The notes under the pieces: generated by a model
The model's input: the letters and a program-made list of their open reading frames with translations, nothing else
What the model was told of the DNA's origin: nothing
Databases searched by the model: none
NCBI RefSeq assembly: GCF_008710035.1
Contig: NZ_VYKI01000003.1
Span: forward strand, 1 to 64,000
Length of the DNA: 64,000 nucleotides
Reading direction: 5' to 3'
DNA from: Stenotrophomonas cyclobalanopsidis
Lineage (GTDB): Bacteria > Pseudomonadota > Gammaproteobacteria > Xanthomonadales > Xanthomonadaceae
In this document: positions 1 through 64,000 of the stretch, piece by piece
How positions within the stretch are numbered: the stretch's first letter is position 1
Layout: each line of letters starts with the position of its first letter
Position numbers and translations under genes: made by a program

Positions 1-91
1 GGCCAGGATTGCGTGGGGCGTATTCAAGAGTGGCAAGGAATTCGACCCAGCCATGCTGAAGGTAGGCCAAGCCTGCTTCCAACAGGCTTGA
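1..91 (+). CDS. IS110-family-like transposase, C-terminal fragment (cut by window edge)
   Basis: An open frame enters from the left edge and ends at a TGA at 89-91. It gives 29 residues beginning ARIAWGVFKSGKEFD. The pattern 'ARIAW-hydrophobic-x-G-x-E-(F/Y)-D/x-P' near a C-terminus is what I remember of IS110/IS1111-type transposase ends. Only the tail is visible, so neither completeness nor the insertion-sequence ends can be judged. It abuts a cluster of SMAG palindromes, a typical intergenic setting in Stenotrophomonas. The family call is an inference from a short fragment. Confidence 0.45.
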   Translation, partial: ARIAWGVFKSGKEFDPAMLKVGQACFQQA

Positions 92-99
92 CCACGAAC

Positions 100-424
100 A
101 TAGGATCTCGGCTCTACAAGAGCGCTTCATCGGTAGCGCCGGGCCATGCCCGGCGGAGGGCTGGGTAGAGCCGAGCCTACGCTCGGCTTGCGCGCGCGGC
201 GCGCCTGCATCGCTCGCCGAAGAACAGCCGAGCATGGGCTCGGCTCTACAAGAGCGCTTCATCGGCAGCGCCGGGCCATGCCCGGCGGAGAGCTGGGTAG
301 AGCCGAGCCTACGCTCGGCTTGCGCGCGCAGCGCGCCTGCATCGCTCGCCAAACAGCAGCCGAGCGTGGACTCGGCTCTACAAGAGCGCTTCTTTTGGTA
401 GCGCCGGGCCATGCCCGGCGGATG
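100..424. repeat. Tandem SMAG (GTAG) palindrome array, 132-bp period
   Basis: This 337-bp gene-free stretch is filled by GTAG palindromes. They start at 133 (GTAGCGCCGGGCCATGCCCG, then GCGGA) and 165 (GTAGAGCCGAGCCTACGCTC, then GGC), an inverted copy lies at 226-249, and the set repeats at 265, 297, 357-380 and 395-420. The landmark AGCGCT occurs at 121, 253 and 385, so the period is exactly 132 bp over about 2.3 copies. The second unit has CAG in place of TAG in its first element (265). These match the SMAG (REP-like) family described in S. maltophilia. Such elements can fold in RNA and act as 3'-end stabilisers or terminators. Confidence 0.85.
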
Positions 425-428
425 ACGG

Positions 429-908
429 TCAGAGCAGCGTTTCGATCGCGCTGCGCAGCTGCTCCGGTGCGGTGGTCGGTGCATAGCGCGCCACCACCTG
501 GCCCTGCCGGTCGAGCAGGAACTTGCTGAAGTTCCATTTGATGCGGGCGATGCCCAGCAGGCCGCGCTTCTCGTGCGACAGCCAGTGCCACAGCGGGTCG
601 GCGCCCTCGCCGTTGACCTCGATCTTCTGCGAGAGCGGGAAGCTGACCGGGTAATCCAGCGAACAGAACTGGCGGATCTGCGCCGCGTCGCCAGGCTCCT
701 GCCCACCGAACTGGTTGCAGGGGAAGCCGACCACCACCAGGCCACGGTCGCGGTAGTCCTGCCACAGCTGCTCCAGGCCGGCGTACTGCGGGGTGAAGCC
801 GCAGCGACTGGCGACGTTGACCAGCAGCAGCGGACGGCCCTGGTACTGCGCCAATGCCTGCGGCTGGCCATCCAGGTCCACGAAACCGAAGTCGAAGGCG
901 TTGGGCAT
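429..908 (-). CDS. Glutathione peroxidase-family thiol peroxidase (Cys type)
   Basis: The 159-residue protein has the full thioredoxin-fold peroxidase signature. The peroxidatic Cys36 is in VASRCGFTPQY (Cys, not selenocysteine), followed by FPCNQFG (Gln66) and the KWNFSKF segment (Trp125, Asn126), which together form the catalytic tetrad. Bacterial members of this group reduce H2O2 and organic hydroperoxides, usually with thioredoxin as donor. No signal peptide is visible, so it should be cytoplasmic. The ATG at 908 was chosen because the family starts at this point (MPNAFDF); an upstream in-frame Met at 986 would add 26 residues unlike the family. It is divergent from the peptidase gene to its right and reads toward the SMAG array. 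Confidence 0.92.
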   Translation of the reverse strand: MPNAFDFGFVDLDGQPQALAQYQGRPLLLVNVASRCGFTPQYAGLEQLWQDYRDRGLVVVGFPCNQFGGQEPGDAAQIRQFCSLDYPVSFPLSQKIEVNGEGADPLWHWLSHEKRGLLGIARIKWNFSKFLLDRQGQVVARYAPTTAPEQLRSAIETLL

Positions 909-1048
909 GGCGTACCGTCCAGGGGGAGAGCCCCATGGTAATCGCAGGCTGCGCCGGTTTGCGCCGTCGGGCATGCCTTTTGACACAAGTGGCGCCCGGG
1001 CCGGGCGGGTTAACCTCGGGCACTTGTCTGTCTTACCGGAGTACCGCC

Positions 1049-3217
1049 TTGACCACCCGCCTTGCCCTTGCCGTGGCCATGACCCTCGGCCTTGCCCTGC
1101 CCGCCTATTCGGCCAGCGCTGCCACCCCGGCCGCTGCCGCCAATGCCCAGCAGGCCAACCCGTTCTTCGCCGACAGCCCGCTGCCGCTGCACTTTCCGCA
1201 GTTCGACAAGATCAAGGACAGCGACTTCGCCCCGGCCTTCGACGCCGGCATGGCGCAGCAGCTGAAGGAAGTGGAGGCGATCGCCAACACCAAGGCCAAG
1301 CCGACCTTCGACAACACCATCATCGCCCTGGAGAAGAGCGGTGACGTGCTGGACCGTGCGACTACCGTGTTCTTCAGCCTGGTCGGCGCCGATACCAACG
1401 ATGCGCGCAAGAAGCTGCAGGCCGACTACTCGGCGAAGTTCGCCGCGCACAGCGATGCGATCGCGCTGAACGGCAAGCTGTTCGCCCGCATCCAGGCGCT
1501 GTATGACACCCGCAGCCAGCTGGGCCTGGACGCCGAAGGCGTGCGCCTGGTCGAGAAGTACTACGACAACTACGTTCGCTCCGGCGCCAAGCTGTCCGAG
1601 GCCGACAAGGCCACGCTGAAGACCATGAACGCCGAGCTGGCCAACCTGGGCACCAAGTTCAGCCAGAACGTGCAGTCGGAAGTGAACGCCTCGGCGATCA
1701 CCGTCGACGACGTCAAGCAGCTCGACGGCCTGTCCCAGGAACAGATCGCCGCCGCCGCCGAAGCCGCCAAGGCCCGCGGCCTGGACGGCAAGTATGTGAT
1801 CACCCTGCTCAACACGACCGGCCAGCCGCCGCTGACCAACCTGGCCAACCGCGACCTGCGCCAGAAGATCTACGAAGCCTCGATCACCCGTGGCAGCCGC
1901 GGTGGTGAGTTCGACAACACCGCCCTGGTCTCGCGCATCATGCAGCTGCGTGCCGACAAGGCGAAGCTGATGGGCTTCCCGAACTTCGCCGCCTACAACC
2001 TGACCAACCAGACCGCGAAGAACCCCGAAGCCGTCAACGCGATGCTGGGCAAGCTGGCCCCGGCCGCCGTGGCCAACGCCAAGCGCGAAGCCGCCGACCT
2101 GCAGGCAATGATCGACAAGGAACAGAAGGCCGCCGGCAAAAAGACCTTCGCCTTGGAGCCCTGGGACTGGGCGTTCTACAGCGAGAAGGTGCGCCAGGCC
2201 AAGTACAACTTCGACGAATCCCAGCTCAAGCCGTACTTCGAAATGAAGAACGTGCTGGAGAACGGCGTGTTCTTCGCCGCCAACCAGGAATTCGGCCTGA
2301 CCTTCAAGCAGCGCACCGATCTGCCGGTGTACCACGATGACGTCACCGTCTATGACGTGTTCGATGCCGACGGCAGCCAGCTGGCGATCTTCATCTTCGA
2401 CCCGTACGCGCGTGCGTCCAAGCGCGGTGGCGCCTGGATGAACTCCTACGTGTCGCAGTCCAAGCTGACCGGCTTCAAGCCGGTGGTCGCCAACCACCTC
2501 AACATCCCCAAGCCGCCGGCCGGCCAGCCGACCCTGCTGACCTGGGATGAGGTGAGCACCACCTTCCACGAATTCGGCCATGCCCTGCACGGCATGTTCT
2601 CCAACGTGAAGTACCCGTACTTCTCGGGCACCGCCGTGCCGCGCGACTTCGTCGAGTTCCCCTCGCAGGTCAACGAAATGTGGGCCGACAACCCGGCCAT
2701 CCTGAAGAACTACGCCAAGCACTACCAGAACGGTTCGGCGATGCCGCAGGCGCTGCTGGACAAGGTGCAGGCCGCGGCCAAGTTCAACCAGGGCTTCGCC
2801 ACCACCGAGTACCTGGGTGCAGCGATGCTGGACCAGAACTGGCACCAGCTGGCGGCCGACAAGGTGCCGGCGGCCAAGGACGTGATGGCCTTCGAGCGCG
2901 CCGCGCTGGAGAAGGACGGCATCTACTACGCGCCGGTTCCGCCGCGCTACCGTACCCCGTACTTCAGCCACATCATGGGCGGCTACTCGGCTGGCTACTA
3001 CGCCTACATCTGGTCGGAAGTACTGGACGCCAACACCCAGAAGTGGTTCAAGGACAACGGTGGCCTGAGCCGCAAGAACGGCGACCACTTCCGCGCCACC
3101 CTGCTGTCCAAGGGCGGCAGCGTGGATGCCATGCAGCTGTTCCGCGATTTCGCCGGCCACGAGCCGCAGATCGAACCGCTGCTGGAAAAGCGTGGCCTGA
3201 CCGGCGCCGGCGACTGA
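1049..3217 (+). CDS. dcp: M3-family zinc metallopeptidase (peptidyl-dipeptidase Dcp type)
   Basis: A 722-residue oligopeptidase of the thimet/Dcp group. The zinc site is HEFGH at His507, Glu508 and His511, with the third ligand Glu536 in DFVEFPSQ; the spacing of 29 residues from the first His matches the family. The C-terminal segment YRTPYFSHIMGGYSAGYYAYIW is typical substrate-side M3 sequence. The N-terminus is a signal peptide (MTTRLALAVAMTLGLALPAYSASA), pointing to a periplasmic enzyme that removes C-terminal dipeptides. I chose the TTG at 1049 because ACCGGAG lies about 8 bases upstream and the signal peptide is then complete; an ATG at 1079 is the alternative. A strong hairpin terminator follows the stop. 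Confidence 0.92.
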   Translation: MTTRLALAVAMTLGLALPAYSASAATPAAAANAQQANPFFADSPLPLHFPQFDKIKDSDFAPAFDAGMAQQLKEVEAIANTKAKPTFDNTIIALEKSGDVLDRATTVFFSLVGADTNDARKKLQADYSAKFAAHSDAIALNGKLFARIQALYDTRSQLGLDAEGVRLVEKYYDNYVRSGAKLSEADKATLKTMNAELANLGTKFSQNVQSEVNASAITVDDVKQLDGLSQEQIAAAAEAAKARGLDGKYVITLLNTTGQPPLTNLANRDLRQKIYEASITRGSRGGEFDNTALVSRIMQLRADKAKLMGFPNFAAYNLTNQTAKNPEAVNAMLGKLAPAAVANAKREAADLQAMIDKEQKAAGKKTFALEPWDWAFYSEKVRQAKYNFDESQLKPYFEMKNVLENGVFFAANQEFGLTFKQRTDLPVYHDDVTVYDVFDADGSQLAIFIFDPYARASKRGGAWMNSYVSQSKLTGFKPVVANHLNIPKPPAGQPTLLTWDEVSTTFHEFGHALHGMFSNVKYPYFSGTAVPRDFVEFPSQVNEMWADNPAILKNYAKHYQNGSAMPQALLDKVQAAAKFNQGFATTEYLGAAMLDQNWHQLAADKVPAAKDVMAFERAALEKDGIYYAPVPPRYRTPYFSHIMGGYSAGYYAYIWSEVLDANTQKWFKDNGGLSRKNGDHFRATLLSKGGSVDAMQLFRDFAGHEPQIEPLLEKRGLTGAGD

Positions 3218-3241
3218 TCGCCCGCCCGGTAGCGTGAAATG

Positions 3242-3273
3242 AAAACCGCCCGGGAAACCGGGCGGTTTTTTTG
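3242..3273. terminator. Bidirectional rho-independent terminator between dcp and cfa
   Basis: A 12-bp perfect stem (AAAACCGCCCGG / CCGGGCGGTTTT, loop GAAA) is followed by a T run on the + strand. The A run on the left gives a U run for minus-strand transcripts as well. It sits between two convergent genes. Confidence 0.88.
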
Positions 3274-3281
3274 TTGGGGCC

Positions 3282-3307
3282 ATCCACGCATGGCGTGGAT
3301 CCACTAC
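3282..3307 (-). repeat. SMAG palindrome, 'ATCCACGC' subclass
   Basis: On the minus strand it reads GTAG, then TGGATCCACGCCATGCGTGGAT. The same stem (ATCCACGC-CAT-GCGTGGAT) recurs at 49763-49786 and, with GTGA instead of GTAG, at 51394-51415. Confidence 0.75.
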
Positions 3308-3325
3308 GGAAATCGTCCGTTCCGA

Positions 3326-4441
3326 CTAACGCGGTGCCACGTACCCGCCGCGCACGCCTTCCGGCGACAGCACCAGCTGCCACAGCTGCGCATGCCGGTA
3401 GCGGAACGTGGCCATTGACCCGGCCAGGTAGAACCGCCACATGCGGCGGAAATGCTCGTCGTAGCGCGCGTCCAGCTGCGGCCACGCCGCCTCCACGTTG
3501 CGCCGCCACGCCTGCAGGGTCAGGTCGTAATCGGTGCCGAAGTTGTGCCAGTCCTCCAGCACGAAGCGCCCCTCGAAGGCGCGGGTGATCTGCGCGGCCG
3601 AGGGCAGCATCGAATTGGGGAAGATGTAACGTGCGATCCACGGATCGGTGCGGTGCCGGGACACGTTGCTGCCGATGCTTTGCAACAGCAGCAGCCCGCG
3701 CGGTGACAGGCAGCGCCGCGCCACCTCGAAGAAGCGGTCGTAGTTCTTGTCGCCCACATGCTCGAACATGCCGATGGAAAACACCGCGTCGAACGGCTCG
3801 TCCAGTTCGCGGTAATCCTGCAGGCGGATCTCGATCGGCAGGCCAGCGCACAGCTCGCGCGCGTAGGCCGCCTGCTCCTGCGAAATGGTCACGCCCACGC
3901 CACTGACGCCATGGCGCTCGGCGGCAAATTTCAACGCCTCGCCCCAGCCACAGCCGATGTCGAGCACGCGCTGGCCCGGCCGCAGGCCCAGCTTGCGGCA
4001 GACCAGGTCGAGCTTGGCCTCCTGCGCGGCATCCAGGTCGACGGCGTTGCGCCAGTAGCCGCAGCTGTAGACCAGGCGCTGGCCCAGCATGGCCTGGTAC
4101 AGGTCGTTGCCGAGGTCGTAATGGCGGCGGCCGACTTCATAGCTGCCCTGCCCGGCCTGCAGGTTGAACAGCCGCGCCTTCAGCGCATCGGCCACCTCGC
4201 GCCAGCCATGCACGCGCTCGTCCAGGTGCGCCGATATCAGGTGGACCAGGAAGTCATCCAGGACGTTGGCATCCCACCAGCCGTCCATGTAGCTCTCGCC
4301 CAGGCCGAGCGAGCCGTGGCCCATGACCCGCGCGAAGAAGCGCGGGTCATGCACCTGGATATCCTGTGGCTGGGTGCCGCCGATGCGGACCCCGGCTTCC
4401 TGGAGCAGGTCGGCAACCCGCTCCTGCAACCCTGTATCCAC
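3326..4441 (-). CDS. cfa: Cyclopropane-fatty-acyl-phospholipid synthase
   Basis: A 371-residue protein, close to the usual ~380. It carries the SAM-binding loop VLDIGCGWGE, the upstream segments YEVGRRHYDLGNDLY and LVYSCGYW, and the active-site stretch FSIGMFEHVGDKNYDRFF, all characteristic of Cfa. The enzyme methylenates unsaturated acyl chains of membrane phospholipids using S-adenosylmethionine, at the cytoplasmic face of the inner membrane. The start is a GTG at 4441 with GGAGG just upstream. It follows a lipoprotein gene by 17 bp and is probably the last gene of a three-gene transcript (GNAT, lipoprotein, cfa). The shared terminator lies after its stop. Confidence 0.95.
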   Translation of the reverse strand: MDTGLQERVADLLQEAGVRIGGTQPQDIQVHDPRFFARVMGHGSLGLGESYMDGWWDANVLDDFLVHLISAHLDERVHGWREVADALKARLFNLQAGQGSYEVGRRHYDLGNDLYQAMLGQRLVYSCGYWRNAVDLDAAQEAKLDLVCRKLGLRPGQRVLDIGCGWGEALKFAAERHGVSGVGVTISQEQAAYARELCAGLPIEIRLQDYRELDEPFDAVFSIGMFEHVGDKNYDRFFEVARRCLSPRGLLLLQSIGSNVSRHRTDPWIARYIFPNSMLPSAAQITRAFEGRFVLEDWHNFGTDYDLTLQAWRRNVEAAWPQLDARYDEHFRRMWRFYLAGSMATFRYRHAQLWQLVLSPEGVRGGYVAPR

Positions 4442-4458
4442 GCATCCTCCGTCTGCGG

Positions 4459-5313
4459 TTACCCGCGTGCGAACAGCGCCACGTAATCCTTGGCCACGTG
4501 CGGCAGCAGCACTGCGGCCGGCACATCGGCCGTCTGCGTGCCATCCGAATACGGGCCGACCTGGTAGGGCGGGAACACAAAACGCAGTGCCGTGATCTGG
4601 CCCTTGTCGTCGGTCAGCGGCTGGAACTGGCTGAAGTTCTCGGCCTGCGGGCCGGTGCCCTCGGCAATCATCCGCGAAGCGTTGCGCAGCGATTCCTGCA
4701 GGTCCGCCGGCTCCATGTCCTCGCCGCTGAGGCGGGTGGCCACGCGCTCGCGCAACTGGTCGGCAACGAAATCGCTGATCGCCTTCCAGCCCTTGTCATC
4801 GGCCACCAGCGTGCTGGCGCTCAGCATCTGCTGCTGCTGCGGCAGCCACACGAAGCGCGCCACCAGCGGCTCGCCGTGGGCGCCACCGGTATAGCGGCTG
4901 CCATCGGCACTGACCACCACTAGCTGCGGGGTCTCCAGCACCTTTTCGAAGCTCAGCGACAGCTCGTAGGGCATGGTCGGCTTGTCGTTGCCCAGGCCGT
5001 CCAGCGCCTGCTGCAGATCGCCGCGGGCGGAGGTGGCGTATTCCTGCAGCGCGCGCGCCAGGCCCGGGTAGCGGTCGATGCCGGCCGGGTAGCTGATGCC
5101 GACGACTTCGCGTTCGTTGTTCTCCACCACATCGCGCAGATCCAGCGGTGCTTCAGTGGCAGGCGTGGGTTCGGCCGCTGTGGCTTCTGCCGCCGGCGCC
5201 GCCTCGGGGGCCGGAGCCGCCTCTTCGCCACGCTGGCAACCGGCCAGCAGCAGCACGCCCATTGCGCCGGCCAGCGCGCTCGCACGCAGTGGCCGGTTGT
5301 TTCCAGTCTTCAT
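4459..5313 (-). CDS. DUF3298-type periplasmic lipoprotein
   Basis: A 284-residue lipoprotein. The signal ends in a lipobox, LLAGC, followed by a low-complexity Ala/Pro/Glu linker (about residues 27-55) and a globular domain of about 225 residues. The domain contains GGAHGEP, a feature of the RsiV/DUF3298 fold, in which secreted domains of similar build bind lysozyme or cell-wall ligands. A lysozyme- or wall-binding role is inference from the fold only. The ATG at 5313 has AGGGGAT upstream and places the lipobox correctly; an ATG at 5340 would give an unlikely leader. It lies 17 bp upstream of cfa in the same direction. Confidence 0.8.
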   Translation of the reverse strand: MKTGNNRPLRASALAGAMGVLLLAGCQRGEEAAPAPEAAPAAEATAAEPTPATEAPLDLRDVVENNEREVVGISYPAGIDRYPGLARALQEYATSARGDLQQALDGLGNDKPTMPYELSLSFEKVLETPQLVVVSADGSRYTGGAHGEPLVARFVWLPQQQQMLSASTLVADDKGWKAISDFVADQLRERVATRLSGEDMEPADLQESLRNASRMIAEGTGPQAENFSQFQPLTDDKGQITALRFVFPPYQVGPYSDGTQTADVPAAVLLPHVAKDYVALFARG

Positions 5314-5376
5314 CGGGATCCCCTGTTCATGTTCGTACATCATCGCCTGCGATGGCTGAAGCGTGGCCCGCTGCAT

Positions 5377-5679
5377 TCAGCCTACCAGCAGGTCGTGAAA
5401 CTCCTCGTGGCGCTGCAGGAAGGCCTCGGCGTAGGCGCAGGCCGGCACCACCTTGTACTTGTGCTCACGGGCGAAGCGCAGCGCGACGCGGGTCAGCTCA
5501 CCGGCGATGCCGCGGCCGGCGATCGGCTCGGGCACCTCGGTATGGGTGATGACCATGCGTCGCCGCTTGATCTGGTAGTCCAGCAGCGCCCGCTGTCCAC
5601 GCACATGGGCGATGAAACGGTGGTTGGCCTGGTCGTGCTCGACCTCGTAGGCCAGACCGGGGGGCGTGACCGAAGCCAT
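5377..5679 (-). CDS. Small GNAT-type N-acetyltransferase (YjdJ/GNAT_acetyltr_2 type)
   Basis: A 100-residue single-domain protein with the compact GNAT pattern. Near the N-terminus is a beta-strand pair (HRFIAHVRGQRALLDYQI). The acetyl-CoA loop appears as EVPEPIAGRGIAGELTRVAL, and the C-terminal VVPACAYAEAFLQRH is typical of this small subfamily. The acceptor substrate is not predictable. The ATG at 5679 has a good AGGAGA site 8 bases upstream, which is why the longer frame starting at 5709 was shortened. It is the first gene of the probable GNAT-lipoprotein-cfa transcript. Confidence 0.85.
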   Translation of the reverse strand: MASVTPPGLAYEVEHDQANHRFIAHVRGQRALLDYQIKRRRMVITHTEVPEPIAGRGIAGELTRVALRFAREHKYKVVPACAYAEAFLQRHEEFHDLLVG

Positions 5680-5889
5680 GGGACTGTCTCCTGCGACGAC
5701 TGCGCGCATGGTGCGCAGCGGGGCGCCATGACCGCGTGAAGCCTGAACAGGGGCAGGTCTGGACGGTTTGCGTCATATCCCGCCCTCAAGCTGCAGCAAT
5801 GGCGGCCGCTAACCCCTCTGGAGGGATACGGCCCGATTGGCACGCCCCTTGCGAATGTTGCCCCTGTGTCATGCCTTTGGAGGCCCGCC

Positions 5890-6054
5890 ATGCACCCCAG
5901 CGATTCCCATACCGATACCGACCACGCCCTGCTGGAGGGCCTGCTGCAGCTGGCAGTGGAAGGTCAGACCGACGACCAGGATTTCCAGCGGATCGGCGAG
6001 GAAGTGTTCTCGCGCCTGCTCGACACCTACGGCCAGAACATCCGGGCGGCCTGA
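5890..6054 (+). CDS. Small acidic hypothetical protein (54 aa)
   Basis: I do not recognise a family. The ATG at 5890 has a consensus GGAGG at 5878-5882, seven bases away. The product is strongly acidic, with a likely helical core (ALLEGLLQLAVEG, then DFQRIGEEVFSRLLDTYG) and no membrane segment or signal. It ends just before an 11-bp perfect hairpin. Strong initiation signals and a non-random helical sequence make it a credible gene. A role as a small regulator or partner protein cannot be deduced. Confidence 0.65.
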   Translation: MHPSDSHTDTDHALLEGLLQLAVEGQTDDQDFQRIGEEVFSRLLDTYGQNIRAA

Positions 6055-6064
6055 GCCGCCCTGC

Positions 6065-6090
6065 GGGTCGGATCCCGGGGGATCCGACCC
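6065..6090. terminator. Perfect 11-bp hairpin between convergent genes
   Basis: The arms GGGTCGGATCC and GGATCCGACCC enclose a CGGG loop, placed between the small acidic gene (+) and the rhomboid gene (-). There is no T run on either side, so it may be an RNA 3'-end stabiliser rather than a true intrinsic terminator. Confidence 0.55.
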
Positions 6091-6097
6091 TCGCCCC

Positions 6098-6721
6098 TCA
6101 GCGGCCGAATCCGAAGGTCGGGTTCGACAGCTGGGCCAGGAAGTGGCCGAAGATGGCCGGCTGCATGGCCAGCATGAAGATCACGCCGAACGCGGCACCG
6201 GCCAGGTGCGCGCTGTGGTTGATGCGGTCGCCGCCGCGCTTGTCCATCCAGATGCTGTAGCCAACGTAGAACACGGCGTAGATGATCGCCGGCGCCGGAA
6301 TGAAGAACACCAGGATGATCGTCCACGGGCTGAGCAGGATGAAGGCGAACAGCACCGCCGACACCGCGCCTGACGCGCCCAGGCTCAGGTAGTTCGGGTT
6401 CTTCTGGTTCTTCAGGTAGCTCGGCAGGATCGAGACCAGCAGCGCGCCCAGGTAGAACGCCGGGTAGGTCAGCCAGCTGCCGGTCAACAACAGCATCACC
6501 TTCTCGATCTGCCCGCCGAAGAAGAACAGCGTGATCATGTTGAAGATCAGGTGCGACCAGTCGGCATGGACGAAGCCGTAGGTGATCAGGCGGTCGTACT
6601 GGCGGTGGCGGTCCACCGCCGGCGGCCACAGGATCAGGCGGTCGGCCAGCTTGCGGTTGTTGAACGCCATCCACGACAGGAGGGCGGTGATGGCGATCAA
6701 CAGCAGGTTGACGGGGGTCAT
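6098..6721 (-). CDS. Rhomboid-family intramembrane serine protease
   Basis: A 207-residue polytopic membrane protein. The nucleophile is Ser117 in LGASGAVSA (GxSG motif). The partner is His172 in HSAHLAGA, and Asn61 in HLIFNM sits where the oxyanion-stabilising residue is expected. Together these are the canonical active site. Rhomboids cleave single-pass membrane proteins inside the bilayer; the substrate here is unknown. It is 12 bp downstream of the peptide transporter gene on the same strand, so the two may be co-transcribed. Confidence 0.9.
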   Translation of the reverse strand: MTPVNLLLIAITALLSWMAFNNRKLADRLILWPPAVDRHRQYDRLITYGFVHADWSHLIFNMITLFFFGGQIEKVMLLLTGSWLTYPAFYLGALLVSILPSYLKNQKNPNYLSLGASGAVSAVLFAFILLSPWTIILVFFIPAPAIIYAVFYVGYSIWMDKRGGDRINHSAHLAGAAFGVIFMLAMQPAIFGHFLAQLSNPTFGFGR

Positions 6722-6733
6722 GTCGGCTCAGGC

Positions 6734-8299
6734 TCAGGCAGTGCGGTAGTTGTCGACCATACGATAGCGTTTTGCATACCAACCGAAGGCCAACGCCGCA
6801 ACGAACGCGAAACCGGCGAAGAAGAACATCAGGAACGCCGCCTCGCTGAGCCCGGTCCCGGCGATCTTCTCGGTCACCGTATGGTTGCGCACCGCTGCAT
6901 TGGACAGCAGCACCCACAGGTTGCCGATGGTGGTGGTCAGGTTCCAGAAGCTCATCACCACGCCCTTCATGGCCTGCGGCGCCTGGCTGTAGGCGAACTC
7001 CAGGCCGGTGGCCGAGACCAGCACCTCACCGAAGGTCAGCAGCGCGTACGGCAGCATCTGCCAGAAGATGGACATGGCGTTGCCGCCGTCCATCACCACC
7101 TGGATGCCACCGACCACGATCCAGGCCAGGCCGCTGAAGGCGATGCCGGCGGTCATCCGGCGCAGCGCGGTCGGCTCGAAGCCGAAGCGGCGCAGGGCCG
7201 GGTACAGCACCAGGTTGTTGAACGGAATCAGGATCATCACCAGCAGCGGGTTCAGTGCCTGCATCTGCGAGGCAGTGAACCAGCTCGGCATCTGCATCTG
7301 CTGGCCCTGCAAGACCCAGGTCGACGCCTTCTGGTCGAACAGCGAGAAGAACGGGGTGGTCAGGGCGAAGATGACCAGCACGCGCAGCACCGAGCGCACG
7401 CCTTCCACGGCTTCGGCCGGGTGCTGGCCACGGGCGCGGTCCAGCTGCATCCAGGTGCCGCCGCCGATGCCGGCCAGGACCAGCACCAGCGCGATGCACA
7501 GGCAGATGACGATGCCCAGGCTGCCGACCAGGCCCAGCGAGGCCACCGCCAGCACTACGCCGGCCACGGCGATGGCCAGGCCCGGACGGCCCTGCCCGGC
7601 CACGCGCGTGGTCAGCGCGGTGCGCACCACGTTGGCGAACGAATGCGGATCCTTCGGCGGCAGCGGCACCAGCACGTAGCGCCTGCGGCCCAGCCAGAAC
7701 ACGAAGGTGGCGATGAACATCAGGATGCCCGGGATGCCGAACGCCCACTGCGGGCCCCAGTTCTTCAGCACCAGCGGGATCAGCAGCGAGGCGAACAGCG
7801 AGCCGAAGTTGATGATCCAGTAGAAGGCATCGAAGACGAACTTGGCCAGGTGCTTGTTGCTCTGGTCGAACTGGTCACCCATGAACGAGGCCACCAGCGG
7901 CTTGATGCCACCGGCACCCAGCGCGATCAGACCCAGGCCGAGGAAGAAGCCTTCGCGGCTGTTCTCGAACAGCGCCAGGCAGAGATGGCCGGCGCAGTAG
8001 ACCAGGCTGAACCAGAGGATGGTGTGGTACTTGCCGAAGAACCTGTCGGCCAGCCAGCCGCCGAGCAGCGGGAAGAAGTACACGCCGATCATGAAGCTGT
8101 GCATGATGTCCTTGGCTTCACCGGCGCGGCCTTCTGCAGTGATTTCCTGCAGCAGCAGCGAGGTGATCAGGAACTGCACCAGGATGTTGCGCATCCCGTA
8201 GAAGCTGAACCGTTCGCAGGCCTCATTGCCGATGATGTAGGGGATCTGGCGCGGCATCTTTCCCTGGCCGGCAATGGGGGCGACTGCGTCGTGGCTCAT
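6734..8299 (-). CDS. POT/PTR2-family proton-dependent di/tripeptide transporter
   Basis: A 521-residue MFS-type transporter with the POT signature near the N-terminus (NEACERFSFYGMRNILVQF), a second POT motif (FDAFYWIINFGSLFA) and roughly 14 hydrophobic segments. The family imports di- and tripeptides with protons across the inner membrane. The ATG at 8299 was chosen because ACAGG lies just upstream and the N-terminus then fits relatives; an in-frame ATG at 8311 would add four residues. It is divergent from the EEP-fold gene at 8460, with a 160-bp intergenic space. Confidence 0.92.
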   Translation of the reverse strand: MSHDAVAPIAGQGKMPRQIPYIIGNEACERFSFYGMRNILVQFLITSLLLQEITAEGRAGEAKDIMHSFMIGVYFFPLLGGWLADRFFGKYHTILWFSLVYCAGHLCLALFENSREGFFLGLGLIALGAGGIKPLVASFMGDQFDQSNKHLAKFVFDAFYWIINFGSLFASLLIPLVLKNWGPQWAFGIPGILMFIATFVFWLGRRRYVLVPLPPKDPHSFANVVRTALTTRVAGQGRPGLAIAVAGVVLAVASLGLVGSLGIVICLCIALVLVLAGIGGGTWMQLDRARGQHPAEAVEGVRSVLRVLVIFALTTPFFSLFDQKASTWVLQGQQMQMPSWFTASQMQALNPLLVMILIPFNNLVLYPALRRFGFEPTALRRMTAGIAFSGLAWIVVGGIQVVMDGGNAMSIFWQMLPYALLTFGEVLVSATGLEFAYSQAPQAMKGVVMSFWNLTTTIGNLWVLLSNAAVRNHTVTEKIAGTGLSEAAFLMFFFAGFAFVAALAFGWYAKRYRMVDNYRTA

Positions 8300-8459
8300 C
8301 CTGTAAGGCATTCCTGCAAAGCGAGAGTCGCAGTTTACGGAAGCAGTGGCTGCTAAGCACGCTGCACGGCTGCATGACAGCGGCGCCGATCCATGGCAGG
8401 TGGTCGCGACCCTGCCGGAAGTCACGGCACCTGCACGGCAAAAGCGTAAACTTATCGTT

Positions 8460-9311
8460 ATGCGCCACCGCCCCCCTGCCCGCCTCCTGCTTGGTTGCCT
8501 CGTGCTGCTGCTGGCTGCGCCCGCCTGGGCGCGACCGCAGGCCACGCCGCTGGCGGGCGCCGTCGCTGACGAGGGCCGGCAGCTGACCGTGGCCGCGCTG
8601 GAACTGCCCAGCCGCGATGACGCGCAGTGGAAGCAGCGCCGCGAACAGGTGCTGCAGCTGCTGACCGAACTGCAGCCGGATGTGATCTCCGTGCAGCAGG
8701 TACTGCAGCAGCAGGGCCGCAATCCCGCCTGCTGGCTGGCCAGCCGGCTGCGCTACAGCTGCGATTTCGTCACCGCCGACCCGCCGAGCCAGCCGCTGCG
8801 GCACGGCAATGCGATGCTGACCCGGCTGCCGGTGAGCGAGGACGGAGTGACCCTGCTGCATCCGCCCGGCACCTTCAGCGCGGCCGGCATGATGCGCCTG
8901 CGGATGGGCGAGGCCCTGCTCAACGTCTATGTGGCCCGCCTGCGCCCGGACCCGGACGAGGCCACGGCACGCCAGCACCAGACCAGCGACCTGATGACCT
9001 GGATCGGCGCCACGTCCGATGGCATGCCCAGCCTGATCGCCGGTGATTTCGCCGCAGCGACCCCCGAACTGGTACGCAGCACGCCCGGCTTCCAGCCGGC
9101 GCGGCGCAACCCCGGGGGCAGGCCGGACGCCCCTGCCGCCAGCGGTGGTGGGGCCAGCGGCCACGGCCTGGACGTGCTGTTCCAGGTCAAGCATTTCGGC
9201 GGCATCCGCCAGCAGGCGATCCTGCTGCCCGCCGACGGCGACCTGCCCGGGCTGCGCCTGGGCGTGATGGCCACGCTGCGGCTGCAGGGTGTGCCGGCTA
9301 CCACCGAATAG
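8460..9311 (+). CDS. Secreted EEP-fold pseudoenzyme (degenerate endonuclease/exonuclease/phosphatase family)
   Basis: A 283-residue protein with a signal peptide (MRHRPPARLLLGCLVLLLAA, cut after WA). It aligns by eye with the protein at 20915-21805: QWKQRREQVLQLL, CWLASRLRY, GNAMLTRLP and IAGDFAA match the paralogue's WPTRRRTIVAEL, QWLASQLGY, GNALLTRRP and IAGDFNA. Nearly all active-site residues are replaced: the metal-binding Glu of LQEV is Gln (VQQV), the His of ATHL is Arg (VARL), the Asn of GDFN is Ala, and the C-terminal SDH motif is absent. Catalysis is therefore unlikely, and a binding role in the periplasm is possible. The start follows the signal peptide; an upstream in-frame ATG at 8346 gives no leader. 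Confidence 0.8.
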   Translation: MRHRPPARLLLGCLVLLLAAPAWARPQATPLAGAVADEGRQLTVAALELPSRDDAQWKQRREQVLQLLTELQPDVISVQQVLQQQGRNPACWLASRLRYSCDFVTADPPSQPLRHGNAMLTRLPVSEDGVTLLHPPGTFSAAGMMRLRMGEALLNVYVARLRPDPDEATARQHQTSDLMTWIGATSDGMPSLIAGDFAAATPELVRSTPGFQPARRNPGGRPDAPAASGGGASGHGLDVLFQVKHFGGIRQQAILLPADGDLPGLRLGVMATLRLQGVPATTE

Positions 9312-9328
9312 ACGTACCGCTGCGCTCG

Positions 9329-9403
9329 CCGGGCATGGCCCGGCACTACCCCGTTTCCGGCACCGCGCGCCGTTTCCGGTAGCGCCGGGCCACGCCCGGC
9401 GGA
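9329..9403. repeat. Pair of SMAG palindromes in opposite orientation
   Basis: An inverted copy lies at 9329-9349 (minus strand GTAG, then TGCCGGGCCATGCCCGG) and a direct copy at 9379-9403 (GTAGCGCCGGGCCACGCCCG, then GCGGA). They lie between the EEP pseudoenzyme and sodA, in the class that also fills 133-157 and 42826-42894. Confidence 0.75.
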
Positions 9404-9419
9404 TGCGGTCGTGCGAAAA

Positions 9420-9446
9420 CAAAAAGGCCGGGGTTTGCCCCGGCCT
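9420..9446 (-). terminator. Intrinsic terminator of sodA
   Basis: A 9-bp stem (AGGCCGGGG / CCCCGGCCT, loop TTTG) is preceded on the + strand by an A run, which becomes a U run for minus-strand transcripts. It lies 25 bp after the sodA stop. Confidence 0.85.
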
Positions 9447-9470
9447 CTTCGTTTCATGCAGTCACCGCAC

Positions 9471-10082
9471 TCAGGCAATGGCTTCCTGGTAACGACGCTC
9501 GACTTCGTTCCAGTCGATGACGTTGAAGAACGCGCCGATGTATTCCGGTCGACGGTTCTGGTACTTCAGGTAGTAGGCGTGTTCCCACACGTCCAGGCCG
9601 AGGATCGGCGTGTTGCCTTCCATCAGCGGGCTGTCCTGGTTGCCGGTGCTCTCGACGACGACCTTCTTGTCCGGGGTCACGCTCAGCCAGGCCCAGCCGC
9701 TGCCGAAGCGGGTCAGCGCAGCCTTGGTGAAGGCGTCCTTGAACTTGTCGAAACCGCCCAGGTCCTTGTCGATGGCCTTGGCCACGTCACCGACCGGGTT
9801 GCCGCCGGCGTTGGGGGCCATCACGGTCCAGAACAGCGAGTGGTTGGCGTGACCACCACCGTTGTTGCGCACCGGACCCTGCAGGTTCTCCGGCAGCGAC
9901 TTCAGCTTCTTCACCAGCTCTTCGACCGGCAGGTCAGCGTACTCGGTGCCTTCCAGCGCCGCGTTGACGTTGTTGATGTAGGTCTGGTGATGCTTGGTGT
10001 GATGGATTTCCATCGTTGCCGCATCGATGTTCGGTTCCAGAGCGTCGTAGGCGTAGGACAGCTTGGGCAGGGTGTAGGCCAT
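9471..10082 (-). CDS. sodA: Superoxide dismutase [Mn]
   Basis: A 203-residue enzyme converting superoxide to H2O2 and O2. Metal ligands are His27, His81 ([11 protein letters not shown]), Asp164 and His168 ([11 protein letters not shown]). Gly77 together with Gln149 (GNQDSP) is the pattern of manganese rather than iron enzymes. There is no signal peptide, so it is cytoplasmic. An AGGAGA site precedes the ATG at 10082. It is monocistronic with its own terminator and divergent from the barnase-type gene. Confidence 0.96.
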
Positions 10083-10306
10083 GATGCATCTCCTGATAGC
10101 GAGGGCACCCGACGGCGTCGTCGGGCGGTGCGCGTTGAATGATGGGGACAGACCGCCACATTACCAAGAGGGATGTAAAGGAAATTGCGTCCTGCAGGTG
10201 ATTGCATTGGCAATTGTTACGCAGCAGTGACGCGGCCACCGCTCCTCATGCACGATGCAGCGCACAGGCGCTACAGTGCACGCACTTCCCTCGCCCACCA
10301 CGGCCC

Positions 10307-10768
10307 ATGCGCAATCCCCGGCTGTTGATCACCGCCATCGCCCTGCTGCTGCTTGGGCTGGTTGCCAACCATTTCCTGCAGCGGCCGCCGGCACCGCAGT
10401 TCGCGCCGGACCTGCAGGGCGCCAGCAACCGCAACGCGCCGGCCGTGCGCGCCGCCGGCAGCGACCGCGGTGATGGCCTGCCCGGCTTCCTGCCTGCCGA
10501 GGCGCGTCGGACCATCGCCCTCATCCAGCGCGGCGGCCCCTTCCCGCACCGCCAGGACGGCACCACCTTCGGCAACCGCGAGCAGCGCCTGCCGCAGCGG
10601 CCGCGCGGTTACTACCGTGAGTACACGGTCGATACCCCCGGTGCCTCCAACCGCGGCGCGCGCCGCATCATCACCGGCGGCGACCCGCCGCAGGCGTGGT
10701 ATTACACCGACGATCACTACGATTCGTTCCGCAGCTTCACCGTACCGGCCCCGGGAGAACGCCCATGA
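10307..10768 (+). CDS. Secreted or membrane-anchored barnase-type guanyl-specific ribonuclease
   Basis: A 153-residue protein with an N-terminal hydrophobic segment (residues 5-20; uncleaved anchor or signal peptide) and a C-terminal microbial RNase domain. Catalytic residues are in place: Glu105 (YYREYTV), Arg119/120 (ARRIITGG) and His137 (TDDHYDSF). The preceding FGNREQRLP is the family landmark. These enzymes cleave RNA after guanosine and are toxic if retained in the cytoplasm. Its stop overlaps the start of the barstar gene (ATGA), so inhibitor and enzyme are made from one message. It could serve in RNA scavenging or in competition with neighbouring cells. Confidence 0.92.
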   Translation: MRNPRLLITAIALLLLGLVANHFLQRPPAPQFAPDLQGASNRNAPAVRAAGSDRGDGLPGFLPAEARRTIALIQRGGPFPHRQDGTTFGNREQRLPQRPRGYYREYTVDTPGASNRGARRIITGGDPPQAWYYTDDHYDSFRSFTVPAPGERP

Positions 10769-11178
10769 GCCACGACGATTTCGGCCTCGGCCTGCATGAC
10801 ATCAACAACGCTGGCGTCTATGCCATCGATACCGGCGACATCAGTGACCTGGCGGCGGCCATGCGCGATGCTTCGCTGAAGGTGATCCGCATCGACCTGC
10901 ACGGTGTGGCCGACAAGCGCACCCTGCTGGCGCGGCTGGCCGCACAGCTCGATTTCCCGGCTGGCTTCGGCGGCAACTGGGATGCACTTACCGACAACCT
11001 GCGCGACCTGCAGTGGCTGCCGGCACCGGGCTATGCCCTGTTCCTGGCCGATGTGGATGCGCTGCGCGCGGGCGCGGCAAAGGACTTCGACACGCTGCTG
11101 GATGTGATGGACGAAGCCAGCCGCGACTGGGTCGGCCGCGACGTGCCGTTCTGGGTGTTCCTCTCGCAGAGCGAGTAA
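10765..11178 (+). CDS. Barstar-family ribonuclease inhibitor
   Basis: A 137-residue cytoplasmic protein with the barstar core (LKVIRIDLHGVADKRTLLARLA) and the conserved FGGNWDALTDNLRDL helix (Trp72, Asp73, Asp77), which carries acidic residues that plug the RNase active site. It follows the barnase-type gene with a 4-bp ATGA overlap, implying translational coupling and a guaranteed supply of inhibitor. Compared with the ~90-residue Bacillus barstar, it has extra residues at the N-terminus and between the core helices. No independent promoter is evident. Confidence 0.92.
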   Translation: MSHDDFGLGLHDINNAGVYAIDTGDISDLAAAMRDASLKVIRIDLHGVADKRTLLARLAAQLDFPAGFGGNWDALTDNLRDLQWLPAPGYALFLADVDALRAGAAKDFDTLLDVMDEASRDWVGRDVPFWVFLSQSE

Positions 11179-11200
11179 ACGGGGCGGCGCTACTGCCCTG

Positions 11201-11286
11201 GTAGAGGCCGACCTTGGTCGGCGCTCTTGCCAACCAAGGTTGGCATCTACCAAAGCACGCTTCTGCCAGCCAAGGCTGGCATCCAC
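11201..11286. repeat. SMAG palindromes, 'CCAACCTTGGTTGG' subclass
   Basis: Direct element 11201-11222 (GTAGAGGCCGACCTTGGTCG then GC). Inverted elements 11229-11250 (ends GGCATCTAC) and 11265-11286 (ends GGCATCCAC). The second is the same subclass as the large array at 20256-20915. Confidence 0.75.
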
Positions 11287-11300
11287 CAAAACACCACCCG

Positions 11301-13061
11301 TTACCGGCTGCCGTTATCTTCCTGCAGCTCTTTCTTGAACGGGATGTCCGGGGGCGGCCTTGCCACGGCGGGCTGGTCCTGCATGTTCGGGTCGCTCAGG
11401 CCGCAGCCGCCACCGGCCTGCAGGATCGAGATCACGCAGGAGATCTTCGTGCTGGTACCCGGCAACGGAATCTCCATTGCCTTGACGCCCTTGCGCACCC
11501 ATTCGGCCAGCAGCGATTCCTGCGGCACCCAGTATTTGTCGAACGAGGTCGGCGTGTAGTCGTAGGGCGGTCGCTTCAGCCAGCGGCCCGATTCGGCGAT
11601 GCGTTCCTTCGTCCAGCCATCGTTGGCCCCGCCCGGCGCGCCGCGCTCGGCAGCACCCTTGGCATCCTGGCCGGGCACCTTGACGCTGCCGTCGGCATTG
11701 AACAGCCCCTGCCCCGCACCCTGCGAGCTGGCCTGCGCTGCACCGCTGCGCGCACCATCACGGTTGCGGTCCGAGGCACCCCAGTCGTCGCCCTTGGCCG
11801 GTGTGGCCCAGTTGCCCGGCGTCGGCGCGGGACGCGCACCGGCCTGTGCCGGCGTCCCCGCGCTGGCGGCCGGGCGTGATGCACTCGCGGTGGACGGACT
11901 GGCCGCGCTCCCCGCCGGTGCCGACGCAGGTGTACTGCTGGCACCACTGGCGGGAGACGGCGCAGCGACCGGCGCGTTGGCCACGCTGCGTTCGCGCACC
12001 TGCACGTCACGACCGGTCGGTGCACGCACGCTGGGTTCGCGCCCAGGCACGGCCGCCATCCGCACCTGCGGGTCGACCACCGCCTGCACTTCGCGCTCGC
12101 GCACCTGAACCTCGCGCTGCTGCGGCGGGCGCACCTGCACCTCAGCGCTGCGCAGCGGTTGCGGCACTACCGGCGCTTCCACCGTGGCGACCTCGCGCTC
12201 CTGCACCTGCACCTCGCGAACCGCAGGGGCAGGCACGGCCAGCGGCACCTGCCGCACCCGCATCGATACGGCTGGCGCCTGCACCGTCTGCACGCTGCGC
12301 TCGCGCACGGCGGGCGTGCTGTCACGCGGCACAATGTTCACTTCGGTGCGCGGCACACTGACCGGCGGCACCACGAAATCAGTGGTCGCCTCGGCCACTG
12401 CGGTGGCCTGCACCGGTGTCGGCGGAGGCGCAGCCTGCGGCGCGGGTTCGCTCTGCACCGGCGGTGGCGGCGTCACTGCGGCGCTCCCCGCCTCGGCAGG
12501 CGCGGTGGCAGCAGGCGCAGGCGGTTGCGGACGCGGCGCGCTGGCCTCGCCGGCCGGCTGGCCACTGGCCACCGCAGCGGCTTCGGCAGCCGCCGCCTCG
12601 GCGCCGGGCTGGTCGCCGCCGCCTTCCTGCGCGCCGCGGCCGACAAATTCAATCTGCACGCGCTCGCCTTCGGCACCGGCATCGTCCGGCGCGGTGGTGC
12701 GGATCACCGCCACCCACAGCAGCAACAGGAAGAACAGCAGGTGCAGCAGCGCACTGGCAACGGCCGAGGTCCAGCGCATCCAGCGCTGGTCGCGCGGGGC
12801 CGGCTCCCAGTCCTGCCACAGCAGGCGCCGCGCGGCGCCCCATGGGCCTAGCGCCGGCACCACGCCGGGACGACCGGGCAGCGGTCGTGGCAGCAGCACC
12901 GCGATCACGTCGCTGGCGTGGAACGGCCGCGCGATCGGTTTCAGCGAGCGCAGCCAGATCGCCCAGCCATACGGCAGGCGCGTGCGCTTTTCGAGGATGA
13001 GGGGGTGCTGCTGGCGCGCCAGCAGCAGATCGATCAGTTGCTCGGCTCTGGGCAGAGGCAC
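11301..13061 (-). CDS. TonB-like repetitive inner-membrane protein
   Basis: A protein of about 586 residues resembling the 'transmembrane repetitive protein' of Xanthomonadaceae. After a cytoplasmic stretch (to about residue 99) comes one membrane helix (SALLHLLFFLLLLWVAVI), then about 350 residues of Pro/Ala-rich low complexity. In the middle are repeats built on VQVRERxV (for example VQVQEREV, VQVREREV, VQVRERSV). The conserved C-terminal domain has two cysteines (ISCVISILQAGGGCG). The layout (short cytoplasmic part, one helix, long stiff periplasmic spacer, terminal domain) is TonB-like, but function is unknown. I chose the GTG at 13061 because it follows the nfuA stop by 10 bp; an ATG at 13118 inside nfuA is the alternative. 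Confidence 0.75.
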   Translation of the reverse strand: MPLPRAEQLIDLLLARQQHPLILEKRTRLPYGWAIWLRSLKPIARPFHASDVIAVLLPRPLPGRPGVVPALGPWGAARRLLWQDWEPAPRDQRWMRWTSAVASALLHLLFFLLLLWVAVIRTTAPDDAGAEGERVQIEFVGRGAQEGGGDQPGAEAAAAEAAAVASGQPAGEASAPRPQPPAPAATAPAEAGSAAVTPPPPVQSEPAPQAAPPPTPVQATAVAEATTDFVVPPVSVPRTEVNIVPRDSTPAVRERSVQTVQAPAVSMRVRQVPLAVPAPAVREVQVQEREVATVEAPVVPQPLRSAEVQVRPPQQREVQVREREVQAVVDPQVRMAAVPGREPSVRAPTGRDVQVRERSVANAPVAAPSPASGASSTPASAPAGSAASPSTASASRPAASAGTPAQAGARPAPTPGNWATPAKGDDWGASDRNRDGARSGAAQASSQGAGQGLFNADGSVKVPGQDAKGAAERGAPGGANDGWTKERIAESGRWLKRPPYDYTPTSFDKYWVPQESLLAEWVRKGVKAMEIPLPGTSTKISCVISILQAGGGCGLSDPNMQDQPAVARPPPDIPFKKELQEDNGSR

Positions 13062-13071
13062 GCGTTGGCGA

Positions 13072-13671
13072 TCAGGCGGCGTTGCCGCGGGGGATGTACG
13101 GCGCGTGGCCGCTGTCATGGTCGGTCGCGTCGCGCACGGCGGTCACGCCCGGCACGCGGCCCATCAGGGTCTTTTCGATGCCCTGCTTGAGCGTGACGTC
13201 GGCCATGCCACAGCCCTGGCAGCCGCCGCCGAAGCGCAGCAGCACCACGCCATCGGCCGAGACTTCCTGCACGGCGACCTTGCCGCCATGCGAGGCAAGC
13301 TGCGGGTTGACTTCGTTTTCCACCACCCAATGCACGCGCTCGACCAGCGAGGCGGCCTCGCCGGGCGCTTCGCCCTTGATGCGCGGGGCCTTGATGGTCA
13401 GCTGCTGGGTGCCGGCGGTGCCGGGAACGATGTCGATCTCGGCACCGTCTAGCCAGCCCACGCTGAGCGCGTCGACATACAGGGTGAAGCCATCGCAGTC
13501 CACGGCCCATTCGTCACCGAGCAGGTCGCTGGGTTCGGCGAACTCCAGGCGGGCGTCTGCGCGCGGCGTGCCGGGATCGACGGCGCTCAGGCGCACGCCC
13601 ATGCCGGGCACGCCCTCGCGTTCGATCAGCTTGCGGAAGTGGGTCTGGGCAGTGTCGGAGATCTGGATCAT
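13072..13671 (-). CDS. nfuA: Fe/S biogenesis protein NfuA
   Basis: A 199-residue protein with an N-terminal degenerate A-type carrier domain (about 1-100) and a C-terminal Nfu domain bearing the cluster-binding CQGC motif (Cys151, Cys154). It carries 4Fe-4S clusters to client apoproteins in the cytoplasm, especially under oxidative stress or iron limitation. Length and two-domain order match E. coli NfuA (191 residues). The downstream repetitive membrane protein gene begins about 10 bp after its stop. Confidence 0.95.
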
Positions 13672-13761
13672 CAGGCTATTCTAGCCAAGTCAGCGCCGGT
13701 CGCTCATTCGGTTTATACACCGGCCGGCGCATTGTTCAGTCAATTCGAGGTGGAGGAACCC

Positions 13762-14112
13762 ATGTCCGACCTGATTCCGCTGGCACAGGCGCGTTGCGTG
13801 CCGCGCAAGGGCAGCGACCACAAGCTGGGCGAAGCGCGCCTGGCCGAACTGCTGCCGCAGGTGCCGGGCTGGGAACTGGCCGAGGCCGGCCAGGCGCTGG
13901 TGCGCACGTTCCGCTTCAAGGATTACTACGCCACCATGGCCTTCGTGAACGCGCTGGCCTGGATCGCCCACCACGAGGACCACCACCCGGACCTGGGCGT
14001 GCACTACGACCGCGCCGTCGTGCGCTACTCCACCCACGACGTGGGCGGGCTGAGCGAGAACGACTTCATCTGCGCGACCAAGACCTCGGCCCTGACGGAG
14101 CACGTGAAATGA
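13762..14112 (+). CDS. phhB: 4a-hydroxytetrahydrobiopterin (pterin-4a-carbinolamine) dehydratase
   Basis: A 116-residue protein with the family motif [31 protein letters not shown] (active-site His residues 70, 71, 74 and 75). It regenerates the pterin cofactor of phenylalanine hydroxylase. A textbook GGAGG site lies 6 bases upstream of the ATG. No phenylalanine hydroxylase gene lies next to it here. Its stop overlaps the next start (ATGA), coupling it to the TonB-domain lipoprotein. In Xanthomonas and Stenotrophomonas, PhhB homologues are conserved housekeeping genes. Confidence 0.92.
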
Positions 14113-14525
14113 ATGTTCGACTGCTGAGCCTGTCCCTGCTCGCCGCCACCGGCCTGGCCGGCTGTGGTTCGTCCGAGCCGCCGGCGCCGCCGGCCGCGCC
14201 GCCGACCGAGGTGGCCGCGGTGAAGACCCCGCCGCCGCAGTACCCGATGGAGCTGGCCTGCACCGGCGTGGGCGGTACCAGTACTTTCAAGGTCACCATC
14301 GGCACCGATGGCCGCCCCAGCGAGGTCCTGCTGCTGACCGGCGCCGGCAACGCGCAGTTGGATGACCTGGCCAAAACCGCAGTCCAGGCGTGGGAATTCA
14401 AGGCCGCCACCCGCAACGGCCAGGCCGTGCCCGCCACCATCCAGGTGCCGGTCAGCTTCAACCCGCCGCAGCCGAAGCCGGACCAGTGCTTCGCCATTGA
14501 AGAGCGGATGCGCCGCGGCGGCTGA
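14109..14525 (+). CDS. Lipoprotein with TonB C-terminal-like domain
   Basis: A 138-residue lipoprotein with the lipobox LAGC (Cys at about 19) and a Pro/Ala-rich linker. A TonB_C-like domain follows: [65 protein letters not shown]. This is the usual beta-alpha-beta pattern with the P-Y-P entry motif. It has no transmembrane anchor, so it is probably a periplasmic or outer-membrane lipid-anchored protein rather than an energy transducer. It overlaps phhB by 4 bp. Confidence 0.8.
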
Positions 14526-14624
14526 AGGCCGCCGTAGCGACCAGGCCAGCCGACGCCCGCCTTGCCCCCCGCCGTCCCGGCCTGACCCGGGGCGGCTGCT
14601 GAACGATCAGGAACGCGTCGGTAA

Positions 14625-15434
14625 ATGCTGCAGATCTCCCCGGAAAACTTCTGGATCGCACTCGCGGTTACCCTCGCCGCTGGCCTGGCGACCGCCATCG
14701 GCAGCCTGCTGGTCCTGTTCTCGCGCCGGCCCAGCCCCCGCCTGCTGGCGTTCGGTCTGGCGTTTGCCGGCGGCGCGATGGTGTATGTCTCGCTGTCGGA
14801 AATCCTGAACAAGTCGATCGAATCGTTCGCCCTGGCCTACGGCGCACGCGGCGGTTTCACTTGGGGCACCATCGCCTTCCTGCTGGGCGTGCTGGCGATC
14901 GTGGCCATCGACCACCTGATCCCGAACCCGCACGAGACGCTGGATTCGAAGGAACCGGCCTTCCGCGACAACAACAAGGCCTACATCAAGCGCGTCGGCC
15001 TGCTGACGGCCGTGGCGATCACCGCGCATAACTTCCCGGAAGGCCTGGCTACCTTCTTCGCGACGGTGGAAAGCCCGTCGGTGGGCATGCCGCTGGCCTT
15101 CGCCATTGCAATCCACAACATTCCCGAAGGCATCGCCATCGCGGTGCCGGTGTACTTCGCCACCCAGAGCAAGCTGCACGCCTTCATGGCCAGCCTGCTG
15201 TCAGGCTTGGCCGAGCCGGTGGGCGCGGTGCTCGGCTACCTCCTGCTGAAGGGCTCGCTGTCGCACGCCACGTTCGGCTGGGTGTTCGGGCTGATTGCCG
15301 GGGTGATGGTGTTCCTGGCGCTGGATGAGCTGCTGCCGGCAGCCAAGCGCTATGCCAAGGGCCACGAGACCGTGTACGGACTGGTGGCGGGCATGGGCAC
15401 GCTGGCGATCAGCCTGGTGCTGTTCAAGTGGTGA
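14625..15434 (+). CDS. zupT: ZIP-family divalent metal (zinc) transporter ZupT
   Basis: A 269-residue membrane protein with about eight helices. The two metal-site helices are intact: HNFPEGLATFF (helix 4) and HNIPEGIAIAVPVYF (helix 5), with LFKW at the C-terminus as in E. coli ZupT. It imports zinc and other divalent cations across the inner membrane. The ATG at 14625 starts the first helix region directly. The gene stands alone between the lipoprotein and a SMAG cluster; no Zur box was recognised upstream. Confidence 0.95.
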   Translation: MLQISPENFWIALAVTLAAGLATAIGSLLVLFSRRPSPRLLAFGLAFAGGAMVYVSLSEILNKSIESFALAYGARGGFTWGTIAFLLGVLAIVAIDHLIPNPHETLDSKEPAFRDNNKAYIKRVGLLTAVAITAHNFPEGLATFFATVESPSVGMPLAFAIAIHNIPEGIAIAVPVYFATQSKLHAFMASLLSGLAEPVGAVLGYLLLKGSLSHATFGWVFGLIAGVMVFLALDELLPAAKRYAKGHETVYGLVAGMGTLAISLVLFKW

Positions 15435-15453
15435 TCGGTTTGCGCGCCGCCCT

Positions 15454-15572
15454 GTAGAGTCGAGCCGTGCTCGACTGGCTTTCCGCGCCATCCCGCCCCG
15501 TAGAGTCGAGCTTGCTCGACTGGCTTTCAGCCGCGCCCGGCCGAAGAGCAGTCGAGCACGGCTCGACTCTAC
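15454..15572. repeat. Three SMAG palindromes, 'GAGTCGAGC' subclass
   Basis: Direct elements start at 15454 (GTAGAGTCGAGCCGTGCTCG then ACT) and 15500; an inverted element ends at 15572 (CTCGACTCTAC). They lie between the convergent zupT and rluC genes, where no other terminator was found, so they may serve that role. The same subclass recurs at 59811-59869. Confidence 0.75.
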
Positions 15573-15581
15573 AAGGCTCGC

Positions 15582-16556
15582 TTACTTCAGCCGGTCCAGC
15601 GCTTCCACCAGCTCGTCGGCCAGCGGTGCGTTCAGCACGTACGGGGTCTTGCCGGCGTCCAGCGCGAACTCCAGCGAGGCCGCGTGCAGGAACAGGCGCT
15701 TCAGCCCGATCTGCTCACGAAGCCGCTTGTTGACTGCCGGATCGCCGTATTTGTCATCACCGGCCACCGGATGACCCAGATGCTGGGCATGCACGCGGAT
15801 CTGGTGGGTACGGCCGGTCTCGATGCGCACTTCGCAGTACGAATGGCCGCCCTTGCGCTCCAGCACCCGGAAGTGGCTGATCGATTCCTTGCCGATCGCG
15901 TTGACCTGCACGTGGCGCTCGCCACCCTGGCGCAGGCCCACGTGCAGCGGCGCGTCGACCGTCATCACGCCGTCGGGCATGCGCCCGGCCAGCAGGGTCA
16001 GGTAGCGCTTGCGGATGCCGGCACCGTGGTCTTCACGCAGCAGCGCCTGCAGCTCGCTCAGCGCCGAACGCTTCTTGGCCACGATCAGCAGGCCCGAGGT
16101 GTCGCGATCCAACCGGTGGACCAGCTCCAGGGTCTGCCCCGGGCGCAGGGCACGCAGGGTCTCGATGGCGCCGAAGCTGATGCCGCTACCACCGTGGCTC
16201 GCCACGCCGGTCGGCTTGTTCAGGGCCAGCAAACGTGCATCTTCGAAGACGATGGCCTGTTCCAGGCGGCGCATGAAGGACTCGGGCGGACCGGCCTTGT
16301 CTCCTTCGTCGGTGAGACGAACCGGTGGCACACGCACCTCGTCGCCCGCCTCCAGCTTGCGTTCGGCCTTGGCGCGGCCGCCATTCACGCGGACCTGGCC
16401 GCTGCGCACCAGCTTGTAGACCAGGCTGCGCGGGGCGCCCTTGAGCTGGCCCAGCAGGAAATTGTCCAGGCGCTGGCCTGCACGGTCCTCGGGAACGGTG
16501 ATCATGCGCACGGAAGGCTTGTCGCCGGCGGGCTTGGTGGGGTCTGGGGCAGTCAT
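15582..16556 (-). CDS. rluC: 23S rRNA pseudouridine(955/2504/2580) synthase
   Basis: A 324-residue RluA-family enzyme. An N-terminal S4 domain (about residues 20-85, QRLDNFLLGQL...GQVRVNGGRAK) precedes the catalytic domain with HRLDRDTSGLLIVAK, where Asp150 is the nucleophile. RluC modifies three positions in 23S rRNA. It is divergent from rne, as in E. coli, which supports the assignment over RluD. The start is the ATG at 16556. Confidence 0.95.
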   Translation of the reverse strand: MTAPDPTKPAGDKPSVRMITVPEDRAGQRLDNFLLGQLKGAPRSLVYKLVRSGQVRVNGGRAKAERKLEAGDEVRVPPVRLTDEGDKAGPPESFMRRLEQAIVFEDARLLALNKPTGVASHGGSGISFGAIETLRALRPGQTLELVHRLDRDTSGLLIVAKKRSALSELQALLREDHGAGIRKRYLTLLAGRMPDGVMTVDAPLHVGLRQGGERHVQVNAIGKESISHFRVLERKGGHSYCEVRIETGRTHQIRVHAQHLGHPVAGDDKYGDPAVNKRLREQIGLKRLFLHAASLEFALDAGKTPYVLNAPLADELVEALDRLK

Positions 16557-16964
16557 CTGGCTGTTTATTCTGTTACACTCGGGGGGCGAGATAAGGGATT
16601 GATTTTGCTGGAAGTTACTCAGGGCCAGAAGCCCAGCTTCCGACGAATCCGGCACAGTGCGCGACCACCGCCCGCGGGGCGGCCATGTTAGCGGCTCACC
16701 GGCCTTCCCGGCCATCGCCGGATGCCTGACACGCAACCGTGCTGAACATGTCCCGCGCGGCGCTCCAGCCTGGCTGACAGCTGCCGCCGGCCCTGCAACA
16801 CCCCAAAAACCAGAAAAGTGAAGCGCTCCCGCGGCCTGCCGTGGTGTCGTAGCGCTGGAAACCCAAGCCGTCCTCCCCGCGCATGCGCGAATGGGCGGTG
16901 AACCGTGTCCAGAGGCGAAACCCCATGGCGTTCCGCGCGGTAGCCGCTTGCGAGGAACGCAACA
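16557..16964 (+). promoter_or_regulatory. rluC-rne intergenic region and long rne leader with a hairpin over the ribosome binding site
   Basis: A 408-bp gene-free stretch between divergent rluC and rne. An extended -10-like TGTTACACT at 16571-16579 could start rne transcripts near 16587, giving a leader of about 380 nt; this is an inference, though the E. coli rne leader is also about 360 nt and mediates autoregulation. At 16928-16960 a perfect 7-bp pair GCGTTCC / GGAACGC encloses an inner GCGG-TAG-CCGC hairpin. The right arm contains the purine-rich ribosome binding site (GAGGAACG), five bases before the ATG, so folding should hide it. Confidence 0.6.
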
Positions 16965-19900
16965 ATGAAGCGAATGCTGATCAACGCCACGCAGGCCGAA
17001 GAGCTGCGTGTTGCCATCGTCGATGGCCAGTCGTTGTATGACATCGATATCGAGCAGCCGGCGAAGGAACAGAAGAAGTCCAACATCTACAAGGGCCGGA
17101 TCTTCCGCATCGAGCCCTCGCTGGAAGCGGCCTTCGTCGAATACGGTGGTGGCCGCCATGGCTTCCTGCCACTGAAGGAAATTTCCCGCGACTACTTCCA
17201 GGCCGGCGTCGACCACAACAAGGCCGGCATCCGCGAGCTGCTGAAGGAAGGCCAGGAAATCGTCGTCCAGGTGGACAAGGAAGAGCGCGGCAACAAGGGC
17301 GCCGCCCTGACCACGTTCATCTCCCTGGCCGGCCGTTACATGGTGCTGATGCCGAACTCGCCGAGCGCGGGCGGTGTCTCCCGTCGCATCGAAGGCGAAG
17401 ACCGGGCCGCCCTGAAGGACGCCCTGGACAAGCTGAACATCCCCGACGACATGGGCGTGATCATCCGCACCGCCGGCGTCGGCCGCGATGCCGAAGAGCT
17501 GCAGTGGGATCTGGATTACCTGCTGAACGTCTGGCGCGCCATCGCCGAAGCTGCCTTGAGCAAGCCGGCCCCGTTCCTGATCTACCAGGAATCGCGCCTG
17601 ATCGTGCGCGCCCTGCGTGACTACCTGCGCGCCGACATCGGCGAGATCCTGGTGGACACCGAGGAGATGTACGAGCACGCCCGCGAGTTCATGCAGCAGG
17701 TGATGCCGCAGACCCTGCGCAAGCTCAAGCATTACAAGGACGACATCCCGCTGTTCAACCGCTTCCAGATCGAATCGCAGATCGAAGGCGCCTACGAGCG
17801 CAACGTGCGCCTGCCGTCGGGCGGATCGATCGTGGTCGACCAGACCGAAGCGCTGACCGCCGTCGACGTCAACTCCTCGCGCGCCACCAAGGGCAGCGAC
17901 ATCGAGGACACCGCCTTCCAGACCAATCTGGAAGCGGCCGAGGAAGTGGCCCGCCAGCTGCGCCTGCGCGACCTGGGCGGCCTGGTGGTCATCGATTTCA
18001 TCGACATGGCCTCCAACAAGCACCAGCGTGAAGTCGAGAACCGCCTGGCCAACGCGCTGAAGTACGACCGCGCGCGCGTCCAGGTCGGCCGCATCTCGCG
18101 CTTCGGCCTGCTCGAAATGAGCCGCCAGCGCCTGCGCCCGAGCCTGGGTGAGTCCAGCCAGATCGTCTGCCCGCGTTGTGACGGCCACGGCCGCATGCGC
18201 AGCGTCGAGTCGCTGTCACTGTCGATCATCCGCGTCGCCGAAGAGCATGCGATGAAGGAGAACACCGGGCAGGTGCTGGTCCAGGCGCCGGTGGAGATCG
18301 CCAATTACCTGCTGAACGAGAAGCGCAGCGCCCTGCGCGAGATCGAGCAGCGCCACGAAGCGCCGATCGTGATCGTCGCCGACGAGCAGCTGCACACCCC
18401 GCACTACAATGTGACCCGCCTGCGCGAGAACGAGCTGGGTGAAGACAGCAACAAGCCGAGCTACCAGCGTGGCACCCCGCGCAAGCTGCCGGTGCACGCC
18501 CTGACCAAGGGCCAGCTGAACATCCCGCCGCCGGCCGTGACCCAGGTCAAGCACACCGCACCGGCCCCGGTGCGTGCCGAAGCCGAACCGGTGGCCGCTC
18601 CGGCCCCGGCACCGGTGGCCGCTGCCCCGGCACCGGCCGCCAGTGGCGGCGTGGTCGGCTGGCTGAAGCGCATCTTCGGTGGCGAGTCCGCTCCGGCCCC
18701 CGCTCCGGCCCCGGCTGCCCGCCAGCCGCAGCAGGATGGCGGCCGCAAGGACCGCAACAGGGATCGCAACAAGGACCGCAAGGACCGTCGCGACGACAGC
18801 CGTAGCAACGGCGGCAACGGCAATGCGCAGCAGCAGAAGGACGGCGGCAACCGCAAGGACCGCGGCGAGCAGCGCAAGGACGGCCGCCAGGGCGGCAACA
18901 ACAACGGCAATGCCCAGCAGCAGCCGCAGCAGGGCAAGCAGAAGGACGCCCAGCAGAAGGACGGCCAGCAGCAGCCGCAGCAGCAGAAGCAGCCGCGCAA
19001 CGAGCAGCAGGGCCAGAACCCGCAGCAGCAGCCGAAGCTGAAGCAGCCGAAGCAGCCGCGTCCGCAGCAGGACGGCGAGAAGCCGGCCGAGAAGCCGCAG
19101 CGCGCCGCCGCCGAAGCACCGGTCGACACCGCAACCGCGGCTGCCGCCGTGGCCGCGACCGTCGTCGCGGCCAACGCAGTGACCGCGCAGGAAGGCACTG
19201 CACCGGCCGCTCCGGTGGCACCGGCTGCACCGGTCGCCGCCGTGGTGGCGACTGATGCTGCACCGGTGGCCGATGCCAGCGTTGACGCAGGCACTGACGC
19301 CGACGCGGTTGCCGTGTCCGGCGAAGATGCCGCGACCGACGCCGCAGGCGAACAGGCCGGCGAAGGCGCGACCCGCCGCCGTCGTGGCCGTCGCGGTGGC
19401 CGTCGTCGCCGCCGTGGTGGCGCCGAGAATGCCGCCGGTACCGATGCCCTGGGCGATGACCAGGACGACGGTGACGAAGCCGATGACAACGACAGCGCTG
19501 ACCAGGCTGCCGACACTGCCGCCGAGGCCGCGCCGGTCGCCGCCGCGCAGCCGTCGCGCTCGCAGCCGGAATTCGATTTCGATGACGAAGTCGAGCCGCT
19601 GGCCGTGGAAACTGAAAAGCCCGCCCGTGCCCCGGTTGCCGTTGCCGCTGCCGCCCCGGTCGTTGCCGTGAGCAGCGCCGTGGTCGAAGCCGTCGCTCCG
19701 CAGGAAGCGGCAGCCCCGGCACCGGTGGTCAAGGCCGAGCCGGCCCCGCAGCCGGTGCAGACCAGCATGCTGGATCAGATCGACGCTGCAACCCCGGCCC
19801 AGCCGGAAGCACCGGTCGCTCCGGTGGCTGACGCCAAGCCGTTTGTCGAGGAAACTGCCCCGGTGGCCGCGCCGGCACCGCGGGTCGTCGAAGCCGCTCC

Positions 19901-20135
19901 GGTGGTGGACGTGGCTCCGGTGGTCGAAACCGCAGCGGTCGTCGAGCAGCCGGCAGCGCCGGTGGCCGTCGAAGCCGCGCCGGTCGAAGCCGCCGCACCG
20001 GTGGCTGAAGCCGTGGTGACGCCGTCGATCGACCCGGTGGCCGATGGCCATGCCGATTCGGCGAGCCAGGCCGCTGATGCCCAGGCATCGGACGAAGACG
20101 AAGAAGCCGCCAAGCGCACGCCGTCGGCGAACTGA
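16965..20135 (+). CDS. rne: Ribonuclease E
   Basis: A 1056-residue endoribonuclease and degradosome scaffold. The N-terminal catalytic half is closely E. coli-like: [15 protein letters not shown] start, S1 domain (about 37-120), catalytic Asp301 (TAVDVNSS) and Asp344 (VVIDFIDM), and the Zn-link CPRC (Cys402, Cys405), each two residues before the E. coli position. At about 561-573, [13 protein letters not shown] looks like the amphipathic membrane-anchoring helix. The C-terminal half is low complexity: a Lys/Arg/Asp/Gln-rich stretch (about 585-715), an arginine-rich RNA-binding block near 806-822, then Ala/Pro/Val repeats. It initiates mRNA decay and rRNA/tRNA maturation. A strong terminator follows. 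Confidence 0.97.
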
Positions 20136-20160
20136 TCGTTCTTTGATCGCGTAGAACGAA

Positions 20161-20193
20161 ACGGCGGGGATCGATGATCCCCGCCGTTTTTGT
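20161..20193 (+). terminator. Intrinsic terminator of rne
   Basis: The 12-bp stem ACGGCGGGGATC / GATCCCCGCCGT with a GAT loop is followed by TTTTTGTTT, 25 bp after the rne stop. Confidence 0.92.
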
Positions 20194-20210
20194 TTATGCG
20201 TCTGCCGCCG

Positions 20211-20914
20211 CGTTGGTAATTGCCACGTTGACTCAGCGCACGCGGACACGCCCCGGTAGATGCCAACCTTGGTTGGCGCCGTTGATTCAACGCACGCGGA
20301 CACGCCCGTGCCAACCAAGGTTGGCACCTACCATAACACCGTTGATTCAATGCACGCAGGCCTGGCCGGAGCACGGGCACCGCCCCGGTAGATGCCAACC
20401 TTGGTTGGCGCCGTTGATTCAACGCACGCGGACACGCCCGTGCCAACCAAGGTTAGCACCTACCATAACACCGTCGATTCAATGCACGCAGGCCTGGCCG
20501 GAGCACGGGCACCGCCCCGGTAGATGCCAACCTTGGTTGGCGCCGTCGAATCAACGCACGCGGACACGCCCGTGCCAACCAAGGTTGGCACCTACCATAC
20601 CACCGTTGATTCAATGCACGCAGGCCTGGCCGGAGCACGGGCACCGCCCCGGTAGATGCCAACCTTGGTTGGCGCCGTTGATTCAACGCACGCGGACACG
20701 CCCGTGCCAACCAAGGTTGGCACCTACCATAACACCGTCGATTCAATGCACGCAGGCCTGGCCGGAGCACGGGCACCGCCCCGGTAGATGCCAACCTTGG
20801 TTGGCGCCGTCGAATCAACGCGCGCGGACACGCCGTGCCAACCAAGGTTGGCACCTACCAGAGCGCCGTTGATTCAACGCACGCGGACGCGCCCGCGCCA
20901 ACCAAGGTTGGCGG
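20211..20914. repeat. Tandem array of five 132-bp units built from SMAG palindromes
   Basis: GTAGATGCCAACCTTGGTTG starts at 20256, 20388, 20520, 20652 and 20784, an exact period of 132 bp. Each unit holds one direct element, then an inverted one (CCAACCAAGGTTGGCACCTA then C) and a spacer including GCACGCAGGCCTGGCCGG. Variants alternate (GTTGATTC versus GTCGAATC after GGCGCC; ATAACACCGTT versus ATAACACCGTC), so units 2-3 and 4-5 look like a duplicated 264-bp dimer. Partial copies flank both ends. A long open frame across the array is a by-product of the period being a multiple of three. The array separates rne from the glycan locus. Confidence 0.9.
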
Positions 20915-21805
20915 CTAACGGCGCTCGGCCGGGGCGAACTGCAGGCGGGTCCAAACCCCGTAATGATCGGACGCCCAGCGACCGCTGTCGTCGGGCTGGT
21001 CGAACAGGATCTTCGCTTCGCGCGCGACCATCCGGTCCTGCTGGAAGAAGATGTGGTCGATGCGCGAGGGCGCCTGGTAATAGTGCCGGTTCAAGGTGCT
21101 GACGCCGGCGAGGTCGGTGTTCACGTGCACGCTGCCGTAGCTGTCGCCGTAATGGCTGCGCAGCTCGCTGAGGTCGCCTGCATCCACCAGTGCGTTGAAG
21201 TCACCGGCGATCACCACCGGCGCACCGGCCGAGGTTTCGGTGATGTAGCGCAGCAGGTCTTCCACCTGGCTGCGGCGGATTCCCTGGCCTTGCTCGTCGC
21301 TGCGCTCGTTCAGATGCGTGGCATAGACGTTCACCGGCTGCCCGTCCACGTCGATGCGCAGATGGGCCACGGTGCGGTAGTCATCCAGCGGCTGCAGCAG
21401 GTGCTCGCCGTGGGCCAGGATCGGGCGCCGGGTCAGCAGCGCGTTGCCGTAGCGCTTTGGCGCACCCACCGGATCGGTGGAAACGAAGACGTACTTGTAG
21501 CCGAGCTGGCTGGCCAGCCACTGTGCCTGGTTGCGCACGTCGCGGCGCTGGATCACTTCCTGCAGGGCGATGGCATCGGGCTGCAGGCGCTTGAGCTCAG
21601 CGACGATCGTGCGCCGCCGGGTCGGCCAGTCCTCGCGGTCATGGTGGAGGTTGAAGGTCACCATGCCCATGCCGGGCTCGGTCGATACCTCCGCAACGGC
21701 GGGTTCACCCGATGGCTGCGCCATGGCCAACCCCGGCAACGCCAACGCGATGGCCAGCCCCAGGGCGCGCACTGCCACGCGCGCCCTCCCCTGCTTCAAC
21801 GCCAT
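20915..21805 (-). CDS. Secreted endonuclease/exonuclease/phosphatase (EEP) family hydrolase
   Basis: A 296-residue protein with a signal peptide ending near AMA. All EEP catalytic motifs are intact: NLHHD near the start, the metal Glu in IALQEV, YATHL (His), VIAGDFNA (Asp, Asn), RIDHIFF and the C-terminal SDHYGVW. The family hydrolyses phosphodiester or phosphomonoester bonds with Mg2+; the substrate is not predictable from sequence. It is the last gene of the glycan operon, starting 2 bp after the stop of the large glycosidase-like gene, which suggests a role on a phosphate-substituted glycan or the cell envelope. Its paralogue at 8460-9311 has lost these residues. Confidence 0.85.
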   Translation of the reverse strand: MALKQGRARVAVRALGLAIALALPGLAMAQPSGEPAVAEVSTEPGMGMVTFNLHHDREDWPTRRRTIVAELKRLQPDAIALQEVIQRRDVRNQAQWLASQLGYKYVFVSTDPVGAPKRYGNALLTRRPILAHGEHLLQPLDDYRTVAHLRIDVDGQPVNVYATHLNERSDEQGQGIRRSQVEDLLRYITETSAGAPVVIAGDFNALVDAGDLSELRSHYGDSYGSVHVNTDLAGVSTLNRHYYQAPSRIDHIFFQQDRMVAREAKILFDQPDDSGRWASDHYGVWTRLQFAPAERR

Positions 21806-21807
21806 GC

Positions 21808-24800
21808 TTACTGCCCCTTGCGTTCTGCGCGACGCACCGCGCTTGGCACGTCGATCTCGATCCGCGCCGGCAGCTGGTGCACGCGCAGCTCGCGGTTGCT
21901 CCACTCGGCCGGCTCGCCATTGATGGTGGCCGCACCCGGTTCGCCGCTGTACGGCCACGGCAGCACGACGCCACCCGGCGGCGGCACCAGGCCCGGCTGC
22001 AGGTCCAGCACCAGCTGCTTGTCACTGCGCTGCAGGCGGTAATTAAGTTGGCCCTGCGGCGTGCGCAGGCCCTGTACCGCGATGCCATCCCCCTGGAACC
22101 AGGCGGTGGGAATACCCGCAGCCAGCACCAGCGCCTCATCGGCGTCGCGGTTGTAGGCGAACATGTCCAGTGCCGAGCGAACGAAGTCGGACGCCACCCA
22201 GGCATGCGGAAGGTCACCGACGAAGAACGGCTTGCGCGGCGTGCGCGAGACCACTTCGGCCCATTGGTTCCAGGCCTGCGGCGCGCGGTCCTTGAAGAAG
22301 AACTGGGTGGCCTGCCAGGCACGGTCGCGCCAGCCCAGGCGCACGAAGGCCGCCACGTTGCGCCACTCGTAGGGCGTGTAATCCTTCCATTCGCGCTTGC
22401 CATCACGGCGCGCGACGAACTCGGTCCAGTAGCGCTCGAAGGTCGCCTCAAGCGCTTCCTGCGGCAACCGGCCCTGTTCGCCGCCCGGCGCCAGCGCGAT
22501 GGTGGTGGAGGTGGCATCGAAATCACCCAGCTCGGCCGAGCCCGGCAGGTAGTCGATCCTGTGCTGCTGCATGGCCGACAGCAGCGAAGCCTGCAGGTCG
22601 TCGCGGAACTGGTCGCGCGACCCGCTGATCTGCATGGCTTCAAGCTTGCCCAGCTGGGCAGCCACCTGCGCGGCATCCTTGTAGCCGCGCAGCGCCCAGA
22701 AGTTGTCCCAGTACGAGTGCATCGGCTTGGCCGAATAGCCTTCGTGGCTGATCGAGGCCGGCATCATCCCGTAGAAGGCGGGATTGCGCGCGCGGTTCTC
22801 TTCGGTGCGCTCGCTGGCGCGCAGCTGCTCCATGTAGTTGTAGGCACCCTGCACGTGCGGCCACATCAGCTCCAGGAAGGTGCCGTCGCCGGTGTACCGC
22901 CAGTACTCGGCGATGTTGTAGATCAGCTCGCCATGACTGTCGTTCTCCGGCACCGGGTCGCTGCCGCGAGCATCGACGCAGCATGGCACCTTGCCGTTGT
23001 CGAACTGGAACGGCGCATACCAGGTCACGTAATCGCGTACGGCATCGCTGCGGCCCATGCGCAACAGGCCTTCGGAAATCATCGCGCCATCGCGGATCCA
23101 GCTGCGTGCATATGAACGCGTACCCGGCTGCAGGCGCGGGCCGACGCGCGACATCAGCATGTGCGCGACCGCGGTCCGCAGGGTTTCCACCAGCGGCTGG
23201 CCCGCCGCAGGCACCTGCAGGCTGACCACGCCCAGCTTGTCGCGCCACATCGCCGCGACCTGCTGCTGTGCCTTGGCCACGTCCAGCGCCTGCGGCTTCC
23301 AGCCGCCGGTCTGCGGCAGCACCACGGCCACCTCGCGGCTCTGCCCGGGTTCGAGCTTGATCGTGTACAGCAGGGCGCCGGAGGCCAGGCCCGTGGAATC
23401 CTTCACCGCCGTGGTCGCCGGGAACTTGCCCGAGGCCAGGTGCATCGCATCCAGCTTGCCGTCGAACGTGGTGGCGAAGCGTGCGTCCGGAGCCTGCAAC
23501 GGGTAGATGCGCGGTTCGCCGTTGACGCGCACCAGCTGCTCGCCCACGTCCAGCGCTTCGATGCGGCTGAAGCCACCAGTGGTGTTGAGGAACTGGGTCG
23601 GTGGGTTGACCTGCCAGGGCCGGATCGCCAGCGCCAGGGTGTATTCGTGGGCGACCTTGTCCGGGTTGCTCAGGCGGTAGCGGCCGATCAGCTGGGCGCG
23701 CTCGGGCGTGCCCTGCACGAAACTGGTCACCGACAGGCCGGCCTTCTCATGCACCCAGTCGACCGTGGCGATGGGCAGGTAACGGTCCTGCAGCGACTGC
23801 GTGGTGGCCACGCTGGACCAGTCCAGCAGCTTGCCGTCCAGGCGGATGAACGGCTCGATGCTGAAGCTGCCCTTGGCCGGCTCCAGCGCACCATCCTCGC
23901 TGATGAGGGCCTGTTCCTGGCCGCCATCGAGGCCAAGCAGGGTCCAGTACGGCTGCTCGCCCACGTAGGCCCGCGGCAGCGCACCGCGCGGCAGGTCGGC
24001 GGCGACCGAGGACAGGAAGGCATTGGGCGTGGCCGCGAACGCCAGCGGCTTCAGCGCGATATCGCGGATCGCATAGCGCCAGTTCGGCCCGTCTTCCAGG
24101 TCGAAGCGCACGTAGCGCGCATCGGTATCGGGCAGCGCCAGCCAGTCGCGGCCGCCCGCGCCGCCGGTGACTTCACGCACCGTACGCCAGTCGCGGCCGT
24201 CCTCGGAGGTACGCACCGTATAGCGGGTCGCCTCCAGGTTGGGCAGCCAGTCGATCACCGCGCCGCCGATCTCGCGGCTCTTGTGCAGGTCCAGGCTGAT
24301 GGTCTGCTGCTTGACCCCGCCGCTGACCCAGAACGTATCGCTCTTGCCGTCGATCATGCGGTCCTGCAGCGCGGTGGCCGTATCGGCGATCACCGACGGC
24401 ATCAGCGCCGAGTCGTCCTGCGGCGGCAGGCCCTGCAGGGTCAGCTTGTCGAAGCACACGGTGCCGCGGCCACCGACCTTGCTGTAGATCGTGAACTCGA
24501 CCGCCGCGCTGCGCGCCATCTCCTTTTCGGCCGAGGGGCCCCAGGCCTTGTCGATCTGCCGGCGGCGGTATTCCACCGGCGTCCAGGGCTTGTTGAAGCT
24601 GTAGCCGGGGCGGTTGACCCACCAGACGTTGTCGCCGCTGGCATCGATCAGCTTGAACTGCAGGTCGTTACGCGGGGAATCACCGCGCAGCTGGAATCCG
24701 AAGCGGTAATTGGCCGGGTACTCGATGTTCAGCGCACGACGGATGCCCACATAGCCTGAGACCTTGTGGAAGTCGTAATCCAGGCACAGCGCGCGGCCGC

Positions 24801-24975
24801 CGCCGGCGCCGCTGACCGACCGCAGCGAACCGCTGACCTGGTCGGACAGCACAAGCTTCCATGCATTGATGTCATCGAAGTCATCCAGCACCTTGGGCGC
24901 CGGCAGCGCCGGTGGTGCGGCAATCGCCAGGGAGGTCCACAACAGGCCCAATCCAACGGCGATCGCACGCTTCAT
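21808..24975 (-). CDS. Large secreted multidomain glycan-active protein (CBM-like, F5/8 discoidin, six-hairpin glycosidase-like)
   Basis: A 1055-residue protein with signal peptide MKRAIAVGLGLLWTSLAIAA. Domains by eye are: a carbohydrate-binding jelly-roll (about 28-190, starting VLDDFDDINAWKLVLSD); a discoidin/F5/8-type domain (about 200-335, with DGKSDTFWVSGG and ARYVRFDLEDG); a beta-rich middle part; and a C-terminal (alpha/alpha)6 barrel (about 610-950) with YARSWIRDGAMISEGLL and HGELIYNIAEYWRYTGD, reminiscent of glucoamylase or debranching folds. Two adjacent cysteines lie in VPCCVDARG. The exact glycosidase family and substrate are not assignable. The ATG at 24975 overlaps the upstream permease stop (ATGA), so it belongs to the ABC operon. 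Confidence 0.78.
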   Translation of the reverse strand: MKRAIAVGLGLLWTSLAIAAPPALPAPKVLDDFDDINAWKLVLSDQVSGSLRSVSGAGGGRALCLDYDFHKVSGYVGIRRALNIEYPANYRFGFQLRGDSPRNDLQFKLIDASGDNVWWVNRPGYSFNKPWTPVEYRRRQIDKAWGPSAEKEMARSAAVEFTIYSKVGGRGTVCFDKLTLQGLPPQDDSALMPSVIADTATALQDRMIDGKSDTFWVSGGVKQQTISLDLHKSREIGGAVIDWLPNLEATRYTVRTSEDGRDWRTVREVTGGAGGRDWLALPDTDARYVRFDLEDGPNWRYAIRDIALKPLAFAATPNAFLSSVAADLPRGALPRAYVGEQPYWTLLGLDGGQEQALISEDGALEPAKGSFSIEPFIRLDGKLLDWSSVATTQSLQDRYLPIATVDWVHEKAGLSVTSFVQGTPERAQLIGRYRLSNPDKVAHEYTLALAIRPWQVNPPTQFLNTTGGFSRIEALDVGEQLVRVNGEPRIYPLQAPDARFATTFDGKLDAMHLASGKFPATTAVKDSTGLASGALLYTIKLEPGQSREVAVVLPQTGGWKPQALDVAKAQQQVAAMWRDKLGVVSLQVPAAGQPLVETLRTAVAHMLMSRVGPRLQPGTRSYARSWIRDGAMISEGLLRMGRSDAVRDYVTWYAPFQFDNGKVPCCVDARGSDPVPENDSHGELIYNIAEYWRYTGDGTFLELMWPHVQGAYNYMEQLRASERTEENRARNPAFYGMMPASISHEGYSAKPMHSYWDNFWALRGYKDAAQVAAQLGKLEAMQISGSRDQFRDDLQASLLSAMQQHRIDYLPGSAELGDFDATSTTIALAPGGEQGRLPQEALEATFERYWTEFVARRDGKREWKDYTPYEWRNVAAFVRLGWRDRAWQATQFFFKDRAPQAWNQWAEVVSRTPRKPFFVGDLPHAWVASDFVRSALDMFAYNRDADEALVLAAGIPTAWFQGDGIAVQGLRTPQGQLNYRLQRSDKQLVLDLQPGLVPPPGGVVLPWPYSGEPGAATINGEPAEWSNRELRVHQLPARIEIDVPSAVRRAERKGQ

Positions 24976-25808
24976 CCCTTGACACTCCCCAGCAACAGAC
25001 CTTGGATGTAGTACCGCTGCAGGACCAGGAACAGGGCCAGCACCGGGACCACGGTGACCACCGCGCCGGCCATCATCATTTCCACGTCCATGATGTGTTC
25101 GCGCGAGAGGGTGGCCAGCGCCACCGGCAAAGTGTAGTGCTCCTGGTCGGTCAGGACGATCAACGGCCACATGAAATCGTTCCACGCGCCCATGAAAGTA
25201 AAGATCGCCAGGGTCACCAGCACCGGCTTGAGCATCGGCAGCACGATCTGGAAGAAGATGCGCAGCTCCCCTGCCCCGTCGATGCGGGCTGCTTCCAGCA
25301 GCTCGTCAGGGATGGAACGGGCGTACTGGCGGACCAGGAAGATGCCGAACACGCTGGCCAGCGCCGGCACGATCACGCCGCCGAAGCTGTTGACCAGGCC
25401 CAGCTGCTTCATCAGCAGGAACAGCGGCAGCATCGCCACCTGCGCCGGGATCACCAGCGCGGCCATCAGCACCTGGAACAGGCGTTCACGGCCGACGAAG
25501 TTCAGCTTGGCGAAGGCATAGCCGGCCATGGTGTTGAGCAGCAGCGAACCGAAGGTGATCGCCACCGACACCAGCAGGCTGTTGGCGAAGTTGCCGCCCA
25601 TGCCGGTGCGTGCGAACAGCTCGGTGTAGTTGTGGGTGGTGACGTGCGAAGGCAGCAGCGGAGGCGGGAAATGGGTCGCCTCACCCTGCGGCATGAACGA
25701 CACCGAGAGCATCCACAACAGCGGTGCCAGGCTGACCAGGGCCAGCACCAGCAACGCGCCATTGATCATCCACGGGTGCCAGCGCGACTGGCCGATCTCA
25801 CGACTCAT
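24972..25808 (-). CDS. Carbohydrate ABC transporter permease (MalG/CUT1 type)
   Basis: A 278-residue membrane protein with six hydrophobic segments and the EAA loop EAARIDGAGELRIFFQIVLPMLKP that contacts the ATPase. It fits the MalG side of CUT1 oligosaccharide importers. The ATG at 25808 overlaps the stop of the other permease gene (ATGA), and its own stop overlaps the next gene in the same way. No ATPase gene is present in the operon, so a shared MsmX/UgpC-like ATPase encoded elsewhere is probably used. Confidence 0.92.
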   Translation of the reverse strand: MSREIGQSRWHPWMINGALLVLALVSLAPLLWMLSVSFMPQGEATHFPPPLLPSHVTTHNYTELFARTGMGGNFANSLLVSVAITFGSLLLNTMAGYAFAKLNFVGRERLFQVLMAALVIPAQVAMLPLFLLMKQLGLVNSFGGVIVPALASVFGIFLVRQYARSIPDELLEAARIDGAGELRIFFQIVLPMLKPVLVTLAIFTFMGAWNDFMWPLIVLTDQEHYTLPVALATLSREHIMDVEMMMAGAVVTVVPVLALFLVLQRYYIQGLLLGSVKG

Positions 25809-26686
25809 ACCAACTGCCTCTTGCGGCCGAAACGCAGCATCACGGTGGTCACCGCCAGGATGATCAGGAACAGCAGGAACGCCACGGCAGAGGCGCGTCC
25901 AAGGTTCCACCACTTGAAGCCTTCCTCGAACATGAAATACAGCACGCTGACGGTGCTCTGCAGTGGGTCGCCGCGGGTCATGACGTACGGCTCGGCGAAC
26001 AGCTGGAAGTAGCCGGACACGGTAATGACGCCGACCACCAGCAGCACCGGGCCGAGCATCGGCAGGGTGATGTGCAGGAACTGCTTCCAGCGCGAGGCGC
26101 CGTCGATGCGCGCGGCCTCGTACAGGTCATGCGGGATGGCCTGCAGGCCGGCCAGGAAGATCACCATGTTGTAGCCGAAGTTCTTCCACACGGCGAACAG
26201 CATGATGGTGGGCATCGCCCAGTTCGGGTCGCCCAGCCAGTCGATCGGGCTGATGCCGATGTGGCCCAGGCCGTAGTTCACCAGGCCATAGCTGGTGTGG
26301 AACAGGTAGCGCCAGATCACCGCCACCGCCACCAGGGTGGTCACCACCGGGGCGAACAGCGCGGTGCGGAACAGCGCCTTGAAGCGGGCGGCCGGCGCAT
26401 TGAGCAGCATCGCCGCGCCCAGCGACACGCTGATCGACAGCGGGACGCCGATCACCACGAAGTACGTGGTGTTCCACAGCGACTTCCAGAACATCGGCGT
26501 CTGCAGCAGGTCGATGTAGTTGCCCAGCCCGACGAAGCGCAGGTTGGCGCCGTCAGCCAGCGCATACAGGTCGAAGTCGGTCACGCTCAGGGCGAGCGCC
26601 GAGGCGACCGGCAGGCCGAAGAACACGCCCAGCACGAGCAGCGAGGGGCCGGCGAAGATCCAGCCGGCGAGGGACGAACGTTTCAT
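25805..26686 (-). CDS. Carbohydrate ABC transporter permease (MalF/CUT1 type)
   Basis: A 293-residue permease with six hydrophobic segments, N-terminal WIFAGPSLLVLGVFFGLPV and the EAA loop EAARIDGASRWKQFLHITLPMLGP. It is the MalF-side partner of the adjacent permease; both are needed for an importer channel in the inner membrane. The ATG overlaps the stop of the binding protein gene by 4 bp and its stop overlaps the next ATG, giving a translationally coupled chain. The N-terminal extra domain of E. coli MalF is missing, as in most CUT1 permeases. Confidence 0.92.
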   Translation of the reverse strand: MKRSSLAGWIFAGPSLLVLGVFFGLPVASALALSVTDFDLYALADGANLRFVGLGNYIDLLQTPMFWKSLWNTTYFVVIGVPLSISVSLGAAMLLNAPAARFKALFRTALFAPVVTTLVAVAVIWRYLFHTSYGLVNYGLGHIGISPIDWLGDPNWAMPTIMLFAVWKNFGYNMVIFLAGLQAIPHDLYEAARIDGASRWKQFLHITLPMLGPVLLVVGVITVSGYFQLFAEPYVMTRGDPLQSTVSVLYFMFEEGFKWWNLGRASAVAFLLFLIILAVTTVMLRFGRKRQLV

Positions 26687-28023
26687 TGCGGGCTCCCGGC
26701 CGCGACTGCACTGGTCGAGGCCGAAGGGGCATCGCTGCGCTGCAGGCGTTGTTGTTCATGCATCCAGCGGCGCTTGGCCAGCACCTTGTCCACGCGCTGG
26801 TCCAGCTCTTCCACGGCCTTGTCCTGCGGCATGCCGCCACGCACCACCTTTTCGGTGACGATGCGCATTTCCTGCACGATGCGCTCCCATTCGAGCACCT
26901 TCGGCGTCGGCTTGACGCGCTCCAGCTGGTCACGGAACGCAGCGGCCAGCGGATCGTTGGCCAGCGACGGGGCGTTCCAGGTGCTGCGACGCGGCGGCAG
27001 GTCACCGATGATGGAATGGAAGCGGGCCTGGATTTCCGGGCGCGACAGGAACTCGATCAGCTTCCACGAGGCTTCCTTCTGCTGCGACTTGCGGAAGATC
27101 ACCAGGCTGGTGCCACCGGCGATGCCAGCGCCCGGACCGTCCGGGCCCGGCAGGGCGGCCGTGCCCCACTTCCCTTCCAGTTCCCTGGGCTGCAGCTTCT
27201 TGAACTCGCGGATGTTCCAGGGACCGGAGATGTAGAACACGTTGAAGCCGCGGAAGAACTCATCCCACACGTTGGAGATCTGCGTCTCGGACATCTTCGG
27301 CGCCCAGCCCTGCTCGAACATGTTGCCGTAGAAGGCCAGGGTGCGACGGAAGCCGGGGCTGGAGAAGTTGCCGCGGGTGTCGTCGTCGCGCAGCAGCGGA
27401 TCGGGCTGCTGCAGGGCCAGCGACAGCTGCTGCTCGAACTCGTTGATCGGCATCAGCACCGCATAGCGGTTCGGCCCCTGCATCTTCTTGATCGCGGCCA
27501 TCTGCGCGTCCCACTCCGCCCAGGTACGCGGCGGATGGTCGAAGCCGGCCTGCGCCAGCAGGTCCTTGCGGTAGTAGATCAGGCGGGTATCGACGTACCA
27601 CGGCACGCCCACCAGCTCGCCATGGATCACGTTGGTATCCCAGATGCCCTGGAAATAGTCCTGCGGATCGACGACGGACGAATGCTGCACGAAAGGCTGC
27701 AGCGGGGTCAGCGCGTTGAGCTCGGCGAACTCGGGCACCCAGGTGTTGCCGAGCTGGCAGACATCGGGCAGGCCGTCGGCGGCGAACGCGGTCAGCAGCT
27801 TCTCGTGCGCGGCCGTCCAGGGGATGTTCTGCACATCCACCTTGATGCCGGGGTTCTCGGCCTCGAATTCATGGATGAGTTCGCTGACCACTTCGGCTTC
27901 GCGGCCCATCGCCCAGAAGCGGACCGTGGTGGTGCCCTGCTCGGTGCGCGCGCAGCCGACCATGGCCAGTGCGGCCATCGCAGGCAGGGCCCAGCGTCGC
28001 AGGCGGTCAATCCAATCGTGCAC
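26683..28023 (-). CDS. Sugar ABC transporter substrate-binding lipoprotein
   Basis: A 446-residue extracellular solute-binding protein of family 1. The leader MHDWIDRLRRWALPAMAALA ends in MVGC, a slightly atypical lipobox. The mature start TTTVRFWAMGREAEVVSELIHEFE and the segments VDTRLIYYRKDLLAQAG and FYISGPWNIREF are typical of oligosaccharide-binding proteins. It captures the glycan breakdown product in the periplasm and delivers it to the two permeases encoded next. The GTG at 28023 was chosen because GGGAAG lies upstream, overlapping the GH144 stop region, and it yields the lipoprotein leader. The C-terminal Ala/Ser-rich tail is unusual but harmless. Confidence 0.9.
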   Translation of the reverse strand: MHDWIDRLRRWALPAMAALAMVGCARTEQGTTTVRFWAMGREAEVVSELIHEFEAENPGIKVDVQNIPWTAAHEKLLTAFAADGLPDVCQLGNTWVPEFAELNALTPLQPFVQHSSVVDPQDYFQGIWDTNVIHGELVGVPWYVDTRLIYYRKDLLAQAGFDHPPRTWAEWDAQMAAIKKMQGPNRYAVLMPINEFEQQLSLALQQPDPLLRDDDTRGNFSSPGFRRTLAFYGNMFEQGWAPKMSETQISNVWDEFFRGFNVFYISGPWNIREFKKLQPRELEGKWGTAALPGPDGPGAGIAGGTSLVIFRKSQQKEASWKLIEFLSRPEIQARFHSIIGDLPPRRSTWNAPSLANDPLAAAFRDQLERVKPTPKVLEWERIVQEMRIVTEKVVRGGMPQDKAVEELDQRVDKVLAKRRWMHEQQRLQRSDAPSASTSAVAAGSPQ

Positions 28024-28027
28024 CTTG

Positions 28028-29632
28028 TTACTTCCCCTGGCCCGAGTTGCGGTTGGCATTGTTCTTCTGTTCCTGCGCGGCAGCCGCGCGTGATTCTGCG
28101 ATACCGACCGCACGTGCCGCCGCGGCCTTCTCATCCTTCTCCAGCACCAGCGGCTGGAACGACCCTTCCGGGGCCAGCCAGCCACCGCTGAAACCGGCCC
28201 GTTCCAGGCCCTTGCGGATGTACGGGTTCTTCTTCATCACTTCCCAGACGAAGTCGTTGCGGTAGTTGGCGATCATCGTCAGGATCGGGCCCTGGTCGAT
28301 GGCGATGTAATCGCTGGCCACCCAGCCGCGGTCCGGCACCATGCGGCCGGTCTTGATCGGGATGTCGTAGTTGAAGCTCGGGTTGAACGAATCCAGGAAA
28401 CCGTAGCTGGAATAGATGTAGTCGCCGTAGCGCTTGTGCATCTCCAGCGTGGCCGGGATCACTTCCTCGGGCGCGAACACGATCGAGGAGATCGCCGCGG
28501 TCGGGGCGATGGTGCCGTCATCGAAGTTCTCGCGCAGGCCGGCGCCGCGCGAGGAGTAATGGCGGAACTGGCGCTGCTCGCCGCGGTACTCCTGGGTGGT
28601 GTTCTGCGGGCCGTCGCTGGCGGTCAGGCCCCACACGTTCTCGCCGTAGTCCTTCCACTGCATCGGGTTGGCGATGGCGTACTCGCGGTGTGCCAGCGCG
28701 GCCGAGCGGCTGTTGAGGAAGTAAGTGCTGCCACGCTCGCGCATGTAGGCATCCTGGATGTCGCGGAAATCGATCCAGACGTGGCTGTACTGGTGGCCGA
28801 ACAGCGGCCCGAAGGACAGGTATTCCTGGCCCTGGTAGACGCCCCAGTCGTTGTCGTAGGTACGCGTCCACACCGTCCACGCATCCGGGCTGACCGGATG
28901 GCTGGGCGAGCCCAGGGCGAGGATGTAGACCATCATCGCCTCGTTGTAGCCCATCCAGTCGTGGTCGATGAAGCCGCTCTCGGGGAACCAGCCCATCGAG
29001 ACCAGCGGCGCACGCTGCTGCAGCCACGGCCAGTCGACCTGCTTGTACAGCTGGTCGGCGATCTGCCGGATTTCCTTCTCGCGCGGGTCATCGCCGTCGT
29101 AGTACGACTGGGCGAACAGCACGCCCATCATCAGCAGCGCGGTGTCGACCGAGGACAGCTCGACCCAGCTGTCGTAGCGACGGCCTTCCTGCATGTCCAG
29201 GAAGTGGTAATAGAAGCCCTTGTAGCCGGCCTTGCCGGTGCGCTGCGGGCCCATCGGCACGTCGCGGAAGAACTTCAGCGTGGTCAGGGTGCGGTCGATC
29301 GCCTGGTTGCGGCTGACCCAGCCGTTCTCGATGCCGATCGGGTACGCGGTCAGGGCGAAGCCGACCGAGGCGATGCTGGCGAAGGGACGCGACGGGAAGC
29401 GGTCCGGGGTCAAGCCGTTGAGTTCGTTGGTGGTGTCCCAGAAGAACTGGAACGTGCGGCGCTCGATGTCATCGAACAGCGGCGGCAGTTCCGGCTTCAT
29501 CGGCCGCGGCGGCGCATCGGCTTCCAGCAGGATCACCGGCGGCTTCGGCTTGGCAGGCTCCTGCTGGGCCGGTTTGCAGGCGGCAATGGCCAGGGTCATC
29601 GCAGCGGCGGTCAACAGGTGGCGTGCCTGCAT
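28028..29632 (-). CDS. GH144-like (glycoamylase domain) lipoprotein, putative beta-1,2-glucanase
   Basis: A 534-residue lipoprotein (leader MQARHLLTAAAMTLAIAAC, lipobox AIAAC). A Pro-rich linker is followed by a single (alpha/alpha)6 domain: DIERRTFQFFWDTTNELNGL, SIASVGFALTAYPIGIE, GFYYHFLDMQEGRRYDSWVELSSVDTALLMMG, YNEAMMVYILALGSPSHP and GPLFGHQYSHVWIDFRDIQDAYMR. This is the PF10091/GH144 layout, whose founding members are endo-beta-1,2-glucanases. Substrate assignment is by family only. GGAGGA precedes the ATG at 29632. It is first in the operon with the binding protein, two permeases, large glycosidase and EEP enzyme. An operator-like palindrome lies 53 bp upstream. Confidence 0.85.
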   Translation of the reverse strand: MQARHLLTAAAMTLAIAACKPAQQEPAKPKPPVILLEADAPPRPMKPELPPLFDDIERRTFQFFWDTTNELNGLTPDRFPSRPFASIASVGFALTAYPIGIENGWVSRNQAIDRTLTTLKFFRDVPMGPQRTGKAGYKGFYYHFLDMQEGRRYDSWVELSSVDTALLMMGVLFAQSYYDGDDPREKEIRQIADQLYKQVDWPWLQQRAPLVSMGWFPESGFIDHDWMGYNEAMMVYILALGSPSHPVSPDAWTVWTRTYDNDWGVYQGQEYLSFGPLFGHQYSHVWIDFRDIQDAYMRERGSTYFLNSRSAALAHREYAIANPMQWKDYGENVWGLTASDGPQNTTQEYRGEQRQFRHYSSRGAGLRENFDDGTIAPTAAISSIVFAPEEVIPATLEMHKRYGDYIYSSYGFLDSFNPSFNYDIPIKTGRMVPDRGWVASDYIAIDQGPILTMIANYRNDFVWEVMKKNPYIRKGLERAGFSGGWLAPEGSFQPLVLEKDEKAAAARAVGIAESRAAAAQEQKNNANRNSGQGK

Positions 29633-29685
29633 GGCGCGGGTCCTCCGGAAAACTGATCGATCGGAAAGCATAACGTCCAATAGCC

Positions 29686-29699
29686 TGAAATCGTTTACA
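29686..29699. promoter_or_regulatory. LacI-type operator candidate upstream of the GH144 operon
   Basis: TGAAATCGTTTACA fits the LacI/GalR-family palindrome TGnAAnCGnTTnCA at every fixed position. It lies 53 bp before the GH144 start and shares this form with TGTAAGCGTTTCCA at 34081-34094 upstream of the local lacI gene. Repression relieved by a glycan breakdown product is the expected mode. Confidence 0.7.
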
Positions 29700-29709
29700 A
29701 ACCGAACTC

Positions 29710-29731
29710 AAAAAAAACCACGCAGCGTGGT
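29710..29731 (-). terminator. Intrinsic terminator downstream of the TonB-dependent receptor gene
   Basis: On the minus strand, ACCAC-GCTGC-GTGGT (extendable to 7 bp per arm) is followed by seven U. It separates the receptor transcript from the GH144 operon. Confidence 0.75.
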
Positions 29732-29828
29732 CGCGGAACTGCTGCCATTGCCCAGTCCCCTGCCCCGTCATCGTTACGGCGCAGGGGGCTGGACAATGGA
29801 CCGGCCGCAGGGACCGGCCATTGCCAGG

Positions 29829-29862
29829 CCCCGATGCCAGCGGCGGACCACTGGCATCGGGG
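29829..29862. other. 12-bp perfect stem-loop after the receptor gene
   Basis: CCCCGATGCCAG / CTGGCATCGGGG with a 10-nt loop lies 18 bp past the receptor stop, without a T run. A second imperfect stem (CTGG-ACAATGG-ACCGGCC against GGACCGGCCATTGCCAGG) lies at about 29788-29828. These may protect the 3' end of the receptor mRNA. Confidence 0.55.
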
Positions 29863-29880
29863 TGTTGCCTACATCACGGC

Positions 29881-32800
29881 TTAGAAGCGGAAGCCCACTT
29901 CGGCCTTGACCTGGCGCGGAGTACCGATGATGTCGCCGGTCTCGTTGTAGCTGGCCTGCAGCTTGCCGTTGGTCTTGACGTAGTTGTAGGTGGAGAAGTT
30001 GTCGAAGTTGAACACGTTGATGATGTCGATACGCGCGTACATCTCGGTGTCACCCGGCATCTTGAACGTCTTGGTCGCCTGCAGGTCGACCGAACGGTAG
30101 CCGAAGATCTTGCCACCCAGCAGGAACTTGCCGTTGGCGTTCGGCACGGCGGCCTGCGGGGTCGGCAGGTCGTAGCCACTGGCCTGCGGCACCGGGTACC
30201 AGTCGTTGACGGCGGTCGGGGTGGCCAGGGTGATCTTGCCACCGAAGGTGATGCCCCAGAAGCCAGCGTACGAACCGGTCACCACCAGGCGGTGGCGCGG
30301 TGCACCGTTGGAACGGATGGTCGGGTAATCCTCGATCAGGCCGCGATCGAAGGCGTACTTCTCGTTGATGTCGCGGTTGTGGCGCGCGGTCGTCCAGGTG
30401 TAGGCGATCGAGGTGCCCCAGCCGCTTTCCTTGGTGAACGGCTTCTGCGCCGACAGCAGGACCTGGGTCGCACGGGTCTTGATGCCCTGCTGGCCGATGA
30501 TCAGGCTGCCGAAGCCCGGCACGTTGCAGCTCCAGGCCTGGCTCAGGCCCGGCTCGGTGCCACCGCACAGGCGCGGGTCATCGAAGAACTGGCCGGTCGG
30601 GTAACGGTTGCCCAGGGTGAAGGCGAAGCCGTCGTAGCTCAGGGTGCGGGCGATGGTGGCGTCGGTCAGCCAGTCACCGATCTGGTTGCTCATGCCCAGG
30701 CTGAACTGGTCCGAGTACGGCGCCTTCAGCTTGTTGTTGAGCAGGTCGACTTCCAGGCCGGCATTGCTGGTCGAACCGACCAGGGCCTGCAGGTTGCCGA
30801 TGCCGTTGAGCAGGTTCGGGTTCCAGTCATAGCAGGCGGCCTGGCCGTTGATGCAGGTGCCGGTGGCCGGGTTGCGGAAGTAGATGGTCGGCTGCGGCAG
30901 GGCCAGCTTGGTGGTTTCCAGCTGCAGATTGTCGAACAGATCGCGGTCGTACGAACGGCCGGCACCACCGTGGATCACGTGCTGCTCGTCGGCGTTGATG
31001 TCATACGAGAAGCCCAGGCGCGGCTGCCAGGCGTCCTTGAACGCCTTGCGGTTGTGGCCGTTGCTGATGTAATCGCTGATGTCCAGGCCGCCCAGTGCCA
31101 GCGAATCGGCGTAGGTCTGGCCGGCGGGGGCGCGCGGATCCTGCGAGTAGATCGCGTCGACCACCTGCTGCGGGGTCACGAAATCGAGGTAGGACGGGGT
31201 CTTCTCGTAATCCCAGCGCAGGCCGAGGTTGACCTGCAGGTGGTCGTTGACCTGCCAGTCGTCCTGGATGAACACGCCGTACTGCTTGGACTTCGAACGC
31301 ACTTCACCGGACACGCCCGACACGCCGGTCACCGGCTTGACGAACTGCGCCTTGTACGGGATGGAATCCGGGAAGTCCGGATCGCCCAGGCTGTAGGTGA
31401 AGGTCGGGTTGATCTGCGCCGCATCGGAGGCGTACAGGTCGATCGCCTTGTACTTCACGCCCATCTTGATGGTGTGGTCGCCGGCCCACTGGATGCCGTC
31501 CAGGGTCAGGTTGTCTTCGATCGACCAGCCCTTCTGGCCCTTCACCTGCGAATCCAGCGCAGAGGCGCCACCGATCTTGACGATGGTGCGGTCTTCAGTG
31601 CCGTCCGGTGCGGTGTAGGTGATGCCGTTGGCCAGGGTCAGCGGGGTCGGGTTGTTGAACGAGTCCTCGTGGGTGACCATCATTTCGTTGTAGAAACGCT
31701 CGCCGCTGTGGTTCCAGCGCAGGGCGTAACGACGGTCGGTGTTGACCACTTCACGGCCGGCTTCCGGCGAGGTCTGGCCACTGAACTGCGACTGGGTTTC
31801 GTCGCGGTCCTGGAAGGTCAGCTCGATGCGGTCGTTGTCGGTCGGCTCGAAGTCGATCTTGCCGAAGATCAGGTCCTGCTGGAACGGCTGGCTGGCCGGG
31901 CCGAGGCCGGCGGCGCCGGCCGGCGGCAGCAGGCTGGCGGCGCCGGTGACGGCACCGTCCGGCGCGATGGTGACCGGCAGGTCGAAGCGCTTGGCTTCGT
32001 AGGTCACGAAGAAGTGCGCCTTGTCCTGGATGATCGGGCCGCCCAGGGCGAAGCCGTATTCCTTCTCGGCCGAGACCATCTTGTCCTTGCCGCCCTGGCG
32101 CTCGGCCGGGGTCTTGGCGCGCATGTCTTCGTCGGTGTAGCGGTAGAACGCCTCACCCTTGAATTCATTGGTACCGGACTTGGTTGCAGCGGTCACTGCG
32201 GCGCTCGACACCTGGCCGTACTCGGCCTTGTAGTTGCCGCTGATGACCTTGTATTCGCCGATCGCCAGCTGCGGGAACGGGTTGCCGGCGCTGCCGGACT
32301 GTCCGGCCACGCCGCCACCCTTGACGTAGCTCTTCTGGCCCACGCCGTCGATGTAGACGTTGGTGCCATCGGAGTTGGTGGCGCCGCCGCGCAGCGAGGT
32401 GTTGCCCTTGGCATCACGGGTGAAGATCAGGCCCGGCACCGCATCGGCGAACTCCAGGAAGTTGCGCGACACCTGCGGGGTGGTCTGGATCTGCTGCAGG
32501 CTGACGGTCTTGCCGACTTCGGAGGTGCGCACTTCCTGCAGCAGGGTCGGCGCAACGACGTTGACGGTATCCAGGTTGGTCGCGGCGCTGCCACCCGACG
32601 TACCGCCGGCAGCGGCCTCGCTGAAGTTCAGCGTGGAGGTCGAGGCGACGGTGACGGTGACCTTCTGGGTCTGGCCGTTGGCAGCCACGTCATAGGTGCC
32701 CGGATCCAGGCCCATCAGCGAATAGGTGCCATCGGCGCGCACGGTGCCGCGACGGACGGTACCGGTGGCAACGTTGGTCGCGGTGACTTCCGAACCGGCC

Positions 32801-32940
32801 TGGGCGCCGGCCACCTGGCCGCGCAGGCTGGCGTTGGCCGACTGCGCCATGACGTTCGGGGCGGCGGCCAGCATCAGGCAGCTGACCAGGGCGGTGCTCA
32901 GCAGCCGGCGGGCCGGCATGCGGATCGTGGAATGCATCAT
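29881..32940 (-). CDS. TonB-dependent outer-membrane receptor, Oar-like
   Basis: A 1019-residue receptor. A signal peptide (…LMLAAAPNVMAQ) is followed by a carboxypeptidase-regulatory-like domain (about 32-105, SLRGQVAGAQ…GTYSLMGLDPGTYDVAANG), a TonB-box-like DTVNVVA, a plug domain with YIDGVGQKSYVKGGG, and a long beta barrel ending in VKAEVGFRF (terminal aromatic). Oar-type receptors take up large substrates with TonB energy. The neighbouring glycan genes suggest an oligosaccharide. Two ATGs lie at 32940 and 32937 behind GGAGATTGA; the first is used here. It lies 74 bp after lacI on the same strand and is followed by stem-loops and a terminator. Confidence 0.92.
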   Translation of the reverse strand: MMHSTIRMPARRLLSTALVSCLMLAAAPNVMAQSANASLRGQVAGAQAGSEVTATNVATGTVRRGTVRADGTYSLMGLDPGTYDVAANGQTQKVTVTVASTSTLNFSEAAAGGTSGGSAATNLDTVNVVAPTLLQEVRTSEVGKTVSLQQIQTTPQVSRNFLEFADAVPGLIFTRDAKGNTSLRGGATNSDGTNVYIDGVGQKSYVKGGGVAGQSGSAGNPFPQLAIGEYKVISGNYKAEYGQVSSAAVTAATKSGTNEFKGEAFYRYTDEDMRAKTPAERQGGKDKMVSAEKEYGFALGGPIIQDKAHFFVTYEAKRFDLPVTIAPDGAVTGAASLLPPAGAAGLGPASQPFQQDLIFGKIDFEPTDNDRIELTFQDRDETQSQFSGQTSPEAGREVVNTDRRYALRWNHSGERFYNEMMVTHEDSFNNPTPLTLANGITYTAPDGTEDRTIVKIGGASALDSQVKGQKGWSIEDNLTLDGIQWAGDHTIKMGVKYKAIDLYASDAAQINPTFTYSLGDPDFPDSIPYKAQFVKPVTGVSGVSGEVRSKSKQYGVFIQDDWQVNDHLQVNLGLRWDYEKTPSYLDFVTPQQVVDAIYSQDPRAPAGQTYADSLALGGLDISDYISNGHNRKAFKDAWQPRLGFSYDINADEQHVIHGGAGRSYDRDLFDNLQLETTKLALPQPTIYFRNPATGTCINGQAACYDWNPNLLNGIGNLQALVGSTSNAGLEVDLLNNKLKAPYSDQFSLGMSNQIGDWLTDATIARTLSYDGFAFTLGNRYPTGQFFDDPRLCGGTEPGLSQAWSCNVPGFGSLIIGQQGIKTRATQVLLSAQKPFTKESGWGTSIAYTWTTARHNRDINEKYAFDRGLIEDYPTIRSNGAPRHRLVVTGSYAGFWGITFGGKITLATPTAVNDWYPVPQASGYDLPTPQAAVPNANGKFLLGGKIFGYRSVDLQATKTFKMPGDTEMYARIDIINVFNFDNFSTYNYVKTNGKLQASYNETGDIIGTPRQVKAEVGFRF

Positions 32941-33014
32941 CAACTCAATCTCCGGGTGGCGGTATCCGCGGATGCGGTACCTGCGATCAATCAAAAGAAG
33001 GAACGCCTCTGGCT

Positions 33015-34037
33015 TCAATGGCCCGATGGCGGAGTAGTGGAATCGCGAACGATGAGGCGGGGAACAAGCGTCTGCTTGTCACCTGCCGAATCGGGGGTGT
33101 TGCCGTCCATCAACTGCATCAGACGCGTCATCGCCCTATCGCCCAACTCGGCGATACTGACCTGCATGGTGGTCAACGAGGGGTGTACAAACCGCGCCAG
33201 TGGAATGTCATCGAAACCCGCCAGGGCGACATCGGTGGGCACGTGGATGCCTGCCTGCGCGAAGGCATACAGGCAACCCAGGGCCATCATGTCGTTGGCG
33301 GCGAATACGGCATCGGGCAGCGCGCCGGCTGCCAGCATCTCCTGACCGGCGCGATGGCCGGAAGCTTCGTCGAAATCACCGGGCAACTCGATGCCTTCGG
33401 CGCCCTTGCCAAAAGCCGCCAGCGCGTCGCGGAAGCCACGCAGGCGCTCGCGCGCGTCGAAGTTGAGGTCCGGGCCAGAAATGAACGCGATGCGGCGGTG
33501 GCCGGCATCGAGCAGGTGGCGGGTCATGGCCATCGCACCGGCGTGATCGTCGATGCTCAGGACCGGGTGATCCTGCCCCGGCAGATAGGTGTTGATCAGG
33601 ACCGTGGGCAGCGACTGCGGCAGGTTGTCGGTGAGGAAGCCAGGGCTCTCGGCATAGGGCGAGAGCACCAGCAGGCCATCGACGCGGCCGCGCATGGCAC
33701 GCAGGGCGGCGCCCTGCTGTACCTGATCGCCGTGGTAGCTGGACACCAGCAGGTGCTGGCGACGGTTGCGGGCAACGTTGTCGATGCCGCGCATCAGCTC
33801 GGAGAAGAATTCGCCGTACAGGTCAGGCAGCACCACGCCCACCGTATTGGTACGGCGGCTGCTCAGGCTGCGTGCGGCGGCGTGCGGGGTGTAACGCAGC
33901 CTCGCGGCGACCTCCAGCACAAGCTGGCGGACCGGTTCGGCGACATTCTCATGCCCGTTCAGCGCGCGGGAAACCGTGGCCACGGAGACCCGGGCTTCTC
34001 GTGCGACGTCTTTGATTGTTATGGCTGCCTTGTTCAC
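33015..34037 (-). CDS. LacI-family transcriptional regulator of the glycan locus
   Basis: A 340-residue repressor. The N-terminal helix-turn-helix ITIKDVAREARVSVATVSRALNG with the hinge region PHAAARSLSS is canonical, followed by a periplasmic-binding-protein-like effector domain (VGVVLPDLYGEFFSELMRGI, FISGPDLNFDARERLRGF, DAVFAANDMMALG). The GTG at 34037 was chosen because GGAGGGCGG lies 6-14 bases upstream; the in-frame ATG at 34052 contains that site in its own codons. It is first in a presumed lacI-receptor transcript. A perfect TGnAAnCGnTTnCA site lies 43 bp upstream, suggesting autoregulation and joint control of the GH144 operon. Confidence 0.93.
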   Translation of the reverse strand: MNKAAITIKDVAREARVSVATVSRALNGHENVAEPVRQLVLEVAARLRYTPHAAARSLSSRRTNTVGVVLPDLYGEFFSELMRGIDNVARNRRQHLLVSSYHGDQVQQGAALRAMRGRVDGLLVLSPYAESPGFLTDNLPQSLPTVLINTYLPGQDHPVLSIDDHAGAMAMTRHLLDAGHRRIAFISGPDLNFDARERLRGFRDALAAFGKGAEGIELPGDFDEASGHRAGQEMLAAGALPDAVFAANDMMALGCLYAFAQAGIHVPTDVALAGFDDIPLARFVHPSLTTMQVSIAELGDRAMTRLMQLMDGNTPDSAGDKQTLVPRLIVRDSTTPPSGH

Positions 34038-34080
34038 GAAGCCGCCCTCCACGGCTTGGACCTACCAGCTTGGCGCGGAA

Positions 34081-34094
34081 TGTAAGCGTTTCCA
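34081..34094. promoter_or_regulatory. LacI-type operator candidate upstream of lacI
   Basis: TGTAAGCGTTTCCA matches TGnAAnCGnTTnCA at all fixed positions. A half site TGTAAAC follows at 34103. It probably controls lacI and the downstream receptor gene. Confidence 0.7.
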
Positions 34095-34200
34095 TCTGCG
34101 CTTGTAAACACTCCGTTAGACGAATGTCCCCGGATGGACACAGAAATCTGACGTGGACAGGTCTGTCCCTGGACTTGGCAGGACTTTGCAGGACAGGCCA

Positions 34201-34476
34201 TCAGCCCTGCTCAGACAGGGTGTAGGCGCGGATGGACAGCGCATGGATATCGGACTCCATCAGCCCGCCCAGCGCGGCATACACGGCGCGATGGCGCGCC
34301 AATTGGCCCATGCCGGCGAACTGCTCGCTCACCACCAGCACGTTGAAATGACCGCGTCCGTCGCGCGCTCCGGCATGGCCGGCATGGCGATGGCTGTCGT
34401 CTTCGATCTCCAGTGTGCTCGGCGCCAGCGCTTGCTGCAATGCAACACGTATTAGATCGATGCGCTGCGCGCTCAT
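34201..34476 (-). CDS. bolA: BolA-family protein
   Basis: A 91-residue protein with the BolA fold: [27 protein letters not shown] (with the His-rich stretch that can share an Fe-S cluster with a monothiol glutaredoxin), [27 protein letters not shown] and [11 protein letters not shown]. BolA proteins affect cell shape, stress response and Fe-S/iron handling in the cytoplasm. The start (34476) overlaps the stop of the upstream YciI-like gene (ATGA), so the two are co-translated. Confidence 0.93.
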
Positions 34477-34778
34477 GGCAGCACCTTGCGGAAGGGCCGG
34501 ACCTCGACGCGGGTGTAGACGCCCGCGGCCACATACGGATCGGCATCGGCCCACTCGCGGGCCTGCGCCAGCGAGTCGAACGCGGCAATCACCACCGAGC
34601 CACTGAAGCCAGCCGGACCCGGATCCTCGCTGTCGATCGCCGGGCACGGCCCGGCCAGCAGCAGGCGTCCCTCGTCGCGCAGCGCGTGCAGCCGCGCCAG
34701 GTGCTCGGGCCGGGCCTGCAGCCGCTGCGCCAGCACATCCTGGTCGTCGTAACCTTCAATCACATAGAACACGGGCAT
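34473..34778 (-). CDS. YciI-family protein
   Basis: A 101-residue protein of the YCII-related dimeric alpha/beta-barrel type: [42 protein letters not shown] and the C-terminal [20 protein letters not shown]. The His in RPEHL and the Asp in [16 protein letters not shown] region lie where the family's putative active site is. The biochemical function of bacterial YciI proteins is largely unknown. Stop and start are fused with bolA (ATGA), a pairing seen widely in proteobacteria. Confidence 0.88.
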
Positions 34779-35144
34779 TCCTCGTTCATGTTGCGGTGCG
34801 TCGATTCTAGCCAATGGGCCGCCGATACCGGCCCGGCTGGACACTGGCCAGGCAAAGCCGTACCCTAGACACCATTGCACGTGGCGTGATGCAGCAGCCC
34901 GTCGGTTTTTGCGGCTACCGCAGCCCCCGACGACCGTACCGCTGCTTCGAACCGGGCCAACCGGCCGGGCCACGTAGACGACCTCCCCGTAGTTCCGTCG
35001 CCGCCGTTTTCCTGCGGCGCGTCCTGCTGTTTGATATGTGTGGAATCGCGCCGATCCCGGCGTGTCTGGTGCCTGCGGCGCCGTGGCGAAGGCCCGGCAG
35101 AACCGGCACCGCGACTGGTCCGTTGCAATCCTATTGTCCATTAG
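34779..35144. other. 366-bp intergenic region between divergent yciI-bolA and scpAB-rluB
   Basis: No convincing gene. It must hold the promoters for both directions; none could be assigned firmly. A stem-loop candidate at 34900-34932 pairs CGTCGG with CCGACG around an inner GCGG-CTA-CCGC hairpin. Base composition is like the surroundings except for the TTGCAATCCTATTGTCCATT stretch directly before scpA. Confidence 0.4.
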
Positions 35145-36050
35145 ATGACTTCCGAACTCGCGCTCGACGCGAACCCGCCAACCCGGCCGCCCGCCCCCCA
35201 GCAGCAGGAAATGCCGCTGGCCGTGGTGCATGGGCAACCGGTCCTGCAGATTCCGCAGGACCTGTACATCCCGCCGGATGCGCTGGAAGTCATCCTGGAT
35301 GCCTTTGAAGGTCCGCTGGACCTGCTGCTGTATCTGATCCGCCGGCAGAACCTGGACGTGCTGGACATCCCCGTGGCCGAGATCACCCGGCAGTACGTGG
35401 AATACATCACCGTGATGCGCGAGCTGCGTTTCGAGCTGGCCGCCGAGTACCTGGTGATGGCCGCCATCCTGGCCGAGGTGAAGTCGCGCATGCTGCTGCC
35501 GCGCCCGGTCAGCGAGGAAGGCGACGAGGCCGACCCGCGTGCCGAGCTGGTGCGCCGGCTGCAGGAGTACGAACGTTTCAAGCAGGCTGCCGAGGATATC
35601 GACGCCCTGCCCCGCCAGGACCGCGACACCACGGTGGCGCATGCCTTCATGCCCGAGCGGGCGACGGTGAAGCTGCCGCCGCCGGTGGACCTGAAGGAGA
35701 TGCTGCTGGCCCTGCACGACGTGCTCAAGCGCGCCGAGCTGTTCAGCGGCCACGCCATCAAGCGCGAGGCACTGAGCGTGCGGCAGCGCATGGGCGAAGT
35801 GCTCGGCCGGCTTGAAGACGGCAGGTTCTACCGCTTTGAAGGGCTGTTCACCGCCGAAGAAGGCAAGCTGGGCGTGCTGGTCACGTTCCTGGCCGTGCTG
35901 GAACTGGCCAAGGAGCAGCTGCTGGACCTGGTCCAGGAAGAACCGCTGGCGCCGATCTACGTGAAGTCCCTGGCCGCCGGCAACACCAACGCCCCGCTGC
36001 AGTTCAGCAGCGAGTTCGACGACAACGACGCCGCCAATGAAAACGAGTGA
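35145..36050 (+). CDS. scpA: Segregation and condensation protein A
   Basis: A 301-residue kleisin of the bacterial SMC complex. The N-terminal motif [31 protein letters not shown] is the family signature and binds the SMC head/neck. [21 protein letters not shown] follows, and the C-terminal winged helix ([24 protein letters not shown]) completes it. There is an N-terminal extension of about 40 residues rich in Pro/Gln. It works with ScpB and SMC in chromosome organisation. It is the first gene of the scpA-scpB-rluB operon, 13 bp before scpB. Confidence 0.95.
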
Positions 36051-36063
36051 GCGCTGACTGCCG

Positions 36064-36945
36064 ATGGACCAGACGCTGATCAACCGCATTGTCGAAGGTG
36101 CCCTGCTGGCCTCCAGCCAGCCGCTCACCCTGGCCCAGCTGAAAGACCTGTTCCCGGAAGAGGAACCGGCACCGCCGGGCAGCATCGAACGTGCGCTGGA
36201 GCGCCTGCGCGAGGGCTGCGAAGGCCGCGGCGTGGAGCTGGTCGAGGTCGCCTCCGGCTTCCGCTACCAGGTGACCGGCGAAGTGCACGGCTGGATCAGC
36301 CGGTTGTGGACCGAACGCAAGACCCGCTACACCCGCGCCACCCTGGAAACCCTGGCGCTGATCGCCTACCGGCAGCCGATCACCCGTGGCGAGATCGAGC
36401 AGGTGCGCGGCGTGGCGGTCAGCAGCAACATCATCCAGGCACTGGAAGAGCGCGAGTGGATCCGCGTGGTCGGCCACCGCGACGTGCCCGGCAAGCCGGC
36501 GCTGTTTGGCACTACCAAGGGCTTCCTGGACTATTTCGGCCTGAAGCGCCTGGACGAACTGCCGCCGCTGTCGGAACTGAAAGACCTGGGCGAGCTGGAA
36601 CCGCAGCTGGCGCTGGACCGTGATGGTCCCGCCGTTGCTGGTGCCGCCGGCCCGGACATCAGCGCCGACCCCGATGCGGCCGGCAAGGATCACGCCGGCC
36701 TGCAGGGCGGCGATGGCAACACCGAGAATTCCGTCGACGCGGCAGCTGCTGCGCCGGCCACCGATGAGCAAGCACCTTCGCCCCACGATGATGGGCACCC
36801 CGATTCCGCGCCGGGCGAGCGCGCGGTGCCAGTGAACGAACGCGAAGACAACGCCGTCGCGACGACGACCGTGGCTGTTGACCAAGCCGATTCCGAACCA
36901 GAGGCCGACCTCCAAACCGTCGGCCGGAGCAAAACTGATGAGTGA
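36064..36945 (+). CDS. scpB: Segregation and condensation protein B
   Basis: A 293-residue protein. The first ~185 residues are the two winged-helix domains of ScpB ([81 protein letters not shown]). The remaining ~105 residues form an acidic, Ala/Pro/Asp-rich tail not present in short ScpB proteins and probably disordered. It binds ScpA in the SMC condensin complex. Its last 8 bases overlap the start of rluB. Confidence 0.94.
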
Positions 36946-38590
36946 CACCCCCCGTAACAAGCTCTCGCTGAAGCGCGAAGCCACCTCCGAACAGTTCAAG
37001 CTGGAAGAGCGCCTGCACAAGGTGCTGGCCCAGGCCGGCCTCGGCTCGCGCCGCGCGCTGGAACAGCGCATCGCCGAAGGCCTGGTCAAGGTCAACGGCG
37101 AAGTCGCGCAGACCGGCATGTCGGTCAAGAGCGGCGACAAGATCGAGCTGGATGGCCGTGGCTTCGTCGCCACCGCCCTGGCCGAGCCGTCGCGGGTGCT
37201 GGTCTACAACAAGCCGGAAGGCGAAGTGACCACCCGCGAAGATCCCGAAGGCCGCCCGACCGTGTTCGAATCCCTGCCGCCGCTGAAGGGCGCGCGCTGG
37301 ATCGCCATCGGCCGCCTGGACATCAACACCACCGGCCTGCTGCTGGCCACCACCGACGGTGAACTGGCCAACGCCATGATGCACCCGTCGTTCGAGGTCG
37401 AGCGCGAGTACGTGGTGCGCGTGCGTGCCCCGGAAGGCGAAGAGAAGGTCTCCGACGCCATCGTCGACCGCCTCGCCCGTGGCGTGGCACTGGAAGACGG
37501 CCCGGCCAAGTTCGACGAGATCGAACGCATCGGCGGCACCGATTCGCACGACTGGTTCCGCGTCGTGGTGAAGGAAGGCCGCAACCGCGAAGTGCGCCGC
37601 CTGTGGGAATCGCAGGGTTGCCAGGTCAGCCGCCTGAAGCGCACCCGCTACGGCAAGGTCAGCCTGCCGCGCGAACTGGTGCGTGGCCATTCGGTCGAAC
37701 TGCCCACCGCCCAGGTCGAAGCCCTGCGCGCGCAGCTGAAGCTGGAAGAAGGCGCGCCGTCGGCACTGACCCTGCAGCCGGTGATCGGCCAGCGTCGCGC
37801 TGCCAAGACCACCGTGCGCGTGCGCGAAGGCGGTCGTGGCAATGCCTACGTCAACGGCCACAGCACCGCCGATGAAGGTCGCGAACTGCGTCGCTTCGAC
37901 AATGTGCGCGAAGACCGCGGCCGTGGTCGCGGCGGCAAGGGTGGCGGCTTCAAGGGCGGCCTGACCGTCAGCGGCGAAGCAGCCGCCAAGCAGTCGCAGA
38001 AGCCGTTCAAGCAGCGTGCGCCGAAGAATGACCGTTCGCTGCCGGAAGGCAACCCGGCCGCGTTCCGTACCTGGTACGTGCCGGACGGTGTCAGCACCGG
38101 CCCGAGCGGCCACCGCAACGCCGGTCCGGGCGCGCGTGGCCCGGGTGCCCGTGGTCCGGGCGCTGGCGCGGGTGGCCAGGGCCGTCCGTACGGCAAGCCG
38201 AAGGGTCCGGGTGCCGGTGCAGGTGGCGGCCAGGGTCGCGGCGGCTTCGGCGGTGAAGGCCGTGGTGGCGCCGGTGGTGGCCAGGGTCGTCCGGCCGGTG
38301 CGGGCAACCGCTCGCAGGGCCAGGGCAACAAGCACCCCTACGGCCATCCGGGCAACGCCCCGAGCTTCCCGTCCGATCATGCCAATCCGGGCTTCAGCCC
38401 GTACGGCAGCACGCGTCCGGCAGGCAACGGTCGTCCGGGCGGCAATCGCGGTCCGGGCGGCAACCGTGGCCCGGGTGGTCCCGGTGGCAACCGTGGTCCC
38501 GGCGGCCCGGGTGGCAACCGTGGCCCGGGCGGCCCCGGCGGCAACCGTGGTCCGGGCGGCCCGCGCCGCAGCGGCCCGCGCGGCGGTTGA
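36938..38590 (+). CDS. rluB: 23S rRNA pseudouridine(2605) synthase RluB with a long Gly-rich tail
   Basis: A 550-residue RsuA-family enzyme. The S4 domain (about 23-70) is followed by the catalytic domain with [27 protein letters not shown], where Asp128 is the nucleophile. From about residue 325 to the end it is a basic, Gly/Arg/Pro-rich tail, finishing in about ten repeats of [17 protein letters not shown] type, likely disordered and RNA-binding. E. coli RluB has about 291 residues and a shorter basic tail. The ATG at 36938 overlaps the scpB end; this scpAB-rluB order is common in gammaproteobacteria. A 16-bp terminator hairpin follows. Confidence 0.93.
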
Positions 38591-38650
38591 TTACTGACGG
38601 TGCCTGTAGAAGTATCCCGGCAAAGTCCGTAATCCTTGCTATCTAGGGAA

Positions 38651-38690
38651 AAAACGCCGCGATCCTAACAGGATCGCGGCGTTTTGCTTT
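38651..38690 (+). terminator. Intrinsic terminator of scpAB-rluB
   Basis: A 16-bp perfect stem (AAAACGCCGCGATCCT / AGGATCGCGGCGTTTT, loop AAC) ends in a T-rich run; it can also act in the reverse direction. Confidence 0.92.
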
Positions 38691-38968
38691 GTTGACGCCA
38701 ACTCAACGAAGCGCATCCAGCGGACTCCGTAGTAGGCCAAGTCCTGGCAGGTTAAGGCCAGGCGGCTGATGCCGAGAAGCTCAGGCGAGCCGCGTTGGAC
38801 CCTTGAGAATCGCTGTGTTCCCTGGCCTGTGATGGCGCCAGCCCGCAGTATTCAGCCCGGCATCATGGATCCACGTAGCCGGGCCTCCTATCGCTGCATT
38901 CCCTCTCCGCATTCTGCGCAGATTCCGGCATGGATTGACGCCATCAGACTCGTCATTGCAATTTTGTA
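38691..38968. other. Gene-poor segment with possible gene remnants
   Basis: No convincing complete gene. On the minus strand a stop-free stretch at about 38690-38790 reads GSPELLGISRLALTCQDLAYYG and onward without a start or recognisable family. The end of the segment becomes A/T-richer toward the toxin-like gene. It looks like debris at the border of an accessory insertion. Confidence 0.35.
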
Positions 38969-39334
38969 ATGCTTGCGCCGGTGATGGTAGAAATAGGGAT
39001 GGCCGCACTGGCGAATCCTGGCACCGTTGCCACAGTGGCCGAGATTGGCGCAGGAGCGACCGGAGTCACGGGTACAGGTGGCGCGGTAGCCGGAAAGATC
39101 ACGGGATACACGAAGCATGGCTTGAATCAGGCGATCTCCCGCGATGGGGGGAGGGGAGTCTCTGCAAAGGCAATACTTTCGGCGGTGAGAGAGCCCGTGA
39201 AGGTTGCCGAACAGGCCGGAGGCAAGACTGCGTATACCGGAAATAATGCAAAAGTAGTACTAAACAGCGAAGGGAAGGTCATAACAGTCATTCCAAGGAA
39301 CAACGAGGGGTTGAGAAACCCAAAGGTGAAATGA
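38969..39334 (+). CDS. Orphan toxin-like C-terminal domain (polymorphic-toxin type)
   Basis: 121 residues. The first ~38 form a Gly/Ala/Val-rich linker (VAEIGAGATGVTGTGGAVAG) like those before toxin tips of Rhs or CDI proteins. Then comes a compact domain: ITGYTKHGLNQAISRDGGRG, VSAKAILSAVREPVKV, GGKTAYTGNNAKVVLNSEGKVITVIPRN. The KHGLNQAI…A(I/V)…VVLN…G.V(I/V)T order resembles small RNase-type toxin tips (BECR-like fold); this is pattern memory, not a search result. No ribosome binding site is evident at 38969 and an in-frame stop lies 30 bp upstream, so it seems cut off from a larger parent. Composition is A/T-richer than its neighbours. An immunity-like gene follows by one base. Confidence 0.6.
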   Translation: MLAPVMVEIGMAALANPGTVATVAEIGAGATGVTGTGGAVAGKITGYTKHGLNQAISRDGGRGVSAKAILSAVREPVKVAEQAGGKTAYTGNNAKVVLNSEGKVITVIPRNNEGLRNPKVK

Positions 39335-39335
39335 G

Positions 39336-39617
39336 ATGAAAGGCCCCACCTCATCCCGCCTGCATCCGCTCTTGGCGGAGATAGCAACAAAGCACGGCTT
39401 TCGGCTGCCTGAAGATGGCTTCAAATATCTTGAAGAGCAAGACTGTGAATCGCTGATCGATGCATTGCTGCAAGAGCTTTCCGAGACTGGCCTGGACTCT
39501 GACGATGAGCCCAATCAACGGGGCATGGAGATCGAGGCGATCATCGATCTCGTACGGTCCACTGCAGAACAACCTCGCGCGTCCGTGGATCACAAGTCCA
39601 CTGAGTGGAAACAATGA
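39336..39617 (+). CDS. Small acidic protein, putative immunity partner
   Basis: A 93-residue cytoplasmic protein, clearly acidic in the middle (EEQDCESLIDALLQELSETG, then LDSDDEPNQRGMEIEAI). It is mostly helical and has no signal or membrane segment. It starts one base after the stop of the toxin-like gene with AAGGTGA in the ribosome binding position. Size, charge and placement are those of immunity proteins that neutralise a basic toxin tip. I do not recognise a named family, so the role rests on context. Confidence 0.6.
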   Translation: MKGPTSSRLHPLLAEIATKHGFRLPEDGFKYLEEQDCESLIDALLQELSETGLDSDDEPNQRGMEIEAIIDLVRSTAEQPRASVDHKSTEWKQ

Positions 39618-39911
39618 ATAAGGTGAAAAGGGGACAGAGGGAGTTAAACCGCGCACAAGGCATCGAACACAATGTTCGACACGGTGGCCACGCTGCCCGG
39701 CCGCACCGCAGTACCCTAGCGTGGATGTTGGCGCAGCAGTAGATCGCGCATCTTGCGGACTGACACCCGAGGCCCACCTTGCCCGGCGTGCCTTCGCTGC
39801 GGTGCAACGCGATTAGGAATTGTCCGAAAACGGGCGGTTCGTGCCGCAGTTCAACTCAGTGACGTTTTCACCCATCTAAGGTAAGGCCTCCCCCCACCCG
39901 AGGCACCGTTG
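39618..39911. other. Intergenic stretch with possible remnants
   Basis: No gene is supported. It starts with GAAAAGGGGACAGAGGGAG (39627-39645), which resembles one arm of the large hairpin at 40168-40222. Two short minus-strand coding-like tails end in this region (…NIVFDALCAV-stop, and …NCGTNRPFSDNS-stop), possibly ends of lost genes. Confidence 0.35.
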
Positions 39912-40157
39912 ATGGCCTGGCACACGAGCACTTCCGTCCTGACGGTCGTCGACCCCAGCAACAGCTGGTGGACGGCGATCTACGAGCCCGGTGCCAAAGC
40001 ACCGGTCTGCGGCATCTACCGCTGCAAGGGCTGCAAGTGCGAGATCACCCGCAACCAGGGCGAGGCATTCCCACCGCCATCGCACCACCCGCACCTGCCG
40101 GGGCAAAGCCGCATCTGCTGGATACTGAACGTGCGTACCAACGCCCCGGTCGGCTGA
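39912..40157 (+). CDS. Small hypothetical protein with CxxCxC motif
   Basis: 81 residues from the ATG at 39912 (a TTG lies just before it). It has an aromatic N-terminal half (MAWHTSTSVLTVVDPSNSWW) and a Cys cluster, CGIYRCKGCKCEITRNQGE, which could bind a metal, followed by a Pro/His-rich stretch (PPPSHHPHLPG). I recall similar short proteins of unknown function in Xanthomonadaceae, but cannot name a family. It has no signal peptide. It ends about 10 bp before a large perfect hairpin. Confidence 0.55.
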   Translation: MAWHTSTSVLTVVDPSNSWWTAIYEPGAKAPVCGIYRCKGCKCEITRNQGEAFPPPSHHPHLPGQSRICWILNVRTNAPVG

Positions 40158-40162
40158 TACAG

Positions 40163-40231
40163 AAAAAGGGACGGAGGGGATCAAGTCGTTTGTGCCTCAA
40201 ACGACTTGATCCCCTCCGTCCCCCTTTTTTG
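40163..40231. terminator. Large perfect hairpin (25-bp stem) acting in both directions
   Basis: The left arm at 40168-40192 (GGGACGGAGGGGATCAAGTC, then GTTTG) pairs without mismatch with 40198-40222; the loop is TGCCT. An A run precedes and a T run follows, so it can terminate transcripts from both convergent neighbours. The length of the stem is unusual for a simple terminator and suggests a repeat family. Confidence 0.8.
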
Positions 40232-40234
40232 TGG

Positions 40235-40669
40235 TCAACGGCGGCTGATGGTGAAGGCGGTGCCGTCCACGCCCAGGTCCCAACCCTTGCCGGTGCCGGA
40301 CAGGGCCAGCGAGACGTCGCCCTTGGTCATCACCTGGGCGTTGCTGGATTTCACCGCGCCTGCGTGGGCGCCCACCGAGGCATAGGTGCCCAGCAGTTCG
40401 TCGATGCCCACCGCGCCGGTGAAGCTGCCGCGGCCGTTGGTGATCTTCGACTTGCCCACGGTCAGGCCGCCGCCCTTGAGCTGGATGCGTACCGGCATGG
40501 TCGCACCGTTGCTGCACTGGAGGGTGCCGTTGCCCGAGGCGGTCTTGTAGATCAGCGACCAGCCGGACAGGGTGTAGCGCAGCTGGCAGTCGAGGTTGCC
40601 ACCTGCGTGTGCCGCCGGGGCCAGGGAGGCTGCGGCCAGCGCCAGCAGCAGGACTAGGGGCTTGTTCAT
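40235..40669 (-). CDS. Secreted hypothetical protein (144 aa)
   Basis: A signal peptide (MNKPLVLLLALAAASLAPAA, cut after AHA) is followed by about 120 residues with two Cys that could pair (DCQLRY and LQCSNG). The rest is Gly-rich and beta-strand-like (RIQLKGGGLTVGKSKITNGRG, GIDELLGTYASVGAHAG, DVSLALSGTGKGWDLGVDG). No family recognised. It probably resides in the periplasm. It ends beside the large hairpin and is read alone. Confidence 0.7.
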   Translation of the reverse strand: MNKPLVLLLALAAASLAPAAHAGGNLDCQLRYTLSGWSLIYKTASGNGTLQCSNGATMPVRIQLKGGGLTVGKSKITNGRGSFTGAVGIDELLGTYASVGAHAGAVKSSNAQVMTKGDVSLALSGTGKGWDLGVDGTAFTISRR

Positions 40670-40787
40670 CGGCAGGACTTCCACTTCAGGTCGGACTGGC
40701 CGCGAATCTAGCAGCGCGCGCGTGCACGGTGGATGCAGGCGCGCGAGGCGGTGTGGCAAGCGTTCAGCCGCCACACCGAGGCCGTTC

Positions 40788-41594
40788 TCAGGCCCGTTCG
40801 TCCAGGTGGAACGCGTCGGCGTCGAGCATCGCCGGGAAGCGCGCGCGGTGCGCGGCCAAGGCCTCGGCCGAGATGGTGGTGGTGACCACCTGCTCGCGTT
40901 CGCGGATCTCCACCTGCGGCTGGCCGAGGAAGTCGATCACCGCGCTGTCGCCGGCGTAGTGCAGCTGGTTGCCGTCCGCGCCGATGCGGTTGACCGCCGC
41001 CACGAAGCACAGGTTCTCGATCGCCCGCGCGCGCAGCAGGGTCTTCCACGCGTAGGCACGCGCCGACGGCCAGTTGGCCACGAAGATCTGCAGGTCGAAA
41101 TCCATCTGCCCTGCCCGCTCCACGTTGTAACGGTTGCGGCAGAAGACCGGGAAACGCAGGTCGTAGCAGACCTGCGGATTGATCCGCCAGCCCTTCCATT
41201 CCACGCTCAGGCGGTCGCGACCAGCGGCGTAGCGCTCGTGCTCGCCGCCGTAACGGAACAGGTGGCGCTTGTCGTAGTACTGCAGCGCGCCGTCCGGCGT
41301 GGCGAACAGCAGGCGGTTGTAGACCCCCTCGCCGTCGCGCAGCTGCACGCTGCCGATCACCGCGGCGTTCAAGGCCTTGGCCTGCTCGCGTACCCAGGCG
41401 ACGGTCGGGCCATCCATGCCTTCGGCCTGGGCGATGGCCTCGTTGGAGAAGCCGCTGGTGAAGGTCTCCGGCAGGATCACCAGGTCGGTGCTGCCGGCCA
41501 GCGCCGCCATCAGCGCGCCGTAGTAGTCACGGTTGCCCGCCGGGTCGTGCCAGCGGGTGTCGCCCTGGGCGAGGGAAATGCGCAGGTCCTGCAT
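40788..41594 (-). CDS. Omega-amidase (YafV-type nitrilase superfamily)
   Basis: A 268-residue C-N hydrolase with the triad Glu43 (VILPETF), Lys109 (YYDKRHLF) and Cys143 (PQVCYDLRFP). The combination with GYAWK-like 'SARAYAWKTLLRARAIENLCFVAAVNRIG' is that of YafV/omega-amidases, which hydrolyse alpha-ketoglutaramate and related omega-amides. It lies 13 bp downstream of an aminotransferase on the same strand; the pair would form a glutamine (or methionine) transaminase plus omega-amidase pathway. The ATG at 41594 was chosen because GAGGAC lies upstream; a GTG at 41603 is possible. Confidence 0.9.
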   Translation of the reverse strand: MQDLRISLAQGDTRWHDPAGNRDYYGALMAALAGSTDLVILPETFTSGFSNEAIAQAEGMDGPTVAWVREQAKALNAAVIGSVQLRDGEGVYNRLLFATPDGALQYYDKRHLFRYGGEHERYAAGRDRLSVEWKGWRINPQVCYDLRFPVFCRNRYNVERAGQMDFDLQIFVANWPSARAYAWKTLLRARAIENLCFVAAVNRIGADGNQLHYAGDSAVIDFLGQPQVEIREREQVVTTTISAEALAAHRARFPAMLDADAFHLDERA

Positions 41595-41607
41595 GGTCGT
41601 CACGTCC

Positions 41608-42756
41608 TCAGAGCAGGCGCAGGCGTTCGATCGCCGCGTCCAGGGTCGCTTCGTTCTTGGCGAAGCACAGGCGCACCAGGCGCTGGCCGACCGGCGCGGT
41701 TTCGTAGAACGGCGACAGCGGGATGGCAGTGACGCCCTTCTCGATGGTCAGCCACTTCACGAATTCATGGTCGGGCAGATCGCTGATGGCCGAGTAGTCG
41801 ACCAGCTGGAAATAGCCACCCGGTACCGGCAGCGGCTTCAGGCGCGTGCTGGCCAGCTGCTCGCGGAAACGATCGCGCTTGGCCTGGTAGAACGCACCCA
41901 GCTCCAGGTGGTGCTCCGGTTCGTCGCGGATCATCGCGGCGAAACCATACTGCGCCGGGCCGAAGCTGGTGAAGGTGTTGTACTGGTGCACCTTGCGGAA
42001 TTCAGCGGTCAGCAGCGGCGGCGCCACTGCGTAGCCGATCTTCCAGCCGGTGCAGTGGTAGGTCTTGCCGAAGCTCGAGATGACGAAAGTGCGCTCGCGC
42101 AGTTCCGGGTAGCGCAGCGCCGATTCGTGGCGGCGGCCGTCGTAGATGATGTGTTCGTACACCTCATCGGAAATCAGGTAGATCTGCGTGCCACGCAGCA
42201 GGTCGGCCAACGCCTGCATGTCGGCCTCGTCCAGCATCGCACCGGACGGGTTGTGCGGGGTGTTGACCATCAGCATGCGGGTGCGCGGGGTGATCGCCGC
42301 ACGCACGCGGTCCCAGTCCACGGCAAAGGTCTGCGGGTCCAGCGGCACGTGCACGGCGATGGCGCCGGCCAGCTCGATGGCCGGTTCATAGCAGTCGTAG
42401 GCCGGGTCCAGCACGATTACTTCCTCGCCGGCACGCACCACGGCGTGGATGGCGTTGAAGATCGCCTCGGTGGCACCGCTGGTGACGGTGATCTCGGTGT
42501 CCGGGTCGATGGTGGCGTCGTACAGGTCCAGCGACTTCTGCGCGATGGCCTGGCGCAGCGGGGCCACGCCGGTCATCGGCGGGTACTGGTTGAGGCCGGC
42601 GGCCATCGCCTTGGTGGTTTCGTCGATCAGGCGCTGAGGCGCGGAGAAATCCGGGAAACCCTGGCCCAGGTTGACCGCGCCGTGTTCGGCGGCGAGCTGG
42701 GACATCACGGTGAAGATCGTGGTACCGACCTTGGGCAGCTTGGTGGTGGGTTGCAT
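41608..42756 (-). CDS. PLP-dependent aminotransferase (methionine/glutamine-type, class I)
   Basis: A 382-residue fold-type I aminotransferase. The PLP lysine is Lys231 (SSFGKTYHCTGWKIGY), the SDEVYEHIIYDG and NTPHNPSGAML motifs are intact, and the N-terminal GQGFPDF is typical of the YbdL/kynurenine aminotransferase group. These use methionine, glutamine or aromatic amino acids with 2-oxo acids. Coupling to the omega-amidase gene downstream suggests glutamine as donor, with alpha-ketoglutaramate removed by the amidase, as in methionine salvage. Confidence 0.9.
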   Translation of the reverse strand: MQPTTKLPKVGTTIFTVMSQLAAEHGAVNLGQGFPDFSAPQRLIDETTKAMAAGLNQYPPMTGVAPLRQAIAQKSLDLYDATIDPDTEITVTSGATEAIFNAIHAVVRAGEEVIVLDPAYDCYEPAIELAGAIAVHVPLDPQTFAVDWDRVRAAITPRTRMLMVNTPHNPSGAMLDEADMQALADLLRGTQIYLISDEVYEHIIYDGRRHESALRYPELRERTFVISSFGKTYHCTGWKIGYAVAPPLLTAEFRKVHQYNTFTSFGPAQYGFAAMIRDEPEHHLELGAFYQAKRDRFREQLASTRLKPLPVPGGYFQLVDYSAISDLPDHEFVKWLTIEKGVTAIPLSPFYETAPVGQRLVRLCFAKNEATLDAAIERLRLL

Positions 42757-42825
42757 CGGCCTGGGGCATGGGGAGACAAGGACTGAAAGTGTACGAAATC
42801 CACGCCCTGCCCGTGGACTGAACCG

Positions 42826-42894
42826 GTAGCGCCGGGTCATACCCGGCGGCTCTTTGCATGTTCCCTGCGGCCGCCGGGCATGGCCCGGCGCTAC
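42826..42894. repeat. SMAG pair in opposite orientation
   Basis: Direct element 42826-42850 (GTAGCGCCGGGTCATACCCG then GCGGC); inverted element 42872-42894 (ends CGGCGCTAC). It lies between the aminotransferase and ccmA promoters. Confidence 0.75.
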
Positions 42895-42952
42895 CAGGGC
42901 AGGTTTCATCGCTACAATTGCCGTCGCACTCCGGCACGAAGACCCCTGCCCC

Positions 42953-43615
42953 TTGAACACCCCAGCATTGCTGGCCGCCAGCGGCCTGAGCTTCTCCCGC
43001 AATGACGAACCCGTGTTCGGCCCGCTGGACTTCCACGTGGATGCCGGCGAGGCCCTGCTGGTGCAGGGCGGCAATGGTGCCGGCAAGACCACCCTGCTGC
43101 GCGTGCTGGCCGGCCTGGCCCGCCCCGGCGCCGGCAAGGTGCGCATCGACGGCAAGCAGGCCAGCAACACCGAACGCGCCCGCTATGTCGCCTACCTCAG
43201 CCACCTGCCCGCGCTGAAGCCGGACCTGGACACGCTGGAGAACCTGCACTTTCTCTGCGGCCTGCACGGCCGCCGGGCCAAGCAGATGCCCGGCAGCGCG
43301 CTGGCCATCGTCGGCCTGGCTGGTTATGAAGACACGCTGGTGCGGCACCTGTCGGCCGGGCAGAAAAGGCGCCTGGCGCTGGCCCGCATCTGGCTGTCGC
43401 CGGCACCGCTGTGGCTGCTCGACGAACCCTACGCCAACCTCGATCTGGATGGCATCAACCTGGTCAACCGGATGATTTCGGCCCACCTGCGCGGCGGCGG
43501 TGCCGCCCTGGTCACCACCCACGGCGCCTATGCCGCACCGCCGGTCCGCACGCGCCTGCTGGAACTGCGCGCGCCCGGGCAACCTCCCGCCACCACGCAG
43601 GGAGCTGCGGCATGA
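42953..43615 (+). CDS. ccmA: Cytochrome c biogenesis ATP-binding export protein CcmA
   Basis: A 220-residue ABC ATPase: Walker [10 protein letters not shown], signature [13 protein letters not shown], Walker [13 protein letters not shown]. It energises release of holo-CcmE from the CcmBC complex. The start is a TTG at 42953 giving [14 protein letters not shown]; no better ATG exists in frame before the conserved domain. It is the first gene of a complete ccmABCDEFGHI operon in which most starts overlap the previous stop. Confidence 0.93.
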
Positions 43616-44307
43616 TCGCCCCGGGTACCGAACCGGGCCTGTGGCAGACCGCCCGCGCCCTGCTTTCGCGCGACCTGCGCCTGCTGTGGCGCCGTCGTGG
43701 CGATGCGCTGCAGCCGGTGCTGTTCGCCCTGCTGGTGGTGGTGCTGTTCGCCCTGGCACAGGGCCGCGACCCGCAGCCACTGGCCGCCACTGCCGGTGCG
43801 GTGCTGTGGCTGGCGGTGCTGCTGGCCGGGCAGCTGGCGCTGGATTCGCTGTTCCGTTCCGATGCAGAGGATGGATCGCTGGAACAATGGCTGCTGGCAC
43901 CCGTGCCGCTGGCTTGGCTGGTGCTGGTGCGCGTGCTGCTGCATTGGGCCACCACCGCGCTGCCGCTGATCGTGGTCAGCCCGCTGCTGGCGGAAATGCT
44001 GCATCTGCCACATGACCAACTACCGATGTTGCTGGCATCGTTGCTGCTGGGAACGCCGGTGCTGAGCCTGATCGGCGGCGTGGTCGCCGCGCTGACCGTA
44101 GGCATCCGGCGCTCTGGTATTCTCGTAGCGTTGCTGTCGTTGCCGCTGTACGTACCGGTGCTGGTGTTTGGTGCGGGCAGCCTGGCGGCGGCCAGTCGCG
44201 GGCAGGATCCGGTGGGTGCGCTGCTGATGCTGGGCGCAGGACTGGTGGTCGCGTTGCTGCTGGCACCGCTGGCGACGGCTGCGGCCATCCGTATTTCCCT
44301 GAGTTGA
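43612..44307 (+). CDS. ccmB: Heme exporter/CcmE-release subunit CcmB
   Basis: A 231-residue membrane protein with six hydrophobic segments and the CcmB pattern [23 protein letters not shown] near the start and [23 protein letters not shown] in the middle. It pairs with CcmA and CcmC in the inner membrane. The ATG overlaps the ccmA stop by 4 bp. Confidence 0.95.
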
Positions 44308-44350
44308 ACGGGCAGAGAGCCAATCCACCCTTGCTGGATAGCCGTCACGC

Positions 44351-45103
44351 ATGAATCCGATCGTCCGCTGGTTCCATCAACTCGGTTCGCCGCCCACGTT
44401 CGATCGTTTCGCTGCCCGCTGGTCGCGTGTGTTCTACATCGCCGCGCTGCCAGTGCTGCTGGTGGGCCTGTGGCAGGCGCTGCTGGTGGTGCCGCCGGAG
44501 GCACGCCAGCTGGACAGCTTCCGCATCCTCTACATCCACGTGCCCAGTGCCTGGATGAGCCTGTTCGTGTTCGCGCTGATGGCGCTGTATGCCGCCATCG
44601 CGCTGATCTGGCGCATCAAGATCTGCGAGATCCTGGCGATGGCCTGCGCGCCGATGGGCGCCGGCTTCACCCTCATCACCCTGCTCACCGGCAGCATCTG
44701 GGGCAAGGGCACCTGGGGCACCTGGTGGGACTGGGACCCGCGCATGACCAGCGAACTGGTCCTGCTGTTCCTCTACCTGGGCGTCATCGGCCTGTACCAC
44801 GCCATTGAGGACCGCCGCAGCGCCGCGCGCGCGGCCGGCCTGCTGGCGATCGTCGGCGTGAGCCTGCTGCCGGTCATCCGCTATTCGGTGGACTGGTGGG
44901 GCGGCCTGCACCAGCGCCAGTCGATCAGCGTCTTCGGTGACTCGGCCATCAGCAGCGCGATGATCGCGCCGCTGTGGTGGATGGTGATCGGCACCAAATT
45001 CTGGTTCGCCGGCTCTGCGCTGGCCAAGGCACGCGCCGACAACCTCGACCGCGAGGCCGGCAAGGCCTGGGTCGGCCAGCGCGTGGAGGAGACCCGGCGA
45101 TGA
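44351..45103 (+). CDS. ccmC: Heme lyase/handling protein CcmC
   Basis: A 250-residue six-helix membrane protein with the tryptophan-rich heme-binding motif [23 protein letters not shown] and flanking His residues ([14 protein letters not shown]). It loads heme onto the CcmE chaperone at the periplasmic face. It starts 43 bp after ccmB and its stop overlaps the ccmD start. Confidence 0.96.
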
Positions 45104-45288
45104 CCCACCTGCCCTTCGTGATCGGCGCCTATGCGGTGTTCGTGCTGGTTTTGCTGGCCGATGCCATCGGCTCGTGGCTGCGCCTGCGCGCCGCCCGCCG
45201 CCAGGCGCAGTCGCGCCAGCAGCGGCAGCAGGCGCGGCAGACCGCCCAGCAGGCCGCGCCGACCCTGTCGGCGGAGCTGGAACGATGA
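45100..45288 (+). CDS. ccmD: Heme exporter protein CcmD
   Basis: A 62-residue single-helix protein ([21 protein letters not shown] followed by a basic, Gln-rich tail), the usual form of CcmD. It stabilises the CcmABC-CcmE complex. Its ATG overlaps the ccmC stop and its stop overlaps the ccmE start (both ATGA). Confidence 0.92.
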
Positions 45289-45746
45289 CCCCGGTACAAC
45301 GCCGCCGCCTGGCCTGGGTGCTGCTGGCCCTGCTCGCCTCCGGCCTGGCCACCGCACTGGTGGCGATGGCACTGGAACGCAACATCGCCTACCTCTACAC
45401 CCCGTCCGAAGTGCTGCGTGGCGACGTCGATGCGCAGACCCGCTTCCGTCTTGGCGGCATGGTGGTGAAGGGCTCGTTCAACCGCCCGGTCGGTTCGCTC
45501 GATGCGCGTTTCGAGGTCACCGACGGCGACGCCCAGCTGGCCGTGCTCACCTCGCGCATCCTGCCGGACATGTTTGCCGAGGGCACCGCCGTGGTCGCCA
45601 GCGGGCGCCTGCAGGACGGCGTGTTCGTGGCCGATGAAGTGCTGGCCAAGCACGATGAGAAGTACGTGCCGAAGGAAGTGGCCGACAAGATGGGCGATGC
45701 CCATCGCAGGCACGACGTGCCGGTACCGGCCACCGAGGTGCGCTGA
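45285..45746 (+). CDS. ccmE: Cytochrome c-type biogenesis protein CcmE (heme chaperone)
   Basis: A 153-residue protein with an N-terminal membrane anchor and periplasmic OB-fold. The covalent heme-binding His123 is in [11 protein letters not shown], the conserved motif. It carries heme from CcmC to the CcmFH lyase. It is coupled to ccmD by ATGA. Confidence 0.96.
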
Positions 45747-47666
45747 GTGCTGCCAGAGCTGGGACAGATCCTGCTGCTGTGTGCGTTGCTGGCGTCGTTG
45801 CTGCAGGCCGGCCTGCCGCTGGTGGGCGCGCAGCGCGGCAATGCGGCGTGGATGGCAGTGGCCCGCCCGGCCGCCTTCGCCCAGCTGCTGCTGGTGGCCG
45901 GCGCGTTCGCGGTGCTGACCGCCGCCTTCGTGCAGCAGGACTTCTCGGTGCGCTACGTGGCCGAGAACTCCAATTCGCTGTTGCCGATGATCTACCGCTG
46001 TTCGGCGGTCTGGGGCGCGCACGAAGGCTCGCTGCTGATGTGGGCGCTGGTGCTGGCACTGTGGACCGGTGCCGTAGCGTTGTTCTCGCGGCACCTGCCG
46101 GCCACGGTGCAGGCGCGCGTGCTGGCGGTGATGGGCGTGGTCAGCGTCGGCTTCCTCGCCTTCCTCATCTTTACCTCCAACCCGTTCCTGCGCCTGAACC
46201 CGGCACCGCTGGAGGGCCGCGACCTCAACCCGCTGCTGCAGGACCCGGGGCTGATCATCCACCCGCCGATGCTGTACCTGGGCTACGTGGGCTTTGCGGT
46301 GCCGTTCGCCTTCGCCGTGGCCGCCCTGCTGGAAGGCCGCGTGGATGCGCGCTGGCTGCGCTGGACGCGGCCGTGGACCAACGTGGCCTGGGGCTTCCTG
46401 ACCCTGGGCATCGCGCTGGGCAGCTGGTGGGCGTACTACGAGCTGGGCTGGGGCGGCTGGTGGTTCTGGGACCCGGTGGAAAATGCCAGCTTCATGCCAT
46501 GGCTGGTCGGCGCCGCGCTGATCCACTCGCAGGCCGTCACTGAAAAGCGCGGCACTTTCGGCAGCTGGACCCTGCTGCTGGCCATCGCCGCCTTCGCGCT
46601 GTCCCTGCTTGGCACCTTCCTGGTGCGCTCGGGCGTTCTGACCAGCGTGCACTCGTTCGCCGCCGATCCCTCGCGCGGCCTGTTCATCCTCGTCTTCCTC
46701 TCGCTGCTGGTCGGCGGCAGCCTGTTGCTGTACGTGCTGCGAGCCAGCGGCCTCAGCGTGGACGCTGGTGATCCGCGCCGCGGCTTCACCGCCACCTCGC
46801 GCGAAACCCTGCTGCTGGCCAACAACCTGCTGCTGGCCACGGCCTGTGCGATGGTGCTGCTGGGCACGCTGTACCCGCTGCTGGCCGACGCGCTGTCGCT
46901 GGGCAAGATCTCGGTCGGCCCGCCATACTTCGGCAGCCTGTTCCTGCTGCTGATGGCACCGATGGTGCTGCTGCTGCCGTTCGGCCCGCTGGTGAAGTGG
47001 CAGCGCGACCAGCCATCGCGTGCATTCGCGCTGCTTGCCCCGTGGTTGGGGCTGGCCGTGCTGCTGGGGGCGCTGGCCTGGTGGCAGGCACCGCAGAACG
47101 GCTGGAAAGCCGGTCTCGGCGTGGCCGCCGCCGCCTGGGTCGGGCTGGGTACCGCGCGCTTCGTCTGGCAGCGCCTGCGCGGCAATGGCCGCTTCACGGC
47201 CGAGATGCTCGGCATGATCGTCGCCCACGCCGGCATCGCGGTCTTCCTGGCCGGCGCGCTGCTGGTGGAAGCGCTGAACGTGCAGCGCGAAGTCGCGCTG
47301 GCGCCGGGCCAGCAGGTGGTGGTCGGCCGCCATGAAGTGCGCTTCGAAGGCGTCGACCATCGCGAAGGGCCCAACTTCACCGCTGATCGTGGCCATCTGC
47401 GTGTATTCCGCGACGGCCGCGAGCTCGCCCTGCTGCACCCGGAAAAACGCCAGTACGCCAGCGGTGGCCAGGTGATGACCGAAGCCGGCATCGATGCACG
47501 CCTGAGCGGTGATGTCTACGTGGCATTGGGCGAGCCGCTGGGCAACAATGCATGGGCGGTACGGGTCCACATCAAGCCGTTCGTGCGCTGGATCTGGCTG
47601 GGCGCGCTGCTGATGGCCCTGGGCGGATTCATCACCGCCGCCGACCGCCGTTTCCGCCGTCCGTAG
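45747..47666 (+). CDS. ccmF: Cytochrome c heme lyase subunit CcmF
   Basis: A 639-residue membrane protein with about 13-15 helices and the WWD motif WGGWWFWDPVENASFMPWLVGAALIHSQ, together with HEGSLLMWALVLALW, KRGTFGSWTLLLAI and the conserved His residues. It is the core of the lyase that attaches heme to apocytochrome c. The GTG start (45747) directly follows the ccmE stop (TGAGTG). Confidence 0.96.
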   Translation: MLPELGQILLLCALLASLLQAGLPLVGAQRGNAAWMAVARPAAFAQLLLVAGAFAVLTAAFVQQDFSVRYVAENSNSLLPMIYRCSAVWGAHEGSLLMWALVLALWTGAVALFSRHLPATVQARVLAVMGVVSVGFLAFLIFTSNPFLRLNPAPLEGRDLNPLLQDPGLIIHPPMLYLGYVGFAVPFAFAVAALLEGRVDARWLRWTRPWTNVAWGFLTLGIALGSWWAYYELGWGGWWFWDPVENASFMPWLVGAALIHSQAVTEKRGTFGSWTLLLAIAAFALSLLGTFLVRSGVLTSVHSFAADPSRGLFILVFLSLLVGGSLLLYVLRASGLSVDAGDPRRGFTATSRETLLLANNLLLATACAMVLLGTLYPLLADALSLGKISVGPPYFGSLFLLLMAPMVLLLPFGPLVKWQRDQPSRAFALLAPWLGLAVLLGALAWWQAPQNGWKAGLGVAAAAWVGLGTARFVWQRLRGNGRFTAEMLGMIVAHAGIAVFLAGALLVEALNVQREVALAPGQQVVVGRHEVRFEGVDHREGPNFTADRGHLRVFRDGRELALLHPEKRQYASGGQVMTEAGIDARLSGDVYVALGEPLGNNAWAVRVHIKPFVRWIWLGALLMALGGFITAADRRFRRP

Positions 47667-47674
47667 GAGTTTCC

Positions 47675-48292
47675 ATGTCCGAGTCCCCCGCCCCGCGTCC
47701 TTCCCGCCCGCTGCCGCCGGTAGCCATCGTGATCGGCGTGCTGTTCTTCTTCGGCCTGCTGGGGCTGATGATCTACGGAGTGATGAAATCGGGCGACCCG
47801 CAGCGCGACGTGCTGCCGTCGGCGCTGATCGACAAACCGGCACCGGCCTTCGCCCTGCCGGTGCTGCACGACCCCAGCATGACCGTGCGCAGCGAAGAGC
47901 TGCGCGGCGCGCCCTACCTGCTGAACGTGTGGGGCAGCTGGTGCGCGGCCTGTCGTGAGGAACACCCGGTGCTGACCCGCTTCGCCGAAAGCAAGCGCGT
48001 GCGCGTGATCGGCTACAACTGGAAGGATGAACCGACCGACGCCCTGCACTGGCTGGAAACGCTGGGCAACCCGTTCATGGTCGTGCTGAGCGATGTTGAA
48101 GGCCGCACCGCCATCGACTGGGGCGTGACCGCCGCGCCGGAAACCTTCCTGGTCGACGGCAGTGGCATCGTGCGCTGGAAGTACAGCGGCGCGATGACCC
48201 AGCAGGTGGTGGACGAAAAGCTGATCCCGGCGCTGCAGAAGATCGAGAAGGCCCAGGGCAATGCCGATGCCGGCCTGCACGGCAATCCATAA
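47675..48292 (+). CDS. ccmG: Thiol:disulfide interchange protein CcmG/DsbE
   Basis: A 205-residue membrane-anchored periplasmic thioredoxin-like protein. The active site WCAAC has Cys90 and Cys93; the cis-Pro region is AAPETFLVDG and the conserved GVIGYNWKDE-like segment is VRVIGYNWKDE. It keeps the CXXCH cysteines of apocytochrome c reduced. It starts 8 bp after ccmF and overlaps ccmH by 32 bp. Confidence 0.95.
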   Translation: MSESPAPRPSRPLPPVAIVIGVLFFFGLLGLMIYGVMKSGDPQRDVLPSALIDKPAPAFALPVLHDPSMTVRSEELRGAPYLLNVWGSWCAACREEHPVLTRFAESKRVRVIGYNWKDEPTDALHWLETLGNPFMVVLSDVEGRTAIDWGVTAAPETFLVDGSGIVRWKYSGAMTQQVVDEKLIPALQKIEKAQGNADAGLHGNP

Positions 48293-48746
48293 GCGCGGCC
48301 GCGGGCTGCTGCTTGCGCTGCTGATGGCCGCAGCGCTGCCGGCACTGGCCCAGCAGCCGCTGCACGACCCGCGCCCTCTGGCGTTCCGCGACGCGGCTGA
48401 AGAAGCCCGATTCCACGACCTGGCCGCGCAGCTGCGCTGCGTGCAGTGCCAGAACCAGTCGCTGGCCGATTCCAACGCACAGATCGCCCAGGACCTGCGC
48501 CGCGAGGTGCTGCAGCTGATGCAGCAGGGCCACGACGACGCGCAGATCAAGCAGTTCCTGGTGGCACGCTACGGCGAGTTCGTGCTGTACCAGCCGCCCC
48601 TGCAGCCGGGTACCTGGCTGCTGTGGGGCGGCCCGCTGCTGCTGCTCGGCGCCGGTGGCGTGGTGGTGCTGGGCATCGTCCGCCGCCGTGGCCGCAACGT
48701 GGCGCCGGCACCGGCCTGCAACGCCGATGAAGGAGATGGCTGGTGA
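48261..48746 (+). CDS. ccmH: Cytochrome c-type biogenesis protein CcmH
   Basis: A 161-residue protein with signal peptide, the redox motif LRCVQCQNQSLADSNA (Cys60, Cys63), and a C-terminal membrane helix. It is the short CcmH form; the TPR part is encoded separately as ccmI next door. The start at 48261 lies inside the end of ccmG; a second in-frame ATG at 48267 is equally possible. Confidence 0.94.
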   Translation: MPMPACTAIHKRGRGLLLALLMAAALPALAQQPLHDPRPLAFRDAAEEARFHDLAAQLRCVQCQNQSLADSNAQIAQDLRREVLQLMQQGHDDAQIKQFLVARYGEFVLYQPPLQPGTWLLWGGPLLLLGAGGVVVLGIVRRRGRNVAPAPACNADEGDGW

Positions 48747-49732
48747 GCAACGCATTGCCGGTGTTGGCTGGTCTGGTGGCTGCGCTGATGGCCGCACTGG
48801 TGCTGTGGCCGCTGCGCCAGCAGGGCCGTCGCGGTTTCATGCTGGGCGTGCTGGCACTGGGCGTGGTCGGCGCCTGCCTGTACGTGCTGGTGGGCGATCC
48901 GCGCGCCGCACGCATGCAGCCAACACCGTCGGTGGCCACCCTGCGTGATGGCGTGAGCGCCCTGCAGCAGGCACTTGAGCGCGATCCGCAGCGTGCCGAT
49001 GGCTGGGCGCTGCTCGGCCGTTCGCAGAGTGAGCTGGGCAACACCGCTGCAGCGGCCGAGGCCTTCGCCCGCGCCGTGGCCCTCGCCCCGGATGATGCCG
49101 GCGTGCTGGTGGAAGCCGCGCAGGCACGCGCGCAGGCCGATGCCGGCAAACAGTTCGATGACACCGCGATGGACTGGCTGCAGCAGGCCCGTCGCCTGGC
49201 CCCCGATGCCGAACGCGCCAGCTGGCTGCTCGGCATCGCCCTGCGCCAACGCGGCCGCGATGCCGAGGCGGCCGATGTCTGGAGCAGCCTGCTGCCGCGC
49301 GTGGAGCCCGGTGCCGCGCAGGCGCTGCAGGCGCAGATCGCCATCGCCCGCGAGGCCGCTGGCCGGGCAGCAGACGCACCTGCGGTAGAATCGCCCGCCC
49401 TGCTGCAGGTCCGCGTGCAGCTGCCCAACGCGGTGAAGCACGGCGACTGGCCGGCGACCACCCAGGTCTTTGTACTCGCGCGCGCCGTCGGCGGCCCGCC
49501 GATGCCGGTGGCCGCACGCAGGCTGCCGCTGGCCGGTTTCCCGGCGAGGGTCGGCCTCGGTGACGGCGACAGCCCGATGCCGACTGCGCCGCTGTCCGCG
49601 CATGCCGACGTGGAGGTGCTGGCGCGCATTTCGCGCAGTGGCAGCGCCAACCGCAGCGAAGGCGACCTGCAGAGCGAGGTGGTGCGGGTGACATTGCCGC
49701 ATGACGGCGTGGTGGAGCTGCGGTTCCCTTGA
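48743..49732 (+). CDS. ccmI: Cytochrome c-type biogenesis protein CcmI (TPR domain)
   Basis: A 329-residue protein with two N-terminal membrane helices and a TPR region (about 68-215: ALQQALERDPQRADGWALLGRSQSELGNTAAAAEAFARAVAL…). A C-terminal periplasmic beta-domain follows (LLQVRVQLPNAVK, TTQVFVLARAVGGPPMPVAARRLPLAGFP). It presents apocytochrome c to the lyase. The GTG at 48743 overlaps the ccmH stop by 4 bp; it ends the operon, followed by SMAG elements. Confidence 0.93.
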   Translation: MSNALPVLAGLVAALMAALVLWPLRQQGRRGFMLGVLALGVVGACLYVLVGDPRAARMQPTPSVATLRDGVSALQQALERDPQRADGWALLGRSQSELGNTAAAAEAFARAVALAPDDAGVLVEAAQARAQADAGKQFDDTAMDWLQQARRLAPDAERASWLLGIALRQRGRDAEAADVWSSLLPRVEPGAAQALQAQIAIAREAAGRAADAPAVESPALLQVRVQLPNAVKHGDWPATTQVFVLARAVGGPPMPVAARRLPLAGFPARVGLGDGDSPMPTAPLSAHADVEVLARISRSGSANRSEGDLQSEVVRVTLPHDGVVELRFP

Positions 49733-49737
49733 CCTGC

Positions 49738-49786
49738 AGCCGAGCATGGGCTCGGCTCTACAGTAGATCCACGCCATGCGTGGATA
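49738..49786. repeat. Two SMAG palindromes after ccmI
   Basis: Inverted element 49738-49761 (ends CTCGGCTCTAC) and direct element 49763-49786 (GTAGATCCACGCCATGCGTG then GATA). They belong to two different subclasses in tail-to-head arrangement, and probably act as a transcript 3' end for the ccm operon. Confidence 0.75.
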
Positions 49787-49847
49787 CCGGCCCCAATGGA
49801 AACCAGCGTGTCGCCTGCTGCACAGGCGGCCCCGCTAGAATGCCCGC

Positions 49848-50960
49848 ATGACCGAATTCATCCCGCCCGGCACCCGCTTCCATGCCCTGCCCTCGCCGTT
49901 CCCGTTCAAGCGCGGTGGCGCCCTGCACGGAGCACGCGTGGCCTACGAGACCTGGGGCACGCTGGCCGCCGATGGCCGCAACGCGATCCTGATCGTCACC
50001 GGCCTGTCGCCGGACGCACATGCCGCCGCCAACGCCGACAACCCGGCCCCGGGCTGGTGGGAAGCGATGGTCGGCGCGGGCAAGCCGATCGACACCGACC
50101 GCTGGTTCGTGGTCTGCGTCAATTCGCTGGGCAGCTGCAAGGGCTCGACCGGCCCGGCCTCGCTGAACCCGGCCACCGGCGAGCTCTATCGCCTCGACTT
50201 CCCGGAACTGTCGGTGGAAGACGGTGCACGCGCGGCCATCGAGGTCGTGCATGCGCTGGGCATCGAACAGCTGGCCTGCGTGGTCGGCAATTCGATGGGC
50301 GGCATGACGGCGCTGGCAGTGCTGATGCTGCAGCCGGGCATCGCCCGCAGTCACATCAACATTTCCGGCAGCGCGCAGGCATTGCCGTTCTCCATCGCCA
50401 TCCGCTCGCTGCAGCGCGAAGCCATCCGCCTCGACCCCAAGTGGAATGGCGGGCGCTACACCGAAACCGACTATCCGGAATCGGGCATGCGCATGGCACG
50501 CAAGCTGGGCGTGATCACCTACCGCTCCGCGCTGGAATGGGATGGCCGCTTCGGACGTGTGCGACTGGATTCGGACCAGACCGATGATGATCCGTTCGGG
50601 CTGGAATTCCAGGTGGAAAGCTACCTCGAAGGGCATGCACGGCGCTTCGTGCGCTTCTTCGATCCGAACTGCTACCTGTACCTGAGCCGTTCGATGGACT
50701 GGTTCGACCTGGCCGAGTATGCCGACGGTGACGTGCTGGCCGGGCTGGCGAAGATCCGTATTGAAAAGGCGCTGGCCATCGGCGCCAACACCGACATCCT
50801 GTTCCCGGTGCAGCAGCAGCAACAGGTCGCCGACGGTCTGCGTGCCGGCGGTGCCGATGCGCAGTTCATCGGCCTGGACTCACCGCAGGGCCACGACGCA
50901 TTCCTCGTCGATTTCGATCGCTTCGGCCCGGCCGTGCGCGGCTTTCTCGACGGGCTCTAA
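49848..50960 (+). CDS. MetX-family acyltransferase, probable serine O-succinyltransferase
   Basis: A 370-residue alpha/beta-hydrolase with catalytic triad Ser149 (VVGNSMGGM), Asp316 (NTDILFPVQQQQ) and His349 (PQGHDAF). The segment NSLGSCKGSTGPASLNP corresponds to the MetX oxyanion/substrate loop. Classical MetX acetylates homoserine; in Xanthomonadales, work on MetX specificity reassigned these proteins as L-serine O-succinyltransferases that feed cysteine synthesis. The lineage makes that more likely here, but I cannot verify the discriminating residues. It is followed directly by a DUF1294 gene. Confidence 0.88.
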   Translation: MTEFIPPGTRFHALPSPFPFKRGGALHGARVAYETWGTLAADGRNAILIVTGLSPDAHAAANADNPAPGWWEAMVGAGKPIDTDRWFVVCVNSLGSCKGSTGPASLNPATGELYRLDFPELSVEDGARAAIEVVHALGIEQLACVVGNSMGGMTALAVLMLQPGIARSHINISGSAQALPFSIAIRSLQREAIRLDPKWNGGRYTETDYPESGMRMARKLGVITYRSALEWDGRFGRVRLDSDQTDDDPFGLEFQVESYLEGHARRFVRFFDPNCYLYLSRSMDWFDLAEYADGDVLAGLAKIRIEKALAIGANTDILFPVQQQQQVADGLRAGGADAQFIGLDSPQGHDAFLVDFDRFGPAVRGFLDGL

Positions 50961-51305
50961 GTGTCCTGGCGGCGCAACCTGGCGCTTGCCGCGTTCGGCG
51001 CGCTCATCGCGCTGACGGTCAGCGGCGTGCTGCCGCTGTGGCTGGGTGGCTGGTGCCTGCTCGCCAGTGCGCTGTCGTTCGGGCTGTACGGGCATGACAA
51101 GCGGGCGGCACAGCGCAGGCAGTGGCGCATTCCCGAACGTACGCTGCAGCTGCTGGCCTTTGCCGGTGGCTGGCCGGGCGCGCTGCTGGGCCAGGCGCTG
51201 TTCCGGCACAAGCACCGCAAGGCGGAATTCCAGTGGGTGTTCTGGCTGTGCGTGCTGGCCAACGTGGCGTCGATCGCGGTGATGCTGCGCGAGTTTTCGC
51301 GATAA
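50961..51305 (+). CDS. DUF1294 small membrane protein
   Basis: A 114-residue protein with three to four hydrophobic segments and the family core: LSFGLYGHDKRAAQRRQWRIPERTLQLLAFAGGWPGALLGQALFRHKHRK. The GTG at 50961 directly follows the acyltransferase stop, so both are co-transcribed. Function of DUF1294 proteins is unknown. Confidence 0.85.
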   Translation: MSWRRNLALAAFGALIALTVSGVLPLWLGGWCLLASALSFGLYGHDKRAAQRRQWRIPERTLQLLAFAGGWPGALLGQALFRHKHRKAEFQWVFWLCVLANVASIAVMLREFSR

Positions 51306-51329
51306 CCAACCGCCGTGGGCACGACACCT

Positions 51330-51415
51330 GTAGAGCCGAGCCCATGCTCGGCTCCGTGCACAAAGGCAGCCGAGCATGGGCTCGGCGCTACAGGTGATCC
51401 ACGTCATGCGTGGAT
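51330..51415. repeat. Three SMAG palindromes between DUF1294 gene and cydC
   Basis: Direct 51330-51353 (GTAGAGCCGAGCCCATGCTC then GGCT), inverted 51368-51391 (ends CTCGGCGCTAC), and a GTGA variant 51394-51415 of the ATCCACG subclass. They lie between convergent genes. Confidence 0.75.
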
Positions 51416-51444
51416 GGACCGGCCAATGGCCGGCACCACCGCGA

Positions 51445-53118
51445 TCAGGTTTCCCGCTCCAACACGCCGTCACGCAACCGGTACTGCGCATCGACCACGC
51501 CGTCCGGCAGGTCGTCGTGGGTGATCATCAACAGGCTGCGTCCCTCCAGCAACCCAGCCAGATCCTGCAGCAGCGCATGCGCGGTATCCACGTCCAGGCC
51601 TTCGGTCGGTTCGTCCAGCAGCAGGATCGGTGCGTTGCGAAGCAGCGCGCGCGCCAAGGCCAACCGCCTTGCCTGGCCGGCCGACATCGTCGCGCCGTTC
51701 TCGCCCACCCAGGTCTGCAGGCCGCCGTTGCGCTCGGCCCACTCACCCAGGCGCACGCGGCGCAGCACTGCCCACAGCGCTTCATCGCTGGCGTCCGGAT
51801 CACCCAGCCGCAGGTTCTCGGCCACCGTGCCGGCGAATACCGGCGCGTTCTGCGGCAGCCATGCCAGCTGCCGGTGCCAGTCTTCCTGGGCGAAGTCGCG
51901 CAGGTCACGACCACCATAACTCACTCGTCCCTGCTGCGGATCCCACAGGCGCAGCAGCAGGCTCGACAGCGTGGTCTTGCCACTGCCGCTGTCGCCGCGG
52001 ATGGCGATGCGCTCACCCGGCGCCAGGCTCAGCTGCAGGCCGGCCAGTACCGGCCGCGCTGCGCCCGGCCAACGGAAATGCACGTTTTCCCACTGCACGG
52101 CCGCGGCGCTGGACACTGCCTGCGGCGCTGCCGGATCCTCCACCGTCGGCGTCTGCTCGACGATGGACTGCAGGCGATCCGCGGCGATGCGGCCGGACTG
52201 CAGCGACTGCCAGGCCAGGCCCATGCCCGCCCACAACTCGATCATCGCCACGGTCAGGAACACCAGGCCGGCGGCCATTTCCGCGGGAATGCGCTGCTGT
52301 TCGGCGGCCTGCAGGGCCAGCGCCAGCATCGCCACCAGACCCAGCCCGGCCACCAGGCCGTGCAGGGTCGAGGCGGCGATCAGCCGCCAGCGTCGACGCC
52401 GGTCGCGCGAGGCCAGCTGCTTGGCTGCCACCCGCACCTTCAGCTGCCACGCGGCGTCGGCATGCAGCGCGGCCAGGTCGCCCGCACCCTCCAAGCCTTC
52501 GAATGCAGCCGTCCGCAGCGCAGCGCGATGCGCGGCACGATCGGCTTCTTCATTGTCATGCCCACGCACGCCCAGCCACGGCACGCCGAAGCCGATCAGC
52601 AGCGCCAGCACGGCCAGCAACACGGCGGCCGAGGGCAGGATCATCGCCGCCGCGCCCATCGCCACCAGCGACAGCGCACCCAGCGCCACCAGCGGCCCGA
52701 TGGCGCGCACCAGCAGGCCGTCGACCTCACCGATGTCGCCCAGCAGACGCGCCAGCAGGTCGCCGGTGCGCGTGACCCCCAGCCGCGCTGGTGCCAGCGG
52801 CAGCGCGCGCCGGAAGAACCACACGCGCAGGTCGCGGGCGATGCGCAGGGTGGCATCGTGGCCGACCAGCTTTTCGAAATAGCGCGACACGATGCGCGCC
52901 ATGGTCAGCCCGCGGATGCCGGCCGAAGGCGAGAAGAAGTTGAAACCCTGCGCCAGCCCTGCCGCACCGGCCAACGCGGCGGCGGTGAGGAAACCACCGG
53001 ACAGGCCCAGCAGCGCGGTGCCGGCCAGCATGGTGATCCACAGCAGCAGCACCGTCAGCAGCAGGCGCGGCCGGTGGCGCAGGAACACCGCACGCAGCGA
53101 ATCGGTCGAACGGCTCAT
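51445..53118 (-). CDS. cydC: Cytochrome bd assembly ABC transporter subunit CydC
   Basis: A 557-residue half-transporter: membrane domain (about 1-320) and nucleotide-binding domain with GDSGSGKTTL, LPQNAPVFAGTVAENLRLG, MSAGQARRLALARALL and ILLLDEPTEGLD. CydDC exports cysteine/glutathione or handles heme/thiols needed to assemble cytochrome bd. The start at 53118 overlaps the cydD stop (ATGA). Confidence 0.94.
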   Translation of the reverse strand: MSRSTDSLRAVFLRHRPRLLLTVLLLWITMLAGTALLGLSGGFLTAAALAGAAGLAQGFNFFSPSAGIRGLTMARIVSRYFEKLVGHDATLRIARDLRVWFFRRALPLAPARLGVTRTGDLLARLLGDIGEVDGLLVRAIGPLVALGALSLVAMGAAAMILPSAAVLLAVLALLIGFGVPWLGVRGHDNEEADRAAHRAALRTAAFEGLEGAGDLAALHADAAWQLKVRVAAKQLASRDRRRRWRLIAASTLHGLVAGLGLVAMLALALQAAEQQRIPAEMAAGLVFLTVAMIELWAGMGLAWQSLQSGRIAADRLQSIVEQTPTVEDPAAPQAVSSAAAVQWENVHFRWPGAARPVLAGLQLSLAPGERIAIRGDSGSGKTTLSSLLLRLWDPQQGRVSYGGRDLRDFAQEDWHRQLAWLPQNAPVFAGTVAENLRLGDPDASDEALWAVLRRVRLGEWAERNGGLQTWVGENGATMSAGQARRLALARALLRNAPILLLDEPTEGLDVDTAHALLQDLAGLLEGRSLLMITHDDLPDGVVDAQYRLRDGVLERET

Positions 53119-54872
53119 GCGCGCACCGCCTGTGCCGGGTCGACCAGGCGCCCTTCGGGCAGCAGCAGGCAACGGTCGGCCCAGGCGATCACCACCGGGC
53201 TGTGGGTGGCCACCACCACGCTGCGGCCACGCGCATAGGCGGCCAGGCTGCGCAGCAACGCGGCTTCGGTATCGGCATCGAGGAAGGCGGTGGGCTCGTC
53301 CAGCAGCAGCACCTGCGGGTCGCGCAGCAGCAGCCGGGCCAGGCCGATGCGCCGGGCTTCGCCGCCGGACAGGCCGAAGCCGCGCTCACCGATCACGGTG
53401 TCCAGCCCATCGGGCAGGCGCTGGGCGAACTGCAGCACCTGCGCCGCCTCCGCCACCGCGCGCAGGCGTGCATCGCTGGCCGCGGGGTCGGCCAGGCGCA
53501 GGTTGTCGGCAATCGAGCCATGGAACAGGTAGGGACGCTGGCTGGCATAGGCCACCTGCACGCCAGGGCGCAGCTGTACCCGCCCCGCACGCGGCGGCAG
53601 CCACCCGGCCAGCGCTTCCAGCAGCGTGCTCTTGCCCGAACCACTGGGGCCGACAAGCGCAAGCCGCTGCCCGGGCTCCAGCCGCAGGTCCACGCCCTGC
53701 AGTACATCGTGCGGGGCACCAAGCGGACGCAGCACCAGACCCTGCGCCTGCAGCGGCGGCAAGGCGGCCTCGGCCGGCTCCACCGCCAGCGGTGCCAGCG
53801 GCACCTCGGCCATCATCGGTTCCTCGGGCAGCGACAGCAGCAGGCGCTCGACTTCGGCAGCGGCGGCCAGTGCATTGGCGCGGTCGTGGTAATGCGCAGC
53901 CAGCCGTCGCAGCGGTGCATAGAACTCCGGCGCCAACAGCAGGCAGAACAGGCCCGCACCCAGCGTCGGCACCGTCGCATGCAGGGACATCAACCCCAGG
54001 TAGCTCAGGCCGAGGTACAGCGCGACCATGGCCACGCTCACCGAGGCGAAGAATTCCAGCACCGTGGAGGACAGGAAGGCGATGCGCAGTACCTTCATCG
54101 TGCGCACGCGCACCCCTTCGGCAGCGGCTTCGATGCCGGCCAGTTCGGCCTCACCCCGCCCATACAGGCGCAGCAGGCCCAGCCCCTTGATACGGTCGGC
54201 GAAGTGGCCGCTCATGCGTGCCAGTTCACCCAGCTGCGCGCGACCGGCGGCCTCGGCGCCCCAGCCCACCAGCATCATGAAGAACGGCACCAGCGGCGCG
54301 GTGAACAGCAGGATCAGCGCCACCACCCAGTCGACCCAGGCCACCGCGGCCAGGATCAGCAGCGGTACCACCACCACTTCGGTGCGCACCGGCAGGAAAC
54401 CGCTGTAATAGCTTTCGATGGCATCGCCGTGGTGCAGCATCAGCTCGCCCAGTTCGCCGGTGCGGCGCTGGCGCAGCCACAAGGGGCCGTGGCCGAGCAG
54501 GCGCGCGAATACGCGTTCACGCAGGGCCAGCCGGGCCGCATCGGCGACGTCCCCGGCGGCGGCCTGGGTGGCGCTGCCCAGCAGCGTGCGCAGCACCAGG
54601 ATGACCGCCAGCGCTGCCAGCACCGGCAGGCCGCTGGCCAGCGGCGCGCGCTCCACCAGCACCGTCTGCACCAGCCAGGCGATCGCGGCGGCCTGGCCGA
54701 TCAGCAGGGCGCCGGACAGGCTGATGCACAGCGCCGCCAGCCGCTGGCGGCCGCGCGCGGCATGGGCCAGGCCGGCCAGCCACGCTGTGCGGGCACGCCG
54801 TTGCAGGGTCGATTCTTCGTCAGCGGTACGGGGCTCGGCGGCGGTCGGTTCGGCAGCGCTCAAGGTCTTCAC
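53115..54872 (-). CDS. cydD: Cytochrome bd assembly ABC transporter subunit CydD
   Basis: A 585-residue half-transporter with an N-terminal membrane domain, Walker A GPSGSGKSTLLEAL, the Q-loop AYASQRPYLFHGSIADNLRLA, signature LSGGEARRIGLARLLL and Walker B VLLLDEPTAFLD. It forms a heterodimer with CydC. The start is uncertain: GTG at 54872 is used, TTG at 54878 is also in frame, and neither has a strong ribosome binding site. It is divergent from cydAB, with a perfect FNR-type box in the 214-bp gap. Confidence 0.93.
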   Translation of the reverse strand: MKTLSAAEPTAAEPRTADEESTLQRRARTAWLAGLAHAARGRQRLAALCISLSGALLIGQAAAIAWLVQTVLVERAPLASGLPVLAALAVILVLRTLLGSATQAAAGDVADAARLALRERVFARLLGHGPLWLRQRRTGELGELMLHHGDAIESYYSGFLPVRTEVVVVPLLILAAVAWVDWVVALILLFTAPLVPFFMMLVGWGAEAAGRAQLGELARMSGHFADRIKGLGLLRLYGRGEAELAGIEAAAEGVRVRTMKVLRIAFLSSTVLEFFASVSVAMVALYLGLSYLGLMSLHATVPTLGAGLFCLLLAPEFYAPLRRLAAHYHDRANALAAAAEVERLLLSLPEEPMMAEVPLAPLAVEPAEAALPPLQAQGLVLRPLGAPHDVLQGVDLRLEPGQRLALVGPSGSGKSTLLEALAGWLPPRAGRVQLRPGVQVAYASQRPYLFHGSIADNLRLADPAASDARLRAVAEAAQVLQFAQRLPDGLDTVIGERGFGLSGGEARRIGLARLLLRDPQVLLLDEPTAFLDADTEAALLRSLAAYARGRSVVVATHSPVVIAWADRCLLLPEGRLVDPAQAVRA

Positions 54873-54984
54873 AGGCAACGGGGATGCTCGTCATTGTAGG
54901 CGCAGGCAACAGCGAGCCCCTGCGGCGGTCGGTCGCAGTGGTCACCGGAAAGGCATACCATCCCCTTGGGTTCCCATTCATACA

Positions 54985-54998
54985 TTGATCTGGATCAA
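54985..54998. promoter_or_regulatory. FNR/ANR-type box between cydD and cydA
   Basis: TTGATCTGGATCAA matches TTGAT-N4-ATCAA exactly. It is 88 bp upstream of the cydA ATG and about 113 bp from the cydD start, so it could control either or both divergent units in low oxygen. Confidence 0.85.
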
Positions 54999-55086
54999 GG
55001 CTGTTTGAAGTAGTCGGTCACATCATTCACCCGTAGACCACCCTTCCCGCCACCCGCAACGGCACTATCCACGAGGTAGCCAGGCC

Positions 55087-56670
55087 ATGATTGATCAGAC
55101 AGTCGTAGAACTGTCGCGGCTGCAATTCGCTCTGACCGCGATGTATCACTTCCTATTCGTACCGCTCACGCTTGGCCTGTCCTTCCTGGTGGCCATCATG
55201 GAGAGCGTGTACGTAATGACCCGCAGACAGGTCTGGCGGCAGATGACCCTGTTCTGGGGCACGCTGTTCGGCATCAACTTCGCCATCGGCGTGGCCACCG
55301 GCCTGGTGATGGAATTCCAGTTCGGCATGAACTGGTCGTACTACAGCCACTACGTGGGCGATATCTTCGGTGCGCCGCTGGCCATCGAGGGCCTGATGGC
55401 CTTCTTCCTCGAAGCGACCTTTATCGGCCTGTTCTTCTTCGGCTGGAAACGCCTGAGCCCGGTCAAGCATCTCACCGTCACCTGGCTGATGGCGCTGGGC
55501 ACCAACCTGTCGGCGGTGTGGATCCTGATCGCCAACGGCTGGATGCAGAACCCGACCGGTGCGGTGTTCAATCCCGACACGATGCGCATGGAAGTGGTGG
55601 ACTTCGCCGCGGTGCTGTTCAATCCGGTGGCGCAGGCCAAGTTCGTGCATACCGTCAGCGCTGGCTACGTAACCGGTGCCATCTTCGTGATGTCGATCAG
55701 CGCCCTGTACCTGCTGCGCAACAAGCACAAGGACATGGCCCGTCGCTCGTTCGCGGTGGCTGCGGCGTTCGGCCTGCTGTCGTCGCTGTCGGTGGTGGTG
55801 CTGGGTGACGAGAGCGGTTACGCCGCCAGCGAGCACCAGAAGATGAAGCTGGCCGCGATCGAAGCGATGTGGGAAACCGAACGCGCGCCGGCCGACTTCA
55901 CCGCTTTCGGCATTCCCAACCAGACCACCCAGCAGAACGACTACGCGATCAAGATCCCGTATCTGATGGGCCTGATCGCTACCCGTTCGTTGAACCAGCC
56001 GATCCCCGGCATCCTGGAACTGGTGGACCGCGCCGAGCACCGCATCCGCGGTGGCCAGCTCGCCTATGGCGCACTGGAACGCATCAAGAAGGACAAGACC
56101 GATCTGCAGGCGCGCGAGATGTTCGACCGCCACTGGCAGGACCTGGGCCATGGCCTGCTGCTGAAGCGTTATCGCGAGGACATCCTCAACGCCACGCCGG
56201 AAGAAATTTCCAAGGCCGCGATGGATACTGTGCCGCGCGTGGCCCCGCTGTTCTGGACGTTCCGCATCATGGCGGGCCTGGGCTTCTACCTGATCGCCTT
56301 CTTCGCCCTGGCGTTCTATTTCTCCTGCCGCAACAACTTCCAGGACAAGCGCTGGTTCCTGAAGCTAGCTGTATGGAGCCTGCCGGCCCCGTGGATCGCG
56401 ATCGAGTGCGGCTGGTTCGTGGCCGAGTACGGCCGCCAGCCGTGGGCGGTGGATGGCGTGCTGCCCACTTTCTACGCGGCATCGGGCCTGGCCCTGCATG
56501 AAATCCTGACCACGCTGGCGGTGTTCACCTCGCTCTATACGGTGCTGCTGGTCATCGAGATCAAGCTGATGCTGAAGGCGGTCCGCACCGGCCCGGACGA
56601 CATCCTGCCGACGCTGCAGGCCGACATCCGCCCTGTTTCCCCCACTGCAGCCGCCGCCGCACAGGCCTGA
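55087..56670 (+). CDS. cydA: Cytochrome bd ubiquinol oxidase subunit I
   Basis: A 527-residue membrane protein. His21 in ALTAMYHFLFVPLTLG is the heme b595-type axial ligand, the GRQPW motif and the quinol loop are present, and LGDESGYAASEHQKMKLAAIEAMW is diagnostic. The Q-loop is of the long form. With CydB it oxidises ubiquinol and reduces O2 with high affinity. It begins the cydA-cydB-cydX unit downstream of the FNR box. Confidence 0.96.
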   Translation: MIDQTVVELSRLQFALTAMYHFLFVPLTLGLSFLVAIMESVYVMTRRQVWRQMTLFWGTLFGINFAIGVATGLVMEFQFGMNWSYYSHYVGDIFGAPLAIEGLMAFFLEATFIGLFFFGWKRLSPVKHLTVTWLMALGTNLSAVWILIANGWMQNPTGAVFNPDTMRMEVVDFAAVLFNPVAQAKFVHTVSAGYVTGAIFVMSISALYLLRNKHKDMARRSFAVAAAFGLLSSLSVVVLGDESGYAASEHQKMKLAAIEAMWETERAPADFTAFGIPNQTTQQNDYAIKIPYLMGLIATRSLNQPIPGILELVDRAEHRIRGGQLAYGALERIKKDKTDLQAREMFDRHWQDLGHGLLLKRYREDILNATPEEISKAAMDTVPRVAPLFWTFRIMAGLGFYLIAFFALAFYFSCRNNFQDKRWFLKLAVWSLPAPWIAIECGWFVAEYGRQPWAVDGVLPTFYAASGLALHEILTTLAVFTSLYTVLLVIEIKLMLKAVRTGPDDILPTLQADIRPVSPTAAAAAQA

Positions 56671-56685
56671 GGCAGGAGAACCCAG

Positions 56686-57840
56686 ATGGAATTCATTGCA
56701 CTTGATTACACCACGCTCCGCGTGATCTGGTGGCTGCTGCTCGGCATCCTGCTGATCGGCTGGGCGGTGATGGACGGTTTCGATCTTGGCGTCGGCACGC
56801 TGCTGCCGTTCGTTGCGAAAACCGATGAGGAACGCCGGCGGGTGATCAACACCGTCGGCCCGGTCTGGGAAGGCAACCAGGTCTGGCTGGTGCTGGGCGG
56901 CGGTGCGATCTTCGCCGCCTGGCCGCCGCTGTATGCGGTCAGCTTCTCCGGCTTCTACCTGGCGGTGTTTGCGATGCTGTTCGGCCTGATCCTGCGGCCG
57001 GTCGGCTTCAAGTACCGCAGCAAGATGCCGTCCAGGCGCTGGCGCGACAACTGGGACCGCGTGCTGTTCGTCGGTGGCCTGCTGCCGGGCCTGATTGCCG
57101 GCGTGGCGGTGGGCAACGTGCTGCTGGGCGTGCCGTTCCACTTCGATGACACCCTGCGCGTGACCTACACCGGTTCGTTCTTCGGCCTGCTCACGCCGTT
57201 CGCGCTCATCGCCGGACTGGTCAGCGTGGCCATGCTGGTCTCACACGGTGCAGCCATGCTGGTCATCAAGACCGACGGACCGGTGGCCGAACGTGCGGCA
57301 CGCTACGGCAGCATCGCCGCGTTCATCAGCTTCCTGCTGTTCGCCGCCGCCGGCGCCTGGGTGGCCTTCGGCCTGCCGGGCTACCAGATCACCTCGCAGG
57401 TGGTGACCGACGGCCCGACCAACCCGCTGCTGAAGACGGCGGCGATCGGCACGGCTGCCGGTGGCTGGCTGCGCAACTACAGCAGCATGCCGGCCACGAT
57501 CGTGTTCCCGGTGCTCGGCCTGCTCGGTGCGCTGGCCAGTGCGGTGCTGCTGCGTGCACGCCGCGGCGGCCTGGCCTTCATCGCCTCGGGCGCCTCCATC
57601 GCCGGCATCATCCTGACCGTCGGCTTCGCCATCTTCCCCTTCCTGCTGCCGTCCTCCAGCCAGCCCACCTCCAGTCTCACCGTCTGGGACAGCTCGTCCA
57701 GCCACCTGACGCTGTGGATCATGCTGCTGGCCACGGCCATCTTCCTGCCGATCATCCTCGCCTACACCACCTGGGTGTACCGCGTGCTGAAAGGCAAGAC
57801 GACGGTCGAAGAAATGGGTGACAACCCGAACGCGTATTGA
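56686..57840 (+). CDS. cydB: Cytochrome bd ubiquinol oxidase subunit II
   Basis: A 384-residue, eight-helix membrane protein. WAVMDGFDLGVGTLLPFVAKTDEERRRVINTVGPVWEGNQVWLVLGGGAIFAAWP is the CydB signature; the C-terminus TTWVYRVLKGKTTVEEM also fits. It starts 15 bp after cydA with AGGAGA. Confidence 0.96.
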   Translation: MEFIALDYTTLRVIWWLLLGILLIGWAVMDGFDLGVGTLLPFVAKTDEERRRVINTVGPVWEGNQVWLVLGGGAIFAAWPPLYAVSFSGFYLAVFAMLFGLILRPVGFKYRSKMPSRRWRDNWDRVLFVGGLLPGLIAGVAVGNVLLGVPFHFDDTLRVTYTGSFFGLLTPFALIAGLVSVAMLVSHGAAMLVIKTDGPVAERAARYGSIAAFISFLLFAAAGAWVAFGLPGYQITSQVVTDGPTNPLLKTAAIGTAAGGWLRNYSSMPATIVFPVLGLLGALASAVLLRARRGGLAFIASGASIAGIILTVGFAIFPFLLPSSSQPTSSLTVWDSSSSHLTLWIMLLATAIFLPIILAYTTWVYRVLKGKTTVEEMGDNPNAY

Positions 57841-57852
57841 TGGATTGCATCC

Positions 57853-57913
57853 GTGCCGACCAACGGTCGGCGCCCACCGCGAGCAACAGGTGCCGAGCAA
57901 TGGTCGGCACCTG
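57853..57913. repeat. Two palindromes in the cydB-cydX intercistronic gap
   Basis: GTGCCGACC-AAC-GGTCGGCGC at 57853-57873 and AGGTGCCGA-GCAAT-GGTCGGCACCT at 57889-57913. They have SMAG-like stems without the GTAG tetranucleotide. They separate cydX from cydAB inside the presumed operon. Confidence 0.7.
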
Positions 57914-57936
57914 CCCCGAATGAAGGAGATACGAGC

Positions 57937-58053
57937 ATGTGGTATTTCGCCTGGATCCTCGGCACCGGCCTGGCCTCCGCCGTGGCCATCCTCAACGGCA
58001 TGTGGTTCGAATCGCGCGAGCGGAACCGCCTCGAGAAAGAAAACAGTCGCTGA
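57937..58053 (+). CDS. cydX: Cytochrome bd oxidase small subunit CydX
   Basis: 38 residues, MWYFAWILGTGLASAVAILN with a charged tail (ESRERNRLEKENSR). The start MWYFAWILG and single helix are the exact CydX (YbgT) pattern. It is needed for stable cytochrome bd. AAGGAG precedes the ATG at 57937. Confidence 0.95.
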   Translation: MWYFAWILGTGLASAVAILNGMWFESRERNRLEKENSR

Positions 58054-58109
58054 GCCGTAAAAAAAACCTTGCCGCCTTGGCCTTCACACGGTATCTTAGG
58101 CGGCTCCTT

Positions 58110-58186
<77 letters not shown>

Positions 58187-58203
58187 CTTCGGTGGTCGCA
58201 TTG

Positions 58204-58232
58204 AAGCCTGGTGAAGTCTTCCAGGCTTTTTT
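58204..58232 (+). terminator. Intrinsic terminator after tRNA-Pro copy 1
   Basis: AAGCCTGG / CCAGGCTT with a 9-nt loop followed by T4, 18 bp after the tRNA. Confidence 0.85.
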
Positions 58233-58327
58233 GTTCCCTGAAGGATTCCATTGCTTCGGCAGTGTGAAGAAACACCGTTTACCCCTTGCCGCCATCGGGG
58301 TGAATGGATAGAATAGGCGGCTCCCTT

Positions 58328-58404
<77 letters not shown>

Positions 58405-58595
58405 CTTCAGTGGTCACCAAGAAGCCTGGAAGACGACAGTCCTCCGGGTTTTTTTATGCCTGTCGCCCGGCGGCAATCCCGCTCGGCCCCGCCCCTTACA
58501 ATGGACACACTTTCCCCCATCCCTGCACCGGCCTGGCCCGGTGCCGGCGCTGCACGCCCAAGACGCCGCGTGCGCCACCTGCAAGGAGCCGCCGC

Positions 58596-59801
58596 ATGAC
58601 GTCCCCGACTTCGCCCTCACCCTCGCTGCTGCACGGCCGCCTGCTGGCGTTCGCCGCCATCCTGCTGGCGGCGGTCAACCTGCGTACCGCGGTCACCTCC
58701 ATCACTCCGCTGCTGGACGTGCTCGGCCACCATTTCGGCTTCGGCACCACCATGACCGGCGTGCTCGGCATGCTGCCCACCGCCTCGTTCGCGCTGTTCG
58801 GGGTGGCGACCCCGGCCGTGGCCCGGCACCTGGGCCTGGAGCGCACCACCCTGCTGGCGATGACGTTGGCCATGGCCGGCCTGCTGCTGCGCTCCAGCGC
58901 CGGCAACGTCGGCACGCTGCTGCTGGGTTCGGTGATCGCGCTGGCCGGCATGGGCATCGGCAACGTGGTGGTGCCGCCGCTGGTGAAGCGCTACTTCGCC
59001 AACAAGGTCGGCACGATGAGCACGCTGTACATCAGCGTGCTGCAGCTGGGCACGATGACCCCGGCGCTGCTGGCGGTGCCGGTGGCCAATGCCGCGGGCT
59101 GGCGCGTGTCGCTGGGCATGTGGGCACTGCTGGCGCTGGCCGCCGCCCTGCCCTGGCTGATGCTGGCCCGCCGCGCGCCGAAGCCGGTGCAGGACGGCAG
59201 CGATCCGACCGCGCAGCCGCACGGCAGGGTCTGGCGCACGTCGCTGGGCTGGAGCATGACGCTGATGTTCGGCATGACCTCGCTGATGACCTATTCGATG
59301 TTCACCTGGCTGCCGCGCATCGTGGTCGAGGCCGGTGCCACGCCGGCGTTCGGCGGGGTGATGGTGGCGGTGTTCTCGGCGCTGGGCCTGCTGCCGTCAC
59401 TGGTCATTCCGTCGCTGGCGGTGCGCCTGCCGAATCCGTTCCCGCTGGTGCTGATCGGTTTCTTCGCCTTCGTCATCGCCTTCACCGGCCTGCTGCTGGC
59501 ACCGCTGAAGGCGCCGCTGCTGTGGGCGGCGCTGCTGGGCGTAGGCCCGTCGACGTTCCCGCTGGCCCTGACGCTGATCAACCTGCGCACGCGCACCCCG
59601 ACCGGGTCGGCGGCGTTGTCCGGCTTCATGCAGGGCGTGGGATACAGCTTCAGCTGCCTGGGGCCGTTCCTGGTGGGCTGGCTGCATACGGTGAGCGAGG
59701 GCTGGACGCTGCCGTTCGGGTTCCTGTTTGGCTGCGCGGCGCTGATGCTGGGGGCGTCCTGGGTGGCATGCAAGCCGCGGAAGCTGGAAGACCTCTGGTG
59801 A
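58596..59801 (+). CDS. MFS transporter, CynX/NimT type
   Basis: A 401-residue protein with 12 hydrophobic segments. AAVNLRTAVTSITPLLDVL near the start and GVGPSTFPLALTLINLRTRTPTGSAALSGFMQGVGYSFSCLGP are typical of the CynX/NimT (cyanate/2-nitroimidazole) branch. Substrate is not predictable; members export diverse small anions or drugs. The ATG at 58596 has AAGGAG upstream. Confidence 0.88.
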   Translation: MTSPTSPSPSLLHGRLLAFAAILLAAVNLRTAVTSITPLLDVLGHHFGFGTTMTGVLGMLPTASFALFGVATPAVARHLGLERTTLLAMTLAMAGLLLRSSAGNVGTLLLGSVIALAGMGIGNVVVPPLVKRYFANKVGTMSTLYISVLQLGTMTPALLAVPVANAAGWRVSLGMWALLALAAALPWLMLARRAPKPVQDGSDPTAQPHGRVWRTSLGWSMTLMFGMTSLMTYSMFTWLPRIVVEAGATPAFGGVMVAVFSALGLLPSLVIPSLAVRLPNPFPLVLIGFFAFVIAFTGLLLAPLKAPLLWAALLGVGPSTFPLALTLINLRTRTPTGSAALSGFMQGVGYSFSCLGPFLVGWLHTVSEGWTLPFGFLFGCAALMLGASWVACKPRKLEDLW

Positions 59802-60173
59802 CCCTTGCCGGTAGAGTCGTGCTTGCTCGACTGCTCCGACCGAATCCAGTCGAGCTAGCTCGACTCTACACATCGCATCGGCAGCTGCTGACGTAGCGTG
59901 TCCAATCATGACGCGGAGGGGCTGGCTTTCCTGGTGGCGCCAGACCGTAGGCCATCGGGCGGCAGCGACCGCCCGGCGCCCGAGGCGCTGCTGGAAGCGC
60001 CAAAAAGTGCTTTTTTTTCAGGAAGTTGCGACTCGTTTGACCGGTCTGGCGGGACTATTGCGTCTTGGCTGTAACGACAGGCACTGGCCGCCTTGGAGTG
60101 GGGTCGGATACAGTTGGCATGTGATGTGCGTCACACTTTCAGCACATTGATGAAAGGATGCTAAGGGGGTTTC
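59802..60173. promoter_or_regulatory. Upstream region of the pga operon with a perfect CRP/Clp box
   Basis: A 372-bp gene-free region. It holds a SMAG pair (59811-59832 direct, 59848-59869 inverted) and, at 60120-60135, TGTGATGTGCGTCACA, a perfect TGTGA-N6-TCACA palindrome, 38 bp before the pgaA ATG. A TTGGCA at 60114-60119 could be a -35 element; no clear -10 was found. In Xanthomonas relatives this site type is bound by Clp, whose DNA binding is blocked by cyclic di-GMP. The ribosome binding site is AAGGGGG at 60163-60169. Confidence 0.8.
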
Positions 60174-62213
60174 ATGATTGTCCACCGTCCGCTGGCGCTC
60201 TGCGTCGGCCTGGCCTGCGCCGCGCTGGCGTTCGGGGCCCATGCCGCTTCGCCGCCACCCGCCGCCAGCCGCGCTGACCGGCTGGCTGAAATCGGCCACT
60301 ACCGTGACCAGGCCCGCTGGGTCGATGCCCTGGCCGCCATCGAGCGCTCGCAGCTGCAGGAGCCCAACGATCCGCTGCTGTACAAGCTGCAGGTCCTGAC
60401 CCTGGGTGATATCGGCAACGCCGACCGCGCCTGGCGCCTGTACCAGGCGCGGCCCGACCTGTTCGATGCCGACCAGAAGGCACGACTGGAAGCGAACTAC
60501 ATCGCCAAGCGGGTGAACTGGAGCCTGGCCTACGGCCAGAGCGAGGACAGCCGCCTGGACGAAGCCGAAGCCTCGCTGGCGGAAATGGAGCGGTACGTGC
60601 AGCGCGATGGCACGCCGCTGGCGCAGGCGCCGTTGCGCATCCGCATGGACCGCCTGATCCTGCTCAACCGCCTGTCCCGCCATGCCCAGGTGCGCGATGA
60701 AGCGCGCGCCCTGCAGCAGGCGGGCCATGCCCTGCCGGACTACGTGCTGCCGGCAGTGGGCGATTCGATGATGGCCACCCAGCACCCGGACGAGGCGATT
60801 CCACTGCTGGAAGCGGCAGTGAAGAACGATCCTTCGCGGTTCCAGTCGCGTTCCGAACTGGCCTACGCCTACCTCGAGACCGAGCAGGCCGAGAAGGCCA
60901 TCGGCTACCTGGAAACGTGGCAGAAGGACGAACCGGCATGGCGCTGGGGCGGCGGCAAGAGCCCCTACGCGAACTGGGCGCGCTATGAGGCCGACCTCAA
61001 CCTGTCGATGATCCGCGCCTACAGCGGCGATTTATCCACCGCGCAGCGCGAGCTGGAAGCGATGGTCGAGGTCGGACCCGGCAATGGCGGGCTGCAGACC
61101 GCACTGGGCAGCGTCTACCAGATGCGCGGCTGGCCGCGACGGGCGCTGGAGCGCCACCGGATGGCCTACACCCTGGACCCGCGCGATGTCTCGCCGCGGA
61201 TCGGCATGTACGAATCCTATGTGCAGCTGCAGCGCGACGACCTCGCGCGGCCGCTGCACGACGATCTGCTCGAGCGCTACCCCAACCAGCCCTCGGTGCA
61301 GCGCATGGACCGCGACTGGCGCGCGCACCGCGGCTGGCAACTGCAGGCCACGATGGAAGGCGGCCGCAGTTCCGGCGGCGGCGGCAGTTCGCCGCTGGGC
61401 AACGACGACCTGCATTACGGCACCGAAGTAGCCTCACCCATCCTCGACGACCGCTGGCGCCTGTTCGCCTTCGCCGACCGTCGTTCGGTGACCTTCCAGG
61501 ACCAGAAGATCAACCCGCTGTGGATGGGCGCGGGTGCACGCTACCGCTTCGGCCGCGTCGATGCCGAGGCCGCCGTGCTGCGCCCCAACGACAGCATCGG
61601 CGACACCGGCCTGCGCGGCGGCTTCGGCTGGCAGTTCAACGACCAGTGGCACGCTGGCGTGACCGCCGCGCGCAACGATCCGGAAGCCTCGATGCAGGCG
61701 CGCGTGTCGGGCATCACCGCCGACAGCGTGGCGGTGGCGGTTGACTACACCCGCAACGAGCGCACGCACTGGAGCCTGGGTGGCAGCCAGTTCCGCTACG
61801 ACGACGGCAACCGCCGCGACACCCTGAACACCGCGATCGAACAGCGCCTGCTGACCCGCCCGCGCGTGGTGGTCGACGGCCTTGGCAGCCTCTACACCAG
61901 CCGCGGCTCGCTCGACGATGCGCCCTACTTCAATCCCTCGCGCGACCGCTCGGTGGAAATCGGCCTGCGCATCGACCAGCAGCTGTGGCGCCACTACGAG
62001 CGCCACTTCCGGCACCGCCTGACGGTGTCGCTGGGCGACTACTGGCAGGAAGGGTTCGGCAGTTCGCTCATCCCCACGGTGGCCTATCGCCACGAGTGGC
62101 AGTTCGGCCAGGGCAGGATCTTCGAATACGGCGTGAGCTGGTCGCGGCCGGTCTACGACGGCCAACGTGAACGTCACATCGGCTTCGATGCCGCGCTGCG
62201 CTGGGGAGAGTGA
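60174..62213 (+). CDS. pgaA: Poly-beta-1,6-N-acetylglucosamine export porin PgaA
   Basis: A 679-residue protein. It has a signal peptide (cut after AHA), TPR helices (about 30-370: ALAAIERSQLQEPNDPLLYKLQVLTLGDIG, AIPLLEAAVKNDPSRFQSRSELAYAYLETEQ), and a C-terminal beta barrel (about 390-679, many alternating strands). It exports PNAG through the outer membrane and guides it past the deacetylase. E. coli PgaA has 807 residues; here the TPR part is shorter. It is the first gene of the operon, 1 bp before pgaB. Confidence 0.92.
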   Translation: MIVHRPLALCVGLACAALAFGAHAASPPPAASRADRLAEIGHYRDQARWVDALAAIERSQLQEPNDPLLYKLQVLTLGDIGNADRAWRLYQARPDLFDADQKARLEANYIAKRVNWSLAYGQSEDSRLDEAEASLAEMERYVQRDGTPLAQAPLRIRMDRLILLNRLSRHAQVRDEARALQQAGHALPDYVLPAVGDSMMATQHPDEAIPLLEAAVKNDPSRFQSRSELAYAYLETEQAEKAIGYLETWQKDEPAWRWGGGKSPYANWARYEADLNLSMIRAYSGDLSTAQRELEAMVEVGPGNGGLQTALGSVYQMRGWPRRALERHRMAYTLDPRDVSPRIGMYESYVQLQRDDLARPLHDDLLERYPNQPSVQRMDRDWRAHRGWQLQATMEGGRSSGGGGSSPLGNDDLHYGTEVASPILDDRWRLFAFADRRSVTFQDQKINPLWMGAGARYRFGRVDAEAAVLRPNDSIGDTGLRGGFGWQFNDQWHAGVTAARNDPEASMQARVSGITADSVAVAVDYTRNERTHWSLGGSQFRYDDGNRRDTLNTAIEQRLLTRPRVVVDGLGSLYTSRGSLDDAPYFNPSRDRSVEIGLRIDQQLWRHYERHFRHRLTVSLGDYWQEGFGSSLIPTVAYRHEWQFGQGRIFEYGVSWSRPVYDGQRERHIGFDAALRWGE

Positions 62214-62214
62214 G

Positions 62215-64000
62215 ATGGAACGGATGCTTCGAAACCTGATGACCGTGCTGCTGCTGGGGCTGGTGCTGCTGGCCCTGCCGGCCGCTGCCCAGGAGCGCGA
62301 CCTGGATTCGGCCGACAACGGCCTGCTGGTGCTGAGCTACCACGACATCCGCGACGATGTGCGTGAGAAGGGCGATGCCGATGCCTACGCGGTCAGCACG
62401 CAGAACTTCGCTGCGCACCTGGACTGGCTCAGCGCGCACGGCTACCACCCGATCGCGCTGTCGCAGCTGATCAAGGCCTCGCGCGGCGAAGCCCAGCTGC
62501 CGCCGCGGCCGGTCCTGCTGACCTTCGATGATGGCCTGCGCAGCGTCTACAGCCGCGTCTACCCGCTGCTGCGCGCCTACAACTACCCGGCGCTGGTGGC
62601 GGTGATCACCGACTACGTCGACATGGCCCCGGGCCGCACCATCGACTACGGCTACCGCCCGTTCGGCCACGATGATTTCCTGACCTGGCACCAGCTGCGG
62701 GAGATGCAGTCCAGCGGCCTGATCGAACTGGCCAGCCATACCGACAACCAGCACCATGGCGTGCAGTCCAACCCGCAGGGCAACCAGACCCCGGCGGTGA
62801 TCACCCGCGCCTACGATCCGCAGACCCAGCACTATGAGACCGCGCAACAATACGAAAAGCGCCTGCGCGACGATCTCGCGCTGAGCGTCAAGCGCATCCA
62901 GAAGGAACTCGGCGTCACCCCGAAGGCAATCGTTTGGCCGTATGCGGCCTACAACAAGCTGAGCAACGACATCGCCGAACAACTGGGCATGCCGGTGTCG
63001 TTCGACCTGGAAGGCCGCAGCACGCCGGTCACCTCGGACCTGCACGGCCTGGCCCGCCTGCTGGTGACGAACAATCCGAACGTCAGCTCGTTGGCCTTCG
63101 AACTGCGCCGCAATGTCAGCCTGGATGGCACGCGTGCGCTGCAGATCGACATGGATGCGGTCTACGACCCGGACCCGGCACAGCTGGCCCGCAACCTCGA
63201 CAGGCTGATCGACCGCGTCAAGAAGGTGGGCCCGACCCACGTCTATCTGCAGGCCTTCGCCGACCCCGATGGCAACAACACGGCCGACGCGCTGTACTTC
63301 CCCAACCGGCACATGCCGATGCGCGCGGACCTGTTCAACCGCGTGGCCTGGCAGCTGAAGACCCGTGCCGGGGTGAAGGTCTATGCCTGGCTGCCGGTGC
63401 TCGGCTATGAGCTGCCGGATGCGGCGCAGCGCACCGCGCTGGGCATCGCCAGCCCGGAACGCGACGGCATGTACCGGCTGGACTTCACCAAGCCGCAGGC
63501 GCGGCAGATCATCAAGGATATCTACGAAGACCTGGCGATCAATTCGTACTTCGAAGGCCTGCTGTTCCATGACGACGCCTACGTGCGCGACACCGAACTG
63601 GCCCAGCTGCCGCAGGAAGGCGCCGATGGCGGCCGTACCCAGGCGCTGATCGACTTCACCCTGGAGCTGCGCGACACCGCCCAGCGCTGGCGGCCGAAGC
63701 TGGGCACCGTGCGCAACCTGTACGCGCAGCCGGTACTGGAGCCGCAGAGCGCCAGCTGGTTCGCCCAGCGCCTGGACCTGTTCAACCAGGCCTATGACCG
63801 CACCGCGCTGATGGCGATGCCGTGGATGGAAGGCAGCAAGCACCCCGAGCGTTGGCTGGACCGGCTGGTCACGGCGGTGCGCGCGCACGATCCCGACCTG
63901 AAGCACACGATGTTCGAGCTGCAGACCGTGGACTGGCGCACGCAGACGCCGATCAGCGGCCAGCGCCTGCGCGCGCAGGTCCGCCGGCTGCAGGCACAGG
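62215..64000 (+). CDS. pgaB: Poly-beta-1,6-N-acetylglucosamine N-deacetylase PgaB (3' end beyond window)
   Basis: 595 residues visible, still open at the window end. After a signal peptide (MERMLRNLMTVLLLGLVLLA, cut near AAAQ) comes the CE4 deacetylase domain. It has Asp105/Asp106 (LLTFDDGLRS) and the metal His175/His180 (ELASHTDNQHHG), all offset by nine from E. coli Asp114/115 and His184/189. A C-terminal GH153-like domain follows (FEGLLFHDDAYV). E. coli PgaB is a lipoprotein; no lipobox Cys is present here, so this one may be soluble periplasmic or use the uncut signal as anchor. Confidence 0.95.
   Translation, partial: MERMLRNLMTVLLLGLVLLALPAAAQERDLDSADNGLLVLSYHDIRDDVREKGDADAYAVSTQNFAAHLDWLSAHGYHPIALSQLIKASRGEAQLPPRPVLLTFDDGLRSVYSRVYPLLRAYNYPALVAVITDYVDMAPGRTIDYGYRPFGHDDFLTWHQLREMQSSGLIELASHTDNQHHGVQSNPQGNQTPAVITRAYDPQTQHYETAQQYEKRLRDDLALSVKRIQKELGVTPKAIVWPYAAYNKLSNDIAEQLGMPVSFDLEGRSTPVTSDLHGLARLLVTNNPNVSSLAFELRRNVSLDGTRALQIDMDAVYDPDPAQLARNLDRLIDRVKKVGPTHVYLQAFADPDGNNTADALYFPNRHMPMRADLFNRVAWQLKTRAGVKVYAWLPVLGYELPDAAQRTALGIASPERDGMYRLDFTKPQARQIIKDIYEDLAINSYFEGLLFHDDAYVRDTELAQLPQEGADGGRTQALIDFTLELRDTAQRWRPKLGTVRNLYAQPVLEPQSASWFAQRLDLFNQAYDRTALMAMPWMEGSKHPERWLDRLVTAVRAHDPDLKHTMFELQTVDWRTQTPISGQRLRAQVRRLQAQ

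Follow-up and report, generated by a model that had tools for sequence, protein, structure and literature searches.

The palindrome TGTGA-N6-TCACA in front of the pgaABCD operon of Stenotrophomonas cyclobalanopsidis quite probably serves as an operator through which Clp represses a sigma-54 promoter and from which c-di-GMP would release the repressor. This reading was obtained by comparing DNA sequences, starting from a 64,000-nucleotide stretch of one contig (hereafter, the window), and they are best read as repression that c-di-GMP relieves. Repression of biofilm polysaccharide genes by Clp is of a known kind, and what appears to be new is the overlap of the operator with the −12 element of a sigma-54 promoter at pga. 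An earlier note on this DNA had proposed control of pga by Clp, which gains comparative support from the Clp orthologue of the genome, from the conservation of the box, and from the precedent of xagA in Xanthomonas campestris (PMC3528676). That note had overlooked the probable sigma-54 core promoter lying under the box, and the architecture proposed below is more specific than the picture it gave.

The genes pgaA, pgaB, pgaC, and pgaD lie in this order, and all four products score above the NCBIfam equivalog cut-offs; the score of pgaB refers to the part inside the window only, and pgaC (TIGR03937, 641 bits) and pgaD (TIGR03940, 150 bits) come next on the contig. The features of the promoter region and of the operon are collected in Table 1. 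An Rfam search of positions 58000-64000 returned two tRNAs and nothing else, namely tandem tRNA-Pro (CGG) genes at 58110-58186 and 58328-58404 with equal scores. After an MFS gene, an inverted repeat, GTAGAGTCG...CGACTCTAC, occupies 59808-59870, and it presumably resembles the dispersed GTAG/SMAG-type repeat of Stenotrophomonas.

Table 1 Predicted regulatory elements and genes at the pga locus of the window
Feature	Position	Strand	Basis or remark
Clp/CRP operator TGTGATGTGCGTCACA, predicted	60120..60135	.	perfect palindrome; no more than one mismatch in 33/33 Stenotrophomonas regions
Sigma-54 core promoter, probable, TGGCAT-GTGAT-GTGCG	60115..60130	+	matrix rank, nearly frozen spacer
Transcription start (A), predicted 12 nt downstream of the −12 C	60141	+	inferred from consensus
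Shine-Dalgarno sequence of pgaA, AAGGGGG	60163..60169	+	read from sequence
pgaA, PNAG export porin, 679 aa	60174..62213	+	TIGR03939 449 bits (cut-off 366.65), PgaA_barrel
pgaB, PNAG N-deacetylase	62215..64000, continues beyond window end	+	TIGR03938 765.1 bits (cut-off 321.9)

As claimed in the earlier note, an exact match to TGTGA-N6-TCACA (TGTGA-TGTGCG-TCACA), predicted to be a Clp/CRP operator, is found at 60120-60135, and 38 bp separate it from the pgaA ATG at 60174. With up to two mismatches allowed, this box was the sole match in the window, dinucleotide shuffles of which gave an average of 16.9, and ten simulated 64-kb sequences of first-order Markov type contained no perfect box. The 4.2-Mb genome holds two perfect boxes and no instance of the reversed control pattern. 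In 41 Stenotrophomonas genomes the number of perfect boxes ranged from 0 to 6 per genome, which makes the occurrence of one by chance in a given 500-bp region unlikely.

Several observations on boxes elsewhere can be added. Neighbors of TGTGA-N6-TCACA with one or two mismatches number 0 in the window (1-64000) versus about 13-17 expected, and this depletion of near matches exceeds what dinucleotide content accounts for. The other perfect box of the genome, TGTGAACCCCTTCACA (L073 1678-1693; G000:C53:118177-118192), sits 36-87 nt upstream of the possible starts of pilM, a type IV pilus gene (PF11104, 449 bits). A second perfect box that recurs in Stenotrophomonas, TGTGACATAAATCACA, was found in at least 11 genomes, and at the two loci inspected (L136 1139-1154 and L137 1017-1032) 27 nt separate it from the ATG of one and the same gene, which in L136 encodes a major intrinsic protein of the aquaporin family (PF00230, 161 bits).

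The conservation of the pgaA box was surveyed in the 500 bp upstream of each PgaA match. Every Stenotrophomonas locus above the TIGR03939 cut-off was taken, and all 33 upstream regions, including that of the present genome, carry the box, which is perfect in 28 of them and has a single mismatch in 5. For the other Xanthomonadaceae, 56 loci above the cut-off and 22 below it (at least 265 bits) were combined into 78 upstream regions from 19 genera, of which 35 carry the box with no more than one mismatch (23 perfect). Because these regions are related and the matches are not independent events, counts by genus are also given: at least one box occurs in 12 of the 19 genera and none in 7. As a null set, all 29 alternative permutations of the TGTGA half-site were searched in the same way, and they yielded no perfect box in either set and, with one mismatch, a maximum of 1/33 in Stenotrophomonas and 4/78 in the other genera. 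Judged by these counts, the pgaA box is real and conserved and not a product of chance. It was not found, with one mismatch allowed within 500 bp, in 43 of the 78 regions, which means that the model is not universal across the family. In one of these negatives, L058, a long frame lies upstream of the gene, and the region taken may be wrongly placed. The genome G203 (352 bits), kept outside the 78, has neither the box nor a sigma-54 motif and would bring the totals to 35/79 and 29/79, respectively; L030, also kept outside, is a weak match with no box, and G128, G201, G071, and further pieces of G165 and G237 were omitted as fragments or weak matches. Beyond the family, and likewise outside the 78, L029 represents another family of the order and carries a perfect box whose spacer differs; L001, from yet another family, has no box. 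The perfect boxes outside Stenotrophomonas represent 21 different genus-spacer combinations, from which it appears that the box persists there while the spacer turns over. Two side observations belong here. In the S. humi-like Stenotrophomonas loci L025, L028, L039, and L040, the box is retained upstream of pgaA, but its spacer is another one. A pgaA of Stenotrophomonas type, accompanied by the same box, is encoded at L035 4001-6034 on a contig whose record names Bacillus subtilis SK7B5 and is probably contaminated or mislabelled.

Within Stenotrophomonas the bases in and around the box are fixed to an extent that an operator alone would not require of its N6 spacer, which is normally free and is almost frozen in 31 of the 33 upstream regions because the box overlaps a probable sigma-54 promoter. 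Spacer and flanks were analyzed in 33 distinct rows grouped into ten flank clusters (a crude grouping, ungapped, 60 per cent). In the cluster-weighted columns, the TGGCA before the box reaches a conservation of 0.8-0.9, the spacer 0.8-0.9 with 1.0 at its last base, and a TTT lying one base past the box 0.85-1.0, against flanks that mostly show 0.3-0.5 and about 0.7 at most. The TGGCA adjoining the box and the TGC in the spacer occur together in 31 of the 33 regions and are both absent in the other two; the spacer is TGTGCG in 30 of the 31 and TTTGCG in one. That the palindrome arose by chance or is a functionless inherited relic is scarcely credible: the genus is compact and part of the identity is simply inherited, but the flanks have diverged into the ten crude clusters with the block unchanged, and the box stands before pgaA with other spacers (no more than one mismatch) in one or more genomes of 12 of the 19 other genera.

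The stretch 59 nt before the pgaA ATG, TGGCATGTGATGTGCG, is overlaid by the box, and its GG at 60116-60117 (−24) and GC at 60128-60129 (−12) have the exact sigma-54 spacing. A −24/−12 promoter of this type probably lies under the Stenotrophomonas box. At its −12 part, GTGCG, the stretch departs from the full consensus TGGCAY-N5-TTGCW by two mismatches, so that the −12 element is degenerate and may be weak. A sigma-54 matrix was trained on 20 distinct pga sites from other genera, with Stenotrophomonas excluded, and it ranks this spot first of 962 in 31 of the 33 Stenotrophomonas regions, including that of the present genome (L013); in the remaining two, the equivalent spot ranks 360 and 263. 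In the whole window the pga spot is second of 127962. The top match of the window is TGGCACGCCCCTTGCG at 5838-5853 (+), just upstream of an ORF at 5890-6054 (+) of 54 codons with no Pfam match, which could possibly be an RpoN-driven small protein. A weaker sigma-54-like match at 60045 was set aside; its predicted start would put the box near +48, and a runner-up of this type occurs, among the 33 regions, in the present genome only. The genome contains two rpoN genes and, as candidate partners of such a promoter, ten matches to the enhancer-binding protein family PF00158 over the cut-off, seven of them above 200 bits and one encoded close behind an rpoN on contig C45. In the cluster-weighted flank columns of the 33 rows, no upstream element stands out as an activator site.

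It might be argued that Clp represses pga from the box while the promoter is of the sigma-70 type, the TGGCA being a −35-like or extended operator sequence. TTGGCA is indeed similar to a −35 hexamer, and in L025 and L028 the box is present with no sigma-54 motif (up to two mismatches, 700 bp). We nevertheless consider a sigma-70 promoter unlikely, given that the criteria used for its prediction found no match in 59790-60180, that a matrix built from the sigma-54 sites of other genera selects exactly the box spot in 31 of the 33 regions, and that pgaA is preceded by textbook sigma-54 motifs in two Xanthomonas species as well as in several further genera. In the latter, X. vasicola and X. prunicola, the sigma-54 patterns TGGCATATATGTTGCT and TGGCACATATTTTGCT (TGGCAY-N5-TTGCT) are located 62-63 nt before the ATG, a distance matching the 59 nt found here, and neither upstream region has a box (up to two mismatches, 500 bp).

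In the other genera as a whole, a sigma-54 motif (one mismatch allowed) was found in 29 of the 78 upstream regions and not in the other 49, compared with a mean of 0.74 and a maximum of 8 for 200 letter shuffles. In 22 of the 78, from five genera (g35, 16/17; g51, 3/3; g39, 1/1; g48, 1/11; g71, 1/1), the box starts 25-36 bp downstream of the start of a separate sigma-54 motif, a spacing that 100 shuffled motifs reproduced with a mean of 0.02 and a maximum of 1. The genus g35, with genomes of 4.4-6.3 Mb, is probably Lysobacter. Relative to the predicted start, the box of these 22 regions lies at roughly −1 to +26, and that of the present genome, with a start predicted at 60141, covers −21 to −6. 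Both placements lie on the polymerase footprint, so that a Clp dimer bound there should obstruct RNA polymerase.

The close distance between box and gene had led the earlier note to suggest repression rather than activation, and with both box placements on the polymerase footprint repression does seem the better reading. Activation of pga by Clp from the box is judged very unlikely because of geometry: with the spacing of CRP class II activation, transcription would start at 60169, which is the last base of the Shine-Dalgarno sequence and an implausible position, and in the five other genera the box falls within −1 to +26 relative to the start predicted there. Clp does activate other genes, such as manA in X. 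campestris (PMC3528676), but clp mutants form more biofilm in Stenotrophomonas maltophilia and Lysobacter enzymogenes (PMC11049440, PMC9758175).

The identity of the putative repressor was approached through the regulators encoded in the genome. A Clp orthologue (L042) is identical to X. campestris Clp (PDB 3iwz) at 191 of 224 aligned residues (418 bits), and its residues 70, 99, 129, 154, 166, and 170 are the same as in 3iwz. We take residues such as 70, 99, 154, 166, and 170 to bear on c-di-GMP binding, and the genome has a cognate Clp in which the recognition helix and the c-di-GMP residues are conserved. Seven HTH_Crp_2 matches, four of them over the cut-off, were found, and they include one further CRP/FNR-family member of 256 residues (L041), which would leave room for a protein other than Clp at the box. 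This is still less probable than activation by Clp, given the clear orthology of L042 and the fact that FNR-type proteins prefer TTGAT-N4-ATCAA, a sequence different from the pga box.

Under the preferred reading, repression by Clp of a sigma-54 promoter, the palindrome would be the operator of a CRP-family protein whose DNA binding is lost with c-di-GMP, and its N6 spacer would double as the −12 element. At low c-di-GMP levels, Clp on the box would keep sigma-54 RNA polymerase off and pga would be silent, and at high levels the release of Clp would allow an enhancer-binding protein to fire the promoter. A broader version is that a locked sigma-54 promoter together with a Clp operator forms an AND gate for the PNAG operon in much of the Xanthomonadaceae, which would need both an enhancer-binding protein and release of the Clp lock by c-di-GMP; we see the arguments for and against this extension as evenly balanced. 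The Clp operator would have moved along the pga promoter during evolution, and in Stenotrophomonas the two signals would have become fused, the operator spacer being the −12 element and Clp and RpoN competing for the same bases.

CRP cross-regulates sigma-54 promoters, for example, those of dctA and glnA, and the present proposal is similar in that a CRP-family protein counteracts a sigma-54 promoter. The ligand of CRP in that cross-regulation is, however, cAMP, whereas a repressor inhibited by c-di-GMP, with an operator that shares the −12 bases, is proposed here. In Pseudomonas aeruginosa, FleQ controls pel and c-di-GMP relieves the repression, which resembles the relief proposed for pga, likewise a matrix polysaccharide operon; FleQ is an enhancer-binding protein, unlike the CRP-family Clp. 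The E. coli pgaABCD operon consists of the same four genes as here and its PgaCD is activated by c-di-GMP, while its control has been described via Csr and PgaCD and not via a CRP-family operator (PMC12564702). Given this activation of PgaC and PgaD in E. coli, one signal would act both on pga transcription and on the enzyme if the PgaCD of this genome, in which PgaD is present, responds likewise.

The nearest precedent is xagA of X. campestris, where Clp acts at a biofilm polysaccharide operon by repression and loses binding with c-di-GMP. Clp was shown to bind xagA and manA with inhibition by c-di-GMP, mutation of clp raised xagA expression, and mutation of the box raised that of a reporter, although the authors allow for indirect control (PMC3528676). 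The results in PMC8042644 and PMC4624772 point in the same direction as repression of xagA by Clp. The xag operon is separate from pga, and its box, TGTGA-N6-TCGAT, is described in the accessible part of that account with no sigma-54 overlap (PMC3528676); pga is reported to be absent from X. campestris pv. campestris (PMC3609779). A search of eight genomes of genus g26, taken for Xanthomonas, gave no PgaC over the TIGR03937 cut-off, and TIGR03937 combined with TGTGA-N6-TCGAT revealed no clear xag locus in them.

Reports on biofilm agree in part with repression of pga by Clp. Deletion of clp in S. maltophilia FF11 raised biofilm 4.1, 3.1, and 1.7 fold at 15, 25, and 37 degrees, and deletion of rpfC/rpfG lowered it, which is a misfit with a simple scheme; the main text of the article makes no mention of pga (PMC11049440). 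In L. enzymogenes, which has lost FleQ, biofilm is raised in the clp mutant; according to the authors, no c-di-GMP receptor has been identified for biofilm, and Clp is one candidate (PMC9758175). In an rpfG mutant of X. oryzae pv. oryzicola, expression of pga and xag genes rose 3-14 fold, yet pga was not needed for, and did not contribute to, biofilm (PMC3609779). Deletion of rpoN2 in X. campestris decreased biofilm 5.8 fold, in an account that, in its accessible part, mentions neither xag, pga, nor Clp (PMC7280030). pga is absent from the main text of PMC7970052, and the accessible parts of PMC9218911 and PMC6637908 contain nothing on it. Among the matches listed from open full text, no title or abstract opening describes a Clp site or a sigma-54 site at pga of Stenotrophomonas or Lysobacter.

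Control of PNAG by c-di-GMP is already known at the level of the enzyme, and the proposed box would add a transcriptional input in many members of the family. As a direct target of Clp, the pga operator might explain why S. maltophilia and L. enzymogenes form more biofilm when clp is mutated. The overlap of operator and −12 element would also be an unusually simple case in which a repressor and a sigma factor are constrained by the same bases. If the broader AND-gate reading is true, Clp at pga could provide the c-di-GMP receptor step that is missing from the biofilm pathway of the FleQ-less, Lysobacter-like relatives.
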